This document shows positions 1 to 64,000 of a stretch of DNA of 64,000 bases, piece after piece (the first letter of the stretch is position 1; every line of letters starts with the position of its first letter). The notes under the pieces were generated by a model that saw only the letters and a list, made by a program, of their open reading frames with translations, searched no databases and was not told the origin of the DNA. A program made the position numbers and the translations under genes. The stretch comes from Fulvivirga lutea. GTDB lineage: Bacteria; Bacteroidota; Bacteroidia; Cytophagales; Cyclobacteriaceae. Location: the NCBI RefSeq assembly GCF_017068455.1, contig NZ_CP070608.1, positions 3,205,488 through 3,269,487 on the forward strand, given 5' to 3'.

Positions 1-72
1 AATGGTGATTTCCCACAAGACACCAAAAGAAAGTTGACTGAGATTAAGTTGAGGGGAATCGGCAACAGCTAA
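1..72 (+). CDS. C-terminal tail of an unidentified protein (partial)
   Basis: Reading frame 1 is open from the first base to a TAA at 70-72 and encodes a 23-residue basic tail ending in ..KLRGIGNS. The frame is open and has plausible codon use, so this is probably the end of a gene that starts upstream of the window. Too little is visible to name the family, and the open frame could be chance. Confidence 0.4.
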   Translation, partial: NGDFPQDTKRKLTEIKLRGIGNS

Positions 73-146
73 AGTAAGATTAGAATTGTAGGTTTTGAAA
101 ATAAAAAGCAATTGATAGATTTGCCGATATTTTCAACATAAACCCT

Positions 147-767
147 ATGAAATCTAAACTATTTACAATTACATTTTTAATTATTGCTATTAATTCTCAG
201 GCGCAAAATCCCATTGGGATTGGCTTAAAAGGTGGATATGGAAGCTTTAGCCAGGATTATCAGTTCAAGCAGCCTCCTGGAACCGTGTTTGCTGCAGGTC
301 CAGATGACTATTCTTATAATGTCTATCATTTTGGAGCATTTAGCTTAATACCATTAAGCAAGAGATTTACATTTCAACCTGAACTACTGTACAGCGAAAA
401 AGGATCATATATTAAATCAGCGCCTTTGGCTAACTTTCAACTTCACTACATTGATCTCCCATTGTTAATGAGGATTAACTTTGGAGCATTTAGTATCTAC
501 TCAGGTCCTCAGTTTGGTTTTTTAGCTAAAGCAGAAAACGGCCTTGGTGATGATATAAAAGACGGATTTAAAAATACTAGTATTTCAATTGTATACGGTT
601 TTCAAGTTGATTTTGGCTTCGGCTTAATAATTGGCGGTAGGTTTGATAAAGGTGTATCGGATATTAGCAATGTAGAGGAAGGTGATTTATTTGAAACTAA
701 AGATGGAATTAAAAACCAAGGAGTACAAGCATACATTGGCTGGCAACTTTTTAAACTGAACAAATAA
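147..767 (+). CDS. PorT-family outer membrane beta-barrel protein
   Basis: The 206-residue product begins with a clear signal peptide (about residues 1-20, ending ..NSQAQ). Alternating aromatic/glycine strands follow, such as GIGLKGGYGSF near the N-terminus and FGFGLIIGGRFDKGV near the C-terminus. This is the look of the small 8-stranded PorT/OmpA-like barrels (outer membrane beta-barrel domain, PF13568 type) that are abundant in Bacteroidota. The opening motif (LKGG then Y/F-rich strands) and the phrase FQPELLYSEKG are typical of that family. It is expected in the outer membrane, but no specific function can be assigned. It stands alone, ends in a strong terminator 7 bases after the stop codon, and is not obviously co-transcribed with the next gene. 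Confidence 0.8.
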   Translation: MKSKLFTITFLIIAINSQAQNPIGIGLKGGYGSFSQDYQFKQPPGTVFAAGPDDYSYNVYHFGAFSLIPLSKRFTFQPELLYSEKGSYIKSAPLANFQLHYIDLPLLMRINFGAFSIYSGPQFGFLAKAENGLGDDIKDGFKNTSISIVYGFQVDFGFGLIIGGRFDKGVSDISNVEEGDLFETKDGIKNQGVQAYIGWQLFKLNK

Positions 768-773
768 TTTCCT

Positions 774-800
774 GACCCGCCCAACAGCGGGTCTTTTTTT
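774..800 (+). terminator. Rho-independent terminator after the PorT-like gene
   Basis: A 7-bp GC-rich stem, GACCCGC (774-780) with GCGGGTC (787-793), has a 6-base loop and is followed directly by seven T. It lies just after the stop codon of the barrel gene. Confidence 0.9.
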
Positions 801-838
801 ATAACTTTAACTTGCATTAACTTGATTGAATACATTTT

Positions 839-1450
839 ATGAAAATCCTAGCCATAGGCCGCAATTATGCTGAGCACATCAAAGAGCTAAACAATGAACG
901 TCCTTCTGAGCCTGTCATATTCACCAAGCCAGACACTGCCCTACTTAAAAATGGTGAGGACTTCTATTACCCGGATTATTCAAAGGATATCCACCATGAA
1001 ATTGAATTGGTGCTTAGAATTTGTAAAGTTGGTAAAAACATAGAGGAAAAATTCGCTCATAAGTATTACGATCAAATTGGATTAGGAATAGATTTTACAG
1101 CCAGAGACCTGCAATCAAAGGCTAAGGAAAAAGGGTTACCTTGGGCCATAGCAAAAGGATTTGACGGCTCTGCCCCTATTTCGAACTTTTTACCTTTATC
1201 TGGTTTTAAGGATATAAATAATATCAACTTTTCGTTAAAGGTTAATAATGAAGTGCGGCAGCAGGGAAATACATCATTGATGCTTTTTGGGTTCGATTAC
1301 ATGGTATCTTATCTGTCAAAGTTCTTCACATTAAAAACAGGTGATTTAATATTTACAGGAACACCAAGCGGAGTAGGACCTATTGAAATTGGACAAAAAC
1401 TGGAGGGATTTATAGAGGATGAGAAATTGTTGGAAGTTAATATTAAGTAG
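839..1450 (+). CDS. Fumarylacetoacetate hydrolase (FAH) family protein, short single-domain type
   Basis: The 203-residue protein is the small, single-domain form of the FAH family, whose members are acylpyruvate hydrolases, oxaloacetate decarboxylases or isomerases. Visible signatures are the N-terminal IGRNYAEH, the metal-binding acidic cluster HHEIELVL (E54 and E56) with D85 in GIDFTARD, and the substrate loop LPWAIAKGFDGSAP. The later LIFTGTPSGVGPI is the usual family end motif. It is too short and of the wrong subtype to be the fumarylacetoacetase of tyrosine breakdown, although hppD lies 26 kb away. Its last 32 bases overlap the start of the next gene, so the two are probably translated from one mRNA. 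The substrate cannot be told from sequence. Confidence 0.88.
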   Translation: MKILAIGRNYAEHIKELNNERPSEPVIFTKPDTALLKNGEDFYYPDYSKDIHHEIELVLRICKVGKNIEEKFAHKYYDQIGLGIDFTARDLQSKAKEKGLPWAIAKGFDGSAPISNFLPLSGFKDINNINFSLKVNNEVRQQGNTSLMLFGFDYMVSYLSKFFTLKTGDLIFTGTPSGVGPIEIGQKLEGFIEDEKLLEVNIK

Positions 1451-3311
1451 TGCGCTGTTATTTGGGCAATATTTCAACTGCTTTGCTCAGTTAGAAGCGG
1501 CCGACTATCGTAGCGAAGCGTATTACATGTTTCCAATCAAGCCGGGCACGCAAAACACGCTGGCCGGCACCATGGGTGAATTAAGATCTACTCATTTTCA
1601 CACAGGCATTGATATCAGGACTGAAGGCAGAACCGGTTTACCAGTACATGCTGCGGCCATGGGTTATATTTCCAGAGTAGCTGTTTCTACATCTGGTTAT
1701 GGGAATGCATTATATGTAACTCACCCAAACGGACACACCACTGTTTATGCCCACCTTGAGAAGTTTGAAGGACCTATAGCGGAATATGTGTTGAAAGAAC
1801 AATACAGACTTAAAACATTTGAATTAGATCAATCACTTTATCAAGGTAAGTTTATAGTACAAAAAGGTGATACAATAGCCTGGTCAGGTAATTCCGGATC
1901 TTCTGGTGGCCCACATCTTCATTTTGATATAAGGGATGAAAAGCAACAACCTCTCAACCCATTGAGTTACGGCTTTGATGAGGTTCTAGATCGTACACCA
2001 CCTATTGCAGAAAAGATAATAGCCAGAACATTAAACGAAAAGTCGCGCGTTGGCGGAGTATTTGGCCAGGAAGAATATCGCCTAAGACGTATCGGCAATA
2101 ATTACAAGCTTGATAGACCCATTCAAGCGATAGGTGAGATTGGTTTGATGCTCGATGCACATGACAAACTTGATTATTCAAGATTTAGATGTGGGATTAA
2201 TACCATGATTATGGAGGTAAATGGCACTTCTACTTATGAATACAGAATTAAGAAGTTCTCATTCGGTGAACAAAAGAATATTTACAAACATATGAGCTAT
2301 GAAGATCTATATAAAAGCGGTGAGCGTTGGCACAAACTGTATGTGGATGATGGCAATGAATTAAGATTCTATAGCTCAAATAAAAATAACGGTAAACTCT
2401 ATGTAAAAGAGGGCGATCAGTTAACTGTGAAAATTACCATGATAGATACTTATGGAAACAGAAGCCATGTTGATTTATCCATCGAAGGAAAACTATCAAA
2501 ACCATTGAGTAACCAATGGGTAAGCGGCATAAATACAGATATTCAGGAAAATATCATGATCATTTCATCGCCAAAGTCATTTGATGATAATCTTTCTCTC
2601 AATGGTGTTCCACTACTTCCCTCCTATATCACTGCAAGCAGTAAAGTATACTTGTACGATCTTAGGAAAGATTTACCAAAATTAATGGATGTGGGAGGCG
2701 AATTTATTCCACTTTCATTTAAAGAGACTATTGCGCCTAATAAGTCCTATACTTATTACAGTGATGAGGTTGACGTTTACTTTCAACGAGAGGCTTTATT
2801 CGATACACTGTATTTTGAAAGTAACTACATCTCCGATTCCATTGCCAAAAACGAAGTTTGGACAGTTGGACGCACAACAGTCCCATTAAGAAAGTCGATA
2901 AAAGTTGAATTAAAGACTGACAAAGATTACGACAGAAATTTTTCAGCCGCATATTTCTTGGATGGAAAAACACCTTACTATGAAGGCGGCAATTGGGAGA
3001 AAAATCAGATTTCTTTCTGGACCCGTAAGTTTGGAGACTTCACCATTCTTACTGATAGTATCGCACCCTATATAAGGCAAGTTAGAGTAAACTCAAATGA
3101 CTTGATGTTTAAGATAAGTGATAACCTATCCGGAATAAAGGATTTCAACTGCTATGTTAATGATGAATGGGTATTAATGCATTACGATTATAAAAGAGCA
3201 TTAATCTGGTCTGAAAAGCTCAATAAAAACAAACCTTTTAATGGAATTGTTAAGTTGATTGTTCGTGATAATATGAACAATGAAACAATATTGGAAACTA
3301 AAATTTATTAA
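1419..3311 (+). CDS. Secreted M23-family zinc metallopeptidase (LytM-like)
   Basis: The 630-residue protein carries a peptidase M23 domain at about residues 45-185. The zinc ligands are visible as H61 and D65 (HTGID) and H168 in HLH (166-168), so the catalytic set is intact. Such enzymes cut peptidoglycan cross-bridges or act on other secreted peptides. The remaining ~440 residues are beta-rich and of unassigned fold. The only start that gives a signal peptide (residues 1-24, ending FNCFAQ) is the ATG at 1419, which lies 32 bases inside the FAH-family gene. The next in-frame Met falls after the export signal. The product is probably periplasmic or outer-membrane associated. Only 5 bases separate it from the downstream peroxiredoxin gene, suggesting one operon. 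Confidence 0.9.
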   Translation: MRNCWKLILSSALLFGQYFNCFAQLEAADYRSEAYYMFPIKPGTQNTLAGTMGELRSTHFHTGIDIRTEGRTGLPVHAAAMGYISRVAVSTSGYGNALYVTHPNGHTTVYAHLEKFEGPIAEYVLKEQYRLKTFELDQSLYQGKFIVQKGDTIAWSGNSGSSGGPHLHFDIRDEKQQPLNPLSYGFDEVLDRTPPIAEKIIARTLNEKSRVGGVFGQEEYRLRRIGNNYKLDRPIQAIGEIGLMLDAHDKLDYSRFRCGINTMIMEVNGTSTYEYRIKKFSFGEQKNIYKHMSYEDLYKSGERWHKLYVDDGNELRFYSSNKNNGKLYVKEGDQLTVKITMIDTYGNRSHVDLSIEGKLSKPLSNQWVSGINTDIQENIMIISSPKSFDDNLSLNGVPLLPSYITASSKVYLYDLRKDLPKLMDVGGEFIPLSFKETIAPNKSYTYYSDEVDVYFQREALFDTLYFESNYISDSIAKNEVWTVGRTTVPLRKSIKVELKTDKDYDRNFSAAYFLDGKTPYYEGGNWEKNQISFWTRKFGDFTILTDSIAPYIRQVRVNSNDLMFKISDNLSGIKDFNCYVNDEWVLMHYDYKRALIWSEKLNKNKPFNGIVKLIVRDNMNNETILETKIY

Positions 3312-3316
3312 AAACT

Positions 3317-3766
3317 ATGGAATTAAAAGCAGGTGACAAAGCGCCAGATTTTGAAGTAAATGATCAGAACGGCAATGCTGTTAAACTATCTGACTTCAAA
3401 GGCAAAAAGGTTGTACTCTACTTTTACCCTAAAGATAATACCCCGGGCTGTACGGCAGAATCTTGTAACCTGAGAGATAATTATCAAGCTCTTCAAGCTG
3501 CAGGTTACGAAGTGCTCGGTGTAAGTACTGATAGCGAAAAGTCACATCAGAAATTTATTGAAAAGCAAAATCTACCTTTTACGCTGTTGGCCGATACGGA
3601 GAAACAAATTCATGAAAAGTATGGCACTTGGGTAGAAAAACAGATGTATGGTAGAAAATATATGGGCACGGCCCGAGTTACATTCTTAATTAATGAGAAA
3701 GGTGTAATTGAAGAAGTTATTGAAAAGGTGAAAACTAAGGAGCACGCTGCTCAGATATTAAAATAA
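3317..3766 (+). CDS. bcp: Thioredoxin-dependent thiol peroxidase (peroxiredoxin Bcp/PrxQ)
   Basis: The 149-residue protein has the full-length Bcp/PrxQ fold. The peroxidatic Cys45 lies in TPGCTAESC and the resolving Cys50 follows five residues later, the PrxQ arrangement. The N-terminal LKAGDKAPDFE and FYPKDNTPG segments are family hallmarks. It reduces hydroperoxides with electrons from thioredoxin in the cytoplasm. It is the last gene of the FAH-M23-bcp cluster and is closed by a strong terminator. A second, more divergent paralogue lies at 54258-54707. Confidence 0.95.
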   Translation: MELKAGDKAPDFEVNDQNGNAVKLSDFKGKKVVLYFYPKDNTPGCTAESCNLRDNYQALQAAGYEVLGVSTDSEKSHQKFIEKQNLPFTLLADTEKQIHEKYGTWVEKQMYGRKYMGTARVTFLINEKGVIEEVIEKVKTKEHAAQILK

Positions 3767-3785
3767 ACAGTCCGTTTACATGAAT

Positions 3786-3825
3786 AAAAGACCATTTAGA
3801 GATTTCTGAATGGTCTTTTATTTTT
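3786..3825 (+). terminator. Terminator after bcp
   Basis: An 11-bp perfect stem, AAAAGACCATT (3786-3796) with AATGGTCTTTT (3809-3819), has a 12-base loop and T-rich tracts after it. The A-rich left arm means it may also work for transcription from the other strand. Confidence 0.85.
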
Positions 3826-3880
3826 AAAACTTCACAATATCTATGTGTTCATTTACTTTAGCAGTTAAACCAACCCAATC

Positions 3881-6742
3881 ATGAAAACCAAATATATATT
3901 TTTATTCGTTTTACTATCCACCAGCCTAAGCTTTGGTCAGACAAAGCTGATTGAAAAGGTAGAGCAGAAAGAGGGCGAGATAGTTATTCCCTATGAAAAA
4001 TACGAACTGGAGAATGGCTTAACGCTGATTATTCATGAAGATCATTCTGACCCTCTAGTCCATGTAGATGTCACCTATCACGTTGGTTCAGCGCGCGAAG
4101 AGTTAAAAAAATCAGGTTTTGCTCATTTTTTTGAGCATATGATGTTTCAAGGCTCAGAAAATGTGGCTGACGAAGAACATTTTAAAATTGTAAACGAGTC
4201 CGGAGGAACATTGAACGGAACCACCAATCGCGACAGGACTAATTACTATGAAACGCTCCCAAAAAATCAGTTAGAGACCGCACTATGGCTGGAGTCCGAC
4301 AGGATGGGTTTTTTATTAAGTTCTGTTACTCAAAAGAAGTTTGAAATTCAACGTGAGACAGTTAAAAATGAGAAAGGTCAGAATTATGATAATAGTCCAT
4401 ACGGTCAGTGGAGAGAAATTAACTCAAAGGCATTATATCCCTATGGCCATCCTTATTCATGGTTAACCATTGGTATTCTTGAAGATCTTGACCGAGTAGA
4501 TGTCTCTGATCTAAAAAAATTCTTTTTAAGATGGTATGGGCCAAACAATGCTACACTTACAATTGGTGGAGATGTTGAAGTACAGGATGTAATTAGTAAG
4601 GTAGAAAAATACTTCGGTGATATTCCAAGAGGCCCTGAAGTTGAACCACTAAAGTTAGATCCTATCTCTATAGACACAGACAGATATGTTTCCTATTACG
4701 ATAAAAACATTCGATTTCCTGCGCTATTAATGACATTGCCTACTGTGCCTCAGTATCATCCTGATGAGCCTGCATTGGATTGTTTAGGTGAGATTTTAGG
4801 CACTGGTAGAAGTAGCTATTTCTATAAGAAGTTTGTAGAAACTCAAAAAGCGATACAAGCCAGTGTTTTCCACGGCACAAGCGAATTGGCGGGTGAATTT
4901 ACCATGTTTGTTTTGCCTTATCCCGGCAAATCACTCAGTGAGTTTGAAGCGGAAATGCGCCAGGCATTAGAGGAGTTCGAAAAAAATGGTGTTAAAGATG
5001 AAGATATCGAAAAGTTCAAAGCGCGATACGAATCTTCCCGTATTAACGGTTTGGCAACTGTAAGTGGTAAAGTGGCTCAACTAGCTGCATTTGAAACTTA
5101 CACAGGTAACCCAAACTACATACAGGAAGAGCTTAAAAAGTATTTAGCTGTTACAAAAGAAGATGTAATAAGGGTTTACAACAAATATGTGAAAGGTAAA
5201 CCAGCAGTTATTCAGAGTGTATTGGCAGAGGAAGATGGCCAACCAGCAAAACCTGACAATTTCGAGCCTACCATTGAAGGACCTAACCCCTATCCAACAA
5301 CAGATTATAGTGGCTTAGAATATAAAAGACCTGAGAGCAGCTTTGATAGAAGTAAACGTCCTATTCCTAGCGCAAGTCCGTTAGTATCAGTACCTGAAGT
5401 ATGGACTACTAAAATGAAGAACGGCATTAAGGTAATTGGTACTATCTCAGACGAAATTCCAACAGTAGCGATAGAGTTAACCATTAATGGTGGTCATAAA
5501 ATGGAAGCCAATATGCTTGAGAAGTCGGGTGTAGCAGAAATGACCTCATCAATGCTCACCGAATCAACGGAGAATTATACTGCCGAGCAGCTATCTGAAG
5601 AATTACTAAAATTGGGAAGTAGCATCAGTGCCTCGGTGGATGATAACACAACTACGATTACTGTTCAAACACTTGTAAAAAATCTGGAACCGACCATCAA
5701 GTTGTTTGAGGAGGTGTTACTAAGACCAAAGTTTACTGAAGTTGATTTCAATAGAGTGAAGAAGCAACAATTGGAAGGTGTTAAATCGCAACAAAAGCAG
5801 CCTTCATCCATTGCTAGTAATGTGTATCGAAGATTGATTTATGGTGATGAACATGTATACTCCGTGCCAGCATCGGGTATAGAAGAAACAGTAGAAAAAA
5901 TAACATTAGAAGATGTTAAAAATTTCTATACCAATTATTACTCACCATCATTATCTGAACTGGTAATTGTTGGGGACATCAGTAAGAATGACATCATTAA
6001 AAAACTCTCTTTTTTAACTAATTGGCAGGCCAAAGAGGTAACAATCCCTGATGTGAACGTGAATAAAAAAGTTGATCGAACAAAAATCTATTTGGTTGAT
6101 AAAGAATCTGCACCACAGTCAGAAATTAGGATTGGATACCTTACGGACATGACCTACGATGCCACTGGAGAATACTTTGAAAGCTACCTGATGAATTTCA
6201 ACCTGGGTGGCGCTTTTAACAGTAGAATTAATTTGAACCTTAGAGAAGATAAAGGCTATACTTACGGTGCAGGAATGTATTTCAGCAGTGACGATGATCC
6301 TGGACCATACACGGCCTATGCAGGAGTTAGAGCAAATGTTACCGACAGTGCTGTGTCAGAGTTTATGAAGGAAATAAAACTATATGCCGATAAAGGTATT
6401 AATGAAGATGAGCTGAGTTTTATGAAGAAATCGATAGGTCAGCGAGAGTCTAGAGCTTATGAAGCCCCTTGGCAAAAAACAGGATTCCTAAGAAGAATTC
6501 TACATTATGATCTGGATACCGATTACGTTAAGCAGCAAAACAAAATCATTGATAACATGACTGTGAAGCGTATTAATGAGCTTGCCTCTGAAAAACTACC
6601 ATACGATAAAATGAATATTGTTGTAGTGGGCGATAAGAAAAATATTGAACCTGGTTTGGCAAGGTTAGGTTATGAGATTGTTCAGATTGATGAAAAGGGC
6701 AATGTCGTAAAAGACAATACTAAAATTGATACTTCGAAATAG
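3881..6742 (+). CDS. Secreted M16-family zinc peptidase, two-domain (pitrilysin-like)
   Basis: The 953-residue protein starts with a signal peptide (residues 1-20, ending SLSFGQ). It contains two M16 half-modules. The N-terminal half bears the inverted zinc motif HxxEH as H82-F-F-E85-H86, with the third ligand Glu in the ERETVKNE region (about 159-164). The C-terminal half starts near residue 500 and lacks the motif, as usual for the inactive partner. Such enzymes enclose and degrade peptides in the periplasm, and single-chain secreted pairs are common in Bacteroidota. It stands as its own transcription unit between two terminators. Confidence 0.93.
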   Translation: MKTKYIFLFVLLSTSLSFGQTKLIEKVEQKEGEIVIPYEKYELENGLTLIIHEDHSDPLVHVDVTYHVGSAREELKKSGFAHFFEHMMFQGSENVADEEHFKIVNESGGTLNGTTNRDRTNYYETLPKNQLETALWLESDRMGFLLSSVTQKKFEIQRETVKNEKGQNYDNSPYGQWREINSKALYPYGHPYSWLTIGILEDLDRVDVSDLKKFFLRWYGPNNATLTIGGDVEVQDVISKVEKYFGDIPRGPEVEPLKLDPISIDTDRYVSYYDKNIRFPALLMTLPTVPQYHPDEPALDCLGEILGTGRSSYFYKKFVETQKAIQASVFHGTSELAGEFTMFVLPYPGKSLSEFEAEMRQALEEFEKNGVKDEDIEKFKARYESSRINGLATVSGKVAQLAAFETYTGNPNYIQEELKKYLAVTKEDVIRVYNKYVKGKPAVIQSVLAEEDGQPAKPDNFEPTIEGPNPYPTTDYSGLEYKRPESSFDRSKRPIPSASPLVSVPEVWTTKMKNGIKVIGTISDEIPTVAIELTINGGHKMEANMLEKSGVAEMTSSMLTESTENYTAEQLSEELLKLGSSISASVDDNTTTITVQTLVKNLEPTIKLFEEVLLRPKFTEVDFNRVKKQQLEGVKSQQKQPSSIASNVYRRLIYGDEHVYSVPASGIEETVEKITLEDVKNFYTNYYSPSLSELVIVGDISKNDIIKKLSFLTNWQAKEVTIPDVNVNKKVDRTKIYLVDKESAPQSEIRIGYLTDMTYDATGEYFESYLMNFNLGGAFNSRINLNLREDKGYTYGAGMYFSSDDDPGPYTAYAGVRANVTDSAVSEFMKEIKLYADKGINEDELSFMKKSIGQRESRAYEAPWQKTGFLRRILHYDLDTDYVKQQNKIIDNMTVKRINELASEKLPYDKMNIVVVGDKKNIEPGLARLGYEIVQIDEKGNVVKDNTKIDTSK

Positions 6743-6760
6743 ATAGAACTAAACTATTAG

Positions 6761-6793
6761 AAAACCATCAGCCAGCTGGCTGATGGTTTTTTT
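6761..6793 (+). terminator. Terminator after the M16 peptidase gene
   Basis: A 13-bp perfect inverted repeat, AAAACCATCAGCC (6761-6773) with GGCTGATGGTTTT (6778-6790), has a 4-base loop and ends in a run of seven T. Confidence 0.92.
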
Positions 6794-6866
6794 ATGCCAT
6801 TTTTTACGGTGATTTCAAGTCTACTTATATGAATATTTTTAACTTCGCAGCATCAAATTATTTTCT

Positions 6867-7718
6867 ATGAGCACTGCCCCTAATATCGAAGAACTTAAAA
6901 ACATTTCATCCCAGGTAAGAAGAGATATCGTACGAATGGTACATGCTGTTCAATCCGGCCACCCAGGTGGTTCTTTGGGCTGTACCGAGTTCTTTGTCGC
7001 ACTCTATTTTCATGTATTAAAACATGACAAATCATTTAACCCTGATGGTATAGGAGAAGATCTTTTCTTTTTATCCAACGGACATATTTCACCAGTATGG
7101 TACAGTGTTTTAGCAAGAAGCGGGTATTTCTCTGTTGATGAATTAAACACGTTTAGAAAGATAGACTCTCGCCTACAAGGCCACCCAGCTACTGAGGAAG
7201 GTTTGCCGGGTATCAGAATTGCTTCCGGATCCCTAGGTCAGGGCCTTTCTGCTGCATTAGGCGCTGCTCAAGCCAAGAAGTTGAATGATGACAAACACCA
7301 CGTATATGTTTTGATGGGTGATGGTGAGCAAGATGAGGGGCAAGTTTGGGAAGCAGCAATGTATGGAGCGCACCACAAAGTGGATAACATAATCGCTACC
7401 ATTGATTATAACCGTCAGCAGATAGATGGAAGTACGGATGAAGTAATGGGCTTGGGCGATTTAAAGGCCAAGTGGGAAGCATTTGGTTGGCAGGTAATTG
7501 AAAGCGAAGGAAATGATATTGAAAGCCTAATAAAATCATTAGCACAAGCCAAAGCCCTTTGCGGTAAAGGTAAGCCAGTAATCAACCTAATGAAAACAGA
7601 AATGGGTTTTGGTGTTGATTTCATGGTTGGCACACATAAGTGGCATGGTATCGCACCAAGCGATGAAGAGCTTGAAAAAGCCCTTGGCCAGTTAGAAGAA
7701 ACATTAGGTGATTATTAA
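6867..7718 (+). CDS. Transketolase, N-terminal (TPP-binding) subunit
   Basis: The 283-residue protein is the first third of transketolase. The thiamine diphosphate/metal motif runs from GDGE (151-154) to N182 in TIDYNRQQ. The substrate/TPP loop GHPGGSLG (31-38) and GSLGQGLS are also visible. The central pyrimidine-binding and C-terminal domains are encoded by the next gene, so the enzyme must be a two-chain complex in the pentose phosphate pathway. This split is normal in many Bacteroidota and Firmicutes and is not a frameshift: each half has its own start and stop, with 21 bases between them. Confidence 0.95.
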   Translation: MSTAPNIEELKNISSQVRRDIVRMVHAVQSGHPGGSLGCTEFFVALYFHVLKHDKSFNPDGIGEDLFFLSNGHISPVWYSVLARSGYFSVDELNTFRKIDSRLQGHPATEEGLPGIRIASGSLGQGLSAALGAAQAKKLNDDKHHVYVLMGDGEQDEGQVWEAAMYGAHHKVDNIIATIDYNRQQIDGSTDEVMGLGDLKAKWEAFGWQVIESEGNDIESLIKSLAQAKALCGKGKPVINLMKTEMGFGVDFMVGTHKWHGIAPSDEELEKALGQLEETLGDY

Positions 7719-7739
7719 AAAAGAAAAGAAAAAGAAATC

Positions 7740-8693
7740 GTGACTAAGCTTACATATACAGAAAAGAAAGATACCCGTTCAGGATTTGGTGAAGGTCTTC
7801 TAGAACTAGGCAAATCAAACCCTAATGTTGTAGCACTTTGTGCTGACCTTACGGGATCATTAAAAATGGATGCTTTCAAAAAGGAATTTCCTGAAAGATT
7901 CTTTCAGGTTGGTATCGCAGAAGCAAATATGATGGGCCTTGCAGCTGGTATGACAGTGGGTGGAAAAATACCATTCACAGGTACATTTGCTAACTTTTCT
8001 ACAGGTAGAGTTTATGATCAGATAAGACAATCCATTGCCTACTCGGGTAAAAATGTTAAAATCTGTGCTTCGCATGCCGGACTTACTTTAGGTGAAGATG
8101 GAGCAACCCACCAGATTTTAGAAGACCTAGGAATGATGAAAATGTTACCGCACATGACGGTAATTAATCCGTGTGATTACAATCAAACTAAAGCTGCTAC
8201 AATTGCCATTGCTGAGCATGAGGGTCCTGTGTATTTAAGGTTTGGAAGACCAAAGTGGCCCATCTTTACCCCTGAAAATCAAAAATTTGAAATAGGTAAA
8301 GCACTGCACCTGGTAGAAGGTAAAGACGTTTCCATATTTGCCACGGGTCACATGGTATGGCAAGCTATTGAAGCAGAAGCTATTTTAGCAGAAAAAGGCA
8401 TTTCTGCAGAGATCATTAACATCCACACCATAAAGCCGTTGGATGAAAAAGCCATTCTAGAGTCAGTTAAGAAAACAGGTTGTGCTGTTTCTGCAGAGGA
8501 GCACCAAATGAATGGTGGGTTGGGTGAAAGCATCGCTCAAACGCTATCTCGTAATCTCCCTACTCCATTAGAAATGGTGGCAGTTAACGATAGTTTTGGA
8601 GAAAGTGGTACACCTGAAGACCTTCTGGTAAAATATGGCTTAGGTCCACAGAATATTGTGGATGCAGCAATGAAAGCTATCAGTAGAAAGTAA
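7740..8693 (+). CDS. Transketolase, C-terminal (pyrimidine-binding) subunit
   Basis: The 317-residue protein completes the transketolase encoded just upstream. The catalytic glutamate that activates the thiamine pyrimidine ring is E61 in QVGIAEANMMGLAAG. The segment FGRPKWPIF and the C-terminal NDSFGESGTPEDLL match the transketolase C-terminal domain. Translation starts at a GTG (7740), preceded by the purine-rich stretch AAAAGAAAAGAAAAAG. The start residue is supported by alignment of the following TYTEKKDTRSGFGEGL to family N-termini. It is co-transcribed with the N-terminal subunit, which keeps the two chains in balance. Confidence 0.95.
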   Translation: MTKLTYTEKKDTRSGFGEGLLELGKSNPNVVALCADLTGSLKMDAFKKEFPERFFQVGIAEANMMGLAAGMTVGGKIPFTGTFANFSTGRVYDQIRQSIAYSGKNVKICASHAGLTLGEDGATHQILEDLGMMKMLPHMTVINPCDYNQTKAATIAIAEHEGPVYLRFGRPKWPIFTPENQKFEIGKALHLVEGKDVSIFATGHMVWQAIEAEAILAEKGISAEIINIHTIKPLDEKAILESVKKTGCAVSAEEHQMNGGLGESIAQTLSRNLPTPLEMVAVNDSFGESGTPEDLLVKYGLGPQNIVDAAMKAISRK

Positions 8694-8809
8694 ATGTCGT
8701 TCATTACGGTACTTATTTTAACAGTTCAATCCTTCTAAATTTCACCTATCACACTTGTTTAGTTGAAATTAAATTCCGTTAATGGCGATATTTCTTAATG
8801 TCAGATTGC

Positions 8810-8842
8810 TTGCTGAGTAATACACCCGTATTGTTAACTTTA
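8810..8842 (+). promoter_or_regulatory. Possible promoter in the 272-base gap before the HisKA-like gene
   Basis: A TTG at 8810-8812 stands 22 bases before TAACTTTA (8835-8842), which matches the Bacteroidota -7 box TAnnTTTG at all but the last base. The predicted start point would leave a 5' leader of over 100 bases. Nothing else recognisable lies between 8694 and 8965. Confidence 0.25.
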
Positions 8843-8965
8843 GTACTTGAATCAATTAATAGGCATACCCTAATTCTAAGATTCTGTACCTTTTCAATGT
8901 AATTACATCCGCCAGCCTAAATAATTGATCCTTTTTTTAGTATACTTATATTGAATTTGCAAGGT

Positions 8966-9853
8966 ATGAGTATCGAGAAATTTTTCATTACAAACTTTTT
9001 GAAAGTTGCCTTACTAGGTGTTGGGATCGTACTCATACTTGATGCTATTATCTATCCTGAAGATACCTTATCCTTAATTATTGATGCTGCTATTTTAATT
9101 ACAAGTATATTTTGCTACTGGTTAAGTAGAAATTATATTAGTGCAGCTACCATAGTTTTTGGAACAGTTGTGTTAGGCCTGATGCTATTGCAAAGTTTGA
9201 CTGTTCCTGTTAATACAACCATATCGCTTTCCATTATATTAGTTATTGGTTTTGTATTTTCCATACTATTAAAGAAGGCAGTATTAGTTACAATGCATGC
9301 CATAACAATTTTATTATGTACCACTATTTTTATTTTGCAAGCATCCAATGCTGAACTAAGATTTCAGCAAGAACCGGTTGAAGTTCTTACGCTGGCTGTA
9401 ACTTTTTTTATCCTTTATGGTGTACTCACCTCTTCAACATTCTTTCTAAAATCAAAATATGATTCCAACAGAAATCATTTAAAAGAATTGAATTCAAACC
9501 TTCATGATAAGGCTATGGAAATAGAGGCACAAAATGAAGAACTACTTCAAATTCAGGATAATTTAAACCAATTAAATATTGACTTAGAAAGGCAAGTAGA
9601 AGAGCGAACCAAGTTATTGAAGGAAAAGAATAAAAGATTACTTACATATAGTCATAATGTTGCTCACGACATACGAGGCCCCATTGCACGGTTACTGGGT
9701 CTTGCCAATATTAGTAAGTTAGATAAGGACAATAATCCTCATATTTTTATTTCTAAGATTCAAGAACAAACAGAAGAACTTGATAAAGTTATTAGAAAAG
9801 TAAGCCTTGGGTTAGAACAGGATGATCAAAATGATGAAGATAGAATTAGTTAA
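8966..9853 (+). CDS. Membrane protein with coiled coil and HisKA-type phosphoacceptor segment, lacking an ATPase domain
   Basis: Five or six hydrophobic membrane segments fill the first ~160 residues. A coiled coil follows (about 170-225), and then [20 protein letters not shown], which is the H-box of a sensor histidine kinase dimerisation domain with the phosphoacceptor His followed by Asp and Arg-Gly-Pro. The protein ends about 60 residues later, so the HATPase_c domain (N, G1, F and G2 boxes) is absent. No remnant is visible downstream, where the convergent methionine synthase gene begins with an 8-base overlap. It may be phosphorylated by a partner kinase, may act as an inhibitor or dimerising scaffold, or may be a degraded kinase. 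I start it at ATG 8966 (MSIEKFF). A TTG at 8951 in the same frame would add five residues. Confidence 0.75.
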
Positions 9854-10847
9854 ATGCTCCTTCAAATAATTTCAATTTTCTGGGTTGATACTTTGCTGCT
9901 AGCTCGGCAATAGCTTTTATGTGCTCGGGAGTTGTACCACAACAACCGCCAATAATATTTATTAAGCCTTCATCCAAGAACTCTTTAATTTGATTGGCCA
10001 TCATCTCAGGTGTTTCGTCATATTCACCAAATTCATTAGGCAAACCTGCGTTGGGATGGGCGCTTACAAAGAAATCAGCATTTTTAGCAAGCACTTGTAA
10101 ATAGGGCCTTAACTCTTTAGCACCAAGGGCACAGTTTAAGCCTATACTCAGTAATGGCATATGCTCAAGAGATATTAAAAATGCTTGTGTCGTTTGACCT
10201 GAGAGCGTTCGTCCACTGGCATCTGTAATAGTACCGGAAACCATAATTGGAATATCTTTACCCTCCTCTTCAAGTAGTTCAGAAATGGCGAATAGCGCAG
10301 CTTTTGCATTCAATGTGTCAAATACCGTTTCAACTAGAAACATATCTACCCCCCCATCTAGCAATCCTTTAGCTTGTTCTTTATATGCCTTACTCAATTC
10401 TTCAAAAGTAATTGCTCTAAAACCTGGATTATTTACGTCTGGTGAAATTGATGCTGTTCTATTGGTTGGCCCTATTGAGCCCGCTACAAAGCGTGGTTTA
10501 TCAGTATATTCGTTGGCAACTTCTTTGGCAATTTTCGCAGACTCGTAGTTCAAATCATACACAACATGCTGCAAGTGATAGTCTGCCTGAGCAATGCTTG
10601 TCCCGCTAAAAGTATTTGTTTCTGCAATATCAGCACCTGCATCAAAATAAGCCCTATGGATATCCTTAATAATGTCGGGCCTTGTTATAGACAATAAGTC
10701 GTTATTACCTTTTAATGAACTCTCATGATCTTTAAATCTCTCTCCTCTAAAATCATCCTCTGTTAAACTATGCCTTTGGATCATTGTACCCATGGCGCCA
10801 TCTAAAACAAGAATTCTTTTATTCAAAATATTTTTCAGATCACTCAT
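9846..10847 (-). CDS. Methionine synthase homocysteine-binding half (homocysteine S-methyltransferase domain)
   Basis: The 333-residue protein equals the first domain of cobalamin-dependent methionine synthase Met[15 protein letters not shown] opens the barrel, and the zinc ligands that bind homocysteine thiolate are C239 (GLNCALGA), C302 and C303 ([12 protein letters not shown]). The folate, cobalamin and reactivation domains are missing. In many Bacteroidota they form a second polypeptide, usually next door, but here neither neighbour carries them. The remaining subunit must therefore be elsewhere, or this is a betaine- or S-methylmethionine-type methyltransferase. The strong resemblance to MetH (for example [22 protein letters not shown]) favours the former. 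Its 3' end overlaps the convergent kinase-like gene. Confidence 0.88.
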
Positions 10848-10958
10848 GCATTTATTTTTTGTGTTAATGCTAAGATAAACACTTTTGAATATGGATAAGT
10901 TTATGATACTTGAATTAGTTATGTATTTTAGAACTTTACCTAAAACGTTGAAGTCGAT

Positions 10959-11858
10959 TTGAAATTAGCAGCTATTGATATTGGTTCCAATGCCATTCGC
11001 CTACAGGTTACAACTACAATTCGCACTAAGGGGCAACTAAATTTTAAGAAATTAGAATATGTTCGTTTTCCACTCCGCTTAGGGCAGGATGTGTTTAACA
11101 CCGGTTCCATTAGTCCGGAAAAAAAGGCTAAGTTCAAAAAATTAATGAAGGCCTTTAAGCTCTTAATAGACCTCTACGAAGTGGATGATTACATGGCTTG
11201 TGCAACGTCTGCCATGCGGGAATCTAAAAATGGTGCCGATATCGTAAAAGAGGTAGAAGAAGAATGCAAATTAAAAATCCGTGTAATTGATGGCGCTAAT
11301 GAAGCACTATTAATCAATAATGCGATCAGCTCATTCCTCGATAAAAAGAAAAATTATTTGCATATAGATGTGGGTGGTGGTAGTACTGAACTCACTATTA
11401 TCAAAGGAGGAATAAAAGTCATTTCAAGGTCTTTTAAAGTGGGATCCGTACGAAGATTGGAACACCATGACTCTCCTGTTATTTGGAAAAACATGAAGAA
11501 ATGGGTGATTGATCAATGTGCCAAATACGATTCGCCAATAACAGCGGTGGGTACAGGAGGAAACATCAATAAACTCTTTGAATTGGCTATGAAACAACCA
11601 GGCGAGAAATTAGGAATTACCAAATTAAAGGAGGTTCAAAAATTTGTAAGAAATACATCTATTGAAGATCGAATAAACGAACTACAATTAAACCCCGACC
11701 GTGCCGATGTAATTGTGCCAGCTTCTGAAATTTACATTGCCGTGATGGATTGGGCCAAAGCCAAAAACATTATTGTTCCTGAAGTAGGTTTAAAAGATGG
11801 TATCATGCAACACCTTTACATTAAAAACACCTCACAGGAAAAGATTAAGTTTCTTTAA
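10959..11858 (+). CDS. ppx: Exopolyphosphatase / GppA-family phosphatase (short form)
   Basis: The 299-residue protein has the sugar-kinase/HSP70-like fold of Ppx/GppA. The phosphate-1 motif is [14 protein letters not shown] at the very N-terminus and the phosphate-2 motif is [14 protein letters not shown] near residue 130. It is the short version without the C-terminal HD-like domains of E. coli Ppx. It releases phosphate from polyphosphate or the pppGpp 5' end. Translation starts at a TTG (10959), because the motif lies only three residues in and no ATG is available in frame. It converges on ppk1 with only 25 bases between the stops, pairing synthesis and breakdown of polyphosphate. Confidence 0.9.
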
Positions 11859-11883
11859 TCTAATCGCTAGCTAATCATAATAA

Positions 11884-14064
11884 TTAATCTCCGGTTTTAG
11901 CTTCTTCTACTACCCGCTCTCCGTTTAGTACAGATTCGGCTACAGGTGGTATAAATTTGGTGGTTAAGTCAAGATCAAGTAAACTATCTCTACTAACATT
12001 ATAAAACTCTTTGTGAATGTTAAACTCTTGATCCACACCTGCACTCTTTTTAATGTAGGTACCATCTTCCTGCATCTGATACGAGTTAACATTATCCATC
12101 AGGTTATACTGCAGGATATTCTTTATTTGTCGCTGAATCAAATCATCGTTAATCATAAAGAGTGACTCTAAGCGCCTGTCGAAACTACGTACCATCATAT
12201 CAGCGCTGCCAATGTAAACGATATCGTTTCCTTCATTGTGGAAGTAATAGATTCTTGAGTGCTCCAGATAATGCCCAACAATTGAAATCACTTCAATATT
12301 CTCACTTAACCCTACTCTACCCGGACGCAGACAACACATACCACGCACCACCAATTTAATTGGCACACCGGCCTGAGAAGCAGCATACAATTCATCGATA
12401 CACTCTTTGTCTTGCAGTGAGTTAATTTTAATAACTATACCTGCTGGTTTACCATCTTTTGCATTCTGAGCTTCTTTACGAATTAGATTGATCAGCTGCT
12501 GCCTCATATCTTTGGGCGCAGTAATCAGGTTTTTATAAACGCTTGGTAATGAATGCCCTGTGATTACATTAAAGAATTCCGACACATCGTGAGCGTATTC
12601 ATCATCAGTGGTTAGTAAGCCTAAATCTGTATATAACTTAGCCGTTGATTCGTTATAGTTTCCACTGGAAAGGTGAACGTAACGCGTAACCTTCTCACCT
12701 TCTTTTCTTACCACGAGCAAAAGCTTCGTGTGTGTTTTAAAGCTACTGATACCATAAATCACGAAGCAACCGGCCTTTTGCAGTCGCTGAGCTTCCCGCA
12801 GGTTATTCTCTTCATCAAATCTGGCTTTTACCTCAAATAGAACTGCAACGTGTTTACCGTTTTCAGCCGCCTTTAATAAGGATGCTGTTACACGAGAGTC
12901 TTTGGCCAGCCTGTATATGGTTATTTTAATGGCCAATACCCCTGGATCTTCAGCAGCTTTTTCGAGCAGCTCAATTACCGGCTCAATGTTATTATAAGGA
13001 TGATGGAGCAATACATCTCTATCCTTTAGAACATCAAAAATGTTGTTCTCACCAATTTCAGGGTAGCTTAAAGGTGGTTTATTCGATGGCATTTCGAATA
13101 AGTGTTCCTTAAATTCATTATGCCGAACAATCTCCCAAAGGGCTGTAAAGTCTAAAACACTTTTCTTTTTGTAGCGAAAGATGTTATCGTCATTTAATTC
13201 CCAGCGTTCTTTCAATACTTTCAACATCCAGGAATCAGGTCGGCCAATTACCTCTAGCCTAACAACTCTACCCGTTCTCCTGGTTTTAAGTTTTTGTTTT
13301 AGCTCTTCAAGAAAGTTCGCTTCAATGTCATCACTTTCATCGAGGGTAAAATCTCCATTTCTTGTTATTCTAAACAGGTTAACCGATAGAATTTTAATAT
13401 TCCTAAAGAGGTGATGGATGTTATTCTTGATGATATCTTCTATCGGAACAAAGTGTAACACATCATCCTTCTCTATTTCATAGAATCTGGGCAAGTTAGA
13501 AGGTATCTGAATAAAGTTGAGCTTTTTATTGTCATCTTCTGTTGAACGGGTTACAACACCAAATACCAACCTATTAGTACTAAGAATTGGGAACGTATGA
13601 TAGCTATCATACGCCATGGGAGTAAGCATAGGATAGATTGTTGACTCGAAGTAGCTATTCACTTTTGCCCGCTCCTCTTGAGTTAATTTTTTGTAAAGAG
13701 TAATTGAAAAACCAAATTTCTCGAACTCAGGCATCAGGTTTTTCAAAAAGAGTTCATGCTGATCATCTGTAAACTCTTTTGCTCTGGATAATAGTACTTG
13801 CTTAAAAGGCTGTTCCCTGAGACCGGAATAGTCAAACCTTTGTTTGCCATAATCCAAGTAGTTATACAAACTTCCCACACGAATGGTAAAGAATTCGTCC
13901 AAATTTGAGCCTGTAATCGCCAAAAACTTTAATCTCTCGATGAGATTTTTGTTTACGTCTTTTGCCTGATCTAAAACTCGTTGATTGAATTTTAGCCAGC
14001 TTAAATCACGGCTTATGTAGTTACTTTTGGATATTTCTTTCTTCAGACGTTCAGGAATAACCAT
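11884..14064 (-). CDS. ppk1: Polyphosphate kinase 1
   Basis: The 726-residue protein has full PPK1 length. The N-terminal domain contains SWLKFNQRVL and ITGSNLDEFFTIRV. The catalytic phospholipase-D-like half contains the autophosphorylated His445 (FKTHTKLLLV) and the second essential His602 (YLEHSRIYYF), followed by IGSADMMVRSFDRR. It polymerises the gamma phosphate of ATP into polyphosphate at the membrane or in the cytoplasm. It is transcribed away from gyrB, whose terminator lies just upstream of its start, and it converges on the exopolyphosphatase gene. Confidence 0.97.
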   Translation of the reverse strand: MVIPERLKKEISKSNYISRDLSWLKFNQRVLDQAKDVNKNLIERLKFLAITGSNLDEFFTIRVGSLYNYLDYGKQRFDYSGLREQPFKQVLLSRAKEFTDDQHELFLKNLMPEFEKFGFSITLYKKLTQEERAKVNSYFESTIYPMLTPMAYDSYHTFPILSTNRLVFGVVTRSTEDDNKKLNFIQIPSNLPRFYEIEKDDVLHFVPIEDIIKNNIHHLFRNIKILSVNLFRITRNGDFTLDESDDIEANFLEELKQKLKTRRTGRVVRLEVIGRPDSWMLKVLKERWELNDDNIFRYKKKSVLDFTALWEIVRHNEFKEHLFEMPSNKPPLSYPEIGENNIFDVLKDRDVLLHHPYNNIEPVIELLEKAAEDPGVLAIKITIYRLAKDSRVTASLLKAAENGKHVAVLFEVKARFDEENNLREAQRLQKAGCFVIYGISSFKTHTKLLLVVRKEGEKVTRYVHLSSGNYNESTAKLYTDLGLLTTDDEYAHDVSEFFNVITGHSLPSVYKNLITAPKDMRQQLINLIRKEAQNAKDGKPAGIVIKINSLQDKECIDELYAASQAGVPIKLVVRGMCCLRPGRVGLSENIEVISIVGHYLEHSRIYYFHNEGNDIVYIGSADMMVRSFDRRLESLFMINDDLIQRQIKNILQYNLMDNVNSYQMQEDGTYIKKSAGVDQEFNIHKEFYNVSRDSLLDLDLTTKFIPPVAESVLNGERVVEEAKTGD

Positions 14065-14114
14065 CTTATCTTTATTTAAATAATTCTACTTCAGTTTGAT
14101 TAACAGCTAAGGAT

Positions 14115-14160
14115 AAAAAAAAGTGCTGCGATAAATTACTTCCAAGTTCATCGCAGCACT
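14115..14160 (-). terminator. Terminator of gyrB
   Basis: Read on the minus strand, AGTGCTGCGAT (14160-14150) pairs perfectly over 11 bp with ATCGCAGCACT (14132-14122). The loop is 17 bases and is followed by a run of T, the complement of A 14115-14121. It lies between gyrB and ppk1 and makes them separate units. Confidence 0.88.
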
Positions 14161-14181
14161 CCATCTATCACAAGCTTAAAA

Positions 14182-16149
<1,968 letters not shown>

Positions 16150-16160
16150 TCAAAATCTCC

Positions 16161-16168
16161 CAAAACTA
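16161..16168 (-). promoter_or_regulatory. Putative -7 box of the gyrB promoter
   Basis: On the minus strand TAGTTTTG is an exact match to the Bacteroidota -7 consensus TAnnTTTG. It lies about 20 bases before the gyrB ATG, predicting a short leader. No convincing TTTG/TTG is seen at -33. Confidence 0.4.
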
Positions 16169-16237
16169 CACTTTTATGACCTTTTTTACATTGCTTTTTT
16201 CTTGTAATATTATCAACTAATTATTTAGTTTACAGAT

Positions 16238-17488
16238 ATGAAATTGGCATCTCTTATTCTGTTCATTTTAGGCTCTTTTGTAGCCAGTTTAGCACAAAAT
16301 CAGGGCGAAGAAATATCTCAAGATTCTTTAAGGGAGCTGAGATTATCACGCAATAAATCAAGAGCTAAAGAACGGTATGAGTCTTATCTGTCAACGAAAG
16401 ATAAATCGCAGGTTAAATTTCTAGATCTATCCTATCTTGATTTAGAGGAATTGCCAGATATTGTCTATGAGTTTAGAAATATCAGATCATTAGATATCTC
16501 AAATAATCATATAAAGAAATTACCAAAAGAAATTAATCAACTACAAAATCTTAAGTCGATTGTATGGAAGGATAACTTGAATGGTAAGCACAGAATTAAA
16601 CTTAAAAAGAATAATACCATAACACGAATTAACCTGGAAGGAAATGATTTAAAAAAAATACCAAGGAAGCTACGGAGATTAAAGTCACTTCAAGCCATTG
16701 ATTTAGGAAATAATAAATTCTTAAAAATACCTAATACAAGGCGTCTGAAGGAGTTAATTGATTTAGAATTAAGTGGAAACCCTATCAACTTATATAAAAG
16801 CAACTTTAAAAGAATTACTCAATTAGATAAGCTAAAACTAAATAAATGCGAGTTGGACTCCATACCCACAGAGTTGGCCTCTTTAACGCAGTTAAAGTTA
16901 CTGCAGTTGGCAGGAAATAACTTAACCGGCATTCCAAAGGAGCTCGAAAAGCTTAATAAGCTGGAATATCTTACTCTTTATGATAATAAATTAACTGAAT
17001 TGCCAGATGTTGTATACGAATTGGGCAGTCTGAAACAATTGGATCTTTATTATAATGAGATTGAGAAAGTTAGTCCTGAAATTGAAAACCTGACCAATCT
17101 GGAAATCCTATATATATCAAACAACCGATTATATTCTTTGCCGGAAGAGATTGGTAAACTTTCCAACCTTAAAGAATTATACGTTCATCACAACAGGCTT
17201 AGTTATTTGCCAGAATCAATTAAAAACCTTGATTCATTGAAAATATTGAGGATGAATAGTAATTATTTCTCTTCTCTTCCAAAAGAAGTGTATTATCTCA
17301 CCAGTTTAAAAAACCTAGATTTTTCAGAAAATCAAATAGATGCTATCTCTGAAGAGATCACTAAATTAACTAATCTGGAACTCCTCTATTTTTATGGCAA
17401 CCCCATTAATTTAGAGAATGAACCATTTTTACTTGTTTTTTTTGAGCAGCTACGCGCTCAAGGGTCAGTTGTCATTTACTCGGAGTAG
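16238..17488 (+). CDS. Exported leucine-rich-repeat protein
   Basis: The 416-residue protein starts with a signal peptide (residues 1-20, ending SLAQ). About 15 leucine-rich repeats of 23-24 residues fill most of the rest (roughly 58-405). The repeat pattern is LxxLxLxxNxLxxLPxxIxxLxxL, as in LPKEINQLQNLKSI and LPEEIGKLSNLKELYVHHNRL. This SDS22/bacterial-type solenoid binds proteins. No sorting domain, enzyme domain or membrane anchor follows, so it is probably periplasmic or surface-exposed through an unknown route. Its last codons overlap the convergent CoA-binding gene by 13 bases. The ligand is unknown. Confidence 0.88.
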   Translation: MKLASLILFILGSFVASLAQNQGEEISQDSLRELRLSRNKSRAKERYESYLSTKDKSQVKFLDLSYLDLEELPDIVYEFRNIRSLDISNNHIKKLPKEINQLQNLKSIVWKDNLNGKHRIKLKKNNTITRINLEGNDLKKIPRKLRRLKSLQAIDLGNNKFLKIPNTRRLKELIDLELSGNPINLYKSNFKRITQLDKLKLNKCELDSIPTELASLTQLKLLQLAGNNLTGIPKELEKLNKLEYLTLYDNKLTELPDVVYELGSLKQLDLYYNEIEKVSPEIENLTNLEILYISNNRLYSLPEEIGKLSNLKELYVHHNRLSYLPESIKNLDSLKILRMNSNYFSSLPKEVYYLTSLKNLDFSENQIDAISEEITKLTNLELLYFYGNPINLENEPFLLVFFEQLRAQGSVVIYSE

Positions 17489-17844
17489 CTGTTGGTGCTA
17501 AGTAATACCAAGGTACAGGCCATTTCAGTTTCTATACCATTTTTTGCAGCCAGCTCAACCAATTCAGGGTTTTCTGTACCCGGATTAAATATAATTCTCT
17601 TAGGCTTCAAGCCGATGATATAATCGTACCACTCCACCTGATTGTCAGGGCCAATATATAGGGTTACTGTATGTACATCATCGATAGAAGGTTTGGTTCT
17701 CAAATCTAAAATCTCCCTGCCAAACAACTGACCTTTTTTTATACCTACAGGAACAAACTCCATATCTCTGTCATTCAACATATTCGATGCTACATATGAA
17801 TACCTTGCCGGATTGGTACTTGCCCCTATTACTACTGTTTTCAT
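17476..17844 (-). CDS. CoA-binding domain protein (CoA_binding_2, YccU-like)
   Basis: The 122-residue protein is a single Rossmann-like CoA-binding domain. The N-terminal VVIGASTNPARYSYVASNML is the nucleotide loop, and FNPGTENPELVELAAKNGIE is the family's second signature. Stand-alone versions bind CoA but have no proven enzymatic role. Its ATG directly follows the TAG of the FAD oxidoreductase gene without a single base between, so the two are translated as a coupled pair and may share a metabolic step. Confidence 0.88.
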   Translation of the reverse strand: MKTVVIGASTNPARYSYVASNMLNDRDMEFVPVGIKKGQLFGREILDLRTKPSIDDVHTVTLYIGPDNQVEWYDYIIGLKPKRIIFNPGTENPELVELAAKNGIETEMACTLVLLSTNSYSE

Positions 17845-19413
17845 CTAATTATAATATTTGTTCACAATTGCTTCGGCACACCTCTCACCATCCATAGCTG
17901 CAGAAACTATTCCGCCAGCGTAACCTGCCCCCTCGCCACAAGGGAATAAGCCTTTTAATTCTACGTGTTCCAACGTTTCTTTATCTCTTGGAACTCTTAC
18001 AGGCGAAGATGTCCTACTTTCAACACCTACAATCTGAGCTTCGTTCGTTAAATAGCCTTTCATTTTTTTGCCAAATCCTTTAAAAGCCATTTTTAGTCTT
18101 GCGTGAATAAATTCAGGCAAGACAGTGCGCATATCTACAGAATTAAGCCCTGGCTGATAAGATGTTTCATTAAGCTGATTTGAAATCTTACCATTAACAA
18201 AGTCTACTAACCTTTGGGCTGGAGCAACCTGAGTTTCACCTCCTAACCTAAACGCATCTTGTTCCACTTTTTGTTGAAATTTCATGGCTGCCAATTCACC
18301 ATATTTAGAATAATCTTTCAAATCAGAATTTTCTACTGCTACAACGATTCCTGAATTGGCAAACCTACTGTCCCTTCGTGAGGGGCTCATTCCATTCACT
18401 ACTACCTCACCCGGAGACGTGGCTGATGGTACAATAAAACCTCCAGGGCACATACAAAATGAAAATACACCTCGTTGCTCATTGTCCAGGTATGTTTGGT
18501 TTACTAGCGCATAGGAAGATGCGGGCAAATACTCGCCTCTATCTCCATCGCAACTGTATTGTATAGAATCAATTAACGCTTGCGGATGCTCCACCCTTAC
18601 TCCCAATGCAAAGGGTTTAGATTCAATTTTCACTTTTCGATCATTCAATAAATGAAAGATATCTCTGGCTGAGTGACCGGTAGCTAATAATATGGCTTTA
18701 GCATTAATGAAGCTGTTGTCCAACAGCTTCACACCCTTTAAAGAATCTTGTTCAATTATGAAGTCTACAACCTTAGAATCAAACCTCACTTCTCCGCCAT
18801 ACTCAACAATTGTTTCACGTAGAGCCTGAACAATTTTTGGGAGCTTGTTTGTGCCAATGTGCGGATGAGCATCATAGAGAATGTCATCTTTAGCACCATG
18901 AGCTACCAATATTTCTAATATCCTTTGAAGGTCGCCTCGTTTTTTTGATCGGGTATATAACTTACCATCAGAATATGTTCCAGCGCCTCCTTCACCAAAA
19001 CAATAGTTAGATTCGGGGTTTACAATATGTTCTTTATTAATAGCTGCCAGGTCTCGCCTTCTTGCGCGCACATCCTTACCTCTTTCCAACACGATTGGCT
19101 TAACTCCTAATTCAATTAATCGCAATGCAGCAAACAACCCTGCCGGTCCGGCTCCAATGATTATTACTTCCTCTGAATTTCTTACGTCACGATATTCTTT
19201 GCTAAAAGACTGTGAATCAGGCAATTCATTCACATAAATATCCGCCTGAATGTTTACCCAAACTTTTTTCTTACGTGCGTCAATGGAGCGTTTTTGTATT
19301 TGTACATATACACAATCAGAGGATTGAAACGCAGATTTTTTTAGTACATGCGTATGTAAATCGGTAGAGAAGGCCTCCTCAGGAGTGAGCCTTAGTGTTA
19401 CTGTCTTTTTCAA
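17845..19413 (-). CDS. FAD-dependent oxidoreductase, uncharacterised dehydrogenase type (COG2509)
   Basis: The 522-residue protein has an N-terminal extension of about 85 residues and then the FAD dinucleotide motif IIIGAGPAGLFAALRL, followed by the acidic strand end VLERG. The next segments, CFGEGGAGTYSDGKLYTR and the C-terminal FPCGEGAGYAGGIVSAAMDG, are diagnostic of the conserved FAD-dependent dehydrogenase family. The substrate of the family is not established. It sits in a minus-strand run with kynA, the MORN-repeat gene and the CoA-binding gene; the intergenic gaps are 26-37 bases, so a single operon is possible. Confidence 0.9.
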   Translation of the reverse strand: MKKTVTLRLTPEEAFSTDLHTHVLKKSAFQSSDCVYVQIQKRSIDARKKKVWVNIQADIYVNELPDSQSFSKEYRDVRNSEEVIIIGAGPAGLFAALRLIELGVKPIVLERGKDVRARRRDLAAINKEHIVNPESNYCFGEGGAGTYSDGKLYTRSKKRGDLQRILEILVAHGAKDDILYDAHPHIGTNKLPKIVQALRETIVEYGGEVRFDSKVVDFIIEQDSLKGVKLLDNSFINAKAILLATGHSARDIFHLLNDRKVKIESKPFALGVRVEHPQALIDSIQYSCDGDRGEYLPASSYALVNQTYLDNEQRGVFSFCMCPGGFIVPSATSPGEVVVNGMSPSRRDSRFANSGIVVAVENSDLKDYSKYGELAAMKFQQKVEQDAFRLGGETQVAPAQRLVDFVNGKISNQLNETSYQPGLNSVDMRTVLPEFIHARLKMAFKGFGKKMKGYLTNEAQIVGVESRTSSPVRVPRDKETLEHVELKGLFPCGEGAGYAGGIVSAAMDGERCAEAIVNKYYN

Positions 19414-19439
19414 TGTTGTAAGGTTTTTATCCTTAAAAT

Positions 19440-21263
19440 TTATCTCGAACCAGCGAATGAAAAGTTATACCCGAAGTTTACTCCGAAAGTATATGCAAAG
19501 GTAATTTTTCCTTTTTCTAAACTATCAAATGCCTCACCAAAGTTAGGATCGTTCTCAAAGTTTCGGTAACCAGAGCCAGCCCCAACAAATAGGTCAATGG
19601 TAAATCCTTTATCCCTGGTATTTTGCATAAGCCTATACCCGAGTAGAAGCATATACTCTACCCTTTGCTCTGAAGCACTGGCTCTCACGACATTATCAGG
19701 GAATAATATATTCTGTGTATTTACAAAGTGGCTTTCGTTACTAAACCTCAGCTCATGACCAAAGTACCACAGCGCATAATTTCTGGTGGTTTTGTTATAA
19801 AACTTTTGACGAATGCTTACACTATACCCTCGCGTAAAAACTTCTCCCAGTGGCACATCAAAATCTTCCGTATAAAACGGATCTCTAATGCCTTCGAATT
19901 CAAATTCATGCCCCAGACGCTCTTGCATATAAAACTCCATACCAAAAGGTATTCTTCCAATAAATGTAGCAAAGGGGTTAAAGCTCATAATCAAACCCTG
20001 AAATTCATTACCCTTGGCATCAAAGTAATTGAACTTTCTTCTGCCTTTATATTTGTATGCACCAACGCCATACTGTTTTCTTCTTGTTGATTTAGCCTCA
20101 ACAATTTGCTGTTTTTCAATGGGCTGATCATATATTGGTTTATAATACCCCGATAATGTTCCATCATTTTTATACAATTCCCATCTTCCTACTTTCTTGT
20201 TATTTTCTTCAATGGTTCCTTTAGTTTGTAATGTGCCATCAGGGTAATAACCGTAATACTCGCCTCTTCCATTTGTAAAGTCGCACTCTCCTTCCAATTC
20301 ACCACTTTCATAGTAGTACTTCCAAATGCCTTCATGTTTATCATTAACGATCGTTCCGACTAACCTTAACTTCCCACTTTTGTAATATTCCTTATACTCA
20401 CCTGTACCTTCATTAAATTCCACTTCACCCTTAGACAAGCCATCTTCATAAAACAACCCCCAATGCCCTGATTTTTTACCATCAACAAAGGAGCCTTTGG
20501 AGCTAACCTGGCCATTATCGTAGTAATAGGTCCATTCGCCTGAAGATTCGCCCACTTTATTATAAGAACCTGTAGCCGACAATTGGCCATTTGAATGGTA
20601 GAATTTCCAATCACCTGTACGTTTACCATTTAAAAACAGACCTTCAGCCTGTTTACTTCCATCTCTATAAAAATATTTCCAAAGACCTACATGATGCGTC
20701 CCAGACTTTGGTCCTTCTGCTTTTATTTCCCCAGATGGGTAATATTCAGTGTATTTGCCTTTATCATAGGTGTAATCTATAGTGCCTTTTAATCTTCCGT
20801 CTTCATAATATTCTTCCCAATGGCCTTCTCGCTTATTATTGACAAAAATTCCTTTTTCTTTCAGTTCTCCACTTTCATAGTAAATGCGCCATTCTCCTCT
20901 CCTTTTCTGATTACTAATCTCACCCTCCATGCTTTTAGTGCCACTTTCATAGTAATACTCCCAAAAGCCATCGCTGCTGTTTCGTTTTACAACGCCTTTC
21001 ATTTTTAGCGAACCGGTTTCGTAGTAGAAATTCCATTCCCCAACAGTTTCATTATTAACAAACTGCCCCTGAGACTCTACATTTCCATTTAGATAATAAG
21101 AGAGGTACTTACCTTGAAGGATATTAGAAATAGTATCTTTCACATAATACATTTCCTTTAGCTTACTCTTATCTTCATCGTGATAAACAGTGCGCAAGAC
21201 TTGTGCTCTTGACGAAAAAGCCAGGAAAATAATGGAAGAAAATATAGTCAGCCTAAGTACCAT
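19440..21263 (-). CDS. MORN/YwqK-repeat protein fused to a C-terminal beta-barrel
   Basis: The 607-residue protein begins with a signal peptide (about 1-20, ending SSRAQ). About 14 repeats of the MORN_2/YwqK type follow (roughly 45-375), each with the core G-x-W-x-Y-Y-x-x-G and spaced 22-25 residues apart, for example GEWNFYYETG and GHWEEYYEDG. After a short basic linker (KSTRRKQYGVGAYKYKGRRK) the last ~210 residues become glycine/aromatic beta strands ending GVNFGYNFSFAGSR, as in outer-membrane barrels. YwqK repeat proteins are often labelled antitoxins, but nothing here supports that. A beta-sheet repeat domain anchored to an outer-membrane barrel is the better reading. The function is unknown. 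Confidence 0.85.
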   Translation of the reverse strand: MVLRLTIFSSIIFLAFSSRAQVLRTVYHDEDKSKLKEMYYVKDTISNILQGKYLSYYLNGNVESQGQFVNNETVGEWNFYYETGSLKMKGVVKRNSSDGFWEYYYESGTKSMEGEISNQKRRGEWRIYYESGELKEKGIFVNNKREGHWEEYYEDGRLKGTIDYTYDKGKYTEYYPSGEIKAEGPKSGTHHVGLWKYFYRDGSKQAEGLFLNGKRTGDWKFYHSNGQLSATGSYNKVGESSGEWTYYYDNGQVSSKGSFVDGKKSGHWGLFYEDGLSKGEVEFNEGTGEYKEYYKSGKLRLVGTIVNDKHEGIWKYYYESGELEGECDFTNGRGEYYGYYPDGTLQTKGTIEENNKKVGRWELYKNDGTLSGYYKPIYDQPIEKQQIVEAKSTRRKQYGVGAYKYKGRRKFNYFDAKGNEFQGLIMSFNPFATFIGRIPFGMEFYMQERLGHEFEFEGIRDPFYTEDFDVPLGEVFTRGYSVSIRQKFYNKTTRNYALWYFGHELRFSNESHFVNTQNILFPDNVVRASASEQRVEYMLLLGYRLMQNTRDKGFTIDLFVGAGSGYRNFENDPNFGEAFDSLEKGKITFAYTFGVNFGYNFSFAGSR

Positions 21264-21300
21264 AAACGACTATAAAGATAATCAATAAGAATTATAGCTG

Positions 21301-22266
21301 TTATTCCTGATTAAAAACCTCTTTGAGTACCCACGACTTACCCCATTGTTCTTTTTCCTCTTTACTCCATAATTCAGGGAAAAATATGATTTTTTGAAAG
21401 CGAGGTGGCAGGTATTTCTGCCAGTTAGTACCGCCTGTAGCAGCTATATCTTCAGGGTCTTTCTGTAAATATCTGACTGCCGATTTATAATGTGCCAATC
21501 GCCATTTCACGTTCGCATAAACATCAAAAATTCGGTACTCATTCATTAAGGCCTCATTATTTAGCTCAGCAAAATTGTTTTGATACACTTTCAATAAATT
21601 GTTCTGCTTAAAACTATTTGCTCTGGCCAGGAATTCATGCATGTATTTATCCTCAAATTGCTTCAGCGTAAGCGTTTTTTTGCCGGAAGCCAACTCAGTT
21701 GCCCCGCTGCGCCAATAAATCTTTTCCATGAGGTCTTCAATCGAAGATTTGGAATTAAACTGATCACGTGCGTCCACGTCTACCAAATTTAAAATGTCGG
21801 TAGAGCTGATTTCTATTAGTCGGTATTGTGCAGATTGAAAGCCACTGGCAGGAAGTAAAGACATCCTGAACTTTAGAAACTGTTCTTTGTCCATGCCATC
21901 AACCATCACAGAAAAAGAATTTTCAAGAACCTGAAAATAGCCATTGATTCGCTTCATTCGTTCAATAACGAAATCGAGCTCTGGCTTTTCCTTTTCAGCA
22001 ATTTGATCAATTTCCCATAATATGAGTTTAAAAAACAGCTCAGTATGCTGATGGTAGGTTATGAAGATCATTTCATCTTTAAAACCTGTTTTAGGATTCT
22101 GCAGGCTTAGCAAAGTATCGAGATGCACATAGTCCCAATAAGTGAGATAATCGCTGTACAAGAGACCATCTAAATATGAAGACAGGTCTTGCCCCATCAC
22201 CTGGTATTTCTCCTCTAACTTTTTTATTTGCTCCAGTATTTTTGGGTCAATTTCTGACTTATTCAT
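21301..22266 (-). CDS. kynA: Tryptophan 2,3-dioxygenase
   Basis: The 321-residue heme dioxygenase opens the indole ring of tryptophan to N-formylkynurenine, the first step of the kynurenine pathway. The active-site His72 lies in FITYHQHTELFFKLI. LLPASGFQSAQYRLIE is the substrate-carboxylate region. The proximal heme ligand is His259 in WRLAHYKSAVRYL, and ATGGTNWQKYLPP closes the active site. No formamidase or kynureninase gene is in the window. It is divergent from glutaryl-CoA dehydrogenase, and the two share a 68-base intergenic region. Confidence 0.93.
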   Translation of the reverse strand: MNKSEIDPKILEQIKKLEEKYQVMGQDLSSYLDGLLYSDYLTYWDYVHLDTLLSLQNPKTGFKDEMIFITYHQHTELFFKLILWEIDQIAEKEKPELDFVIERMKRINGYFQVLENSFSVMVDGMDKEQFLKFRMSLLPASGFQSAQYRLIEISSTDILNLVDVDARDQFNSKSSIEDLMEKIYWRSGATELASGKKTLTLKQFEDKYMHEFLARANSFKQNNLLKVYQNNFAELNNEALMNEYRIFDVYANVKWRLAHYKSAVRYLQKDPEDIAATGGTNWQKYLPPRFQKIIFFPELWSKEEKEQWGKSWVLKEVFNQE

Positions 22267-22334
22267 GGACGTTTTACAATATATGTTTAACCTTGCGTAA
22301 ATTTGAAATTTAAATACGAATAACCCAAATAAGA

Positions 22335-23549
22335 ATGTCTACAACGTTTGCAAAGGCACAAAGCAAAAAGTCATCAGCAGATATGTTTGAGTCCCCAGAC
22401 TTCTATCAGATCGATGATTTGCTTACAGAAGAACATAAATTAATTAGAAGCTCTATTAGAGATTTTGTGAAGAAAGAAATCAGTCCGTACATCGAAGATT
22501 GGTGCGAAAGAGCTCACTTCCCTTATGAGATAGTAAAGAAATTTGGCGATGTTGGTGCTTTTGGCCCTACAGTACCTCAAGAGTATGGTGGTGGCGGACT
22601 AGACTACATCTCTTATGGACTTATTATGCAGGAAATTGAGCGTGGAGACTCTGGAATGCGTAGTACTGCTTCAGTACAAGGGTCGTTAGTGATGTATCCT
22701 ATCTATAAGTTTGGCTCTGAAGAACAAAAGAAAAAATTCTTGCCAAAATTAGCTTCAGGCGAGTTTTTAGGTTGCTTTGGCTTAACTGAACCAGACCATG
22801 GCTCTAACCCAAGCGGCATGGTTACCAACTTTAAAGATATGGGCGACCATTATCTTTTGAATGGTGCTAAAATGTGGATTTCTAATTCTCCCAAAGCAGA
22901 TATTGCAGTAGTTTGGGCTAAAAATGAAGAAGGAAGAATCCATGGGCTTATTGTTGAAAGAGGAATGGAAGGCTTCAGCACTCCAGAAACTCATGGAAAA
23001 TGGTCTTTGAGGGCAAGTACTACTGGTGAGCTTGTTTTTGACAATGTGAAAGTGCCTAAAGAGAATCTTCTTCCTGGCAAGAGTGGTTTGGGAGCTCCAA
23101 TGATGTGTCTTGATTCTGCACGTTATGGAATTGCCTGGGGCGCAATTGGTGCAGCAATGGATTGCTACGATTCAGCAAGAAGATATGCAAAAGAGCGTAT
23201 TCAATTTGGCAAGCCAATAGGATCATTTCAGCTAATTCAAAAGAAGCTCGCTGAAATGCTTACCGAAATTACCAAAGCACAATTGCTTAATTGGAAATTG
23301 GGTAAAATGATGGATGAAGGTAAAGCCACTACCCCTCAGATATCCATGGCCAAAAGAAACTCTGTAGAAATGGCATTAAAAATTGCCAGAGAAGCGAGAC
23401 AAATTCATGGCGGCATGGGAATCACAGGAGAATATCCGATGATGCGCCATATGATGAATTTAGAGTCTGTTGTTACGTACGAAGGAACACATGACATTCA
23501 CTTATTAATATTGGGTGCTGATATTACTGGCATACCGGCATTTCAATAA
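22335..23549 (+). CDS. gcdH: Glutaryl-CoA dehydrogenase
   Basis: The 404-residue acyl-CoA dehydrogenase-fold flavoenzyme converts glutaryl-CoA to crotonyl-CoA in lysine and tryptophan breakdown. The catalytic base is E383 in TYEGTHDIHLLILG, a signature that separates glutaryl-CoA dehydrogenases from other family members. The substrate-binding Arg/Ser segment is GMRSTASVQGSLVM. LTEPDHGSNP and WISNSPKADIAVVWAK are FAD contacts, and GGMGITGEYP is also conserved. It lies back-to-back with tryptophan dioxygenase, consistent with a shared amino-acid catabolic role. It is followed by a terminator. Confidence 0.94.
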   Translation: MSTTFAKAQSKKSSADMFESPDFYQIDDLLTEEHKLIRSSIRDFVKKEISPYIEDWCERAHFPYEIVKKFGDVGAFGPTVPQEYGGGGLDYISYGLIMQEIERGDSGMRSTASVQGSLVMYPIYKFGSEEQKKKFLPKLASGEFLGCFGLTEPDHGSNPSGMVTNFKDMGDHYLLNGAKMWISNSPKADIAVVWAKNEEGRIHGLIVERGMEGFSTPETHGKWSLRASTTGELVFDNVKVPKENLLPGKSGLGAPMMCLDSARYGIAWGAIGAAMDCYDSARRYAKERIQFGKPIGSFQLIQKKLAEMLTEITKAQLLNWKLGKMMDEGKATTPQISMAKRNSVEMALKIAREARQIHGGMGITGEYPMMRHMMNLESVVTYEGTHDIHLLILGADITGIPAFQ

Positions 23550-23572
23550 ACCCCACTATTAATTGAATATTT

Positions 23573-23597
23573 AAAGCCTGCATCTGCAGGCTTTTTG
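23573..23597 (+). terminator. Terminator after gcdH
   Basis: An 8-bp stem, AAAGCCTG (23573-23580) with CAGGCTTT (23587-23594), closes a 6-base loop and is followed by T residues. Confidence 0.85.
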
Positions 23598-23671
23598 CAT
23601 TATAGGCTTTAGAAAACTTTGTTTATCAGACTATTATCTATATTTTCAATTTCTTAAAATAAAATTGAACT

Positions 23672-24217
23672 ATGAAAAAACTGTACATTCTTGTTTTACC
23701 AGCCTTACTAAGCACCTTCAGCTGTTCTAACCAATCGAAAGAGGAAACTTCTGAAAATAACACCGAAGTTGTTGAAGAAACTACCTCTGAAGAAGTTGAA
23801 ATTGAAGGCTTCAAAACAATAGAAAAGTTGGCCGCTTCGGTGGTTAAATCTTTAAAAGAAAGAGATTACGATAGCTATTATAGCCATATAATGACAAAAG
23901 AAATGGAGATGTCGCAGGCTGAAAAAATCCAGGATTCAACAATTAGAAAGGAGTTCTTGCACGAATACGGGTTTAGTTTGCATGAAGAGCAAGAGTACTT
24001 TGATAATTTACTTCACTTCTTCGACACCAAAAATATCGACCTAGATAAAGTTGTTATGGCTGATCTCGTATATACCGAATATAAAGGAGGCGAATATCAT
24101 CCCTTGGAGTTGTACGAAGTTATTGTCCCAATAGAAATGGATTATGAGATTCCCATAGACTTTACTGTAATAAAAGTTGATGGTAAGTATTACCTTACTT
24201 CTGAATTGGGAGTTTAA
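23672..24217 (+). CDS. Putative lipoprotein of unknown function
   Basis: The 181-residue protein has a short lipoprotein signal with lipobox LSTFSC, so Cys18 would be lipidated. An acidic Glu/Thr-rich linker follows (about 22-45), and then an alpha-beta domain with SVVKSLKERDYDSYYSHIMTKEM and a C-terminal IDFTVIKVDGKYYLTSELG. The last segment resembles NTF2/DUF4878-like small lipoprotein domains, but I do not assign a family. It is likely anchored in the outer or inner membrane facing the periplasm. Its stop codon overlaps the convergent DUF1573 gene by 4 bases. Confidence 0.75.
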   Translation: MKKLYILVLPALLSTFSCSNQSKEETSENNTEVVEETTSEEVEIEGFKTIEKLAASVVKSLKERDYDSYYSHIMTKEMEMSQAEKIQDSTIRKEFLHEYGFSLHEEQEYFDNLLHFFDTKNIDLDKVVMADLVYTEYKGGEYHPLELYEVIVPIEMDYEIPIDFTVIKVDGKYYLTSELGV

Positions 24218-25290
24218 TTCTCAATGTATGCTTTCACTGTAACGCGTTGTGCAGAAGCTCTAGGATCATTAGAATAGATGGTAACGGACTTTTGTTGATT
24301 ACCTCTTCTGCCATCAGAATCAAATATCACTTTAAGCTGGGTGCTTTCACCCGGCTTTATTTTTTTAGCATCCAGTGTACTTACTAAGCAAGAGCAATTA
24401 GGCACTACCTTTCTAATTTGCAATTCCGATTGCCCTTGATTGACAATAGTAAAGGATGTTTGTGCTGTTTCGCCATTCTTAATTCTGCCATAGTCATGTA
24501 CAGATTCAGCAATAACAAGCTTAGGCGCTTTCTGTAGCTCCTCACCACTTAATGGAGGAAAATACTCTTCAATGGTCGCATAAACTGTTATTGGTTTTGA
24601 TGCATTTTCCTTCTCATCCGTAAAAAACTCAACCTGATCATTCATAAAACCCAAGTCGTCCTTCAGCCCGGCATTGTAGGTAATTACCATATTGGTGATC
24701 GATTTAGGAGGAATAACATTTGATTCGAAAGCCATTTCAATATGTTTGGGCTTATTAATTTTCTCCAGAATCTTTACCGGCTTATCGCTTTGATTATATA
24801 CTTCAAATTTGCGTTCTACTTGCTCTCTGTTTACATAAACTTTACCGATATTAACTGATGAAGTTTTGAATCTCAATGCACCGATCTCTTTAGGGTAATT
24901 TTCTTCTGGTGTTCTTGGCCTGGGAGTTACTTCACCACTTATATAAAGTCTGATTGGTTGGCGTAAAGATGTTGTAACTGTTAATGACTTATTGAATCTA
25001 CCAGGCCTATTTCTTGGATTGTATTGCGCTTGAATAAAACCTGTTTCACCAGGGGCTACAGGCTCCCTGCTCCAGGCGGGCGTTGTACAACCACACGATG
25101 CTTTCACATTCAAAATTTGAATGCTGTCTGAGCTATTGTTAGTGAATTTAAACTCATGAATGATTGGTCCGTCCTCCTCCTTCACCACACCAAAATCATG
25201 TGACATTTCAAGAAATTTTATCTGCTCCACCTGTTGAGCAAATAAATTACCAGCCAGAAACCATAGTAATAACACTCCAATGCCTCTCAT
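24214..25290 (-). CDS. Exported DUF1573 (Ig/ASH-like) domain protein
   Basis: The 358-residue protein has a signal peptide (residues 1-18, ending NLFAQ) and two DUF1573 domains. The first is at about 25-120, with HDFGVVKEEDG and the paired-Cys motif VKASCGCTTPAW. The second is at about 255-355, with HDYGRIKNGE and VPNCSCLVS. A less conserved domain lies between. DUF1573 domains are Ig-like beta sandwiches abundant in Bacteroidota periplasmic and cell-surface proteins, and their role is not established. The Cys-x-Cys pairs may form disulfides or bind metal. It is transcribed alone, divergent from trpS. Confidence 0.88.
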   Translation of the reverse strand: MRGIGVLLLWFLAGNLFAQQVEQIKFLEMSHDFGVVKEEDGPIIHEFKFTNNSSDSIQILNVKASCGCTTPAWSREPVAPGETGFIQAQYNPRNRPGRFNKSLTVTTSLRQPIRLYISGEVTPRPRTPEENYPKEIGALRFKTSSVNIGKVYVNREQVERKFEVYNQSDKPVKILEKINKPKHIEMAFESNVIPPKSITNMVITYNAGLKDDLGFMNDQVEFFTDEKENASKPITVYATIEEYFPPLSGEELQKAPKLVIAESVHDYGRIKNGETAQTSFTIVNQGQSELQIRKVVPNCSCLVSTLDAKKIKPGESTQLKVIFDSDGRRGNQQKSVTIYSNDPRASAQRVTVKAYIEN

Positions 25291-25403
25291 AATCCTTTAT
25301 TTTTCACTAAACTATAGAATCAATACTTAAATTGTAAACGACAATTGATTTTAACATTCACTTAACAAGGCTTATCATTGTGCAGTTTTTATAATACGTA
25401 GCT

Positions 25404-26372
25404 ATGTCGAGGATATTAACAGGAATTCAGAGCAGTGGTCGCCCGCATTTAGGTAACATTTTAGGTGCCATCGTTCCAGGTATTGAGCTTTCAAAAAATG
25501 AAAAGAATGAGTCATTGTTTTTTATTGCTGATTTGCACTCGCTCACTACCATAAAAGATGCACAGGTACGTCAGGAAAATATTAATGCCACAGCAGCAGC
25601 ATGGTTAGCTTTTGGTTTCGACACAAAGAAAAACATCTTCTACAGGCAATCGCACATACCTGAAGTGTGTGAGTTAACTTGGTATCTAAGCTGCTTTACG
25701 CCATATCCTATGCTGGCCAACGCTCATTCATTTAAGGAAAAATCTGATAAGCTTTCTGATGTGAATGCTGGTTTGTTCACTTACCCCGTATTAATGACTG
25801 CAGATATCATTCTATATGATGCTGATTATGTACCTGTGGGCAAAGATCAAAAACAACATTTAGAAATTGCGCGAGATATTGCCAATGCATTCAATCAGGC
25901 TTACGGGGAGACATTTGTATTACCTGAACCGAAAATTGATGAGAGGGTTATGACTATTCCGGGTACTGATGGTCAAAAGATGAGCAAATCATATGGAAAT
26001 ACAATTGATATCTTTTTACCCGATAAAAAATTAAGAAAACAGGTAATGAGTATAATTACCGATAGCACTCCACTTGAAGAACCAAAAGATCCTGATACGT
26101 GCAATGTTTTCTCTATCTATAGTTTACTAGGAACTGAAAGTCAGGTTAAAGAAATGCGGAATAATTATGAAGGCGGTAACTACGGTTATGGTCACGCAAA
26201 GCAGGCCTTGTTTGAACTTATAGTGCAAAAATTTAGTAAAGAGCGCGAAATTTTTAACACTTATATGGAGTCTCCAGAACTAATTGATAAAGAATTGCGT
26301 GAAGGTGAAGCCAAAGCCAAGGCTATAGCTACGAAAAAATTGGAAGTGGTAAGAGCAAAGCTCGGTTTTTAA
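25404..26372 (+). CDS. trpS: Tryptophanyl-tRNA synthetase
   Basis: This 322-residue class I aminoacyl-tRNA synthetase charges tRNA-Trp. The HIGH-type motif is PHLGN (residues 14-18) in the opening ILTGIQSSGRPHLGN, and the KMSKS loop is at 192-196 (DGQKMSKSYGNT). The segments ADLHSLT and LMTADIILYDADYVPVGKDQ bind tryptophan and ATP. The length is normal for bacterial TrpRS. The gene is monocistronic and ends 5 bases before the convergent small gene. Confidence 0.97.
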   Translation: MSRILTGIQSSGRPHLGNILGAIVPGIELSKNEKNESLFFIADLHSLTTIKDAQVRQENINATAAAWLAFGFDTKKNIFYRQSHIPEVCELTWYLSCFTPYPMLANAHSFKEKSDKLSDVNAGLFTYPVLMTADIILYDADYVPVGKDQKQHLEIARDIANAFNQAYGETFVLPEPKIDERVMTIPGTDGQKMSKSYGNTIDIFLPDKKLRKQVMSIITDSTPLEEPKDPDTCNVFSIYSLLGTESQVKEMRNNYEGGNYGYGHAKQALFELIVQKFSKEREIFNTYMESPELIDKELREGEAKAKAIATKKLEVVRAKLGF

Positions 26373-26377
26373 TTAAT

Positions 26378-26782
26378 TTACGCCTGCCAGACAATTTCTT
26401 GTTGTGTTTTTCCTACATTAAGAACTAACCTAATGGGATTTGGAACTAGTACAAGCTTGGTTTCTGATGCATCGTAATCATCCACATCAACATAAACTCC
26501 TTGATCGCAACCAACTTTGAATTCTCCATTCGGCAGTAATTCAAATTGAGATGGAAAATAGGCTATTGGTAATAACACTTCGTTATCCGGGCAATACTCA
26601 TCATGCACTTCATGTAGCACTTCTTCGAGATAGACACCATAATCAGACAAAAACCGATCTTCCAAATCATGCAATTGCTCCTCAAGAGCATCGTAGCTTG
26701 CATCACTGTAAGACATTCCGCATAACTCCTTCTTTTTAGTGATAAGTTCTATCAATTTATTATTGAGTTTCTGAATGTCCAT
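26378..26782 (-). CDS. Small acidic protein of unknown function next to hppD
   Basis: I do not recognise the family. From the ATG at 26782 the product is 134 residues. An N-terminal helical part (about 1-65, MDIQKLNNKLIELITKKKEL) is followed by a beta-rich acidic part ending NPIRLVLNVGKTQQEIVWQA. A frame extension to an ATG at 26827 would add 15 residues, but it runs into the hppD promoter region and looks non-native. There is no signal peptide, so it is cytoplasmic. It is divergent from hppD and converges on trpS. Codon use looks like that of its neighbours, so it is probably a real gene. Confidence 0.7.
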   Translation of the reverse strand: MDIQKLNNKLIELITKKKELCGMSYSDASYDALEEQLHDLEDRFLSDYGVYLEEVLHEVHDEYCPDNEVLLPIAYFPSQFELLPNGEFKVGCDQGVYVDVDDYDASETKLVLVPNPIRLVLNVGKTQQEIVWQA

Positions 26783-26865
26783 AATCGGTTTAAGGTATTG
26801 GTATTCAATAATCTTCAATGATGTCAATTATCGATTGAAATGACAATTAGAATCAATAAAATATT

Positions 26866-26895
26866 TTTGTTGGGAGGTATAAAACACTAATTTTG
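26866..26895 (+). promoter_or_regulatory. Promoter of hppD (Bacteroidota type)
   Basis: TTTG at 26866-26869 is followed after 18 bases by TAATTTTG (26888-26895), a perfect match to the TAnnTTTG -7 box. The predicted start point lies about 14 bases before the hppD ATG. This is the best complete promoter seen in the window. Confidence 0.6.
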
Positions 26896-26914
26896 AAATC
26901 AAAAAAAGAGCATC

Positions 26915-28009
26915 ATGCAAGAAGATTTTTTACCATTAAAAGGTACCGATCATGTTGAGTTTTATGTAGGAAATGCAAAGCAATCTGCATTGTACTATCA
27001 AAATGCATTTGGCTACGAATTAGTGGCTTATGCTGGGCCCGAAACCGGATTAAGAGATAGAGCAAGTTACGTTCTAGTTCAGGATAAAATAAGAATAGTG
27101 TTAACATCAACTTTGCACCCTGAAACTGAGGTTGCAGAACATGTAAAAAAACATGGGGATGGAGTAAAGGTTCTGGCTTTATGGGTAGATGATGCTAAAA
27201 AAGCTTACGAAGAAACAACAAAAAGAGGTGCTGTAGGTGTTAAAGAACCATATACACTAAAAGATGAAAATGGAGAGGTGATTATGGCTTCTATCCAAAC
27301 CTACGGAGATACCATTCACACTTTCGTGGAAAGAACAAACTACAAAGGCGCATTTTTACCTGGCTTTATCCCTAAGAAATCAGGGATTAAGGTAACGCCT
27401 ATTGGATTAAAGTATGTTGACCATTGTGTAGGTAATGTTGGTTGGGGAGAAATGAACAAATGGGTAAAATTCTACGAAGATGTTATGGGCTTCAAACTGC
27501 TAATTACCTTTGATGACAAGGATATCAGTACTGAATACACAGCATTGATGTCAAAAGTAGTTTCTAATGGCAACGGTTATATTAAATTCCCAATTAACGA
27601 GCCAGCTGAAGGCAAAAAGAAATCGCAAATTGAAGAATACATCGACTTTTACAAAGGAGCAGGTGTACAGCATATAGCCATCGCTACTGACGATATCATA
27701 CATACGGTTTCGGAGCTAAGAGCTCGTGGTGTGGACTTTTTAGAAGTGCCTGGCACTTACTATGATGATTTATTAGATAGAGTTGGTGAAATTGATGAGG
27801 ATCTTCAACCACTGAAAGACTTAAATATTCTAGTGGATAGAGATGACGAGGGATATCTGCTACAGATTTTCACGAAGCCTGTGCAGGACCGCCCTACCCT
27901 TTTCTACGAAATTATTCAAAGAAAAGGGGCCAAATCATTCGGAAAAGGTAACTTCAAAGCCTTGTTCGAAGCAATAGAAAGAGAACAAGCATTAAGAGGA
28001 AATTTGTGA
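26915..28009 (+). CDS. hppD: 4-Hydroxyphenylpyruvate dioxygenase
   Basis: The 364-residue non-heme iron enzyme converts 4-hydroxyphenylpyruvate to homogentisate in tyrosine degradation. Two vicinal-oxygen-chelate domains are visible: residues 10-140 (TDHVEFYVGN) and 165-345. The iron ligands lie in the second half: H170 (YVDHCVGN), H253 (VQHIAIATDDI) and E332 (LFYEIIQRKG). The C-terminal helix segment GKGNFKALFEAIE is characteristic. The usual partners (homogentisate dioxygenase, fumarylacetoacetase) are not in the window. It is followed after a single base by a phosphohexomutase gene, so the two share a transcript. Confidence 0.96.
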   Translation: MQEDFLPLKGTDHVEFYVGNAKQSALYYQNAFGYELVAYAGPETGLRDRASYVLVQDKIRIVLTSTLHPETEVAEHVKKHGDGVKVLALWVDDAKKAYEETTKRGAVGVKEPYTLKDENGEVIMASIQTYGDTIHTFVERTNYKGAFLPGFIPKKSGIKVTPIGLKYVDHCVGNVGWGEMNKWVKFYEDVMGFKLLITFDDKDISTEYTALMSKVVSNGNGYIKFPINEPAEGKKKSQIEEYIDFYKGAGVQHIAIATDDIIHTVSELRARGVDFLEVPGTYYDDLLDRVGEIDEDLQPLKDLNILVDRDDEGYLLQIFTKPVQDRPTLFYEIIQRKGAKSFGKGNFKALFEAIEREQALRGNL

Positions 28010-28010
28010 T

Positions 28011-29735
28011 ATGAATAGAGATGTTAAGGCCATTGCAGAGAAGTGGCTAAATAGCAATATCGAAGAAAGCGAAAAGGCTGAAATCAGAGCGCTGATGAAG
28101 AATGAAGAAGCTTTGGCTGAAGCATTCTATAAAGACCTGGAGTTTGGCACCGGTGGTCTTCGTGGCATTATGGGCATTGGGTCCAATCGTATGAATAAAT
28201 ATACAATTGGGATGGCCACACAGGGTTTGGCTAACTACCTTCTCAAGTCATTCCCAAATGAGCAGATAAAAGTTGCCATTGCTCATGACAGTAGAAATAA
28301 CAGTAGATTTTTTGCGGAAAATACAGCGGCTGTATTCTCGGCAAATGGTATTAAAGTTTATCTATTTGAAGATTTAAGGCCTACACCTGAGCTCTCATTT
28401 GCTATTAAACATCTCGAATGTCATAGTGGTGTTGTTATTACAGCATCGCATAACCCGAAAGAATACAATGGCTATAAAGCCTATTGGAATGATGGCGCGC
28501 AGCTAATTGCACCACATGATAAAAATGTAATAAATGAGGTTAGCGCTATTAAAAGCATTGACGAGGTAAACTTTAATTCAAACGCCAATTTAATTGAGAC
28601 TATTGGCGAAGAGATTGATTCAATCTATTTGGATAAAGTAAAATCACAATGCTTATCTCCTGAATCCGTGAAGAATCAGCATGATATCAGCATCATTTAC
28701 TCTCCTATCCATGGTACGGGCTATAAAATGGTGCCAAGATGCTTGGAGGAATTAGGTTTTACTAACGTTCATTTACTCGAAGAGCAATCAACACCGGATG
28801 GTAATTTCCCAACAGTTGTTTATCCTAATCCGGAAGAGAAGGAAGCACTAAACCTTGCCATCAATAAGGCGAAGGAAATTAATGCTGAGCTAATTATGGC
28901 AACCGACCCTGACTCCGATCGCGTGGGTATTGCCATAAAAGATGATAAAGGCGAGTATATCTTACTGAATGGAAACCAGACTGGAAGTTTACTCACATAT
29001 TATGTGCTTAATAGATGGAAAGAGCTTAACCGGTTCAAAGGCAACGAGTGCGTTATCAAGACCATTGTAACCACTGACCTTATTAATGATATAGCCAGGC
29101 ATTACAGCGTAAACTGCTACGATACATTAACGGGATTCAAGTACATCGCAGCATTAATAAAGCAATTGGAAGGTAAAGAGCAGTTTATCATTGGAGGTGA
29201 AGAGAGCTACGGTTATATGGTAGGTGATTTTGTTCGTGATAAGGATGCTATTGCTTCTTGTGCTATGATTGCCGAAATGTGTGCCTATGCTTCTGACAAT
29301 GGCAAATCATTATATGAGATGCTACAGGAAATGTACGTTAAATTTGGTTTTTACAAAGAACGCCTGATTTCAATTACCAAAAAGGGTATGGCCGGTGAAG
29401 AGGAGATCAAAAAAATGATGTCCAACTTTAGAGAACAAACTCCAGCTTCTTTTGCTGGTTCTAAGGTGGTAAAAGTGGCTGATTATTTAGCGGGTATTGA
29501 ACGCAATACTGTAACAGGAGAAGAAAAAACCATAGACTTTCCTAAATCAAATGTTTTGCAATTTTTCACTCAAGAAGGTTACAAGATATCGGCCAGGCCA
29601 TCAGGCACTGAGCCTAAAATCAAATTTTATCTAAGTGCTAATACAAAACTTGGAAATGTATCAGACTATGAAAAGGTTTCTAAAGAAGTAGATGCCTTAC
29701 TAGATAAAATAGAGAAAGAGCTGAACGTAAATTAG
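28011..29735 (+). CDS. Phosphoglucomutase/phosphomannomutase family phosphohexomutase
   Basis: The 574-residue alpha-D-phosphohexomutase has the four expected domains. The phosphoserine loop is VVITASHNPKEYNGYK with S146, the magnesium loop is TDPDSDRVG with D299, D301 and D303, the sugar-binding loop is GGEESYGYM, and the phosphate-binding loop is SARPSGTEPKIKFY near residue 538. The length and the N-terminal EFGTGGLRGIMG fit the long glucose-1-phosphate/glucose-1,6-bisphosphate type common in Bacteroidota. It starts one base after the hppD stop codon. Its end overlaps the convergent porP-like gene by 4 bases. Confidence 0.94.
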   Translation: MNRDVKAIAEKWLNSNIEESEKAEIRALMKNEEALAEAFYKDLEFGTGGLRGIMGIGSNRMNKYTIGMATQGLANYLLKSFPNEQIKVAIAHDSRNNSRFFAENTAAVFSANGIKVYLFEDLRPTPELSFAIKHLECHSGVVITASHNPKEYNGYKAYWNDGAQLIAPHDKNVINEVSAIKSIDEVNFNSNANLIETIGEEIDSIYLDKVKSQCLSPESVKNQHDISIIYSPIHGTGYKMVPRCLEELGFTNVHLLEEQSTPDGNFPTVVYPNPEEKEALNLAINKAKEINAELIMATDPDSDRVGIAIKDDKGEYILLNGNQTGSLLTYYVLNRWKELNRFKGNECVIKTIVTTDLINDIARHYSVNCYDTLTGFKYIAALIKQLEGKEQFIIGGEESYGYMVGDFVRDKDAIASCAMIAEMCAYASDNGKSLYEMLQEMYVKFGFYKERLISITKKGMAGEEEIKKMMSNFREQTPASFAGSKVVKVADYLAGIERNTVTGEEKTIDFPKSNVLQFFTQEGYKISARPSGTEPKIKFYLSANTKLGNVSDYEKVSKEVDALLDKIEKELNVN

Positions 29736-30700
29736 AAGTAAGAAGGGCATTCAAGGCCTTGATGCCATCTCTGAATCTTTATTCTGTAGTTGAGCATAAT
29801 CTCATGGGAACCACTAGATACTCTACCGATGGTAGAGACTGTTTTGTCATAGGCATATCCTACATGAAAGTTTTCATTTACTTTTAACTCGAACATAAAA
29901 ATAAGGCCTTCAACTAAACGGTAACCCATTCCAAGGCCCACAGTTTCTTTGATTACGCCCAATGCATTTACATCAAAACTTAGTGGAGCACCATCCTGAA
30001 ATCGAACGAGTGTTGAAGCTAAAATTTTGAAGTTTGGATCCGTCTGAAAAGTGGTTCCTCCATGTACATAATAGTTTCGGGTATTTTTTACTGACTCAGT
30101 AGTTAACTGTCCACTTTCAACATCCTGAATGATGTCGTTCTCCAGAATATATGGCACCGAAATTCCTGCATAAAAGACTCTATTAGTATAGAATAGACCC
30201 ATACCAAAGTTTGGATTAGCGGCACTTGTTGCTAAGTAGTAAGGGTCACTTGAACCGGGCGCACCTGACGCTCCAGAAGCTGTTGGAACTGTGGTTCTCG
30301 TAAAATCAGATTGAATTAAGTCAAAACCAGCTTGCAAACCCATTGACAAGCTTGCACCACCGTACATTGGTATTTTGTAAGCATAGCTCGCAAATATATT
30401 GTAGTTCTCATGTACACCAAGTACATCTTTACCCAAGACCAAACCAAGCCCCATTCTATTATTTAATAAACTCGACTGCATAGAAGCTGTAAAAGTCTGA
30501 GGTGCTCCTTCCAAGTTCACCCATTGGTTTCTATAAATAGAAGTTGCGCTTAACTGTACCTGGCTACCTGCATAAGCTGGATTAATTAATAACAGATCGA
30601 ACATGTATAAGCTCTGTACTGGCCTTAGCTGCTGAGACTGAGCCCCAGTGCAAGTCAAGAAAACGAATACAACTACTTTAAAAAATTTATTCATGTTCAT
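29732..30700 (-). CDS. PorP/SprF-family outer membrane protein (T9SS-associated)
   Basis: The 322-residue protein has a signal peptide (about 1-23, ending GAQSQ) and the PorP/SprF core: YMFDLLLINPAYAGSQ at the mature N-terminus, YRNQWVNLEGAPQTFTAS, then repeated Gly-rich beta strands such as GMGLFYTNRVFYAGISVPYI and a C-terminal HEIMLNYRIKI strand. These 14-stranded barrels anchor T9SS-secreted type B proteins at the outer membrane, as SprF does for SprB. It lies 7 bases downstream of the giant secreted protein gene, so it is the natural partner for that protein. The short tail after the last strand ends in LECPSYF. Confidence 0.93.
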   Translation of the reverse strand: MNMNKFFKVVVFVFLTCTGAQSQQLRPVQSLYMFDLLLINPAYAGSQVQLSATSIYRNQWVNLEGAPQTFTASMQSSLLNNRMGLGLVLGKDVLGVHENYNIFASYAYKIPMYGGASLSMGLQAGFDLIQSDFTRTTVPTASGASGAPGSSDPYYLATSAANPNFGMGLFYTNRVFYAGISVPYILENDIIQDVESGQLTTESVKNTRNYYVHGGTTFQTDPNFKILASTLVRFQDGAPLSFDVNALGVIKETVGLGMGYRLVEGLIFMFELKVNENFHVGYAYDKTVSTIGRVSSGSHEIMLNYRIKIQRWHQGLECPSYF

Positions 30701-30707
30701 CTTGAAT

Positions 30708-33700
30708 TTAGCGAATTAGTTCTAAAAATCCTGAAATCAACTTAGAACCATCTCCTCTATCAATTACATAGTAATATGTACCATTCGGTAAATCATTACC
30801 TATACCGTATACTCCGTTTTCACCTAACCCTACGAATGATTTGTCTTCATTATTGTATCCATCAATTTGGTACACAAGCACACCCGATCTATTATAAATT
30901 TTCACATTGTTGTTAGGGTATCTGGTAATACAATCAATTTGGAAGTTGTCATTGGTTCCACTTCCATCTGGAGAAACAAGGTTATAGTTTGTAATAACTG
31001 TACCAACCTCGGCAATACCTTCGTTTTCACAACCAAATGGTGTAACAACCAATGCACTGTATTCTCCAGACTCTACGTCATTGATCTCCTGACCAAGTCC
31101 TAATCCAGCACCATTACTTAAATCCGTCCAGGTGATCGAACCTACAGAAGCATTGTTCGTCATTACAACTCTTGCTAAACCGGTTGCTTCATCACATTTA
31201 GAACCTTCGGTTTCAAACACAAACTCAGGATCAATTCTCTGATCACCAACACTTATACTAGCTGGTAAGGAAGAACAACCCGTTACATTATCAAAAGCTA
31301 CAACTGAGTAAGTTCCTACATCAAGGTTTTGTACTCTTACATTCGTAGAAATAACTGTACCTGTTCCATCTTCACCTTCATACCACTCAAATGTGTATCC
31401 TTGTGTTTCTCCATCAACAGTAACCGTTAGCTCTCCATCTTCCACAATACAAGAGAACCTATCAGACAACAATTCTGGAGTTGGAGTTGGAGCTAGCAAC
31501 TGATCTTCTTCTACTGTACCTGTTGCATCAGTAAAACAGCCTGAAATGTTATTTGTAACACGTACCGTATAATCTCCTGCACCTACCCCAACCAGTCTAC
31601 TTTTGTTATCTATAATATCTGCCGGGTCACCAGTGGCTACAGTGCCTTCATACCACTCAAATGTATACCCGCTAACCGATGGCTGTCCATCGACAATTAC
31701 ATTTAATTGCCCATCCGGATCAGCCGGGTCACAGGAAACTAATGGATTTTCGACAACTATTTCGAGTTGAGGGAATGTATTACTCACAAATACCTCATCT
31801 ACTTTTACCGAAATACAACCAGTATTATTATCAATTAACCTAACGGTATATAATCCAGCTTGCACCGAGCCAACTGATACATTCACACCAGCACTTACAT
31901 TATTTTGAGATGCTCTATCTCCCAGGAATGTCGGATCATTTAAGTTAGGATCACCCTGAATATCACCTGAATAAATATCTATTTGATAATTATAAGCAGG
32001 GCCTCCACCAGCATTTCTGATAGGGTAAATATCAATACCATTAGCATCTAAGAAAGGCACTGCTATACCAAATATACCACCATTATTTACATCACAACTT
32101 GTTACAGGCTCTGTACCTGTATTTATTACTGGTAGGAAGAATAAACTTTCATCTTCTACGATAAATAGCTGGGTAGCAGTACATCCCGTTGCCGTATTTG
32201 TAACAACGACATCATATCTACCGACCGGTAAACTATCTAGAACACTTACATTAGGCGCAGGAAATTCTGGTGTAACAGGATTACCGGTAACTACATTAAG
32301 CGGCAATACAGCACTACCTTCATAAGTCCAGTCGAAAGTGTAAGGACCAGTTGGCCCGGCAATTTCATCTACAGTGGCAGTGAGCTCACCAGAATAAGGT
32401 TCCTCACAACTTAATTGTGGAATTGTCTGCTCTAATACCAATTCCGGATAAATAATATCCCTATCATCAACCTCAAATTCTTTAGGTATTGATGTGCATT
32501 GTGTTAATACACTAGTTACGACCACGTAGTACGTACCTACTTGAAGGCCATTAAGCGTATTCGTAGTTTCACCAGCTATCAAGCCGGCAGCATCAAATGT
32601 TTCAAAGTACCATTCATATGTAAATTGTAAAGGGTCAGCTACATCTGGAAGACCAAAAGTACCAGAAGACCCAATTGTTATACTGGTTACTTCCAAACTA
32701 CCACTAATACCATCACATCCATCTGGGTAATCAGGGTTGATATCTACAATATTAGGTGTACTAGCCGTTGGATCATTTACGATTTCAACATCAGTGGTAT
32801 TCGTACAGCCATTTACATCCATAACTGTTAGTCGATATGTACCTGCTGATAACCCTGAGAAAGTAGCAGATCTTATTGTATTGACTACTGACGCGTAAGA
32901 ACCTGGAAGATCGTCATCACCTACTTCTCCAAATACACCATCATCGTCTGCATCATATTCAAATACCCAATCAGCCAAATTCAAGCTAATATCTACATCT
33001 GAATCAATGGTCACTTGTCCATAAAACTCGGTAGCTCCAGGACATGTTCTGTCAGGTTCAGGTACATCGTAAGACAATATTGGCAAAGTACTTAAATCGA
33101 ATACATCCAATCTATATGGTGCACTTTCACAACCCGCACCAGGTGAAAATCCAACTCTTCTTCTCACTTGTACATAGTAAGTCCCTTCTGACAGGTTAGG
33201 CACGGTTTCTACATCAGTAGCAATCGTACCAGCTCCAGAAGCAGTAGCAAAGTCTGCACCCAAGGCTCCACCATACCAGAAAATCTCATATTCGGTTAGA
33301 ATATCTGGTGACGCGCCAAACGGTGTAACTGAATTGAGCGTTACGGTTCCGCCATTTATAGTAGGATCACAGGTTAATTGATCTGTTGCTTCTGCATCGG
33401 TAATAATTATTGGTTGCTGGCTAAAGGTCACTTCTCTCGTTTGTACCAGTTGACAACCTGAACCAACATCAAACACTGTCGTGCGATAGAAGCCTACTCC
33501 TAAACCTGTTTCTGTATACGGTCCTGAAAAACCAAAATCATAGTTATTGTTTGTAGATATGTTACCCATTAATGCCCCTCCGCCATCTACTTCATCTATC
33601 GTAATATTATACAATGGGCCTGTGCCTACGATATTGTTAATTACTAAACTACCTTCCCCTGAACCATCGCAACTTGTCTCTGAGTTCGCTGAAGCAGTAA

Positions 33701-36700
33701 AGGTAGGATTCACGCTTACGTCAAATACATCTACTCTGAATGGTGCACTCTCACAACCTGCTCCTGGTGAGAAACCTGCTCTTCTTCTTACTTGAACATA
33801 ATAGGTTCCTTCTGTTAAGTCCGGTACTGTTTCTACATCCGTGGCGATCGTTCCACCGCCTGAAGCTGTTGTAAAGTCAGCTCCTAGTGCCCCTCCATAC
33901 CAGAATATCTCATACTCTGCTACAATCGATGCTCCTGTCAGTGGTGTTACAGCATTAATCGATACTGTTCCTCCATTAATTGTTGGATCACAGGTAGTCT
34001 GATCTGTGGCTGAAGCATCTGTAATGATAATCGGCTGTTCACTTAACGTGACCTCTCTAGTCTGAATAGTTTGACAACCGGTACCTACATCAAATACTGT
34101 CGTGCGATAGAAACCAACTCCTAAGCCTGTTTCTGTATACGCCCCGGAAGCCCCAAAATCATAGTTATTATTTGTGGATATGTTACCCATTAATGCCCCT
34201 CCGCCATCTACTTCATCTATCGTGATGTTATACAATGGGCCTGTGCCTACAATATTGTTAATTACTAAACTACCTTCCCCTGAACCATCACAACTCGTCT
34301 CAGAGTTCGCTGTGGCTGTAAAGGTAGGATTCACGCTTACGTCAAATACGTCTACTCTGAAAGGCGCACTCTCGCAACCTGCTCCAGGTGAGAAACCTGC
34401 TCTTCTTCTTACTTGCACATAATAGGTCCCTTCTGTTAAGTCCGGTACTGTTTCTACATCCGTAGCTATCGCTGGTGAAGCAGATGCTGTTGTAAAATCA
34501 GCTCCTAGTGCCCCTCCATACCAGAATATCTCATACTCAGCTACAATCGATGCTCCTGTTAGTGGTGTTACAGCATTAATCGATACTGTTCCTCCATTAA
34601 TTGTTGGATCACAGGTAGTCTGATCTGTGGCTGAAGCATCTGTAATGATAATCGGCTGTTCACTTAACGTGATCTCTCTGGTCTGAATAGTCTGACAACC
34701 AGTGCCTATATCAAATACTGTCGTGCGGTAGAAACCTACACCTAAGCCTGTTTCTGTATACGCTCCGGAAGCCCCAAAATCATAGTTATTGTTTGTGGAT
34801 ATGTTACCCATTAATGCCCCTCCGCCATCTACTTCATCTATCGTAATATTATACAATGGGCCTGTGCCTACAATATTGTTAATTACTAAACTACCTTCCC
34901 CTGAACCATCACAACTCGTCTCAGAGTTCGCTGTGGCTGTAAAGGTAGGATTCACGCTTACGTCAAATACGTCTACTCTGAAAGGCGCACTCTCGCAACC
35001 TGCTCCAGGTGAGAAACCTGCTCTTCTTCTTACTTGCACATAATAGGTCCCTTCTGTTAAGTCCGGTACTGTTTCTACATCCGTAGCTATCGCTGGTGAA
35101 GCAGATGCTGTTGTAAAATCAGCTCCTAGTGCCCCTCCATACCAGAATATCTCATACTCAGCTACAATCGATGCTCCTGTTAGTGGTGTTACAGCATTAA
35201 TCGATACTGTTCCTCCATTAATTGTTGGATCACAGGTAGTCTGATCTGTGGCTGAAGCATCTGTAATGATAATCGGCTGTTCACTTAACGTGATCTCTCT
35301 GGTCTGAATAGTCTGACAACCAGTACCTATATCAAATACTGTCGTGCGGTAGAAACCTACACCTAAGCCTGTTTCTGTATACGCTCCGGAAGCCCCAAAA
35401 TCATAGTTATTGTTTGTGGATATGTTACCCATTAATGCCCCTCCGCCATCTACTTCATCTATCGTAATATTATACAATGGGCCTGTGCCTACGATATTGT
35501 TAATTACTAAACTACCTTCCCCTGAACCATCGCAACTCGTCTCTGAGTTGGCTGTGGCCGTAAAAGTTGGGTCAATACTTAGATCAAGAATATCTACTCT
35601 AAATGGTGGGCTCGCACAACCTGATCCTGGAGGAAAACCAAGTTCTCTTGTAGCTATCACGTAGTACGTTCCTTCATCTAATTCAATCTGAGTCTGAGTA
35701 TCCGCACCGTTTACACCTACGAACGGCCCATTAGTAAATGCAGTGCTAAAATCCTCACCAAATTCTCCTCTATACCATTCGAAACTGTATTCGTCATCGA
35801 TTGTATTACCTGCACCAAAAACATCCAGTGGGCTGACTGAAGTAACAGTGGCCGTTCCACCACCTATTGTCAAGTCACAGGTAGTCATGTCAGTTGCATC
35901 TACTGTCTGAACAATAATAGGTTCTTCTACTTTAGTTATTTCAAATTGGCCAGTTACTGAACAACCAGTGATACTATTCTCCGCTACAATGGTATAAAGA
36001 GCTTCTGGTAAGCCAAAAATAATGTCATCATCCCCATCGTCATCTACATTATCATTATCGGCATCCGTTGGATTACCATTACCGGTTAAAGGTCCACCTA
36101 ATGCAGTAATTGCAGCAGTAGCAGCTGCATTAGTACTGGTTAGTGTGTAAGTATAAACTGGGTTATTTGAATCATCCCCTAATCCACCAGTTGTAGAGGT
36201 AGTAATAGAAATTAAGCCCTCTGGATTTGTAGCATCGCATGAAGTATCAAACTCAGGAACAATTGAGATATCAGGTTGAACAGTTTCATCCTCAATTACA
36301 ACTGACACAGGAGATGTCGCACATCCCAAGCCTCCTGTAGCACCCTGAACTTTAAGGCCGACTACATAATAAGTACCTGCAACCAAACCATTAAATAAAG
36401 CTCCACCGGCTAAATCATTATCCAGGGCCACTTCATTGCCCGGACCGACATTCAGATCTGTTTCATTGTCATATAAATAAAACTCATAGTCATCAATTGC
36501 ATCAATAGAAACAGTTGCTAATTCAATTGAACCGGCAGTTGGAATAGTAATATCACAGGCACGCTGACTTTCAAAATTTACCGTTAAACTTGGCAATAAT
36601 GGCTCATAATTTACCTCATAGGTTCTAATAGTGAAGCAATTTGTAACTGGATCAAATACTTCTACAGCATAATCGCCATGGATAACATCCGATATATATG

Positions 36701-39700
36701 ATTCATTATCACCTACCAAACCAAAAGTTGGATGTGTATCACCTGGGCTATAAATTGTACCATCCGTTGGGTCGTTAAACGGAGTACCCGTTTCATCCAG
36801 TCCCAAATACCAATTAAAAGTATAAACTCCTGCGCTTGGGGCTCCGTTATCAGCAATTATATGGATTTCACCACTAGATGAAGGGTCACAACTGTTATCC
36901 ACTGTAATCGCTTCAGTTAAAACAGGGTCAGTAGAATTATCAACTATTTCTCCAGCAGGTATTGGAGGAGAAACACACCCAAAACCAGGGAATGTATTAT
37001 CCAATATCTCAATCTGAAGTGCGTATCTACCGGCAGGTAAATCTTCGAATCTATAAAGTGGATCAGCATCAACTTCGGTGGATAATGCAGTTACATCGTT
37101 ATAGGTATTCGTGATCTCATCTAACAATAATAGTGTAAATGAGTAATCCGAAGTGGTTGGAGTAACTCCATCTTGTGGGGTAATATCATTCGCATCTATT
37201 TCAATTACTCCATTTTCATTTGGCGTACACCTATCTGAAGGAGTTAAATTAAAAACAGCTAATGATGGATCTACATCCTGATCAATAACTTCATAGGATT
37301 CAATTGTTTGACAACCTGTATCATCGTCTGTTACTGTTACCTGGTAATTTCCAGGTGCCAAACCCGAAATTGTGGAAGGATTAGGCCCCAGAAGGGTTTG
37401 AGTAAATCCATCCACCGCTAAGGTTCCATCAGCAGTATTCCATAAATAGGTATAAGTTCTTGGGTTTGGTTCAGTATTTTGCGGTGAACCAGGTGAGTTA
37501 TCCACTGATGCTATATCTAAAGGATTTAACGCTGGAACTACTGAAATTGAACCATCCCCATTATTACCTGAATTGTCGCACCAAGTGTCATGAGCAATGG
37601 TTGGAGTTAATACAGGTGGCTGAGCAGCATCTTCAATTGTTACTTGTAATAATTCCGAATAACAGCCTGAACCAAAATCTTGTTGAGAAACAATTGAATA
37701 GTCTCCGGGACCCAAGTTCGAGAAAGTGGTAGTTGGAATAGTAGTATCAATTATCTCAATTTGGGCAATATATAGATAATCATTACCCAAGGATGCAAGA
37801 AAATTATTACTTACTCCATTCATAGAATAAATCCTAATTGATTCATTTGAAGCGGTGAAACTTGCTGATTTTGTATCCCAAATATTCGTTACCACACCGT
37901 TTGCTCCAGCAGCCCCATCAAAGAAAAAACCTGCACCTGGACTGAATAGCCTAAATCCGTCTACATTGGCATTTGAATTTGGTATAAAGTATTCAATATT
38001 AATCGTATAATTATTTCCGGGTACGAATACTACGTCAAGTTCTATATAATGCACTCCTGTAGTTGATGTATTATCAATTTCCAATACATCATTTCTTGGA
38101 TCGGCAAGGCCATCATTTTGACTTAATAAATTGGTAATATTCGCTCTTGTTGAACTCCACCCATCAACATCCACACTGAAATCACTCGTGTATCCGCCTC
38201 TTTGAATCGTTTGAATTGGTACTGGACTAGGATTTACAGGATCAGTAACTATATCTGGATTGGGTACATCAAATAAATAAACAGGATAAAGGGCCTGGTT
38301 GGCAACTGTTCCATCCGCCTCATTCACAATTACTTCTATTGTACCATTACCCACTGCTGGATCACAATCTGTATCATCAGATTTAGAGATGAACGTTGTT
38401 ACCTGAGCATCAACGAATGGGAGAAAGAAGGACGCATATTCAATACAACCTGTTCCACCAACGCCTCTAAGGTCTTCAACAACTAGTGTATAAGTACCAC
38501 TTGGTTGTTCATAAATTGTTGCACCGTCAGTAGCGGATACACTTTCAAAGTAATTAACATCTTGCGTACCACCAGGCACTGGACCATTAGTATAAATATC
38601 GTTAACATCAACATTTAGTGCTGAACCATTAAAATAAGAGTCAATTGTATTTTCAAAGAAATTGGGATCAGGATCCGATGGAAGACCTTCATACCAGGTA
38701 AATCTAAAATCACCTGAATTTGGCACTTCAGTTGCCAAATCTGCTGTACCACTACCATTTAAATCAACATACCCTGTTAATACTCCTTCAGCCAGAGCAC
38801 AATCAGATGGTTGAACCACATCTATAAAACGAATATCTAGTTGCGCTGGTGCTGGTGCAATAAAAGATGTGCTCGTACTAATTGTACAAAAATTCTCATT
38901 ATCAATTACTTCCAGTGTGTAGAAGTCAGAATATAAATTATTCAAAACTCCAAAAGCTTGAATATTCGTTTGATTCAACACTTCGTCACCACTTCCAAAT
39001 AGAGCAGTTGCACTATAAACTTCAGAACCCGGTGCACCTACAGTTTGCCCTTGATACCAATTAAATGAATAATTAACATTGGCTCCTTGAACTAGATTAG
39101 GAGTAATAGTCCCATCGAAAGTACAATCTGTATGATCTGAAGGAGTAAGAGACACTATAGGGTTAACTATATTTTGGGTTATAGTAACAGTCTCCTGAAA
39201 AGTACAACCTGTTACTTCATTATAAACAAGCACTGTATAATCACCAGCTGGGTAACCTGCCATATCATCTGTGATTGGTGTACCTACGGGTACTCCTGTA
39301 TTTGAAGACTGTGTAATATCAGTACCTGTAATATCTGAACCAGTGAACCACGTTACTGTATATGGGCCTGCCGGACCTGTAACAGTTACCGTAACTTCTC
39401 CATTTGGATTGTTCGTATAATCACAACTGGTCTGTTGTGTGAAACCAGTGGTTATAGTTGGGTTAACGATTGCATCAACAATTTCAATAACTAAAGGATC
39501 GGAAGTACAAAATGTAGTTTGATCCTCAATAACGACTGTATAATCTCCATCATCTAAGCCTGAAAGAGTTGGAGAGCCTGCTGTTAGTGCATCACCATCA
39601 ATTCTAGTTTCAGTGCCTGTTGGAGTTGAGCCTGTATACCACAATACATCGTAATCAGAAGTTGGGAATGTTAAATCTGGTCCTGAACCTGAAGTAATTT

Positions 39701-42700
39701 GTACTTCAAAATCTCCGGTAGGGCCTAAGTTGATAACATCACAAGTAGCATTAGGATTCTTATTTAGTTCAGCCACAACGGGATCAACAAGATTTTCTAT
39801 TACCAACTCCTCAGCCAAATCTCTACAGCCTGTTGTTAAGTCAGTAACTCTTACAGTAAATCTGGTATTACCTGCAAGATCAGAAATGATTGTAGAAGAG
39901 GTTAGTGTGCCATGTGTACCACTAACAAATGGTGTTCCTGTACCAGATCCAACAAACCATTCATATTGGAAGTTAACTCCGAGAGGTGCTGTCAATTCAA
40001 TCTCACCATTTGGCGCTCCACACGAGGTTTGCTGTTGGTTTAGGTTTAATGTAGGTGTAGGGAGTACCTGTACATTGGTTATTGTAAACTCCTTAGCTTC
40101 AGATTCACAACCTAAAATATTATTTAAAACAGTTACTGAATACGTTCCGCCAGGAACCTGATCTAATGTAGATACTAAGCTATTAGTAGTGCCATCTGCT
40201 GGTGTTATAACCGCATTTGGAAAATCGGTTAATACAGGGTTTCCAGTAGCAACGTTAACCCAAGTATAAGTGTAAGTATGAGAAGGGTCTCCATTGGTGT
40301 CGGTAACATCTACTGTAATTAATCCATTATACTCAACCGAGGGATTCGTTAATGATGGATTACAAATTGAGTTATTTTGTTTTGTGTTGAGTGTAACAAC
40401 TGGGTCAATTTGGTTTTTTGGTAAAGTGTATGTTTCGGAGGAACTACAACCTGTCGCTAAATCTATAACTTCAACAGTATATTCTGCGTCACCTGCAATT
40501 GAACTATAAGTATCAGTTCCTGATAAGTTGGGATTCCTAACTCCTCCGCTAAAAACAATAGAATTACCATTATACCAATTAATTTCATGTGTGGTATTGT
40601 CAAATGGATTACCATCTATAGCAGTAATCTCAATTTGTCCGTTATCAGCACTACCACTACAATTTGTGCTTGGTGTTAATAACTCAGTAATTGCAGGGCC
40701 AGAAGGCGTAAAATCGATTACTACCGGCACAGGGTCAGATGCACAGCCTAAATCATCGTTAGTAACAATTGCTGTATAACTACCATTAGGAAGGTTTTGG
40801 AATACTCCAGTACTATTTGATTGGGCAACTGGTCCTGAAATGTCATAAGTATAATTATCATCCAATCCAGGGTCATTAGCATTTGCATCAAGAGTTAACG
40901 TGATTTCACCTGTAAAAGGATTTACAGTTAACGTAGCATCACATACTGAATTAGGGTTAGTGGATGGCGTAAATGTTGGTTTAAGTTGAGCGTCAGTTAT
41001 TGTACTCACTTGAGTAGTACTACATCCCGAGGCATTATCAATTACTTCCAATAACACTTGATCTCCAGGTGCGATACCCGATCCTAGATAAGTTACAATG
41101 TTTGTTCCATCTGGGTTTCTTGTTCCCCCAGGTCCCGAAAAATCAATAGTATTGCCATCGTACCAATTTATTGTGTGAGTCGCTGGACTAAAAGGATTAC
41201 CATCAATCGTATTCAACGTTACTGAACCATTGAATGGGGCTACACACCTTGTATTCGGGTTCATCGTGAAATCAATTACCGGTGGTATTTGAATATCACT
41301 TACTACCACTGGAACAACATCTGAAAGACATCCCAAATCATCGTTGGTAACTACAACATCATAGGTGTCATCTTCCAAGTTTTGGAATACACCTGTATTA
41401 TTATTGGCTGTAAAGCCTGTTACCTGACCGGTGATACTGTAGGTATAAGTATCAGGAATTCCATCTACACCGGGATCATTCGCGTAGGGGTCTAAAGTTA
41501 TGACGATCTCTCCCGTAAATAAGTTGGTAGCTATTGACTCATTGCAAACTGAGTTGGGCTGTGTAGCAAAGGTAAATGTAGGTTTTAACTGACCATCTGT
41601 AATTGTATTAAGCTGAGTGGTGCTACAGCCGGTTGCATTATCAATTACCTCCAATAATACCTGATCTCCTGGTGCGATACCTGAGCCTAGATAAGTTTCT
41701 ATGTTCGTTCCATCTGGGTTTCTTGTTCCTCCTGGTCCTGAAAAATCAATAGTATTGCCATCGTACCAATTTATTGTGTGAGTCGCTGGACTAAATGGAT
41801 TGCCATCAATTGTATTCAACGTTACTGAACCATTGAATGGGGCTATACACCTTGTATTCGGGTTCATCGTGAAATCAATTACCGGTGGTATTTGAATATC
41901 ACTTACTACCACTGGAACAACATCTGAAGGACATCCCAAATCATCGTTGGTAACTACAACATCATAGGTGTCATCTTCCAAGTTTTGGAATACACCTGTA
42001 TTATTATTGGCTGTAAAGCCTGTTACCTGACCGGTGATACTGTAGGTGTAAGTATCAGGATTTCCATCTACTCCTGGATCATTCGCATAGGGGTCTAAAG
42101 TTATGACGATCTCTCCCGTAAATAAGTTAGTAGCGATTGACTCATCGCAAACTGAGTTGGGTTGTGTAGCAAAGGTAAATGTAGGTTTTGCCTGACCATC
42201 AGTAATTGTACTCAGCTGTGTGGTGCTACAGCCGGTTGCATTATCAATTACCTCTAATAATACCTGATCTCCTGGTGCGATACCTGAGCCTAGATAAGTT
42301 TCTATGTTCGTTCCATCAGGGTTTCTTGCTCCCCCAGGTCCCGAAAAATCAATGGTATTGCCATCGTACCAATTTATTGTATGAGTCGCTGGACTAAATG
42401 GATTGCCATCAATTGTATTCAACGTTACTGAACCATTGAATGGGGCTACACACCTTGTATTCGGGTTCATCGTGAAATCAATTACTGGTGGTATTTGAAT
42501 ATCATTTACAGTGATTGGTACCGCATCTGAAGGACAGTCTAAATCATTATTAGTGACAATAGCGGTATAATTATCATCGGGAAGATTACTAAAAGTAACT
42601 ACTCCTGCAGCTGTAGTTTGAGTTATCGCTCCTGTAGCAGCTGAAGTAATAGTGTAATCATAAGTGTCGGCAATACCATCCGCACCCGGATCATTGGGAT

Positions 42701-45700
42701 ACGCATCCAGGGTAATTACAATTTCACCTGTAAATAAACTTGAAGCCAAAGATTCGTCACAAACTGAGTTGGGCTGTGTTGTAAAGGTGAAAGTAGGCTT
42801 AGCCTGCCCCTCTGTAATAGTATTGATTTGAGTAGTACTACATCCGGTAGCGTTATCAATAACTTCTAACAATACCTGATCTCCCGGAGCCAATCCTGAA
42901 CCGAAATAAGTACCAATATTAGTACCATCAGGAATGGCTTTTAAAGCATTTCCATCATACCAATTTACGGTGTGAGTACCAAAATCAACGGCCGCTCCAT
43001 CAATAGTATTTAAGGTCACAGCTCCATTAAATGGCGCTGCACACCTTGTACTAGGAAACATAGTAAAATCAATTACCGGAGGAACGCTTAAGTTAAGCAC
43101 GTTCACAGTCCCCGCATTCGAAGGACAAAATATATCTGTTCTGGTAATAACTGCCGTATACTGCTGGCCACCAGGAAGCTCTGATAATGTAGGATTATTT
43201 GGGTCTGCTACGGCAATAACGGGAGCACCAATAGAACCTCCATCATACCAGGTTATTTCATAATTTGGGTCAGGCAATGGAATATTTACTCCATCATATG
43301 TTACAGAAACTTGAATCTCACCATTGAACGAAGTTCCTGCTAGTGTCTCGTCACATATAGTGTTATCGCTGATCTTGGTGAGTGTTAATTGAGGGTAAAT
43401 GATACTCTCACTAACTGCTAAAAAGTCGGTAGCATCACAGCCATTTACATCAACAACTTGTGCCGTGTAAGGCACACCACCTCCAGGAACATTAAATGCC
43501 TGTGAACCATCGGCAGATACATCAAAGTGTTCATTTGAATCAAGTGTATTATCACCCCTGAACCAACGTATTGTAAAGTTGTTCGGATCTTCAGGGCCAC
43601 CTCCAGGATAGTTAATTTGTACTTCCAAAATACCATTGGGTTGAGCAGGGTCACAAGATGTCTGGGGAGCAACCTCCACAACAGTTGCCTCTGGAAAAAC
43701 TCGACTATCTGTAATCGTAACAATGGCCGGAAATGTGGTGGTACAGTTGGTGGAATTCTGGGTTGCAAAGACGGCATAATCCCCGGCTGCTAGCCCGGTA
43801 CGAGATGGTCCTGTACCATTTTCAGGTGGCAATGCACTTCCCTGTGTAGATGTAGCAATATCGTAGAAATACCAATTAAAGGTGTATTGAGCAGGATCTT
43901 GTAAAACACCTGCCAGGAATACTTCAGATGTAACAGCACCTGTATTAACATCGGCACATGAAACAATATTTTGTGTTACGGAAGCGGTAATATCAGGCAC
44001 TAGCGGCCCTTGAATATTGGCCACTAATGTGGTATCGCAACCATTTTTAGTTACCACTACGTTATAACCCCCTTCGTCAAGGTCACTAGCTACAGGCCCT
44101 GTTATTCCTAATGGATTTAGGAATTGATCAAACCATTGAAAGGTAACACCAGAAAAATCAGCCATGACAACTTCCAATTCTCCATTAGGCGGCAGACAGA
44201 CTGTTTGATTAGAGTTTACCTGAATAGAAGCCTGAGGTGTCTGTGCCAGTTGAACAATTGTTTCGCTGATGGGTAAACTTGAACAACCTTTGTCTAAATC
44301 GGTAACAACCAAAGTATAATCACCATTAGAAAGTTGAAATGCAGTGCTGGCATCACCACCTTGAGCAATTGGCAAAGGAGCCGATGTTGTATCAGGTCCA
44401 TCATACCATTGAAAAGAAAAGTCACTTAAAGGAAGTGTCACACCATCTCGCGTTATCACTGCTGTTAACTCACCGTCATTACTAGTAGCTACAGATGGAT
44501 CGCAATTGGTATTATCAGAAATTTTCTGAATTGTTACTGTAAATGGTGTTGGTGTTATTGGAAATGCGAAAATGTTATTATCTATAAAACACTCACTGAA
44601 CTCATTATTAAATAAATCAACAGGAAATTCAGTTCCATCATCATTTAATACAATGTATAGAGTAGATACTCTTCCGCTGTAATCGAACGTAATACCGCCC
44701 TGGCTTAAGGTATCTCCTACTTGAAGTCCTAATAATGCTAGAACCTCCGTATTTAATAAAGTAGCTGGCTCTCCTGTGAGCGTATCTACAGCTAACGTAG
44801 GGTTACCTTCCCAAAAACTAACATCTAAATTGTCTGTGATTGCTAGTGAACCACTATTAATAATATTAAAAGCAACTTCAATTCCTCTTAGACCACATAC
44901 TGGCGGTATTACCTCCACAGCTGGGAAGTAATTAGGGTCACTGGGGTCTACATAGTCTGGATCACTAGGATCTAGCGTAGGATCATTACCCACGAATGAG
45001 ATATCAGGAGCTGGAAAGAAAGGGCAACCATCTGCACCTAAAGTAGGCACCTGATTCATAAACGTATTCAGTGGAGTCTGGGGACCAGGGAGGCCATTTG
45101 GGCAATCGCCTGTTGAAAAGACAGTTGTCATATCCAAAGCAGGACAAGGAACAGACAAATCATCCCCAATATTGGTTACAGCGTACCCCTGCTGATTCCA
45201 TACTTGCCTTGTTGGCAGCCATCCGTTATCATCAGAAAAGAAACATCTTAATTCTCCTAAAGCTTGTTGTTGGATAGGGTCATTGATATCAAAAGTGTTG
45301 GTTGTATTACAGGGAACACATAAATCTGTATTAGAATCTCCATCAACATCGGCAATTACCGGACCTTCCGTAAATGTGTGAGAATAACATGTTACTGACC
45401 ATAAAACTGTTACACCGTCACGACCATCAATTACCACTAACTCTTGAGAGTCTCTATAAACTAATTCGGGATTTCCATCATTATCAAAATCATAAACTGT
45501 GGTTGATATGATACCAGATAAACTGTCATTAATTGTTCGAATCCATTTTACTGCATGGCCATTTGCATCCGTATTGCCGGAAGGGTCACTGGGATCGTCT
45601 CCGAGAATCCCTCCAGATTCCTCCAGTACTACTAATTGATTACCTGCAACAAAGCTTAATTCAAGTTTGCCATCTCCATCCACATCACCAAGATTCACCC

Positions 45701-46958
45701 TACTAGTACCAAATGGCCAACCATTTGCATAAATTGGGTCGGCTACTATATAATGATCTACTGTATTGTTTGTGATATCCCAAAAGAAAACAGCCGTCTT
45801 GCCTGTTGAGGAATTGAGAGCACCTGACATAACAACATCTAGGTTCCCATCTCCATTAACATCAGCTATAGAAGTGGAACTAAAATTATCAAATCCATAT
45901 TCCTTATTATCAAATATTTCTTTCGGAAACCATTGCTGTGTAGGGTCAATCGTGTTCATATCAGCAATCAATGTTGGTGTTTGAGTTACACCATCGGTAA
46001 GTGCAGGGATACTCCATAACTCATTACCGACAACCATTTCTAGATTTCCACCTGGTATAATATCAGCTACAACAGGGCCTCCATTCACCTCAGTATCCCA
46101 ATCGCCAATGTTTCCGTCTAATAGCAATTCGCCAGTTGCAGCGTTATAAATCTGGTCTTTCAAAAATATTTCTGCATCACCATCGCAATCAAAATCAGCT
46201 ATTCCTAAAGAACCTGGCCTATCAGGACCAAGAGAAACTGCATCAAATAAGGGTACTAAGTCTCCATTACTTGGTGAAGGGTTAGCTCTAAAGCCAAGTA
46301 GAACAAACTCTTCCGGTGCTTGGTTGGCATTTTTTCTTTTACTGGCGATGGTAAAAATCTCAGGAGGACAAACTCCGTCTATATCAGCAATGAGTATTTC
46401 CTGTTCAAAAAACCAATTGCCTGTAGGAAATATCTTTTTACCAGGAGTTTTATAATCTTGAATCACATCACCCCTATCTGAGCCGTCAGGTTGATTGTCA
46501 GAAGTAGCAATTATTCTTAATGACTGATTCCATTTTGAAGTGGTGACCACATCTGGAATACCATCGCAGTTCATATCACCCACTGCAATTTTTGACTGTG
46601 TATCTACTGTATTCTGACCGGATTCTGCAGGAGGACCTACAAAATCAAATGCTCCGGTTCCACCGCCTCCACCATCAAGTGCACTACAACTTTGATCATC
46701 ACCTATAAACTCTAAGCCATAAAAACTCGCACAATCACTATCGGTATTATCGATATTTCCATCGCCATCATTATCAATCCCATCATCACAATTACAACCC
46801 TTTTCAATGGTGGCTGCAAACTGACAATCTCCATCTGCACAATCTACCAAGCCATCACCATCATCATCAACTCCGTTATTACATGCCTCCTGCCCAAAAG
46901 CAGAAAATGATATCAACAGGAATGTAAGGAAAAAGCATTTGCGAAAAGCCTGGATCAT
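30708..46958 (-). CDS. Giant (5416-residue) T9SS-secreted modular adhesin-like protein
   Basis: A 16.2-kb uninterrupted gene. In order: signal peptide (1-22, ending SAFG); two Cys/Asp-rich calcium-loop-like repeats (25-78, NNGVDDDGDGLVDC and DDGIDNDGDGNID); an FG-GAP/VCBS-like region (about 85-560, with repeats such as ADVNGDGNLDVV); a beta-rich connector to ~820; about 42 Ig-like modules of ~105 residues (about 820-5310); and a C-terminal CHU_C/gliding-motility type B sorting domain (last ~90 residues, VSPDGSGTNDNFQI to SGFLELIR). Each module starts near a Cys (pattern TxC) and ends at TGC or DxGC, with WYxG and GxYTV motifs between, implying one disulfide per module. SprB-like surface adhesion or gliding is the likely role. 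It lies in a four-gene operon with two PorP proteins. Confidence 0.92.
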   Translation of the reverse strand: MIQAFRKCFFLTFLLISFSAFGQEACNNGVDDDGDGLVDCADGDCQFAATIEKGCNCDDGIDNDGDGNIDNTDSDCASFYGLEFIGDDQSCSALDGGGGGTGAFDFVGPPAESGQNTVDTQSKIAVGDMNCDGIPDVVTTSKWNQSLRIIATSDNQPDGSDRGDVIQDYKTPGKKIFPTGNWFFEQEILIADIDGVCPPEIFTIASKRKNANQAPEEFVLLGFRANPSPSNGDLVPLFDAVSLGPDRPGSLGIADFDCDGDAEIFLKDQIYNAATGELLLDGNIGDWDTEVNGGPVVADIIPGGNLEMVVGNELWSIPALTDGVTQTPTLIADMNTIDPTQQWFPKEIFDNKEYGFDNFSSTSIADVNGDGNLDVVMSGALNSSTGKTAVFFWDITNNTVDHYIVADPIYANGWPFGTSRVNLGDVDGDGKLELSFVAGNQLVVLEESGGILGDDPSDPSGNTDANGHAVKWIRTINDSLSGIISTTVYDFDNDGNPELVYRDSQELVVIDGRDGVTVLWSVTCYSHTFTEGPVIADVDGDSNTDLCVPCNTTNTFDINDPIQQQALGELRCFFSDDNGWLPTRQVWNQQGYAVTNIGDDLSVPCPALDMTTVFSTGDCPNGLPGPQTPLNTFMNQVPTLGADGCPFFPAPDISFVGNDPTLDPSDPDYVDPSDPNYFPAVEVIPPVCGLRGIEVAFNIINSGSLAITDNLDVSFWEGNPTLAVDTLTGEPATLLNTEVLALLGLQVGDTLSQGGITFDYSGRVSTLYIVLNDDGTEFPVDLFNNEFSECFIDNNIFAFPITPTPFTVTIQKISDNTNCDPSVATSNDGELTAVITRDGVTLPLSDFSFQWYDGPDTTSAPLPIAQGGDASTAFQLSNGDYTLVVTDLDKGCSSLPISETIVQLAQTPQASIQVNSNQTVCLPPNGELEVVMADFSGVTFQWFDQFLNPLGITGPVASDLDEGGYNVVVTKNGCDTTLVANIQGPLVPDITASVTQNIVSCADVNTGAVTSEVFLAGVLQDPAQYTFNWYFYDIATSTQGSALPPENGTGPSRTGLAAGDYAVFATQNSTNCTTTFPAIVTITDSRVFPEATVVEVAPQTSCDPAQPNGILEVQINYPGGGPEDPNNFTIRWFRGDNTLDSNEHFDVSADGSQAFNVPGGGVPYTAQVVDVNGCDATDFLAVSESIIYPQLTLTKISDNTICDETLAGTSFNGEIQVSVTYDGVNIPLPDPNYEITWYDGGSIGAPVIAVADPNNPTLSELPGGQQYTAVITRTDIFCPSNAGTVNVLNLSVPPVIDFTMFPSTRCAAPFNGAVTLNTIDGAAVDFGTHTVNWYDGNALKAIPDGTNIGTYFGSGLAPGDQVLLEVIDNATGCSTTQINTITEGQAKPTFTFTTQPNSVCDESLASSLFTGEIVITLDAYPNDPGADGIADTYDYTITSAATGAITQTTAAGVVTFSNLPDDNYTAIVTNNDLDCPSDAVPITVNDIQIPPVIDFTMNPNTRCVAPFNGSVTLNTIDGNPFSPATHTINWYDGNTIDFSGPGGARNPDGTNIETYLGSGIAPGDQVLLEVIDNATGCSTTQLSTITDGQAKPTFTFATQPNSVCDESIATNLFTGEIVITLDPYANDPGVDGNPDTYTYSITGQVTGFTANNNTGVFQNLEDDTYDVVVTNDDLGCPSDVVPVVVSDIQIPPVIDFTMNPNTRCIAPFNGSVTLNTIDGNPFSPATHTINWYDGNTIDFSGPGGTRNPDGTNIETYLGSGIAPGDQVLLEVIDNATGCSTTQLNTITDGQLKPTFTFATQPNSVCNESIATNLFTGEIVITLDPYANDPGVDGIPDTYTYSITGQVTGFTANNNTGVFQNLEDDTYDVVVTNDDLGCLSDVVPVVVSDIQIPPVIDFTMNPNTRCVAPFNGSVTLNTIDGNPFSPATHTINWYDGNTIDFSGPGGTRNPDGTNIVTYLGSGIAPGDQVLLEVIDNASGCSTTQVSTITDAQLKPTFTPSTNPNSVCDATLTVNPFTGEITLTLDANANDPGLDDNYTYDISGPVAQSNSTGVFQNLPNGSYTAIVTNDDLGCASDPVPVVIDFTPSGPAITELLTPSTNCSGSADNGQIEITAIDGNPFDNTTHEINWYNGNSIVFSGGVRNPNLSGTDTYSSIAGDAEYTVEVIDLATGCSSSETYTLPKNQIDPVVTLNTKQNNSICNPSLTNPSVEYNGLITVDVTDTNGDPSHTYTYTWVNVATGNPVLTDFPNAVITPADGTTNSLVSTLDQVPGGTYSVTVLNNILGCESEAKEFTITNVQVLPTPTLNLNQQQTSCGAPNGEIELTAPLGVNFQYEWFVGSGTGTPFVSGTHGTLTSSTIISDLAGNTRFTVRVTDLTTGCRDLAEELVIENLVDPVVAELNKNPNATCDVINLGPTGDFEVQITSGSGPDLTFPTSDYDVLWYTGSTPTGTETRIDGDALTAGSPTLSGLDDGDYTVVIEDQTTFCTSDPLVIEIVDAIVNPTITTGFTQQTSCDYTNNPNGEVTVTVTGPAGPYTVTWFTGSDITGTDITQSSNTGVPVGTPITDDMAGYPAGDYTVLVYNEVTGCTFQETVTITQNIVNPIVSLTPSDHTDCTFDGTITPNLVQGANVNYSFNWYQGQTVGAPGSEVYSATALFGSGDEVLNQTNIQAFGVLNNLYSDFYTLEVIDNENFCTISTSTSFIAPAPAQLDIRFIDVVQPSDCALAEGVLTGYVDLNGSGTADLATEVPNSGDFRFTWYEGLPSDPDPNFFENTIDSYFNGSALNVDVNDIYTNGPVPGGTQDVNYFESVSATDGATIYEQPSGTYTLVVEDLRGVGGTGCIEYASFFLPFVDAQVTTFISKSDDTDCDPAVGNGTIEVIVNEADGTVANQALYPVYLFDVPNPDIVTDPVNPSPVPIQTIQRGGYTSDFSVDVDGWSSTRANITNLLSQNDGLADPRNDVLEIDNTSTTGVHYIELDVVFVPGNNYTINIEYFIPNSNANVDGFRLFSPGAGFFFDGAAGANGVVTNIWDTKSASFTASNESIRIYSMNGVSNNFLASLGNDYLYIAQIEIIDTTIPTTTFSNLGPGDYSIVSQQDFGSGCYSELLQVTIEDAAQPPVLTPTIAHDTWCDNSGNNGDGSISVVPALNPLDIASVDNSPGSPQNTEPNPRTYTYLWNTADGTLAVDGFTQTLLGPNPSTISGLAPGNYQVTVTDDDTGCQTIESYEVIDQDVDPSLAVFNLTPSDRCTPNENGVIEIDANDITPQDGVTPTTSDYSFTLLLLDEITNTYNDVTALSTEVDADPLYRFEDLPAGRYALQIEILDNTFPGFGCVSPPIPAGEIVDNSTDPVLTEAITVDNSCDPSSSGEIHIIADNGAPSAGVYTFNWYLGLDETGTPFNDPTDGTIYSPGDTHPTFGLVGDNESYISDVIHGDYAVEVFDPVTNCFTIRTYEVNYEPLLPSLTVNFESQRACDITIPTAGSIELATVSIDAIDDYEFYLYDNETDLNVGPGNEVALDNDLAGGALFNGLVAGTYYVVGLKVQGATGGLGCATSPVSVVIEDETVQPDISIVPEFDTSCDATNPEGLISITTSTTGGLGDDSNNPVYTYTLTSTNAAATAAITALGGPLTGNGNPTDADNDNVDDDGDDDIIFGLPEALYTIVAENSITGCSVTGQFEITKVEEPIIVQTVDATDMTTCDLTIGGGTATVTSVSPLDVFGAGNTIDDEYSFEWYRGEFGEDFSTAFTNGPFVGVNGADTQTQIELDEGTYYVIATRELGFPPGSGCASPPFRVDILDLSIDPTFTATANSETSCDGSGEGSLVINNIVGTGPLYNITIDEVDGGGALMGNISTNNNYDFGASGAYTETGLGVGFYRTTVFDIGTGCQTIQTREITLSEQPIIITDASATDQTTCDPTINGGTVSINAVTPLTGASIVAEYEIFWYGGALGADFTTASASPAIATDVETVPDLTEGTYYVQVRRRAGFSPGAGCESAPFRVDVFDVSVNPTFTATANSETSCDGSGEGSLVINNIVGTGPLYNITIDEVDGGGALMGNISTNNNYDFGASGAYTETGLGVGFYRTTVFDIGTGCQTIQTREITLSEQPIIITDASATDQTTCDPTINGGTVSINAVTPLTGASIVAEYEIFWYGGALGADFTTASASPAIATDVETVPDLTEGTYYVQVRRRAGFSPGAGCESAPFRVDVFDVSVNPTFTATANSETSCDGSGEGSLVINNIVGTGPLYNITIDEVDGGGALMGNISTNNNYDFGASGAYTETGLGVGFYRTTVFDVGTGCQTIQTREVTLSEQPIIITDASATDQTTCDPTINGGTVSINAVTPLTGASIVAEYEIFWYGGALGADFTTASGGGTIATDVETVPDLTEGTYYVQVRRRAGFSPGAGCESAPFRVDVFDVSVNPTFTASANSETSCDGSGEGSLVINNIVGTGPLYNITIDEVDGGGALMGNISTNNNYDFGFSGPYTETGLGVGFYRTTVFDVGSGCQLVQTREVTFSQQPIIITDAEATDQLTCDPTINGGTVTLNSVTPFGASPDILTEYEIFWYGGALGADFATASGAGTIATDVETVPNLSEGTYYVQVRRRVGFSPGAGCESAPYRLDVFDLSTLPILSYDVPEPDRTCPGATEFYGQVTIDSDVDISLNLADWVFEYDADDDGVFGEVGDDDLPGSYASVVNTIRSATFSGLSAGTYRLTVMDVNGCTNTTDVEIVNDPTASTPNIVDINPDYPDGCDGISGSLEVTSITIGSSGTFGLPDVADPLQFTYEWYFETFDAAGLIAGETTNTLNGLQVGTYYVVVTSVLTQCTSIPKEFEVDDRDIIYPELVLEQTIPQLSCEEPYSGELTATVDEIAGPTGPYTFDWTYEGSAVLPLNVVTGNPVTPEFPAPNVSVLDSLPVGRYDVVVTNTATGCTATQLFIVEDESLFFLPVINTGTEPVTSCDVNNGGIFGIAVPFLDANGIDIYPIRNAGGGPAYNYQIDIYSGDIQGDPNLNDPTFLGDRASQNNVSAGVNVSVGSVQAGLYTVRLIDNNTGCISVKVDEVFVSNTFPQLEIVVENPLVSCDPADPDGQLNVIVDGQPSVSGYTFEWYEGTVATGDPADIIDNKSRLVGVGAGDYTVRVTNNISGCFTDATGTVEEDQLLAPTPTPELLSDRFSCIVEDGELTVTVDGETQGYTFEWYEGEDGTGTVISTNVRVQNLDVGTYSVVAFDNVTGCSSLPASISVGDQRIDPEFVFETEGSKCDEATGLARVVMTNNASVGSITWTDLSNGAGLGLGQEINDVESGEYSALVVTPFGCENEGIAEVGTVITNYNLVSPDGSGTNDNFQIDCITRYPNNNVKIYNRSGVLVYQIDGYNNEDKSFVGLGENGVYGIGNDLPNGTYYYVIDRGDGSKLISGFLELIR
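33090..35573 (-). repeat. Four tandem 621-bp repeats (two-module units) inside the giant gene
   Basis: The same sequence recurs at exact 621-bp steps; one landmark falls at 33547, 34168, 34789 and 35410. Each 207-residue unit holds two Ig-like modules, one starting PTFTATANSETSCDG and the next ITDASATDQTTCDPT. The two units nearest the 5' end of the gene (about 34332-35573) appear identical in protein and nearly identical in DNA. The unit at 33090-33710 is the most diverged. Outer limits are approximate. Confidence 0.9.
40690..43090 (-). repeat. Four tandem two-module repeats of about 590-603 bp inside the giant gene
   Basis: Modules starting PPVIDFTMNPNTRC and FTFATQPNSVC alternate four times. 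The two middle periods are exactly 603 bp (landmark GGTGGTATTT near 41281, 41884 and 42487) and nearly identical in DNA, for example in the stretch from ATCAATAGTATTGCC to the GGTGG landmark. The outer units are shorter and more diverged. Boundaries are approximate. Confidence 0.88.
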
Positions 46959-47052
46959 AAGATAAATATAATAGAAATAAGTTGTAAACTAAATTAAATT
47001 CGGTCACGAAGACAACTCATACTTAATGCTGATTTTCAGCGATTTGTAACCA

Positions 47053-50000
47053 TTATCTAACCAACATTACGGTACCCGTGTAAGGTTTTACAGCTGGGCA
47101 ACTGAAAACGAAATAATATACACCTTCAGGTAATGGTGTTCCTTCGTAAGTACCGTCCCAATCGTTATTGTACCCTAATTTTCTAAAAACCAAGCTTCCT
47201 CTCTCATCAAAAACACTAATTGTGCACTCCGGATAATTTTCTGATCTTTCTATTCTCCATGTTGGATCATTGCTATTATCAGGATTAAATGCCGCTATAT
47301 GTTCAACATCTATTTCTTCCGCAGATTGACCCACTATGATTTCTACAGTTGCTGTACCAATACATCCACCAGTTATAGCTCCCATTACTGTGTAAGTTAT
47401 GTTTGATGTTGGAGTAGAAATAGGGTTGGCAACCGAAGGGTCTGATAAAAAATCAGTTGGCGACCAGCTATAACTGTCTGCTTCTGTAGCTAATAATTGT
47501 ACTTCAGTACCGCGAGAGATGGTTATGGAACCCTGAGTATCATTGGCAAAAGCAAGAACAGCTGGCACTTCTCCCTGTACTATCGTTATCTGATCTGTCG
47601 ATTCACAATCATTATTATCCAAAGCAACAACGCTATATGTGCCTGCTGTTGAGACAGAAATTACTTCAGTTGTTTCGCCATTGCCCCACGTTATAGAGCT
47701 AAATGTACCATCTGCTGTTAAATCAATTGTTTCACCTTCGCATATAGTGTTATCAGGTGCCGTTATATTAACAGGAACTGCGTCAACTACATTAATCGTA
47801 TTTGTGGTATTGGAAGTACAGCCTGTTACTCCTGTATATTGAATGGATAAAGTAATATCATAACTACCCGAAGTGGTAAAAATTCGAATCGCATCAGTCG
47901 TATTTACCGGAGAACCATCACCAAAATCCCATGAATATACTACTGTAGCATTAGGGTCAACTGTAGATGTGTTTGTAAAAGTAGCGTCAATTCCCGTACA
48001 GATTGGAGTATTAAAATCAAAGGAAGCAACTGGTGCAGACAAAACAAGCACATTCACTTCGTTGGTAAATACCTCGCAGCTGGTACTATTCTCAGTGATT
48101 CTAACTTGATAAACACCACTTGTGTTAGCTGAAAAGGTTGGAGAAGAACCGCCCGCATCAGCACCATCCCTTAGCCACTGATAGGTAAATCCGGCTCTAT
48201 TTTGCGTGGAAAGGGATACTGCAGAGCCCTGACAAACAGTTGTAGCACCTGAGGCACTCAAACTAAAACTAGGTGCAGTATTTATCAATACTTCCGTTGT
48301 GACTGAACTACTTAGACAGTCCCCAACTTTAACAGTAACTTCATAAAGGCCTGCATCTTCTAATGTCAGGTTAGAAATAACGGGATTCTGATCTGTTGAT
48401 GTAAAGCCATTGGGCCCAACCCAACTGTATGTTGCACCTGCCTGATTATCTACAGAAAGAGTAACTGTAGACCCTGTACACGCAGGACCATCGTTTGTAG
48501 CTACTGGGTCAGTTGGTATTGTACCTGACCCGTCAGATACATTGATTGAGGCTGTATTTGTGCAACTACCACCTTCAGAAACAGCAGTTACTTCATAGGT
48601 TCCAAATGTAGTTATATCGATGCTGCTAGTGGACAAACCTAAATCACCTGAATTAAGCGTCCAACTATAAGTAGTGCCCGGTGAGTTTTGCGTCTCCAAC
48701 GTTAAAGTTTGCCCCGCACAAATAGCCAAAGGTTGTTCATTTAAAATTGTTGGCTGAAAGCAATTAGAATTACGAATGATTTGTAGTGAAAAATTACCAC
48801 TTGGAATTTCCAATGCAGTAAAAGCCAAATCAGGTTTAGCATCACCATCTAAATCACCGGTATACATATTTCTATTTGCATAAGGTGTAGTATTATTTAT
48901 TGCAGTAAAATTCAATGAACCCTGATTTAATAATACAGAATATGACTCCTCTCCACGATCTGCTACAACTAAGTCTAAAAGGCCATCACCATTCATATCA
49001 GCTCCCCGTGCAACCCAAGGACCCGAGTTTGGCTTAGCTCCTGTTCCAACTGTAAATGCAGCAGCATTTGCATATGAAATCGTACCCGGTGAAGAAGTAT
49101 TTTCATAGATTAAAACATTACTTTTAAGTGTTTCAGTTACAATTAATTCTTTAAAACCATCTCCATTGAGGTCCGCAGCAGTAACATTAATTATAGTTTC
49201 ACCACCAGTTGTCAACTCAATAGGAGACCCAAAATTAAAGCCACCGCCTCCTAAATTTCGATATACGAAGAAGTTTGAAGCTTGATTTCTGGTCATCGCT
49301 AAATCTAAAAGTCCGTCATTATCTAAATCTTGTATTGATATACCACCACTGGTATCTTGAATATCAAGCTCAAAGATTAATGCGGTTTCAAATGAAATAT
49401 TTCCAACAGTACTATTATTCTCAACTATATTAATAAGTCGTTGCTCTGCATTACCATTCGTAACTACAAGATCAGGCTTCCCATCTCCATTTAAATCACC
49501 ATGCTCTACCTTAACGGCTTGATATGGGGATCCAGTTGGATCATTTGTTAAAAGATTAACAATAATTCTTCCTCCAAAAGATATATTACCAATGGTAGAT
49601 AAATTACGAAACAAATATAACTGGTTCGTATTACTCCCTTCTCTCGACATATACAAATCTTGCTTGCCATCACCATCTAGATCAGTGCACCCAATGCTTG
49701 TTGCTGGAGTACTGATGTCAATTGTCGATAACTCAAATGAAATAGCACCTACATTACTGTTGTTACGTAATATATTCACAAAAGTGCCATTTCTTTGAGT
49801 AGACGCTAAGTCAACTTTACCGTCTCCATCAAAATCACAACCGCAAATATCAAAGTTTTCAGTTCCGTTATTTAAAAGAGCGATTTCTGGTTCAAGATCA
49901 TTAACATCAAAACTTGCTCCCGAATAAGAGATGTAAAACAATTGTCTACTCACTCCACTTAAACCAGTACTCGTTCTGCTTACAGAAACAGGCGCATTTG

Positions 50001-50235
50001 GTGCAGCAGCTGGCGCCTCAACAACTATTGAAGTATTTGAAACGCTAACAATATTCTGAGCAAGAACACCTCCAAACCACACACGCACATCTGCGGCATT
50101 TGTTCCAAATCCAGATCCAGATATTACCACTTCACCTCCGGGATAAGTCGTTTCCGGATCAATATTGCTAACAGTTGGCTGTGCAATGGCGATAGTAGAA
50201 GTAATTATGAAAAATAATAAAAAAGTGTTTCGCAT
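47053..50235 (-). CDS. T9SS-secreted FG-GAP/Ig/PKD multidomain surface protein
   Basis: The 1060-residue protein has a signal peptide (1-18, ending AIAQ). An IPT/TIG domain follows (about 20-105, SNIDPETTYPGGEVVISGSGFG), then six to seven FG-GAP/VCBS repeats (about 115-480, such as DFDGDGKVDL and DLNGDGKPDLVV). Next come Ig-like modules (about 490-735), a PKD domain (about 740-815, YSWDFGDGSPV) and two more Ig-like modules. The C-terminal type B sorting domain (about 970-1060) includes NDPTWRIERSENYPECTISVFD in two parts and WDGTYEGTPLPEGVYYF. It should be exported by the T9SS and held at the surface. It is the second gene of the operon, 1 base after the PorP-SPOR gene, which is probably its anchor. 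Confidence 0.92.
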   Translation of the reverse strand: MRNTFLLFFIITSTIAIAQPTVSNIDPETTYPGGEVVISGSGFGTNAADVRVWFGGVLAQNIVSVSNTSIVVEAPAAAPNAPVSVSRTSTGLSGVSRQLFYISYSGASFDVNDLEPEIALLNNGTENFDICGCDFDGDGKVDLASTQRNGTFVNILRNNSNVGAISFELSTIDISTPATSIGCTDLDGDGKQDLYMSREGSNTNQLYLFRNLSTIGNISFGGRIIVNLLTNDPTGSPYQAVKVEHGDLNGDGKPDLVVTNGNAEQRLINIVENNSTVGNISFETALIFELDIQDTSGGISIQDLDNDGLLDLAMTRNQASNFFVYRNLGGGGFNFGSPIELTTGGETIINVTAADLNGDGFKELIVTETLKSNVLIYENTSSPGTISYANAAAFTVGTGAKPNSGPWVARGADMNGDGLLDLVVADRGEESYSVLLNQGSLNFTAINNTTPYANRNMYTGDLDGDAKPDLAFTALEIPSGNFSLQIIRNSNCFQPTILNEQPLAICAGQTLTLETQNSPGTTYSWTLNSGDLGLSTSSIDITTFGTYEVTAVSEGGSCTNTASINVSDGSGTIPTDPVATNDGPACTGSTVTLSVDNQAGATYSWVGPNGFTSTDQNPVISNLTLEDAGLYEVTVKVGDCLSSSVTTEVLINTAPSFSLSASGATTVCQGSAVSLSTQNRAGFTYQWLRDGADAGGSSPTFSANTSGVYQVRITENSTSCEVFTNEVNVLVLSAPVASFDFNTPICTGIDATFTNTSTVDPNATVVYSWDFGDGSPVNTTDAIRIFTTSGSYDITLSIQYTGVTGCTSNTTNTINVVDAVPVNITAPDNTICEGETIDLTADGTFSSITWGNGETTEVISVSTAGTYSVVALDNNDCESTDQITIVQGEVPAVLAFANDTQGSITISRGTEVQLLATEADSYSWSPTDFLSDPSVANPISTPTSNITYTVMGAITGGCIGTATVEIIVGQSAEEIDVEHIAAFNPDNSNDPTWRIERSENYPECTISVFDERGSLVFRKLGYNNDWDGTYEGTPLPEGVYYFVFSCPAVKPYTGTVMLVR

Positions 50236-50236
50236 T

Positions 50237-51946
50237 TTATTGAACTGTTAGTACCCAAGCTTTTGAGAAAATTTGTTTTCTTCTCAGTTCATCTCGTTTA
50301 GCTCGAGCATCTTCTATAACATCTCCCTGATGAACATAAACATACCAATATCCCTCTTGAGTAATATATCCAAACTTCGATTGGTAACCTCTAAAGAATA
50401 AGTCATCAGAATACTTTTCTGCATGCTCATAACTACCAAATACGCCTACAATTACGTACTCTCCACTTTGTAATTCAAGCAGATGACCACCTCTCTTTAC
50501 AACTACCCTATCCTCTGTAGTATATCTCTCAACAAGATTTTGCGCAGGGTTTACAGGTTTGTTCTCTTTTACTTTAGGTGTAGGTTTATTTTCAATAATA
50601 GGTTCTTGAATAGGCTTATCTTCTTCTCTCTGAACTTTTTCCTCTACAACTGTTTCCGTCATTGGTTTTTCTGGTTGTTTCTGAATTTCATCTTCCACTA
50701 TTGGTTCAGTAACAGCCTTTTCATTATTCTTAGCTGCATTTTCTTTTGCTATTTGATTAGCCTTTTCTTGAGCTTCCTTTACTGCTTTTTCACGGGCTTC
50801 TCTCTCAGCCAGTTCCCTTGCCTCTCTTTCTTCAGCTGATTTTGCTTCGTTTTCAGCCCTTTCTTGTGCAAGCCTTTCTTCTTCTTTAGCTTTCTCTTCC
50901 GCTTCAAGCTGCCTACGTTGCTCTTCTAACTTACGCTGCTCTTCAAGTTGTTTTCTTCGTTCTTCTAAGGCTAATTGTCTTTTAGACTTTGGCTTCGGTA
51001 ATTCAGAATCAACAAAAGAGTACACAAAACGGTCTTTCTTTTTACCCCCCAGCAATAAATTAAGCTGAATCTCATGCGTAGGACTGTTTATTTCATTATC
51101 GTCACTATTTTGAATACTATATGAATAACCCAAACCAAAAGTCTTATTAAACTTGAAGCCTGCAAGAGCAGAAATTCCAAAATCTTGTCTGTAAGATCCA
51201 CCAAACCATACCGTATGATTCAATGTAATGATTCCTGTGCCCTCTATTAAAGGAGGCAGCACATCGCTATATCTATACAAAAGATAAGGTTCAAACATGT
51301 GTTTTTTCTTCTTGGAGAAGTAAAAACGATTACTAGCAAAGATTAGCAAATTCTCTAGCGGACTAATTTCTCCCTGACTAAATGATTCAGTTGTTACCAA
51401 CTCATCACTAAAAATGTTAGGAATGGAAACCCCAAAATTGAAATATTTGGCTTGTAAGGATAAACCTGCATTACCAATAAGGAATAAATTATCTTCGGCT
51501 AACGGATCAATATCAATCAAAATATTTGGATCAACATTAGCCAGCACATCGGTATCTACTGTATTCGATGCTGCTCCAAACGAAGCCCCAAACCTCAATA
51601 CGAATTTATCCGAGAGAGAAATTCCTACTGAATTAGACAAATATGCTGAAGTAGTATTTAAAGGCCCACGTTCTGCGTTGGTAATATTCAACCCAAAACC
51701 TATTTTATTTCCTATAGGTGTGTGAAAAGAGGCATTTGCTATTTTGGGAGCCCCTTCAATATCTAACCATTGCATTCTGTATGTTAAAAATAATGAAGGC
51801 CTACCATCAGTTCCTGCATAAGAGGGGTTTATAGTATATGGGTTCATGAAATAGTGTGAGAAATTACTATTATCTTGAGCAAGGCTGGTTTGAATGCTGA
51901 AGACCCAAAATATCGAACAGCACAATATAAGTAGTCTAAAAAACAT
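50237..51946 (-). CDS. PorP/SprF-family barrel fused to a coiled coil and a SPOR-like domain
   Basis: The 569-residue protein has a signal peptide (1-23, ending SLAQ) and a PorP/SprF barrel at 25-300, with MNPYTINPSYAGTDG, YRMQWLDIEGAPK and a final HEIQLNLLLGG strand. An extremely charged Glu/Arg/Lys/Ala coiled coil follows (about 321-408, with ERRKQLEEQRKLEEQRR). A Pro/Glu-rich flexible linker (410-470) leads to a C-terminal SPOR-like domain (494-569, GEYVIVGVFGSYEHAEKY and GYWYVYVHQGD). SPOR domains bind denuded peptidoglycan glycans. Together this suggests a barrel in the outer membrane tied across the periplasm to the cell wall. It is the first gene of the four-gene operon. Confidence 0.88.
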   Translation of the reverse strand: MFFRLLILCCSIFWVFSIQTSLAQDNSNFSHYFMNPYTINPSYAGTDGRPSLFLTYRMQWLDIEGAPKIANASFHTPIGNKIGFGLNITNAERGPLNTTSAYLSNSVGISLSDKFVLRFGASFGAASNTVDTDVLANVDPNILIDIDPLAEDNLFLIGNAGLSLQAKYFNFGVSIPNIFSDELVTTESFSQGEISPLENLLIFASNRFYFSKKKKHMFEPYLLYRYSDVLPPLIEGTGIITLNHTVWFGGSYRQDFGISALAGFKFNKTFGLGYSYSIQNSDDNEINSPTHEIQLNLLLGGKKKDRFVYSFVDSELPKPKSKRQLALEERRKQLEEQRKLEEQRRQLEAEEKAKEEERLAQERAENEAKSAEEREARELAEREAREKAVKEAQEKANQIAKENAAKNNEKAVTEPIVEDEIQKQPEKPMTETVVEEKVQREEDKPIQEPIIENKPTPKVKENKPVNPAQNLVERYTTEDRVVVKRGGHLLELQSGEYVIVGVFGSYEHAEKYSDDLFFRGYQSKFGYITQEGYWYVYVHQGDVIEDARAKRDELRRKQIFSKAWVLTVQ

Positions 51947-52104
51947 TAAGACATTAGTTTAAAAAATGAATTTTGAAAATAACATTCGTCATTCATTACA
52001 AAACTGTCAAAAAAGAACTTAATTGCATGAACTTGAGACACATATCCGTTTGGAATATACTATTTTTTTAGTTTAAATTATATTTAAGCATTCGAATAAT
52101 TTAG

Positions 52105-52890
52105 GTGAGCACTAGAATTTTTAAGCTTTTCGCACTGTTTTTTATCGCATTTAGTATTCAACTAAATGCTCAAAAATTTGACATCGGTTTACTCGCAGGT
52201 CCACAAGCTTACACTGTGTCTTTTGAAGATAAAGATGACAGAGATGAGTATGATTCTAAGATTAAACTGGGTTACCGAGCTGGAGCCTATATCTTGTTCC
52301 CGCTAGAAAATGATTTCGCATGGTCTGTCGAAGGATTTTTTTCGAGAAAAGGCCGAAACTTAGAAAGTAATTTTAACGGGCAAGATGTTGTCAATAACGC
52401 TTCTTACAATTTTATTGAACTCAATTTTTTACTTCGAAAAGAGTTTAATTTAACTCTCATTAAAGGATTAGAAGGTAAGTGGTTTTTGAATATAGGCCCG
52501 AATATCAATTATTGGTTAAGTGGCAAAGGTACCATAGATGCCACTGTAGATTTAGACTATAAAGTTAAGTTTGAGGATGGTCCAGGTGATTTCGAATATA
52601 ACTACATAAGAGATGGCAATCGCTGGTTATTTGGAATTGATTTTGGAATTGGAATTGATAACCAGATAATTAAATCTCAAAAAGTGGAGGCTGAGCTGCG
52701 ATTCACGTTAGGTCAAACATTCTTAGGAGCGAAAGATGGTTCAGTGCCTGTCAATGATTTTCAAGTTAATGACAACTTAAGGGCCAATTATCGTGTATTG
52801 GCATTAGTTATTAGATATGGTATTGGAGTTGACTTCAAAAATGCTCGAAAAGGTAAGAGTACGCTCAAGATAAAGAAAAGGAAGAGGTAA
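52105..52890 (+). CDS. PorT-family outer membrane beta-barrel protein
   Basis: The 261-residue protein starts at a GTG (52105). The residues after it (STRIFKLFALFFIAFSIQLNAQ) form a signal peptide, and no ATG would preserve it. The mature part, KFDIGLLAGPQAYTVSF, GYRAGAYILFPLENDFAWSVEGFFSRKG and YGIGVDFK, fits an 8-stranded PorT-like barrel. A basic tail (KGKSTLKIKKRKR) extends past the last strand, presumably into the periplasm. It is divergent from the T9SS operon, with a 158-base shared upstream region, so co-regulation is possible. No specific function is known. Confidence 0.82.
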   Translation: MSTRIFKLFALFFIAFSIQLNAQKFDIGLLAGPQAYTVSFEDKDDRDEYDSKIKLGYRAGAYILFPLENDFAWSVEGFFSRKGRNLESNFNGQDVVNNASYNFIELNFLLRKEFNLTLIKGLEGKWFLNIGPNINYWLSGKGTIDATVDLDYKVKFEDGPGDFEYNYIRDGNRWLFGIDFGIGIDNQIIKSQKVEAELRFTLGQTFLGAKDGSVPVNDFQVNDNLRANYRVLALVIRYGIGVDFKNARKGKSTLKIKKRKR

Positions 52891-52926
52891 TCTGCCGCAA
52901 TAACACTCCGTTACATACAATTTTCT

Positions 52927-52934
52927 TAATTTTG
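52927..52934 (+). promoter_or_regulatory. Putative -7 box of the mtaB promoter
   Basis: TAATTTTG matches TAnnTTTG exactly and ends 7 bases before the mtaB ATG, so the transcript would be leaderless or nearly so. No clear -33 TTTG is seen. Confidence 0.4.
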
Positions 52935-52941
52935 CCACCCT

Positions 52942-54258
52942 ATGAAAAAAGTGGCATTCTATACACTTGGTTGTAAACTTAATTTTTCAGAGACCTCTTC
53001 GATTTCAAGAATGTTTGAAGAAAGAGGCTATCTAAAGGTAGAGTTCTCAGATCAGCCAGATATTTTCATTATCAATACGTGTTCTGTTACAGAAAATGCA
53101 GATAAAAAGTGTCGCAAAGTGGTAAAAGAGGCACGAAAAATTTCACCTGATGCATATGTTGCAATCATCGGTTGCTACGCACAACTAAAACCAAAAGAAA
53201 TATCTGAAATTCCTGGTGTAGATGCTGTATTAGGTGCCGCTGAAAAATTTCAACTCATAGATTTATTGGATGGTTTTATTAGAGAAAAACAAACTAAAAT
53301 AATAGCTTCTGATGTAGAGGAAGCAAATATCTTCCATAAGTCATATTCTATTAATGACCGGACACGTACTTTTTTAAAAGTTCAAGATGGATGCGATTAT
53401 AGCTGCACATTTTGCACCATACCCATGGCACGTGGAGGCAGTAGAAGTGACACCATTGAAAATGTTATTAAAAATGCCAATGATATTGTAGCAAGTGGGG
53501 TGAAAGAAATTGTTCTAACTGGCGTAAATACGGGCGATTTTGGCATCAGAGATGGAAAAAGACAAGACCGATTCATTGATTTAGTTAAAGAATTAGATAA
53601 AGTCGATGGGTTAGAGAGAATCCGTATTTCATCTATTGAACCAAATCTACTCACAGATGAAATTATCGAGTTTGTAGCTCAATCAAATAAATTTGTTCCG
53701 CACTTTCACATACCACTCCAATCAGGTTCAGATAATCTTCTGAAGAAAATGAAAAGAAGGTATCTAACAGAATTATATACGTCCAGAATTACCAAAATAA
53801 AAGAACTGATGCCAGATTGTTGTATTGGTGTAGATGTAATAGTAGGTTTTCCAGGAGAATCTGACGAAGAGTTTCAATTAACTTATAAGTACTTAAATGA
53901 ACTGGATATCTCTTATTTGCATGTCTTCTCATACTCTGAAAGAGCAAATACATCGGCTACTGAGATGGCTGGTATTGTACCTATGAAAAAACGTAATGAA
54001 AGATCGAAAATGCTTCGTAATCTTTCTGATAAAAAAAGAAGATTCTTTTACGAGTCACAACTTGGTAAGCAACGTGAAGTGTTATTTGAGGAAGACATTG
54101 AAAATGGTCAGATTCACGGTTATACTGACAATTATATTCGAATTAGCGCAAAATATGACCCAATTTTAATTAATGAAACAAAGGTTATTAAACTTGATCA
54201 TATTTTAGCTGACGGAACAGTTCATATTTCAGAACCTGAAGAAATACTAGTTCACTAA
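52942..54258 (+). CDS. mtaB: tRNA t6A37 methylthiotransferase MtaB
   Basis: This 438-residue radical-SAM enzyme adds a methylthio group to N6-threonylcarbamoyladenosine-37 of ANN-decoding tRNAs. The N-terminal UPF0004 domain carries the auxiliary iron-sulfur cysteines C11, C47 and C78 (TLGCKLNF, NTCSVT, IGCYAQ). The SAM cluster motif is C151-x3-C155-x2-C158 (DGCDYSCTFC). A C-terminal TRAM-like domain follows (about 375-435). Absence of MiaB- or RimO-specific features and the opening VAFYTLGCKLNFSET favour MtaB. Its TAA overlaps the ATG of the following peroxiredoxin by one base. Confidence 0.93.
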   Translation: MKKVAFYTLGCKLNFSETSSISRMFEERGYLKVEFSDQPDIFIINTCSVTENADKKCRKVVKEARKISPDAYVAIIGCYAQLKPKEISEIPGVDAVLGAAEKFQLIDLLDGFIREKQTKIIASDVEEANIFHKSYSINDRTRTFLKVQDGCDYSCTFCTIPMARGGSRSDTIENVIKNANDIVASGVKEIVLTGVNTGDFGIRDGKRQDRFIDLVKELDKVDGLERIRISSIEPNLLTDEIIEFVAQSNKFVPHFHIPLQSGSDNLLKKMKRRYLTELYTSRITKIKELMPDCCIGVDVIVGFPGESDEEFQLTYKYLNELDISYLHVFSYSERANTSATEMAGIVPMKKRNERSKMLRNLSDKKRRFFYESQLGKQREVLFEEDIENGQIHGYTDNYIRISAKYDPILINETKVIKLDHILADGTVHISEPEEILVH

Positions 54259-54707
54259 TGGCGCTTAAATTAGGTAGCAAAGCCCCCAGGTTCTCTCTTC
54301 CTTCGAGTAATGGAAGTGTATTCAAGTTAGAAGATCAAAAAGGTAGCCCCTTAGTATTATATTTTTATCCGAAGAATTTTACTCCAGGGTGTACGAAAGA
54401 AGCATGTTCTTTTAGAGACCATCACGATGAATTACAAGAATTAGATGTGAAAGTGGTAGGAATCAGTAGGGATTCAGTGTCAAGTCACAAAAAATTTAAA
54501 GAGAAACACAATCTTAATTTTGAGTTACTTTCTGATCAAAGTGGTGATGTTTGTAAACTCTATGATGCACTCATACCCGTATTGAACATCCCTAAAAGAA
54601 TAACATATTTGTTAGATTCGGACTTAAAAATTCAATATGCTTTTGATAGTCTTTTTGGGTATAAAGCACATATTGAAAATGCCATTAAGGCATTGAAAAC
54701 TAAATAA
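54258..54707 (+). CDS. Second Bcp/PrxQ-type peroxiredoxin
   Basis: The 149-residue protein has the peroxidatic Cys45 in FTPGCTKEAC and the resolving Cys50, the same PrxQ layout as the protein at 3317-3766 but clearly divergent in sequence. It probably reduces lipid or organic hydroperoxides with thioredoxin. The TAATG junction with mtaB implies translational coupling, linking it to a radical-SAM iron-sulfur enzyme. Its end overlaps the convergent ABC gene by 8 bases. Confidence 0.92.
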   Translation: MALKLGSKAPRFSLPSSNGSVFKLEDQKGSPLVLYFYPKNFTPGCTKEACSFRDHHDELQELDVKVVGISRDSVSSHKKFKEKHNLNFELLSDQSGDVCKLYDALIPVLNIPKRITYLLDSDLKIQYAFDSLFGYKAHIENAIKALKTK

Positions 54708-55350
54708 AGATACCATCTTGCATTTCTAACTTTCTATCTGCCATTTGAGCAAGGGAATTGTTATGAGTAACAATTACAAAAGTTTGATTTAACTCCTCCC
54801 GCAGCTTAAAGAACAAATCATGCAACTGTTCGGCATTTTTCGAATCTAGATTTCCGCTTGGCTCATCAGCAAAAATTATAGACGGGTTGTTAATTAAAGC
54901 ACGAGCAACCGATACGCGTTGTTGCTCTCCTCCACTTAATTCCGATGGTTTATGCTTAGCTCTACCTCCTACTCCCAACTTTTCCAATAGTTCACTTGCT
55001 CTCTTTTCAGCACCTTTTAGTGATTCACCTTTAATTAATGCCGGAATACAAACATTCTCGAGCGCATTAAATTCAGGAAGTAGGTTATGAAATTGAAATA
55101 TAAACCCAATGTGCGTATTTCTAAAATTGGCCTTTTTTGTTGAGTTCAGCTTTAATACATTTTCATCATTAATTGTTACAATCCCTTTATCTGGAATATC
55201 CAAAGTGCCCAAAATATGAAGTAAAGTGCTTTTGCCTGCTCCGGAAGCCCCAGTAATTGAAACTACTTCATTTCTCTTCACTTCAAAATCGACTCCTTTC
55301 AAAACCTCAAGATCTCCGTAAGACTTATGAATATCTTTTGCTACCAGCAT
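54700..55350 (-). CDS. ABC transporter ATP-binding protein, LolD/MacB type
   Basis: The 216-residue ATPase has Walker [10 protein letters not shown] (34-42), the Q-loop in [10 protein letters not shown], the signature [15 protein letters not shown] (138-152) and Walker [13 protein letters not shown] with catalytic E163. The GNLD after Walker B and the overall length match LolD-like ATPases that power outer-membrane lipoprotein release or MacB-type export. The permease (LolC/E) is not adjacent, so the exact system is unproven. The gene stands alone, divergent from sucC. Confidence 0.9.
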
Positions 55351-55416
55351 ATGAATACTTCAAAATAACGATGAAGCTCAAACTTACTAAAAGCCACTAT
55401 TAATCCGTCTCAATTC

Positions 55417-55447
55417 TTGAAATATAAGGCCAAAAGAACTACTTTCG
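55417..55447 (+). promoter_or_regulatory. Putative sucC promoter
   Basis: TTG at 55417-55419 is followed after 20 bases by TACTTTCG (55440-55447), one mismatch from TAnnTTTG. The ATG lies 17 bases after the box. Confidence 0.4.
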
Positions 55448-55464
55448 TGCAAAAATTTTAAGGC

Positions 55465-56676
55465 ATGAACATACACGAATATCAAGCTAAAGACATACTA
55501 AAAAATTACGGTGTAAATATCCAAAGAGGCATCGTGGCAGATAATCCTGAAAAGGCACTAGCAGCTGCTAAGGAATTGAATAAAGAGACTGGTACTAGCT
55601 GGTATGTATTAAAGGCTCAAATACATGCAGGTGGTCGTGGAAAAGGAAAGATTAAAGAAACAGGATCAAATGGTGTTGTTCTTGCCAAATCAATTGATGA
55701 AGTTGCCCCTAAGGCGAAAGACATCATTAATGGTACTTTGGTTACCCATCAAACTGGTGAAGAAGGTAAGAAAGTAAACAAGCTTTTAATTGCTGAAGAT
55801 GTATACTACCCGGGAGACTCAGAACCGAAAGAATATTATATGAGTATTTTGCTTGATAGAGCAAAGGGATGCAACGTAATCATGGCTTCTACTGAGGGCG
55901 GAATGGACATTGAAGAGGTTGCAGCAAATACTCCAGAAAAAATTATTAAAGAATGGATCGATCCTTCTGTTGGATTACAGTCATTCCAGGCAAGAAAGGT
56001 AGCTTTTGCATTAGGGTTGGAAGGTAATGCTTTTAAAGAAATGGTAAAGTTTATTCATTCCTTATACAAAGCATATGAAGCAACAGATTCTTCAATGTTT
56101 GAAATTAATCCTGTGCTGAAAACTTCAGATGATAAAATTCTAGCAGTTGATGCAAAAGTAAACTTAGATGATAATGCTTTATTTAGACATAAGGATCTTG
56201 TAGAGCTAAGAGATATAAGTGAAGAAGATCCGGCAGAAGTAGAAGCTGGAAAGTCTGGCTTGAGTTATGTGAAGTTAGATGGCAACGTTGGGTGTATGGT
56301 AAACGGAGCTGGTTTGGCCATGGCAACAATGGATATCATTAAACTTTCAGGTGGTGAGCCTGCTAACTTTCTTGATGTAGGTGGTGGTGCCAATGCTGAA
56401 ACTGTAGAAGCCGGGTTTAGAATCATTTTAAAAGATACTAGTGTTAAAGCTATACTAATTAACATATTTGGTGGTATTGTTAGATGTGATAGAGTTGCGA
56501 ATGGTGTTGTTGAAGCCTACAAGAAAATAGGCAATATTGATATTCCAATTATTGTAAGACTTCAAGGTACTAATGCAGAAGAAGGTGCTAAAATCATTGA
56601 AGAGTCAGGGCTGAAGGTTGCATCAGCCATATTATTGAAAGATGCCGCTTCAAAAGTAAGTGAAGTATTAAAATAA
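55465..56676 (+). CDS. sucC: Succinyl-CoA synthetase beta subunit (ADP-forming)
   Basis: The 403-residue citric-acid-cycle enzyme subunit has an ATP-grasp domain (about 1-230, opening [17 protein letters not shown], with [13 protein letters not shown] and FEINPVLK) and a C-terminal CoA-ligase domain (about 255-395). The phosphate-binding segment is [16 protein letters not shown] and the Rossmann-like part is [14 protein letters not shown]. It pairs with SucD to interconvert succinyl-CoA and succinate with nucleotide phosphorylation. The sucD gene is not in the window, so the two subunits are encoded at separate loci. The downstream neighbour is the tRNA-Arg region. Confidence 0.95.
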
Positions 56677-56707
56677 GTTTAAATAGCATCCGTAGTTCAA
56701 CTGGATA

Positions 56708-56727
56708 CCTGCCTGTCGGCAGACAGG
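56708..56727. repeat. 20-bp palindromic insertion in the D-loop of the disrupted tRNA-Arg
   Basis: CCTGCCTGTCGGCAGACAGG sits between GGATA and GAATA of the tRNA. The intact copy has these directly joined, so exactly 20 bases were added without target duplication. The arms CCTGCCTG and CAGACAGG form an 8-bp hairpin with one mismatch and loop TCGG, resembling a REP element. Confidence 0.85.
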
Positions 56728-56762
56728 GAATACCAGATTTCGGCTCTGGAGGTTGAGGGTTC

Positions 56763-56909
56763 CCCGCCTGAATGCCGAAAATAAGAGTATATTAGAATTG
56801 ATAAATTCTAATTCTGCGTCTGTAGTTCAACTGGATAGAATACCAGATTTCGGCTCTGGGGGTTGAGGGTTCGAATCCTTCCAGGCGCACATTGTAATCG
56901 GCAGGCAGG
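56763..56909. mobile_element. Palindrome-flanked block inserted in the T-loop of the disrupted tRNA-Arg
   Basis: The block starts with CCCGCCTG (56763-56770) and ends with TCGGCAGGCAGG (56898-56909). Joined together, these two would form a hairpin much like the 20-bp palindrome in the D-loop. Between them lie an AT-rich leader with an 8-bp hairpin (TTAGAATT 56792-56799 with AATTCTAA 56804-56811) and a complete tRNA-Arg gene. Whether the whole block moved as a unit or arose in steps is not resolved by this window. Confidence 0.55.
56816..56889 (+). tRNA. tRNA-Arg(TCG), intact
   Basis: A 74-base cloverleaf: acceptor GCGTCTG (56816-56822) with CAGGCGC (56882-56888, one G-T), D-arm with TAGTTCAACTGGATAGA, anticodon stem CCAGA/TCTGG with loop TTTCGGC giving anticodon TCG, T-arm GAGGG-TTCGAAT-CCTTC, and discriminator A at 56889. 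CCA is not encoded. It reads CGN-type arginine codons. It lies wholly inside the block that splits the other tRNA-Arg copy. Confidence 0.95.
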
Positions 56910-56927
56910 GAATCCTTCCGGGTGCAC

Positions 56928-56954
56928 AAACCGCTTTATTTAAGCGGTTTTTTT
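56928..56954 (+). terminator. Terminator of the tRNA-Arg region
   Basis: A 9-bp stem, AAACCGCTT (56928-56936) with AAGCGGTTT (56942-56950), has a 5-base loop and a run of seven T. It starts one base after the discriminator of the disrupted tRNA, as expected for that gene's original terminator. Confidence 0.92.
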
Positions 56955-56985
56955 GTTTATGGGATTTAAAAAGGTCTTTTAGGCC

Positions 56986-56993
56986 TATATTTG
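56986..56993 (+). promoter_or_regulatory. Putative -7 box upstream of the DUF6089-like gene
   Basis: TATATTTG matches TAnnTTTG exactly, about 56 bases before the ATG. The -33 element is not clear. Confidence 0.35.
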
Positions 56994-57049
56994 AATATAA
57001 ATTTTAGGAAAAGATACAAAATTCGTATCTTGAAACTGATTTATAGCAT

Positions 57050-57898
57050 ATGAGGTTAAATTTTATTATAGGGTTATTCTTATTGGGTTTTTCTTCTGAC
57101 TTAGTAGGACAGAGTTTTTTTAACTATAGGAGAGGTAGAGATTTCATTGCCAGTGTAGGCTCTGGTACATCTACATATTTTGGTGATTTGAAAGATGATG
57201 GTGAGTATTTTGATTTTAAACCTCACTTAAATGTTGGACTTTCCTACTTCTTTAACGGTAATTTTGGAGCTCGCGCTGAAATACAGTGGTTTCAACTTGA
57301 GGGAAGTGATAAGAATTCATCAGATGAGAATAAAATTGAAAGGAATTTATCATTTCAATCAAATAACTTTGAATTCAATGTGGTTGGAATATATCAGGCA
57401 TTCACTAGTAATGGAAGTAGGTACTATCAAAGACCAAGTTTCAATCTGTATGGATTTGCAGGATTAGGTTTGCTGTATTTTAATCCAACAGCTGAGCTGG
57501 ATGGAAAAAAGTATGCTCTTCAGCCAATAGCTACCGAGGGAGTGAGCTATAGTAGAGTTACTTTAGTAATACCATACGGATTGGGCGTTAGAATTAAGGT
57601 TAACCCTTTTTGGAATTTAGCAATAGAAGGAGGTTTTAGACAAACTTTTACTGACTACATTGATGATGTTAGTACCAATTATATTGATAATTCATCCTTT
57701 AGGGATCCAGTAGATGCGGCTTTAGCCGATAGAAATCTAAGCGGTACACCAAGAGAGGCAGGAAGAATTAGAGGCAATTCTGAAAAAAATGATAATTATT
57801 TTTTAATGAATATTAAAGTTGAGTTCTATTTACCTGCTGACTTATTAAGTAGTGCTAAATTGAAATCAGGAAGACCCGGAAAAAGAAGGAAAAGATGA
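57050..57898 (+). CDS. Outer membrane beta-barrel protein, DUF6089-like
   Basis: The 282-residue protein has a signal peptide (about 1-20, ending DLVGQ). The mature start contains FNYRRGRDFIASVGSGTSTYFGDL, and NVGLSYFFNGNFGARAEIQWFQLEG follows; the pattern of a first strand with G-T-S/A-x-Y-F-G-D-L is typical of the DUF6089/PorT group in Bacteroidota. Later strands include RPSFNLYGFAGLGLLYFNP and LVIPYGLGVRIKVNPFWNLAIEGGFRQTFTDYIDDVS. A basic tail (SGRPGKRRKR) ends the protein. In many Cytophagales a gene of this family lies near capsule or exopolysaccharide genes, as here, but no role is proven. Confidence 0.82.
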   Translation: MRLNFIIGLFLLGFSSDLVGQSFFNYRRGRDFIASVGSGTSTYFGDLKDDGEYFDFKPHLNVGLSYFFNGNFGARAEIQWFQLEGSDKNSSDENKIERNLSFQSNNFEFNVVGIYQAFTSNGSRYYQRPSFNLYGFAGLGLLYFNPTAELDGKKYALQPIATEGVSYSRVTLVIPYGLGVRIKVNPFWNLAIEGGFRQTFTDYIDDVSTNYIDNSSFRDPVDAALADRNLSGTPREAGRIRGNSEKNDNYFLMNIKVEFYLPADLLSSAKLKSGRPGKRRKR

Positions 57899-57903
57899 TA
57901 TTC

Positions 57904-59769
57904 TTATTTGTCTAATACTTGATAAATAGAACTATTACTTTTGTATTCAGGCACTAGTTTTTTCATCATAGATACCATATTGAATTCTTCATTTCTGTTA
58001 GAAAAGTAAAGCAATTGATCGATATCTTTGCTAATGGATTCATGATTAGGAACATTCGTACTAGCTATCATTATTTTAGGATGATGAGTAGGTAAATTAT
58101 TCTCACCTTTAATAAGTAATTCTTCAAATAATTTCTCTCCATTTCTTAGACCAGTATAAACTATATCAATATCCTTAAATGGCTCAAAGCCTGATAGTTT
58201 TATCATTTTTTTAGCCAAGTCCACAATTTTTACAGATTCTCCCATATCAAAAATAAATATCTCACCCCCTTTCCCCATACATCCCGCTTCTAAAATCAAC
58301 TCACAAGCTTCACTAATTGTCATAAAATACCTCGTAATTTCTGGATGTGTTACTGTTATAGGGCCTCCCTTTTTAATTTGTTTTTTAAAAAAAGGTATTA
58401 CCGAACCATTGGATCCTAATACGTTCCCAAATCTTGTTGTTATAAATGCTGTAGAATGATGTGCATCCAATGACTGAACATACATTTCGGCTATTCTTTT
58501 AGAAGCTCCCATAATATTTGTTGGATTAACAGCCTTATCAGTTGATACCATCACAAATCTCTCCACGTTATATTTTATTGAGAGTTTCGCAACAGTTTGT
58601 GTTCCAAATACATTACAAATAATTGCCTCAAAAGGATTATTCTCCATTAATGGGACATGTTTATAAGCAGCTGTATGGTAAACTATTTCCGGGTTATATG
58701 TTTCAAAAATTGCAGAAATCCGTAGTTCATTTGTGATATCTGCGATGTGATAAGAAATGATATCAGAGTTCAGCTCGTTAATTAATTCAAATAAATCGGA
58801 TTCCGCCTGATCTATAATTATTAATTTTTTAGGATTATATGCCAATAATTGGCGCACTAACTCACTTCCAATTGAACCAGCTCCTCCAGTAATACAAATC
58901 ACTTTGTTTTTTAATTGATCAATAAGATCTTGATTATTTAAACTAATAGAATCTCTCTCTAATAATTCATTTATGTCAATTTCTCTAATTTGATTTATAC
59001 TCAGCTCACCTTTAACCCAAGAATTTAAATCTGGAACTTTTCGAACTTTTATATCATTAACTAGACATTTATCAACAATCTCATTTTTGCGTTTTATTGA
59101 AATATTATTGATGGCGATAATGAGTTCTTTAATATTATATTTTTCCTTTATCTCATTTAAACTAGCGAAGGAATATATAATTGATCCATTTATTTCTTTC
59201 CCTACCTTTGTGGCATCATCTTCGAAAAAAGCAGCTATTTTGTACTCCGATTTTTGGTCATCATCCACCAGATGTTTAGTAATAAGACCCATCTGACCTG
59301 CACCATAAATAGCAATGCTAGTTTTTCTCTTTATTGTAGCTCCATAGTATATAAATACACTTTTGATTAGGAGTCTATAAGAAAACATGAATAGGAAAGA
59401 CGCCAAAAAGGAAATGAAAATGACGGAATTTGGAATATAATTATACTCAAAAAAATAAAAGTATATTAAATTTGAAAATGTCGTCAGTAAGAGGGTGATA
59501 AAAAGTGACTTTAACAATCTAATACCATCTATTATACCCGTGTATCTAATTATACCAGCATAACTTTTGGTTATTGTAATTGTAATTAATGCAAATAGTG
59601 TATTTACAATAATTCCAGGTACATAATTAAATTCTTGAAGCTCATTAAACTCAAAATTAAACCTTAGCAAAAAACCCAAAAATGTAGATATAGACACAAT
59701 GATGATGTCTAATGAAATTATCAACCATCGCGGTTGAATTTTTATCTGACTTATGAATTTTTTGATCAC
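57904..59769 (-). CDS. Membrane nucleotide-sugar 4,6-dehydratase (PglF/WbpM/CapD family)
   Basis: The 621-residue protein has four membrane helices (about 12-140), then a first Rossmann domain (GAGQMG, 156-161). The catalytic SDR domain follows with GGAGSIG (295-301). The active-site set is T410-D411-K412 in VSTDKAVNPTNIMGASK with M420 and K424, where the usual Tyr is replaced by Met as in PglF/WbpM. Such enzymes convert UDP-GlcNAc to the UDP-4-keto-6-deoxy sugar, the entry to bacillosamine or FucNAc. It is last in the minus-strand operon and overlaps the next gene by 4 bases. It is expected in the inner membrane with the active site in the cytoplasm. Confidence 0.93.
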   Translation of the reverse strand: MIKKFISQIKIQPRWLIISLDIIIVSISTFLGFLLRFNFEFNELQEFNYVPGIIVNTLFALITITITKSYAGIIRYTGIIDGIRLLKSLFITLLLTTFSNLIYFYFFEYNYIPNSVIFISFLASFLFMFSYRLLIKSVFIYYGATIKRKTSIAIYGAGQMGLITKHLVDDDQKSEYKIAAFFEDDATKVGKEINGSIIYSFASLNEIKEKYNIKELIIAINNISIKRKNEIVDKCLVNDIKVRKVPDLNSWVKGELSINQIREIDINELLERDSISLNNQDLIDQLKNKVICITGGAGSIGSELVRQLLAYNPKKLIIIDQAESDLFELINELNSDIISYHIADITNELRISAIFETYNPEIVYHTAAYKHVPLMENNPFEAIICNVFGTQTVAKLSIKYNVERFVMVSTDKAVNPTNIMGASKRIAEMYVQSLDAHHSTAFITTRFGNVLGSNGSVIPFFKKQIKKGGPITVTHPEITRYFMTISEACELILEAGCMGKGGEIFIFDMGESVKIVDLAKKMIKLSGFEPFKDIDIVYTGLRNGEKLFEELLIKGENNLPTHHPKIMIASTNVPNHESISKDIDQLLYFSNRNEEFNMVSMMKKLVPEYKSNSSIYQVLDK

Positions 59770-60743
59770 TTTTTTAACTTAAATGGGTGCGTTGTTAATT
59801 TGAATTTTGCCATTTCATGATAATCATTTATCAGCCCAATAGGAGTAAAGTTTCTAATTTCATGAGTTAACTCTACTGCCTTTCTAGCCTCATTTATTCC
59901 AAAACCCTCATTTTCTAATATTTTAGAATAGCTCACAGTATGTAATTCTGTAAACCCTTGGCTAAATTCGATACTTTCACCGTCAATAGTCAAAGTTCTA
60001 AATGTCTTTAAATTCTTATCGATTGCCTGACTTGGTAAATGTTCACTATTTATGCTTAAGAACCATTTGACTCTTGCTCTTTTAAATTCTAGAAATCCAG
60101 CTGCCCTATCATGTGAATGGACATGTACTTTACAGTCTTCAATATCACCAAAAATCCATCCTAAAATATCAAAAAAGTGAATGCCTATGTTTGTGGCAAT
60201 TCCTCCAGATTTAGACTCCTCACCCTTCCAACTTGTATAATACCAATTTCCACGAGAGGTTATGTAGGTAAGAGTAACATCAAATTTATCCTTTCCTGAC
60301 TTATTCACATTTTCTTTCAGTGCAATCATAGATGGATGATGTCTTAATTGTAAAATATTGAATATCCTTTTCCCGGATTCATTCTCAATTTCTTCAAGTG
60401 CATCTAAATTCCATGGATTTAGTACAAGAGGTTTTTCACAAATTACATTTGCACCATTTCTAAGCCCAAATCTTATATGAGAATCATGTAGGTAGTTCGG
60501 TGAACAAACGGTTAAATAATCAATTAAAACATTGTTCCTCCTTAATTTGTCTAAATGCCGATCAAATCTTTCAAATTCAGTGAAAAAATCAGAATTAGGA
60601 AAATAACTGTCTATAACCCCAACGCTATCAAAAACATCTAATGACGCAACAAGATTATTTTTAGTTTCTCTTATCGCCTTAAAGTGTCTTGGTGCTATAT
60701 AACCTGCGGCTCCGATTAAGGCAAAGTTTTTCATTTCACTCAT
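59766..60743 (-). CDS. wlbA: UDP-GlcNAcA 3-dehydrogenase (WlbA/WbpB-like, Gfo/Idh/MocA family)
   Basis: The 325-residue NAD-dependent oxidoreductase oxidises the 3-hydroxyl of UDP-N-acetylglucosaminuronic acid. The nucleotide loop is NFALIGAAGYIAPRHFKAI (residues 6-24), and the family catalytic motif is E103-K104-P105 in ICEKPLV. The active-site His is H189 in GGIATNIGIHFFD. Segments NILQLRHHPSMIALK and TYITSRGNWYYTSWKG match the WlbA/WbpB subfamily specifically rather than generic MocA enzymes. It works with the aminotransferase and acetyltransferase encoded by the next two genes, with 4-base overlaps to both neighbours. WbpA/WlbO (the UDP-GlcNAc 6-dehydrogenase that makes its substrate) is not in the window. 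Confidence 0.9.
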   Translation of the reverse strand: MSEMKNFALIGAAGYIAPRHFKAIRETKNNLVASLDVFDSVGVIDSYFPNSDFFTEFERFDRHLDKLRRNNVLIDYLTVCSPNYLHDSHIRFGLRNGANVICEKPLVLNPWNLDALEEIENESGKRIFNILQLRHHPSMIALKENVNKSGKDKFDVTLTYITSRGNWYYTSWKGEESKSGGIATNIGIHFFDILGWIFGDIEDCKVHVHSHDRAAGFLEFKRARVKWFLSINSEHLPSQAIDKNLKTFRTLTIDGESIEFSQGFTELHTVSYSKILENEGFGINEARKAVELTHEIRNFTPIGLINDYHEMAKFKLTTHPFKLKK

Positions 60744-61315
60744 ATTTTATTTACAGCATTATCTTTTAATATATATTCATCACCGGATTCAGGACAGAAT
60801 GATTTGTTGTCATTATCAAATATAAGTTTATGACCATACTGACTCATCCAACCACTTTGTTTGGCTGGATTGCCAATTACTAACGCATAAGAAGGCACAT
60901 CTTTTGTAACAACTGCACCAGCACCAATAAAGCAATATTCACCTAATGTTACCCCACAAACAATTGTAGCATTGGCACCAATCGATACTCCTTTCTTTAC
61001 CCATGTTCTTAAAAATTCCCGCCTTCTGTTAACTGCACTTCTTGGATTAACAACATTAGTAAAAACCATAGATGGGCCCAGAAATACATCATCCTCGCAT
61101 ATCACCCCTGTATATACTGATACGTTATTCTGAATTTTAACATTATTGCCTAGAATAACATCTGGTGATACTACCACATTTTGACCGATGTTACAATTCA
61201 TTCCGATAGTACAGTTAGACATAATATGAGAAAAGTGCCATATTTTAGTTCCCTCTCCTATTTGACAAGGCTCATCAATAATGGCGGTTTCATGATGGAA
61301 AAAATTACTATCCAT
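60740..61315 (-). CDS. wlbB: UDP-2-acetamido-3-amino-glucuronate N-acetyltransferase (WlbB/WbpD-like)
   Basis: The 191-residue left-handed beta-helix protein has repeated hexapeptides through most of its length (CQIGEGTKIWHFSHIMSNC, NVVVSPDVILGNNVKIQNN). ATIVCGVTLGEYCFIGAGAVVTKDVPSYALVIGNPAKQSGW is a WlbB/WbpD hallmark (shown here only in parts of its motif: GAGAVVTKDVP and GNPAKQ). It transfers acetyl from acetyl-CoA to the 3-amino group, producing UDP-2,3-diacetamido-2,3-dideoxy-glucuronate. It overlaps the aminotransferase gene by 8 bases and the dehydrogenase gene by 4. Confidence 0.9.
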   Translation of the reverse strand: MDSNFFHHETAIIDEPCQIGEGTKIWHFSHIMSNCTIGMNCNIGQNVVVSPDVILGNNVKIQNNVSVYTGVICEDDVFLGPSMVFTNVVNPRSAVNRRREFLRTWVKKGVSIGANATIVCGVTLGEYCFIGAGAVVTKDVPSYALVIGNPAKQSGWMSQYGHKLIFDNDNKSFCPESGDEYILKDNAVNKI

Positions 61316-62444
61316 TAATTTGAGTTAAAATCTTTATAAAATTTTCAATAATATACTTCTGTTCTTCTTCTACCATTTCAGTATGTATGGGTAAAGATAA
61401 CACAGTAGCTGATAGTCTTTCAGTAACGGGAAAGGTACCATTACCTTTATCTTCTTGTATATATGCTCTTTGAAGGTGAAGTGGAATTGGGTAATAAATC
61501 ATTGTTGGAATACCCGCCTCAGCGAGTTTCTTTTTTATCAAGTCTCTGTTCTTTTCAATTCTTATAGTGTACTGATGAAAGACATGCGTAGAATGTTCTG
61601 ACCTAAAAGGAATACTTATTCCATCAATATCACAAAATTCTTCATCATATTTATTTGCTACTTCTTGACGTTTCTTTATATAATCATCAAGATACTTAAG
61701 CTTAACATCTAATATAGCAGCTTGAAGGGTATCCAATCTTGAATTACACCCAATGATATCATGATGATATTTTTTCTTCTGACCATGATTTGCGATTAGT
61801 TTACATTTTTCTGCAAGTTCTTTATTATTTGTGAGAAGAGCTCCGCCATCTCCAAAACAACCTAAATTCTTTGAAGGAAAAAAAGAGGTGGTCCCAATAT
61901 CACCAATTGTTCCTGCCTTTTGATTTTCTTTATATTTAGATATAAAATCAGCTCCAATAGCTTGGGCAGCATCTTCAATGACGGCAATTTTATTTGCACT
62001 GGCAAATGACATTATAGGTTGCATATTTGCGCATTGACCATAAAGATGAACTGGTACAATCGCCTTTGTTTTTGAGGTTAAGACTTTATTTAAATAATTA
62101 ACATTTAGAGTAAAGTCATCTTCATTAACATCTACAAATACAGGTTTCAACTTAAGAAGTGCTATTGCTTCTGCAGTTGCTACATAAGTATGTACCGGAA
62201 CAATTACTTCATCACCAGGCTTAAGGTCAAGAGCCATCAAAGCTATTTGAATTGCGTCTGTACCATTACCACAAGGAATGACATGCTTTACATTTAGGTA
62301 TTCTGCCAAATTAGCAGCAAACTGGCTTACCTGATATCCATTTATATAGCTTGCAGAATCCAAAACTTCTTGAATGGCAGAATCTATTTCAGTCTTTATA
62401 CCATTGTATTGACTAATTAAGTCAACCATTTGAATTTTCTTCAT
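61308..62444 (-). CDS. wlbC: UDP-3-keto-sugar aminotransferase (WlbC/WbpE-like, DegT/DnrJ/EryC1 family)
   Basis: The 378-residue PLP enzyme has the DegT/DnrJ/EryC1/StrS fold. The Schiff-base lysine is K192 in FFPSKNLGCFGDGGALL, and D158 in IEDAAQAIGA contacts the PLP ring nitrogen. The opening IQMVDLISQYNGIKTEID and VIPCGNGTDAIQIALMAL fit the WbpE/WlbC group that aminates the C3-keto of UDP-GlcNAcA. Gene order dehydratase-wlbA-wlbB-wlbC supports the pathway. One base separates it from the next aminotransferase gene, which belongs to a different subfamily. Confidence 0.88.
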   Translation of the reverse strand: MKKIQMVDLISQYNGIKTEIDSAIQEVLDSASYINGYQVSQFAANLAEYLNVKHVIPCGNGTDAIQIALMALDLKPGDEVIVPVHTYVATAEAIALLKLKPVFVDVNEDDFTLNVNYLNKVLTSKTKAIVPVHLYGQCANMQPIMSFASANKIAVIEDAAQAIGADFISKYKENQKAGTIGDIGTTSFFPSKNLGCFGDGGALLTNNKELAEKCKLIANHGQKKKYHHDIIGCNSRLDTLQAAILDVKLKYLDDYIKKRQEVANKYDEEFCDIDGISIPFRSEHSTHVFHQYTIRIEKNRDLIKKKLAEAGIPTMIYYPIPLHLQRAYIQEDKGNGTFPVTERLSATVLSLPIHTEMVEEEQKYIIENFIKILTQING

Positions 62445-62445
62445 T

Positions 62446-63582
62446 CTATTTACCTAATTTCTTTTTTATAAGACATAGCACTCTATCAAGCTGTTCACCT
62501 GTCATGTTAGAACCAGAAGGTAAACATAAACCTTGATCAAAAAGTCGCTCTGAAAGACTATTTCCATAGTATGGACAGTCTTTAAATATCGGCTGCAAAT
62601 GCATAGGCTTCCATAAGGGTCTGGTCTCAATATTTTCTATTTCACATGCTAGACGTAAATCTTCTCTAGAAAGGCCTTTCGTTTTCGCTGGATCAACAAG
62701 TATTGTTGTAAGCCAACGGTTAGAAAAAAAATCAGGATTGGGTTCATCTAAAAATGAAATTCCATCAATATCACTTAATTCATTTTTATATGATTCGAAT
62801 ATACTTCTTCTTTTAATGATCCATTCTGGCAATACTAACATTTGACCCCTTCCTATGCCTGCACTTACATTGCTCATTCTGTAATTATAACCAATTTGAC
62901 TATGCTCATAATGGGCAGCACTATCTCTTGCTTGTGTAGCTAAAAAACGAGCCTTGCTCACATATTGATCATTATTTGATACCAAAGCTCCACCACCAGA
63001 AGTTGTAATTATTTTATTTCCGTTAAATGAAAAAACTCCAATGTCACCAAAAGTACCTAATTTCTTTCCTTTATATTCTGAACCAAGTGCCTCAGCGGCA
63101 TCTTCAATTACTGGAATTTCATATTCGTTAGCAATAGCTTTAATTTCTTCAATTTTAGAAGGCATACCATACAAATGTACCGGAATAATTGCCTTTAACT
63201 TTTTTCCTTTATTAAGACGATCATTTATCGCTTCCTCCAAAAATTCAGGTGACATATTCCACGTATCAGACTCACTTTCTATCAAAACAGGATTCGCTTT
63301 TTGATATACTATTGGATTAATGGTAGCCGAGAATGTAAAACTTGATGCCAGTACCTCATCTCCCTCTTCCACTCCTAGCATAATCAGGGCTAAATGAATT
63401 GCAGATGTGCCAGATGTTAATGCGGCACAATTTTTAATACCTGTATACTTACAAATGTCACCTTCAAAGCCATCAACATTTGGTCCTAATGGAGCAACCC
63501 AGTTTTCTGAGAAAGCTTTTTTTATAAATACAATTTCCTCTTTTCCCAGATGTGGAGATGATAGGTAAATTCTTTCATTCAT
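62446..63582 (-). CDS. PglE/UDP-4-keto-sugar aminotransferase (DegT/DnrJ/EryC1 family)
   Basis: The 378-residue PLP aminotransferase has the Schiff-base lysine K190 in FSFNGNKIITTSGGGAL and the ring-nitrogen Asp D161 in VIEDAAEALGS. The opening NERIYLSSPHLGKEEIVFI and the EEGDEVLASSFTFSATINPI segment match the PglE group, which converts UDP-4-keto-6-deoxy-GlcNAc to the 4-amino sugar. It would use the product of the membrane dehydratase at the other end of this cluster, giving a bacillosamine-type precursor. It is distinct from the WlbC-like paralogue next to it, so the two probably serve separate steps. Confidence 0.88.
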   Translation of the reverse strand: MNERIYLSSPHLGKEEIVFIKKAFSENWVAPLGPNVDGFEGDICKYTGIKNCAALTSGTSAIHLALIMLGVEEGDEVLASSFTFSATINPIVYQKANPVLIESESDTWNMSPEFLEEAINDRLNKGKKLKAIIPVHLYGMPSKIEEIKAIANEYEIPVIEDAAEALGSEYKGKKLGTFGDIGVFSFNGNKIITTSGGGALVSNNDQYVSKARFLATQARDSAAHYEHSQIGYNYRMSNVSAGIGRGQMLVLPEWIIKRRSIFESYKNELSDIDGISFLDEPNPDFFSNRWLTTILVDPAKTKGLSREDLRLACEIENIETRPLWKPMHLQPIFKDCPYYGNSLSERLFDQGLCLPSGSNMTGEQLDRVLCLIKKKLGK

Positions 63583-63586
63583 ATAT

Positions 63587-64000
63587 TTAATTATTCCCTG
63601 TAAATTTTTGAAAATTCAAACCCGCCTCCTTTGGTCTACTAATGAGTCTATAAAGTGTCATTAACAAAATTTTTAAATCAAGCCAAAAAGACTGATTATT
63701 GACATAATAAATGTCCAATTCAAATTTTTTGCGCCAACTTATCTTATCCCTCCCGTTTACCTGTGCCCATCCTGTAATGCCTGGAAGAATATCATGCCTT
63801 CTCATTTGAATATTATTATATAAATCTAGATATTCTATCAATAATGGTCGTGGCCCTATAAAAGTCATATGTCCAGCAAAAATATTAAGTACCTGTGGCA
63901 CTTCATCCAATGAACTTTTTCTAAGAATTTTGCCAATTTTAGTTACTCTCGTTTTTTCATCCTTATTTTCTATATTCTCTACGTCATGCATAGATTTAAA
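63587..64000 (-). CDS. Initiating sugar transferase (PglC/WcaJ/WbaP family), partial at window end
   Basis: The reading frame stays open to the last base. The residues before the first in-window Met read FKS, matching the family motif KF(R/K)SM, so the gene starts beyond 64000 and the Met at 63991 is internal. The visible part holds KIGKILRKSSLDEVPQVLN, FIGPRPLLIEYLDLY and HDILPGITGWAQVNGRD, then ELDIYYVNNQSFWLDLKILL, all hallmarks of bacterial phosphoglycosyltransferases. It transfers a sugar phosphate from UDP-sugar to undecaprenyl phosphate to start a polysaccharide repeat unit. The membrane-associated N-terminal part is missing here. Being next to the PglE-like gene, its substrate may be a bacillosamine-type UDP-sugar. 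Confidence 0.93.
   Translation of the reverse strand, partial: FKSMHDVENIENKDEKTRVTKIGKILRKSSLDEVPQVLNIFAGHMTFIGPRPLLIEYLDLYNNIQMRRHDILPGITGWAQVNGRDKISWRKKFELDIYYVNNQSFWLDLKILLMTLYRLISRPKEAGLNFQKFTGNN

Follow-up and report, generated by a model that had tools for sequence, protein, structure and literature searches.

A tRNA-Arg gene nested in a scarred copy of itself in Fulvivirga lutea: a probable remnant of a tRNA-targeting GIY-YIG element

Results

An intact tRNA-Arg gene lies inside an interrupted copy of itself

The window, by which we mean the whole 64,000-nucleotide stretch of the Fulvivirga lutea genome analysed here, carries at 55465-56676 on the forward strand a 403-aa open reading frame (ORF) that we take to be sucC, encoding the beta subunit of succinyl-CoA ligase. 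The named sucC relatives closest to it come from Flammeovirgaceae and Cyclobacteriaceae, and the gene is a conserved upstream neighbour of tRNA-Arg. Downstream on the same strand begins the 5' part of a tRNA-Arg(TCG) gene (56686-56762, tRNA positions 1-57), which runs as far as GGGTTC and is there interrupted in the T-loop by a 147-nt block (56763-56909). The remaining 3' part, GAATCC...CGGGTGCA, from tRNA position 58 to the end, follows at 56910-56926 (+ strand). The block opens with the palindrome arm CCCGCCTGAATGCCG (56763-56777, + strand), continues with a spacer (56778-56815, + strand) that holds an A+T-rich hairpin, AGAATT..AATTCT, and then with an intact tRNA-Arg(TCG) gene (56816-56890, + strand; called by ARAGORN, Rfam score 62.7 bits), and closes with the second palindrome arm, CGGCAGGCAGG (56899-56909, + strand). 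This inner gene is the sole tRNA that ARAGORN, or Rfam at its gathering score, finds in the window.

The initial annotation had described a tRNA-Arg split in its T-loop by a block containing an intact tRNA-Arg(TCG), and on this the coordinates, ARAGORN and Rfam all agree. The end of the 5' part at GGGTTC (56762), the position of the 3' part (56910-56926) and the 147 nt between them are likewise as it had given them; the two outer pieces meet exactly, as it stated, and their acceptor strands, GCATCCG and CGGGTGC, pair. The terminator that it placed after the distant 3' part is visible by eye as a terminator-like hairpin and T run at 56930-56955 on the forward strand. Its description of a split gene holds for the T-loop and fails in that the split is not clean: the outer copy also carries a 20-nt palindrome, CCTGCCTGTCGGCAGACAGG (56708-56727, + strand), at the boundary of D-loop and D-stem after tRNA position 22, which had been missed. 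Because this second palindrome is present, we regard the outer tRNA-Arg as a scarred copy rather than a cleanly split gene. The expected count of the 20-nt palindrome in 100 shuffles of the window is 0, and CCCGCCTGAATGCCG and CGGCAGGCAGG at the ends of the 147-nt block are the arms of a palindrome similar to it.

The acceptor strands of the outer copy pair mutually, whereas the inner copy has GCGTCTG/CAGGCGC; the differences between the two are paired changes at 3-70 and 6-67. Thus, the two outer halves belong together.

The genome is a single contig of 4,137,993 bases with 99.82% completeness. Loci were available for 30 of its 33 Rfam tRNA places and gave 32 different tRNA sequences (one uncovered place is the 85-nt stretch at 3957052-3957136); among those 30 the only intact tRNA-Arg(TCG) found is the inner copy. 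Counting the other tRNA-Arg(TCG) genes was one of the checks that the initial annotation proposed, and it returned the inner copy alone.

We considered two familiar kinds of insertion and rejected both. Group I introns in bacterial tRNA genes are insertions that can accompany homing nucleases (PMC3984707); the Rfam scan at gathering scores shows no group I ribozyme in the window, its sole match being the inner tRNA. The outer copy is not known to regain its function through splicing, and a second intact tRNA copy serves here instead. An integrase-type insertion finds no counterpart either, as the ORF list of the window contains no frame of 80 aa or more within the nest or its 147-nt block and hence no recombinase gene in the insertion.

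A single tRNA-Arg gene follows sucC in the rest of the genus

Another proposed check, a comparison of the region downstream of sucC, bears on the ancestral state. In 14 of 14 other same-genus genomes sampled, sucC is followed, 15-124 nt away, by one uninterrupted, intact tRNA-Arg(TCG), so the single tRNA is ancestral and the nest is derived. The score for a partial copy upstream of this tRNA at the sucC site is 5 to 7.5 in 13 of these genomes. In the remaining case (G011, locus L139) a degenerate piece scores 10.5, or 14.7 in another alignment, which is weak, and has a palindrome visible by eye; it is only suggestive of a scarred tRNA copy.

Tandem tRNA-Val sequences were encountered at other loci. 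G011 has, at L203, several tandem tRNA-Val(TAC) 3' ends with a terminator, placed between two intact tRNA-Val genes, and G024 has ten tandem tRNA-Val-like matches on contig C1 (4232212-4233490 and 1249402-1249900), spaced by about 203 and 219 nt.

The same anatomy recurs at tRNA-Val(GAC)

The pattern of the 20-mer occurs at five places in the genome: in the window, near 490 kb, and at three places that show no tRNA. The copy near 490 kb belongs to a second nest, on the reverse strand (locus L116, genome 488500-491500, locus positions 1564-1363), where an outer tRNA-Val(GAC) is split in its D-loop. That D-loop carries a 20-mer identical to the one in the tRNA-Arg nest, and five bases past it begins a block, CCTGCCAGCCG-...-intact tRNA-Val(GAC)-...-CAGGCTGG, in which the inner gene, the only intact tRNA-Val(GAC) found in the genome, sits between palindrome arms. 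Without the insertions the outer tRNA-Val(GAC) is a complete tRNA whose acceptor strands, GGGATAT and ATATCCC, match. In other words, the nest anatomy recurs within one genome at another tRNA. The initial annotation had called such nesting unusual; the nest is real, but with this second case, and with scarred tRNA pieces across the phylum (see below), it is not unique.

Two of the three palindrome copies outside tRNAs lie within a longer repeated sequence at L118 (1360-1379 and 4734-4753), about 3.4 kb apart.

REP-like repeats would be numerous, dispersed and nearly identical; the pattern has only five copies genome-wide, two of them in tRNA nests. REP and Rickettsia palindromic elements are short palindromes inserted into genes (PMC3733652), and the term GIY-YIG does not occur in the text of that paper. 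Unlike those elements, the palindromes described here occupy loops in tRNA copies that are dead and that neighbour GIY-YIG genes.

An assembly or sequencing artefact is scarcely conceivable, given one contig of 99.82% completeness that holds two nests independent of each other, and given that other assemblies show the same features. We also considered whether the outer tRNAs might still be used, the nested transcript folding so that the outer halves meet and the palindrome and inner block are cut out to give a split or spliced bacterial tRNA. The RNA folds of both nests are stabler than those of shuffled sequences (z of -3.4 and -3.7), the predicted fold of the Val nest is a cloverleaf inside a cloverleaf, and the pairing of the outer acceptor strands has been kept. 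The presence of the inner tRNA and the palindromes would by itself raise stability, however, so that a stable nest fold does not prove a working outer tRNA. Comparable pieces elsewhere are truncated or heavily broken, and both nests offer an intact gene of the isotype in question. Use of the outer tRNAs is very improbable, and the Arg nest is most likely a dead outer copy around a live inner one. An archaeal-type tRNA intron would have a bulge-helix-bulge where it is spliced; in the predicted fold the Arg split point falls in a largely continuous helix, and a bulge-helix-bulge was not seen by eye.

A live outer copy set aside, the nests could have arisen by decay of a tRNA array. Following tandem duplication of a tRNA, the flanking copies would gain palindromes and lose their inner ends, so that a nest would be two independent dead copies, each broken at the apex of a T-loop (Arg) or D-loop (Val) palindrome, and no nuclease would be needed. 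This is a modified form of the alternative by which the initial annotation said its reading could be refuted, namely two independent partial copies, and it stays live as the main rival to the reading developed below, although we consider it unlikely. The three of five palindrome copies that lie outside tRNAs speak for it, as does a locus of G022 (L163) at which the intact tRNA-Arg is accompanied by a decayed, near-full-length 5' copy and by a 3' piece with the same trailer; extra copies flank both sides at L302, L306 and L310. Against it, the outer parts meet exactly in both nests, and in both the pairing partner of each outer acceptor strand is the other outer strand and not the inner copy.

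GIY-YIG nuclease genes stand beside tRNA genes across Bacteroidota

In two genomes of other families (G051 and G044), a tRNA-Arg 5' piece with the 20-mer, identical or with two changes and at the same point of the D-loop, is followed by a small ORF and then by an intact tRNA-Arg. In G051 this ORF encodes a nuclease of the GIY-YIG family (Pfam PF01541, E 4e-19). We found 72 places that match it, in 32 of 58 genomes including that of F. lutea. Within 500 nt of a tRNA called by ARAGORN lie 42 of the 72 genes, all of them on the strand of the tRNA; for scale, the 33 tRNAs of the F. lutea genome with 500 nt on either side make up 0.86% of it. The other 30 of the 72 are not near a tRNA, some of them on short contig ends, and count against a tRNA-directed element. 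These numbers exclude five repeat loci (L244, L267, L282, L280 and L281, the same as L221, L224, L226, L238 and L239), the removal of which took the matches from 80 to 72 and those near a tRNA from 49 to 43. A second piece in L278 fell outside the 72 rows, giving 42 of 71, and the F. lutea match at 1226142, with no tRNA nearby, was added as the remaining row, giving 42 of 72.

One genome, G468, has 12 GIY-YIG matches, with tandem genes spaced by about 365 nt (contig C34, about 6988-9763; contig C23, about 114369-115334).

A sample of the phylum gave a similar picture. Matches at E 1e-10 or better occurred in 42 of 118 genomes, and the best locus each from 30 of these 42 was read. Of the 41 ORFs at these 30 loci, 33 have a tRNA within 500 nt, and none is on the opposite strand. 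The other eight are not near a tRNA, which again counts against an element tied to tRNA genes; three of the 30 loci (L308, L309 and L311) have no tRNA.

Pieces of the same tRNA lie beyond the nuclease genes

We scored by local alignment the region beyond each ORF on the side away from the intact tRNA, that is, upstream of an ORF placed before the tRNA and downstream of one placed after it, with tRNAs of other isotypes as the null. Among the relatives, 34 ORFs were considered, one of which had no far region. A piece of the same tRNA exceeds the 95% point of the null in 24 of the remaining 33 and in 23 of 25 cases from the phylum sample, and the 99% point in 11 of 33 and 23 of 25; the ORF's own isotype outscores all tRNAs of other isotypes in 24 of 33 and 24 of 25 cases. 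At L224 an intact tRNA-Ser(GGA) has a GIY-YIG gene on each side and tRNA pieces on both sides.

Many of the pieces carry palindromes. At a score of at least 16, a cut that had no null of its own (the same aligner elsewhere gave a null 99% point of 14.1 and a maximum of 22.1 in 354 comparisons), a palindromic insertion is present in 27 of 53 pieces; that about half lack one counts against the element reading. With stems and loops set by position rules, and L290 left out for want of a T-loop motif, 29 of 34 insertions fall at loops or junctions (57% expected, p 4e-4). Restricting the test to loci with a nuclease gene, which removes seven insertions, leaves 22 of 27 at such positions (p 0.007).

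Both insertion points of the tRNA-Arg nest are used elsewhere. At L212, L213, L283 and L286, from four families (f17, f10, f26 and f24), a scarred tRNA-Arg 5' piece is followed by a GIY-YIG gene and then an intact tRNA-Arg, and the piece carries the 20-mer, either unchanged or slightly altered (19 nt long in L283), after position 22, or in L212 after position 21 of a shorter tRNA-Arg(CCT). At L297, a tRNA-Arg(TCG) 3' piece beside a GIY-YIG gene has its palindrome after position 57, the split point in the window, and reads GGGTTC-[CCTGCC...GGCGGG]-GACTCC. Thus in the window, as in this group, a partial or dead copy adjoins an intact copy of the same tRNA, with palindromes in its loops at points used by other members.

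Two observations run the other way. A search for the strict combination of D-loop and palindrome gave three matches in two of 390 genomes of the order; the pattern is too strict, for L212 and other variants escape it. In the two-sided cases with a nuclease gene, outer parts that join exactly were not seen: the parts overlap by about 5 nt at L224 and by more at L302 and L306, and are separated by a gap at L294.

Gene-less pieces occur in the F. lutea genome and elsewhere

Both nests lack a GIY-YIG gene, which counts against their belonging with these loci, and since no nuclease gene is left in the nest we infer the membership of the window in the GIY-YIG group. The F. lutea genome has seven Pfam GIY-YIG matches, five of them in short frames, and none is near any of its 33 tRNA places. 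We considered its own GIY-YIG genes as a source of the nests and set them aside: the two matches to the L161 protein have no tRNA in the surrounding 7.5 kb.

Pieces without a nuclease gene are found at other tRNAs of the same genome. A palindrome-bearing piece lies alongside tRNA-Met (L094) with a score of 24.5, above the null maximum of 22.1. Weaker candidates stand beside tRNA-Lys (L082; 17.1) and tRNA-Leu(TAA) (L097; 13.8, just below the null 99% point of 14.1), and the tRNA-Leu piece breaks, by eye, near the same point as a piece in G005 (L214). In G019, the stretches read at L200 and L201 likewise show no nuclease gene. To judge from the pieces at tRNA-Met, more weakly at tRNA-Lys and tRNA-Leu(TAA), and at the G019 loci, the gene-less form seems common, and the two nests fit it.

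Nuclease lineages follow tRNA isotype

We built two trees of the nucleases, of 52 and 100 rows, dropping from both any match with a stop or spanning fewer than about 55 query residues. The 52-row tree, which takes one nuclease per locus and tRNA and only those within 120 nt, has weak support, with 78 columns and 25 of the 52 rows from one family. On it, tRNA isotype requires 19 changes (the least possible is 12), against a mean of 37.5 for shuffled labels, and none of 500 shuffles is as low. Host family requires 26 changes, against a shuffled mean of 26.5, and 215 of 500 shuffles are as low. By this comparison of protein sequences, the nuclease lineages follow the isotype of the adjacent tRNA and not the host family. 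Of the main groups in the 100-row tree, that for Ser consists of Ser rows alone (10 of 10) and that for Leu has 8 Leu rows out of 9, its remaining member being a tandem copy outside the distance limit; against this, there is hardly any clustering of the Asn and Pro labels, and isolated Ser and Leu rows fall elsewhere.

A homing endonuclease element would cut its empty target at a specific site and be copied into it; the observations here that bear on this are limited to patchy presence and lineages that follow isotype. Decay of a tRNA array leaves unexplained these lineages, the pieces of the same tRNA beyond GIY-YIG genes, and the single strand shared by all near cases.

Discussion

We think that the nest in the window is probably the gene-less remnant of a GIY-YIG element of Bacteroidota that targets and rebuilds tRNA genes, with an inner tRNA-Arg that works and an outer one that is a dead scar. 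A full element would consist of a small GIY-YIG gene flanked on one side by an intact tRNA and on the other by a partial or dead copy of that tRNA, in which palindromic hairpins often occupy the D-, anticodon- or T-loop. To explain this arrangement we suggest that the putative nuclease cuts its particular tRNA gene and that repair copies into the break both the element and the part of the tRNA needed to rebuild a working gene. The host would survive because repair restores that gene, and the displaced tRNA part would stay behind as a scar; the palindromes may have settled in it or contributed to its formation. The nest in the window would have lost the nuclease gene, or never carried one. The D-loop and T-loop palindromes would then mark the scar, with the working gene in the apex of the T-loop palindrome; it could have come to lie there through break repair at the palindrome, or because two dead copies were each broken at that point.

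More tentatively, and with somewhat less than even confidence, we propose a wider view: a Bacteroidota-wide class of tiny mobile elements, with one nuclease lineage for each type of tRNA, would enter and rebuild tRNA genes in one step. The loop palindromes would be working parts, which may prevent tRNA function of the dead copy or its recombination with the live one, or may serve in recognition by the nuclease. The nests would then be live single-copy tRNAs in the apex of a palindrome, inside their dead predecessors.

Such elements would resemble several known systems without coinciding with any. In mitochondria, homing elements that bring along a substitute gene end, of which the Allomyces atp6 insertion is one, place a nuclease gene in a gene, restore the missing part and leave a remnant. 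The present case differs in its target, a tRNA gene, in the palindromes of the remnant and in its bacterial setting. Integrative elements and phages that insert into tRNA genes rebuild the 3' end and leave a partial copy. Unlike these, the 147-nt block is tiny and lacks a recombinase gene, and 5' as well as 3' pieces are found here, immediately beside the gene.

Free-standing GIY-YIG homing endonuclease genes are known as the Seg type of phage T4 (PMC2988022, PMC13096335); in the latter paper, the homing nuclease SegB is tied to escape from a defence that cuts tRNA-Tyr. The Bacteroidota genes share with the phage genes their small size, their GIY-YIG nuclease and a presumed spread into a defined target. 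They differ in being chromosomal and in abutting an intact tRNA on its strand, in the far-side piece of the same tRNA with its loop palindromes, and in lineages sorted by isotype. Among the matches listed for the open-licence full text of PubMed Central, none describes GIY-YIG genes of Bacteroidota that are accompanied by scarred tRNA copies.

If the proposal is right, tRNA genes across the phylum host isotype-specific nuclease elements that rebuild their target, and these are a bacterial counterpart of gene-restoring homing elements. They would supply ready pairs of nuclease and target, and would show how single-copy tRNAs end up inside dead copies. The positions of the palindromes raise the question of whether they insert into folded, tRNA-like DNA or have been selected to disarm the dead copies. 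Odd partial tRNA genes would also be explained, possibly including some miscalled ones such as that at L263.

At this last locus ARAGORN calls tRNA-SeC what seems to be a copy of tRNA-Met whose anticodon arm holds a palindrome; dead copies like it may be misannotated elsewhere.
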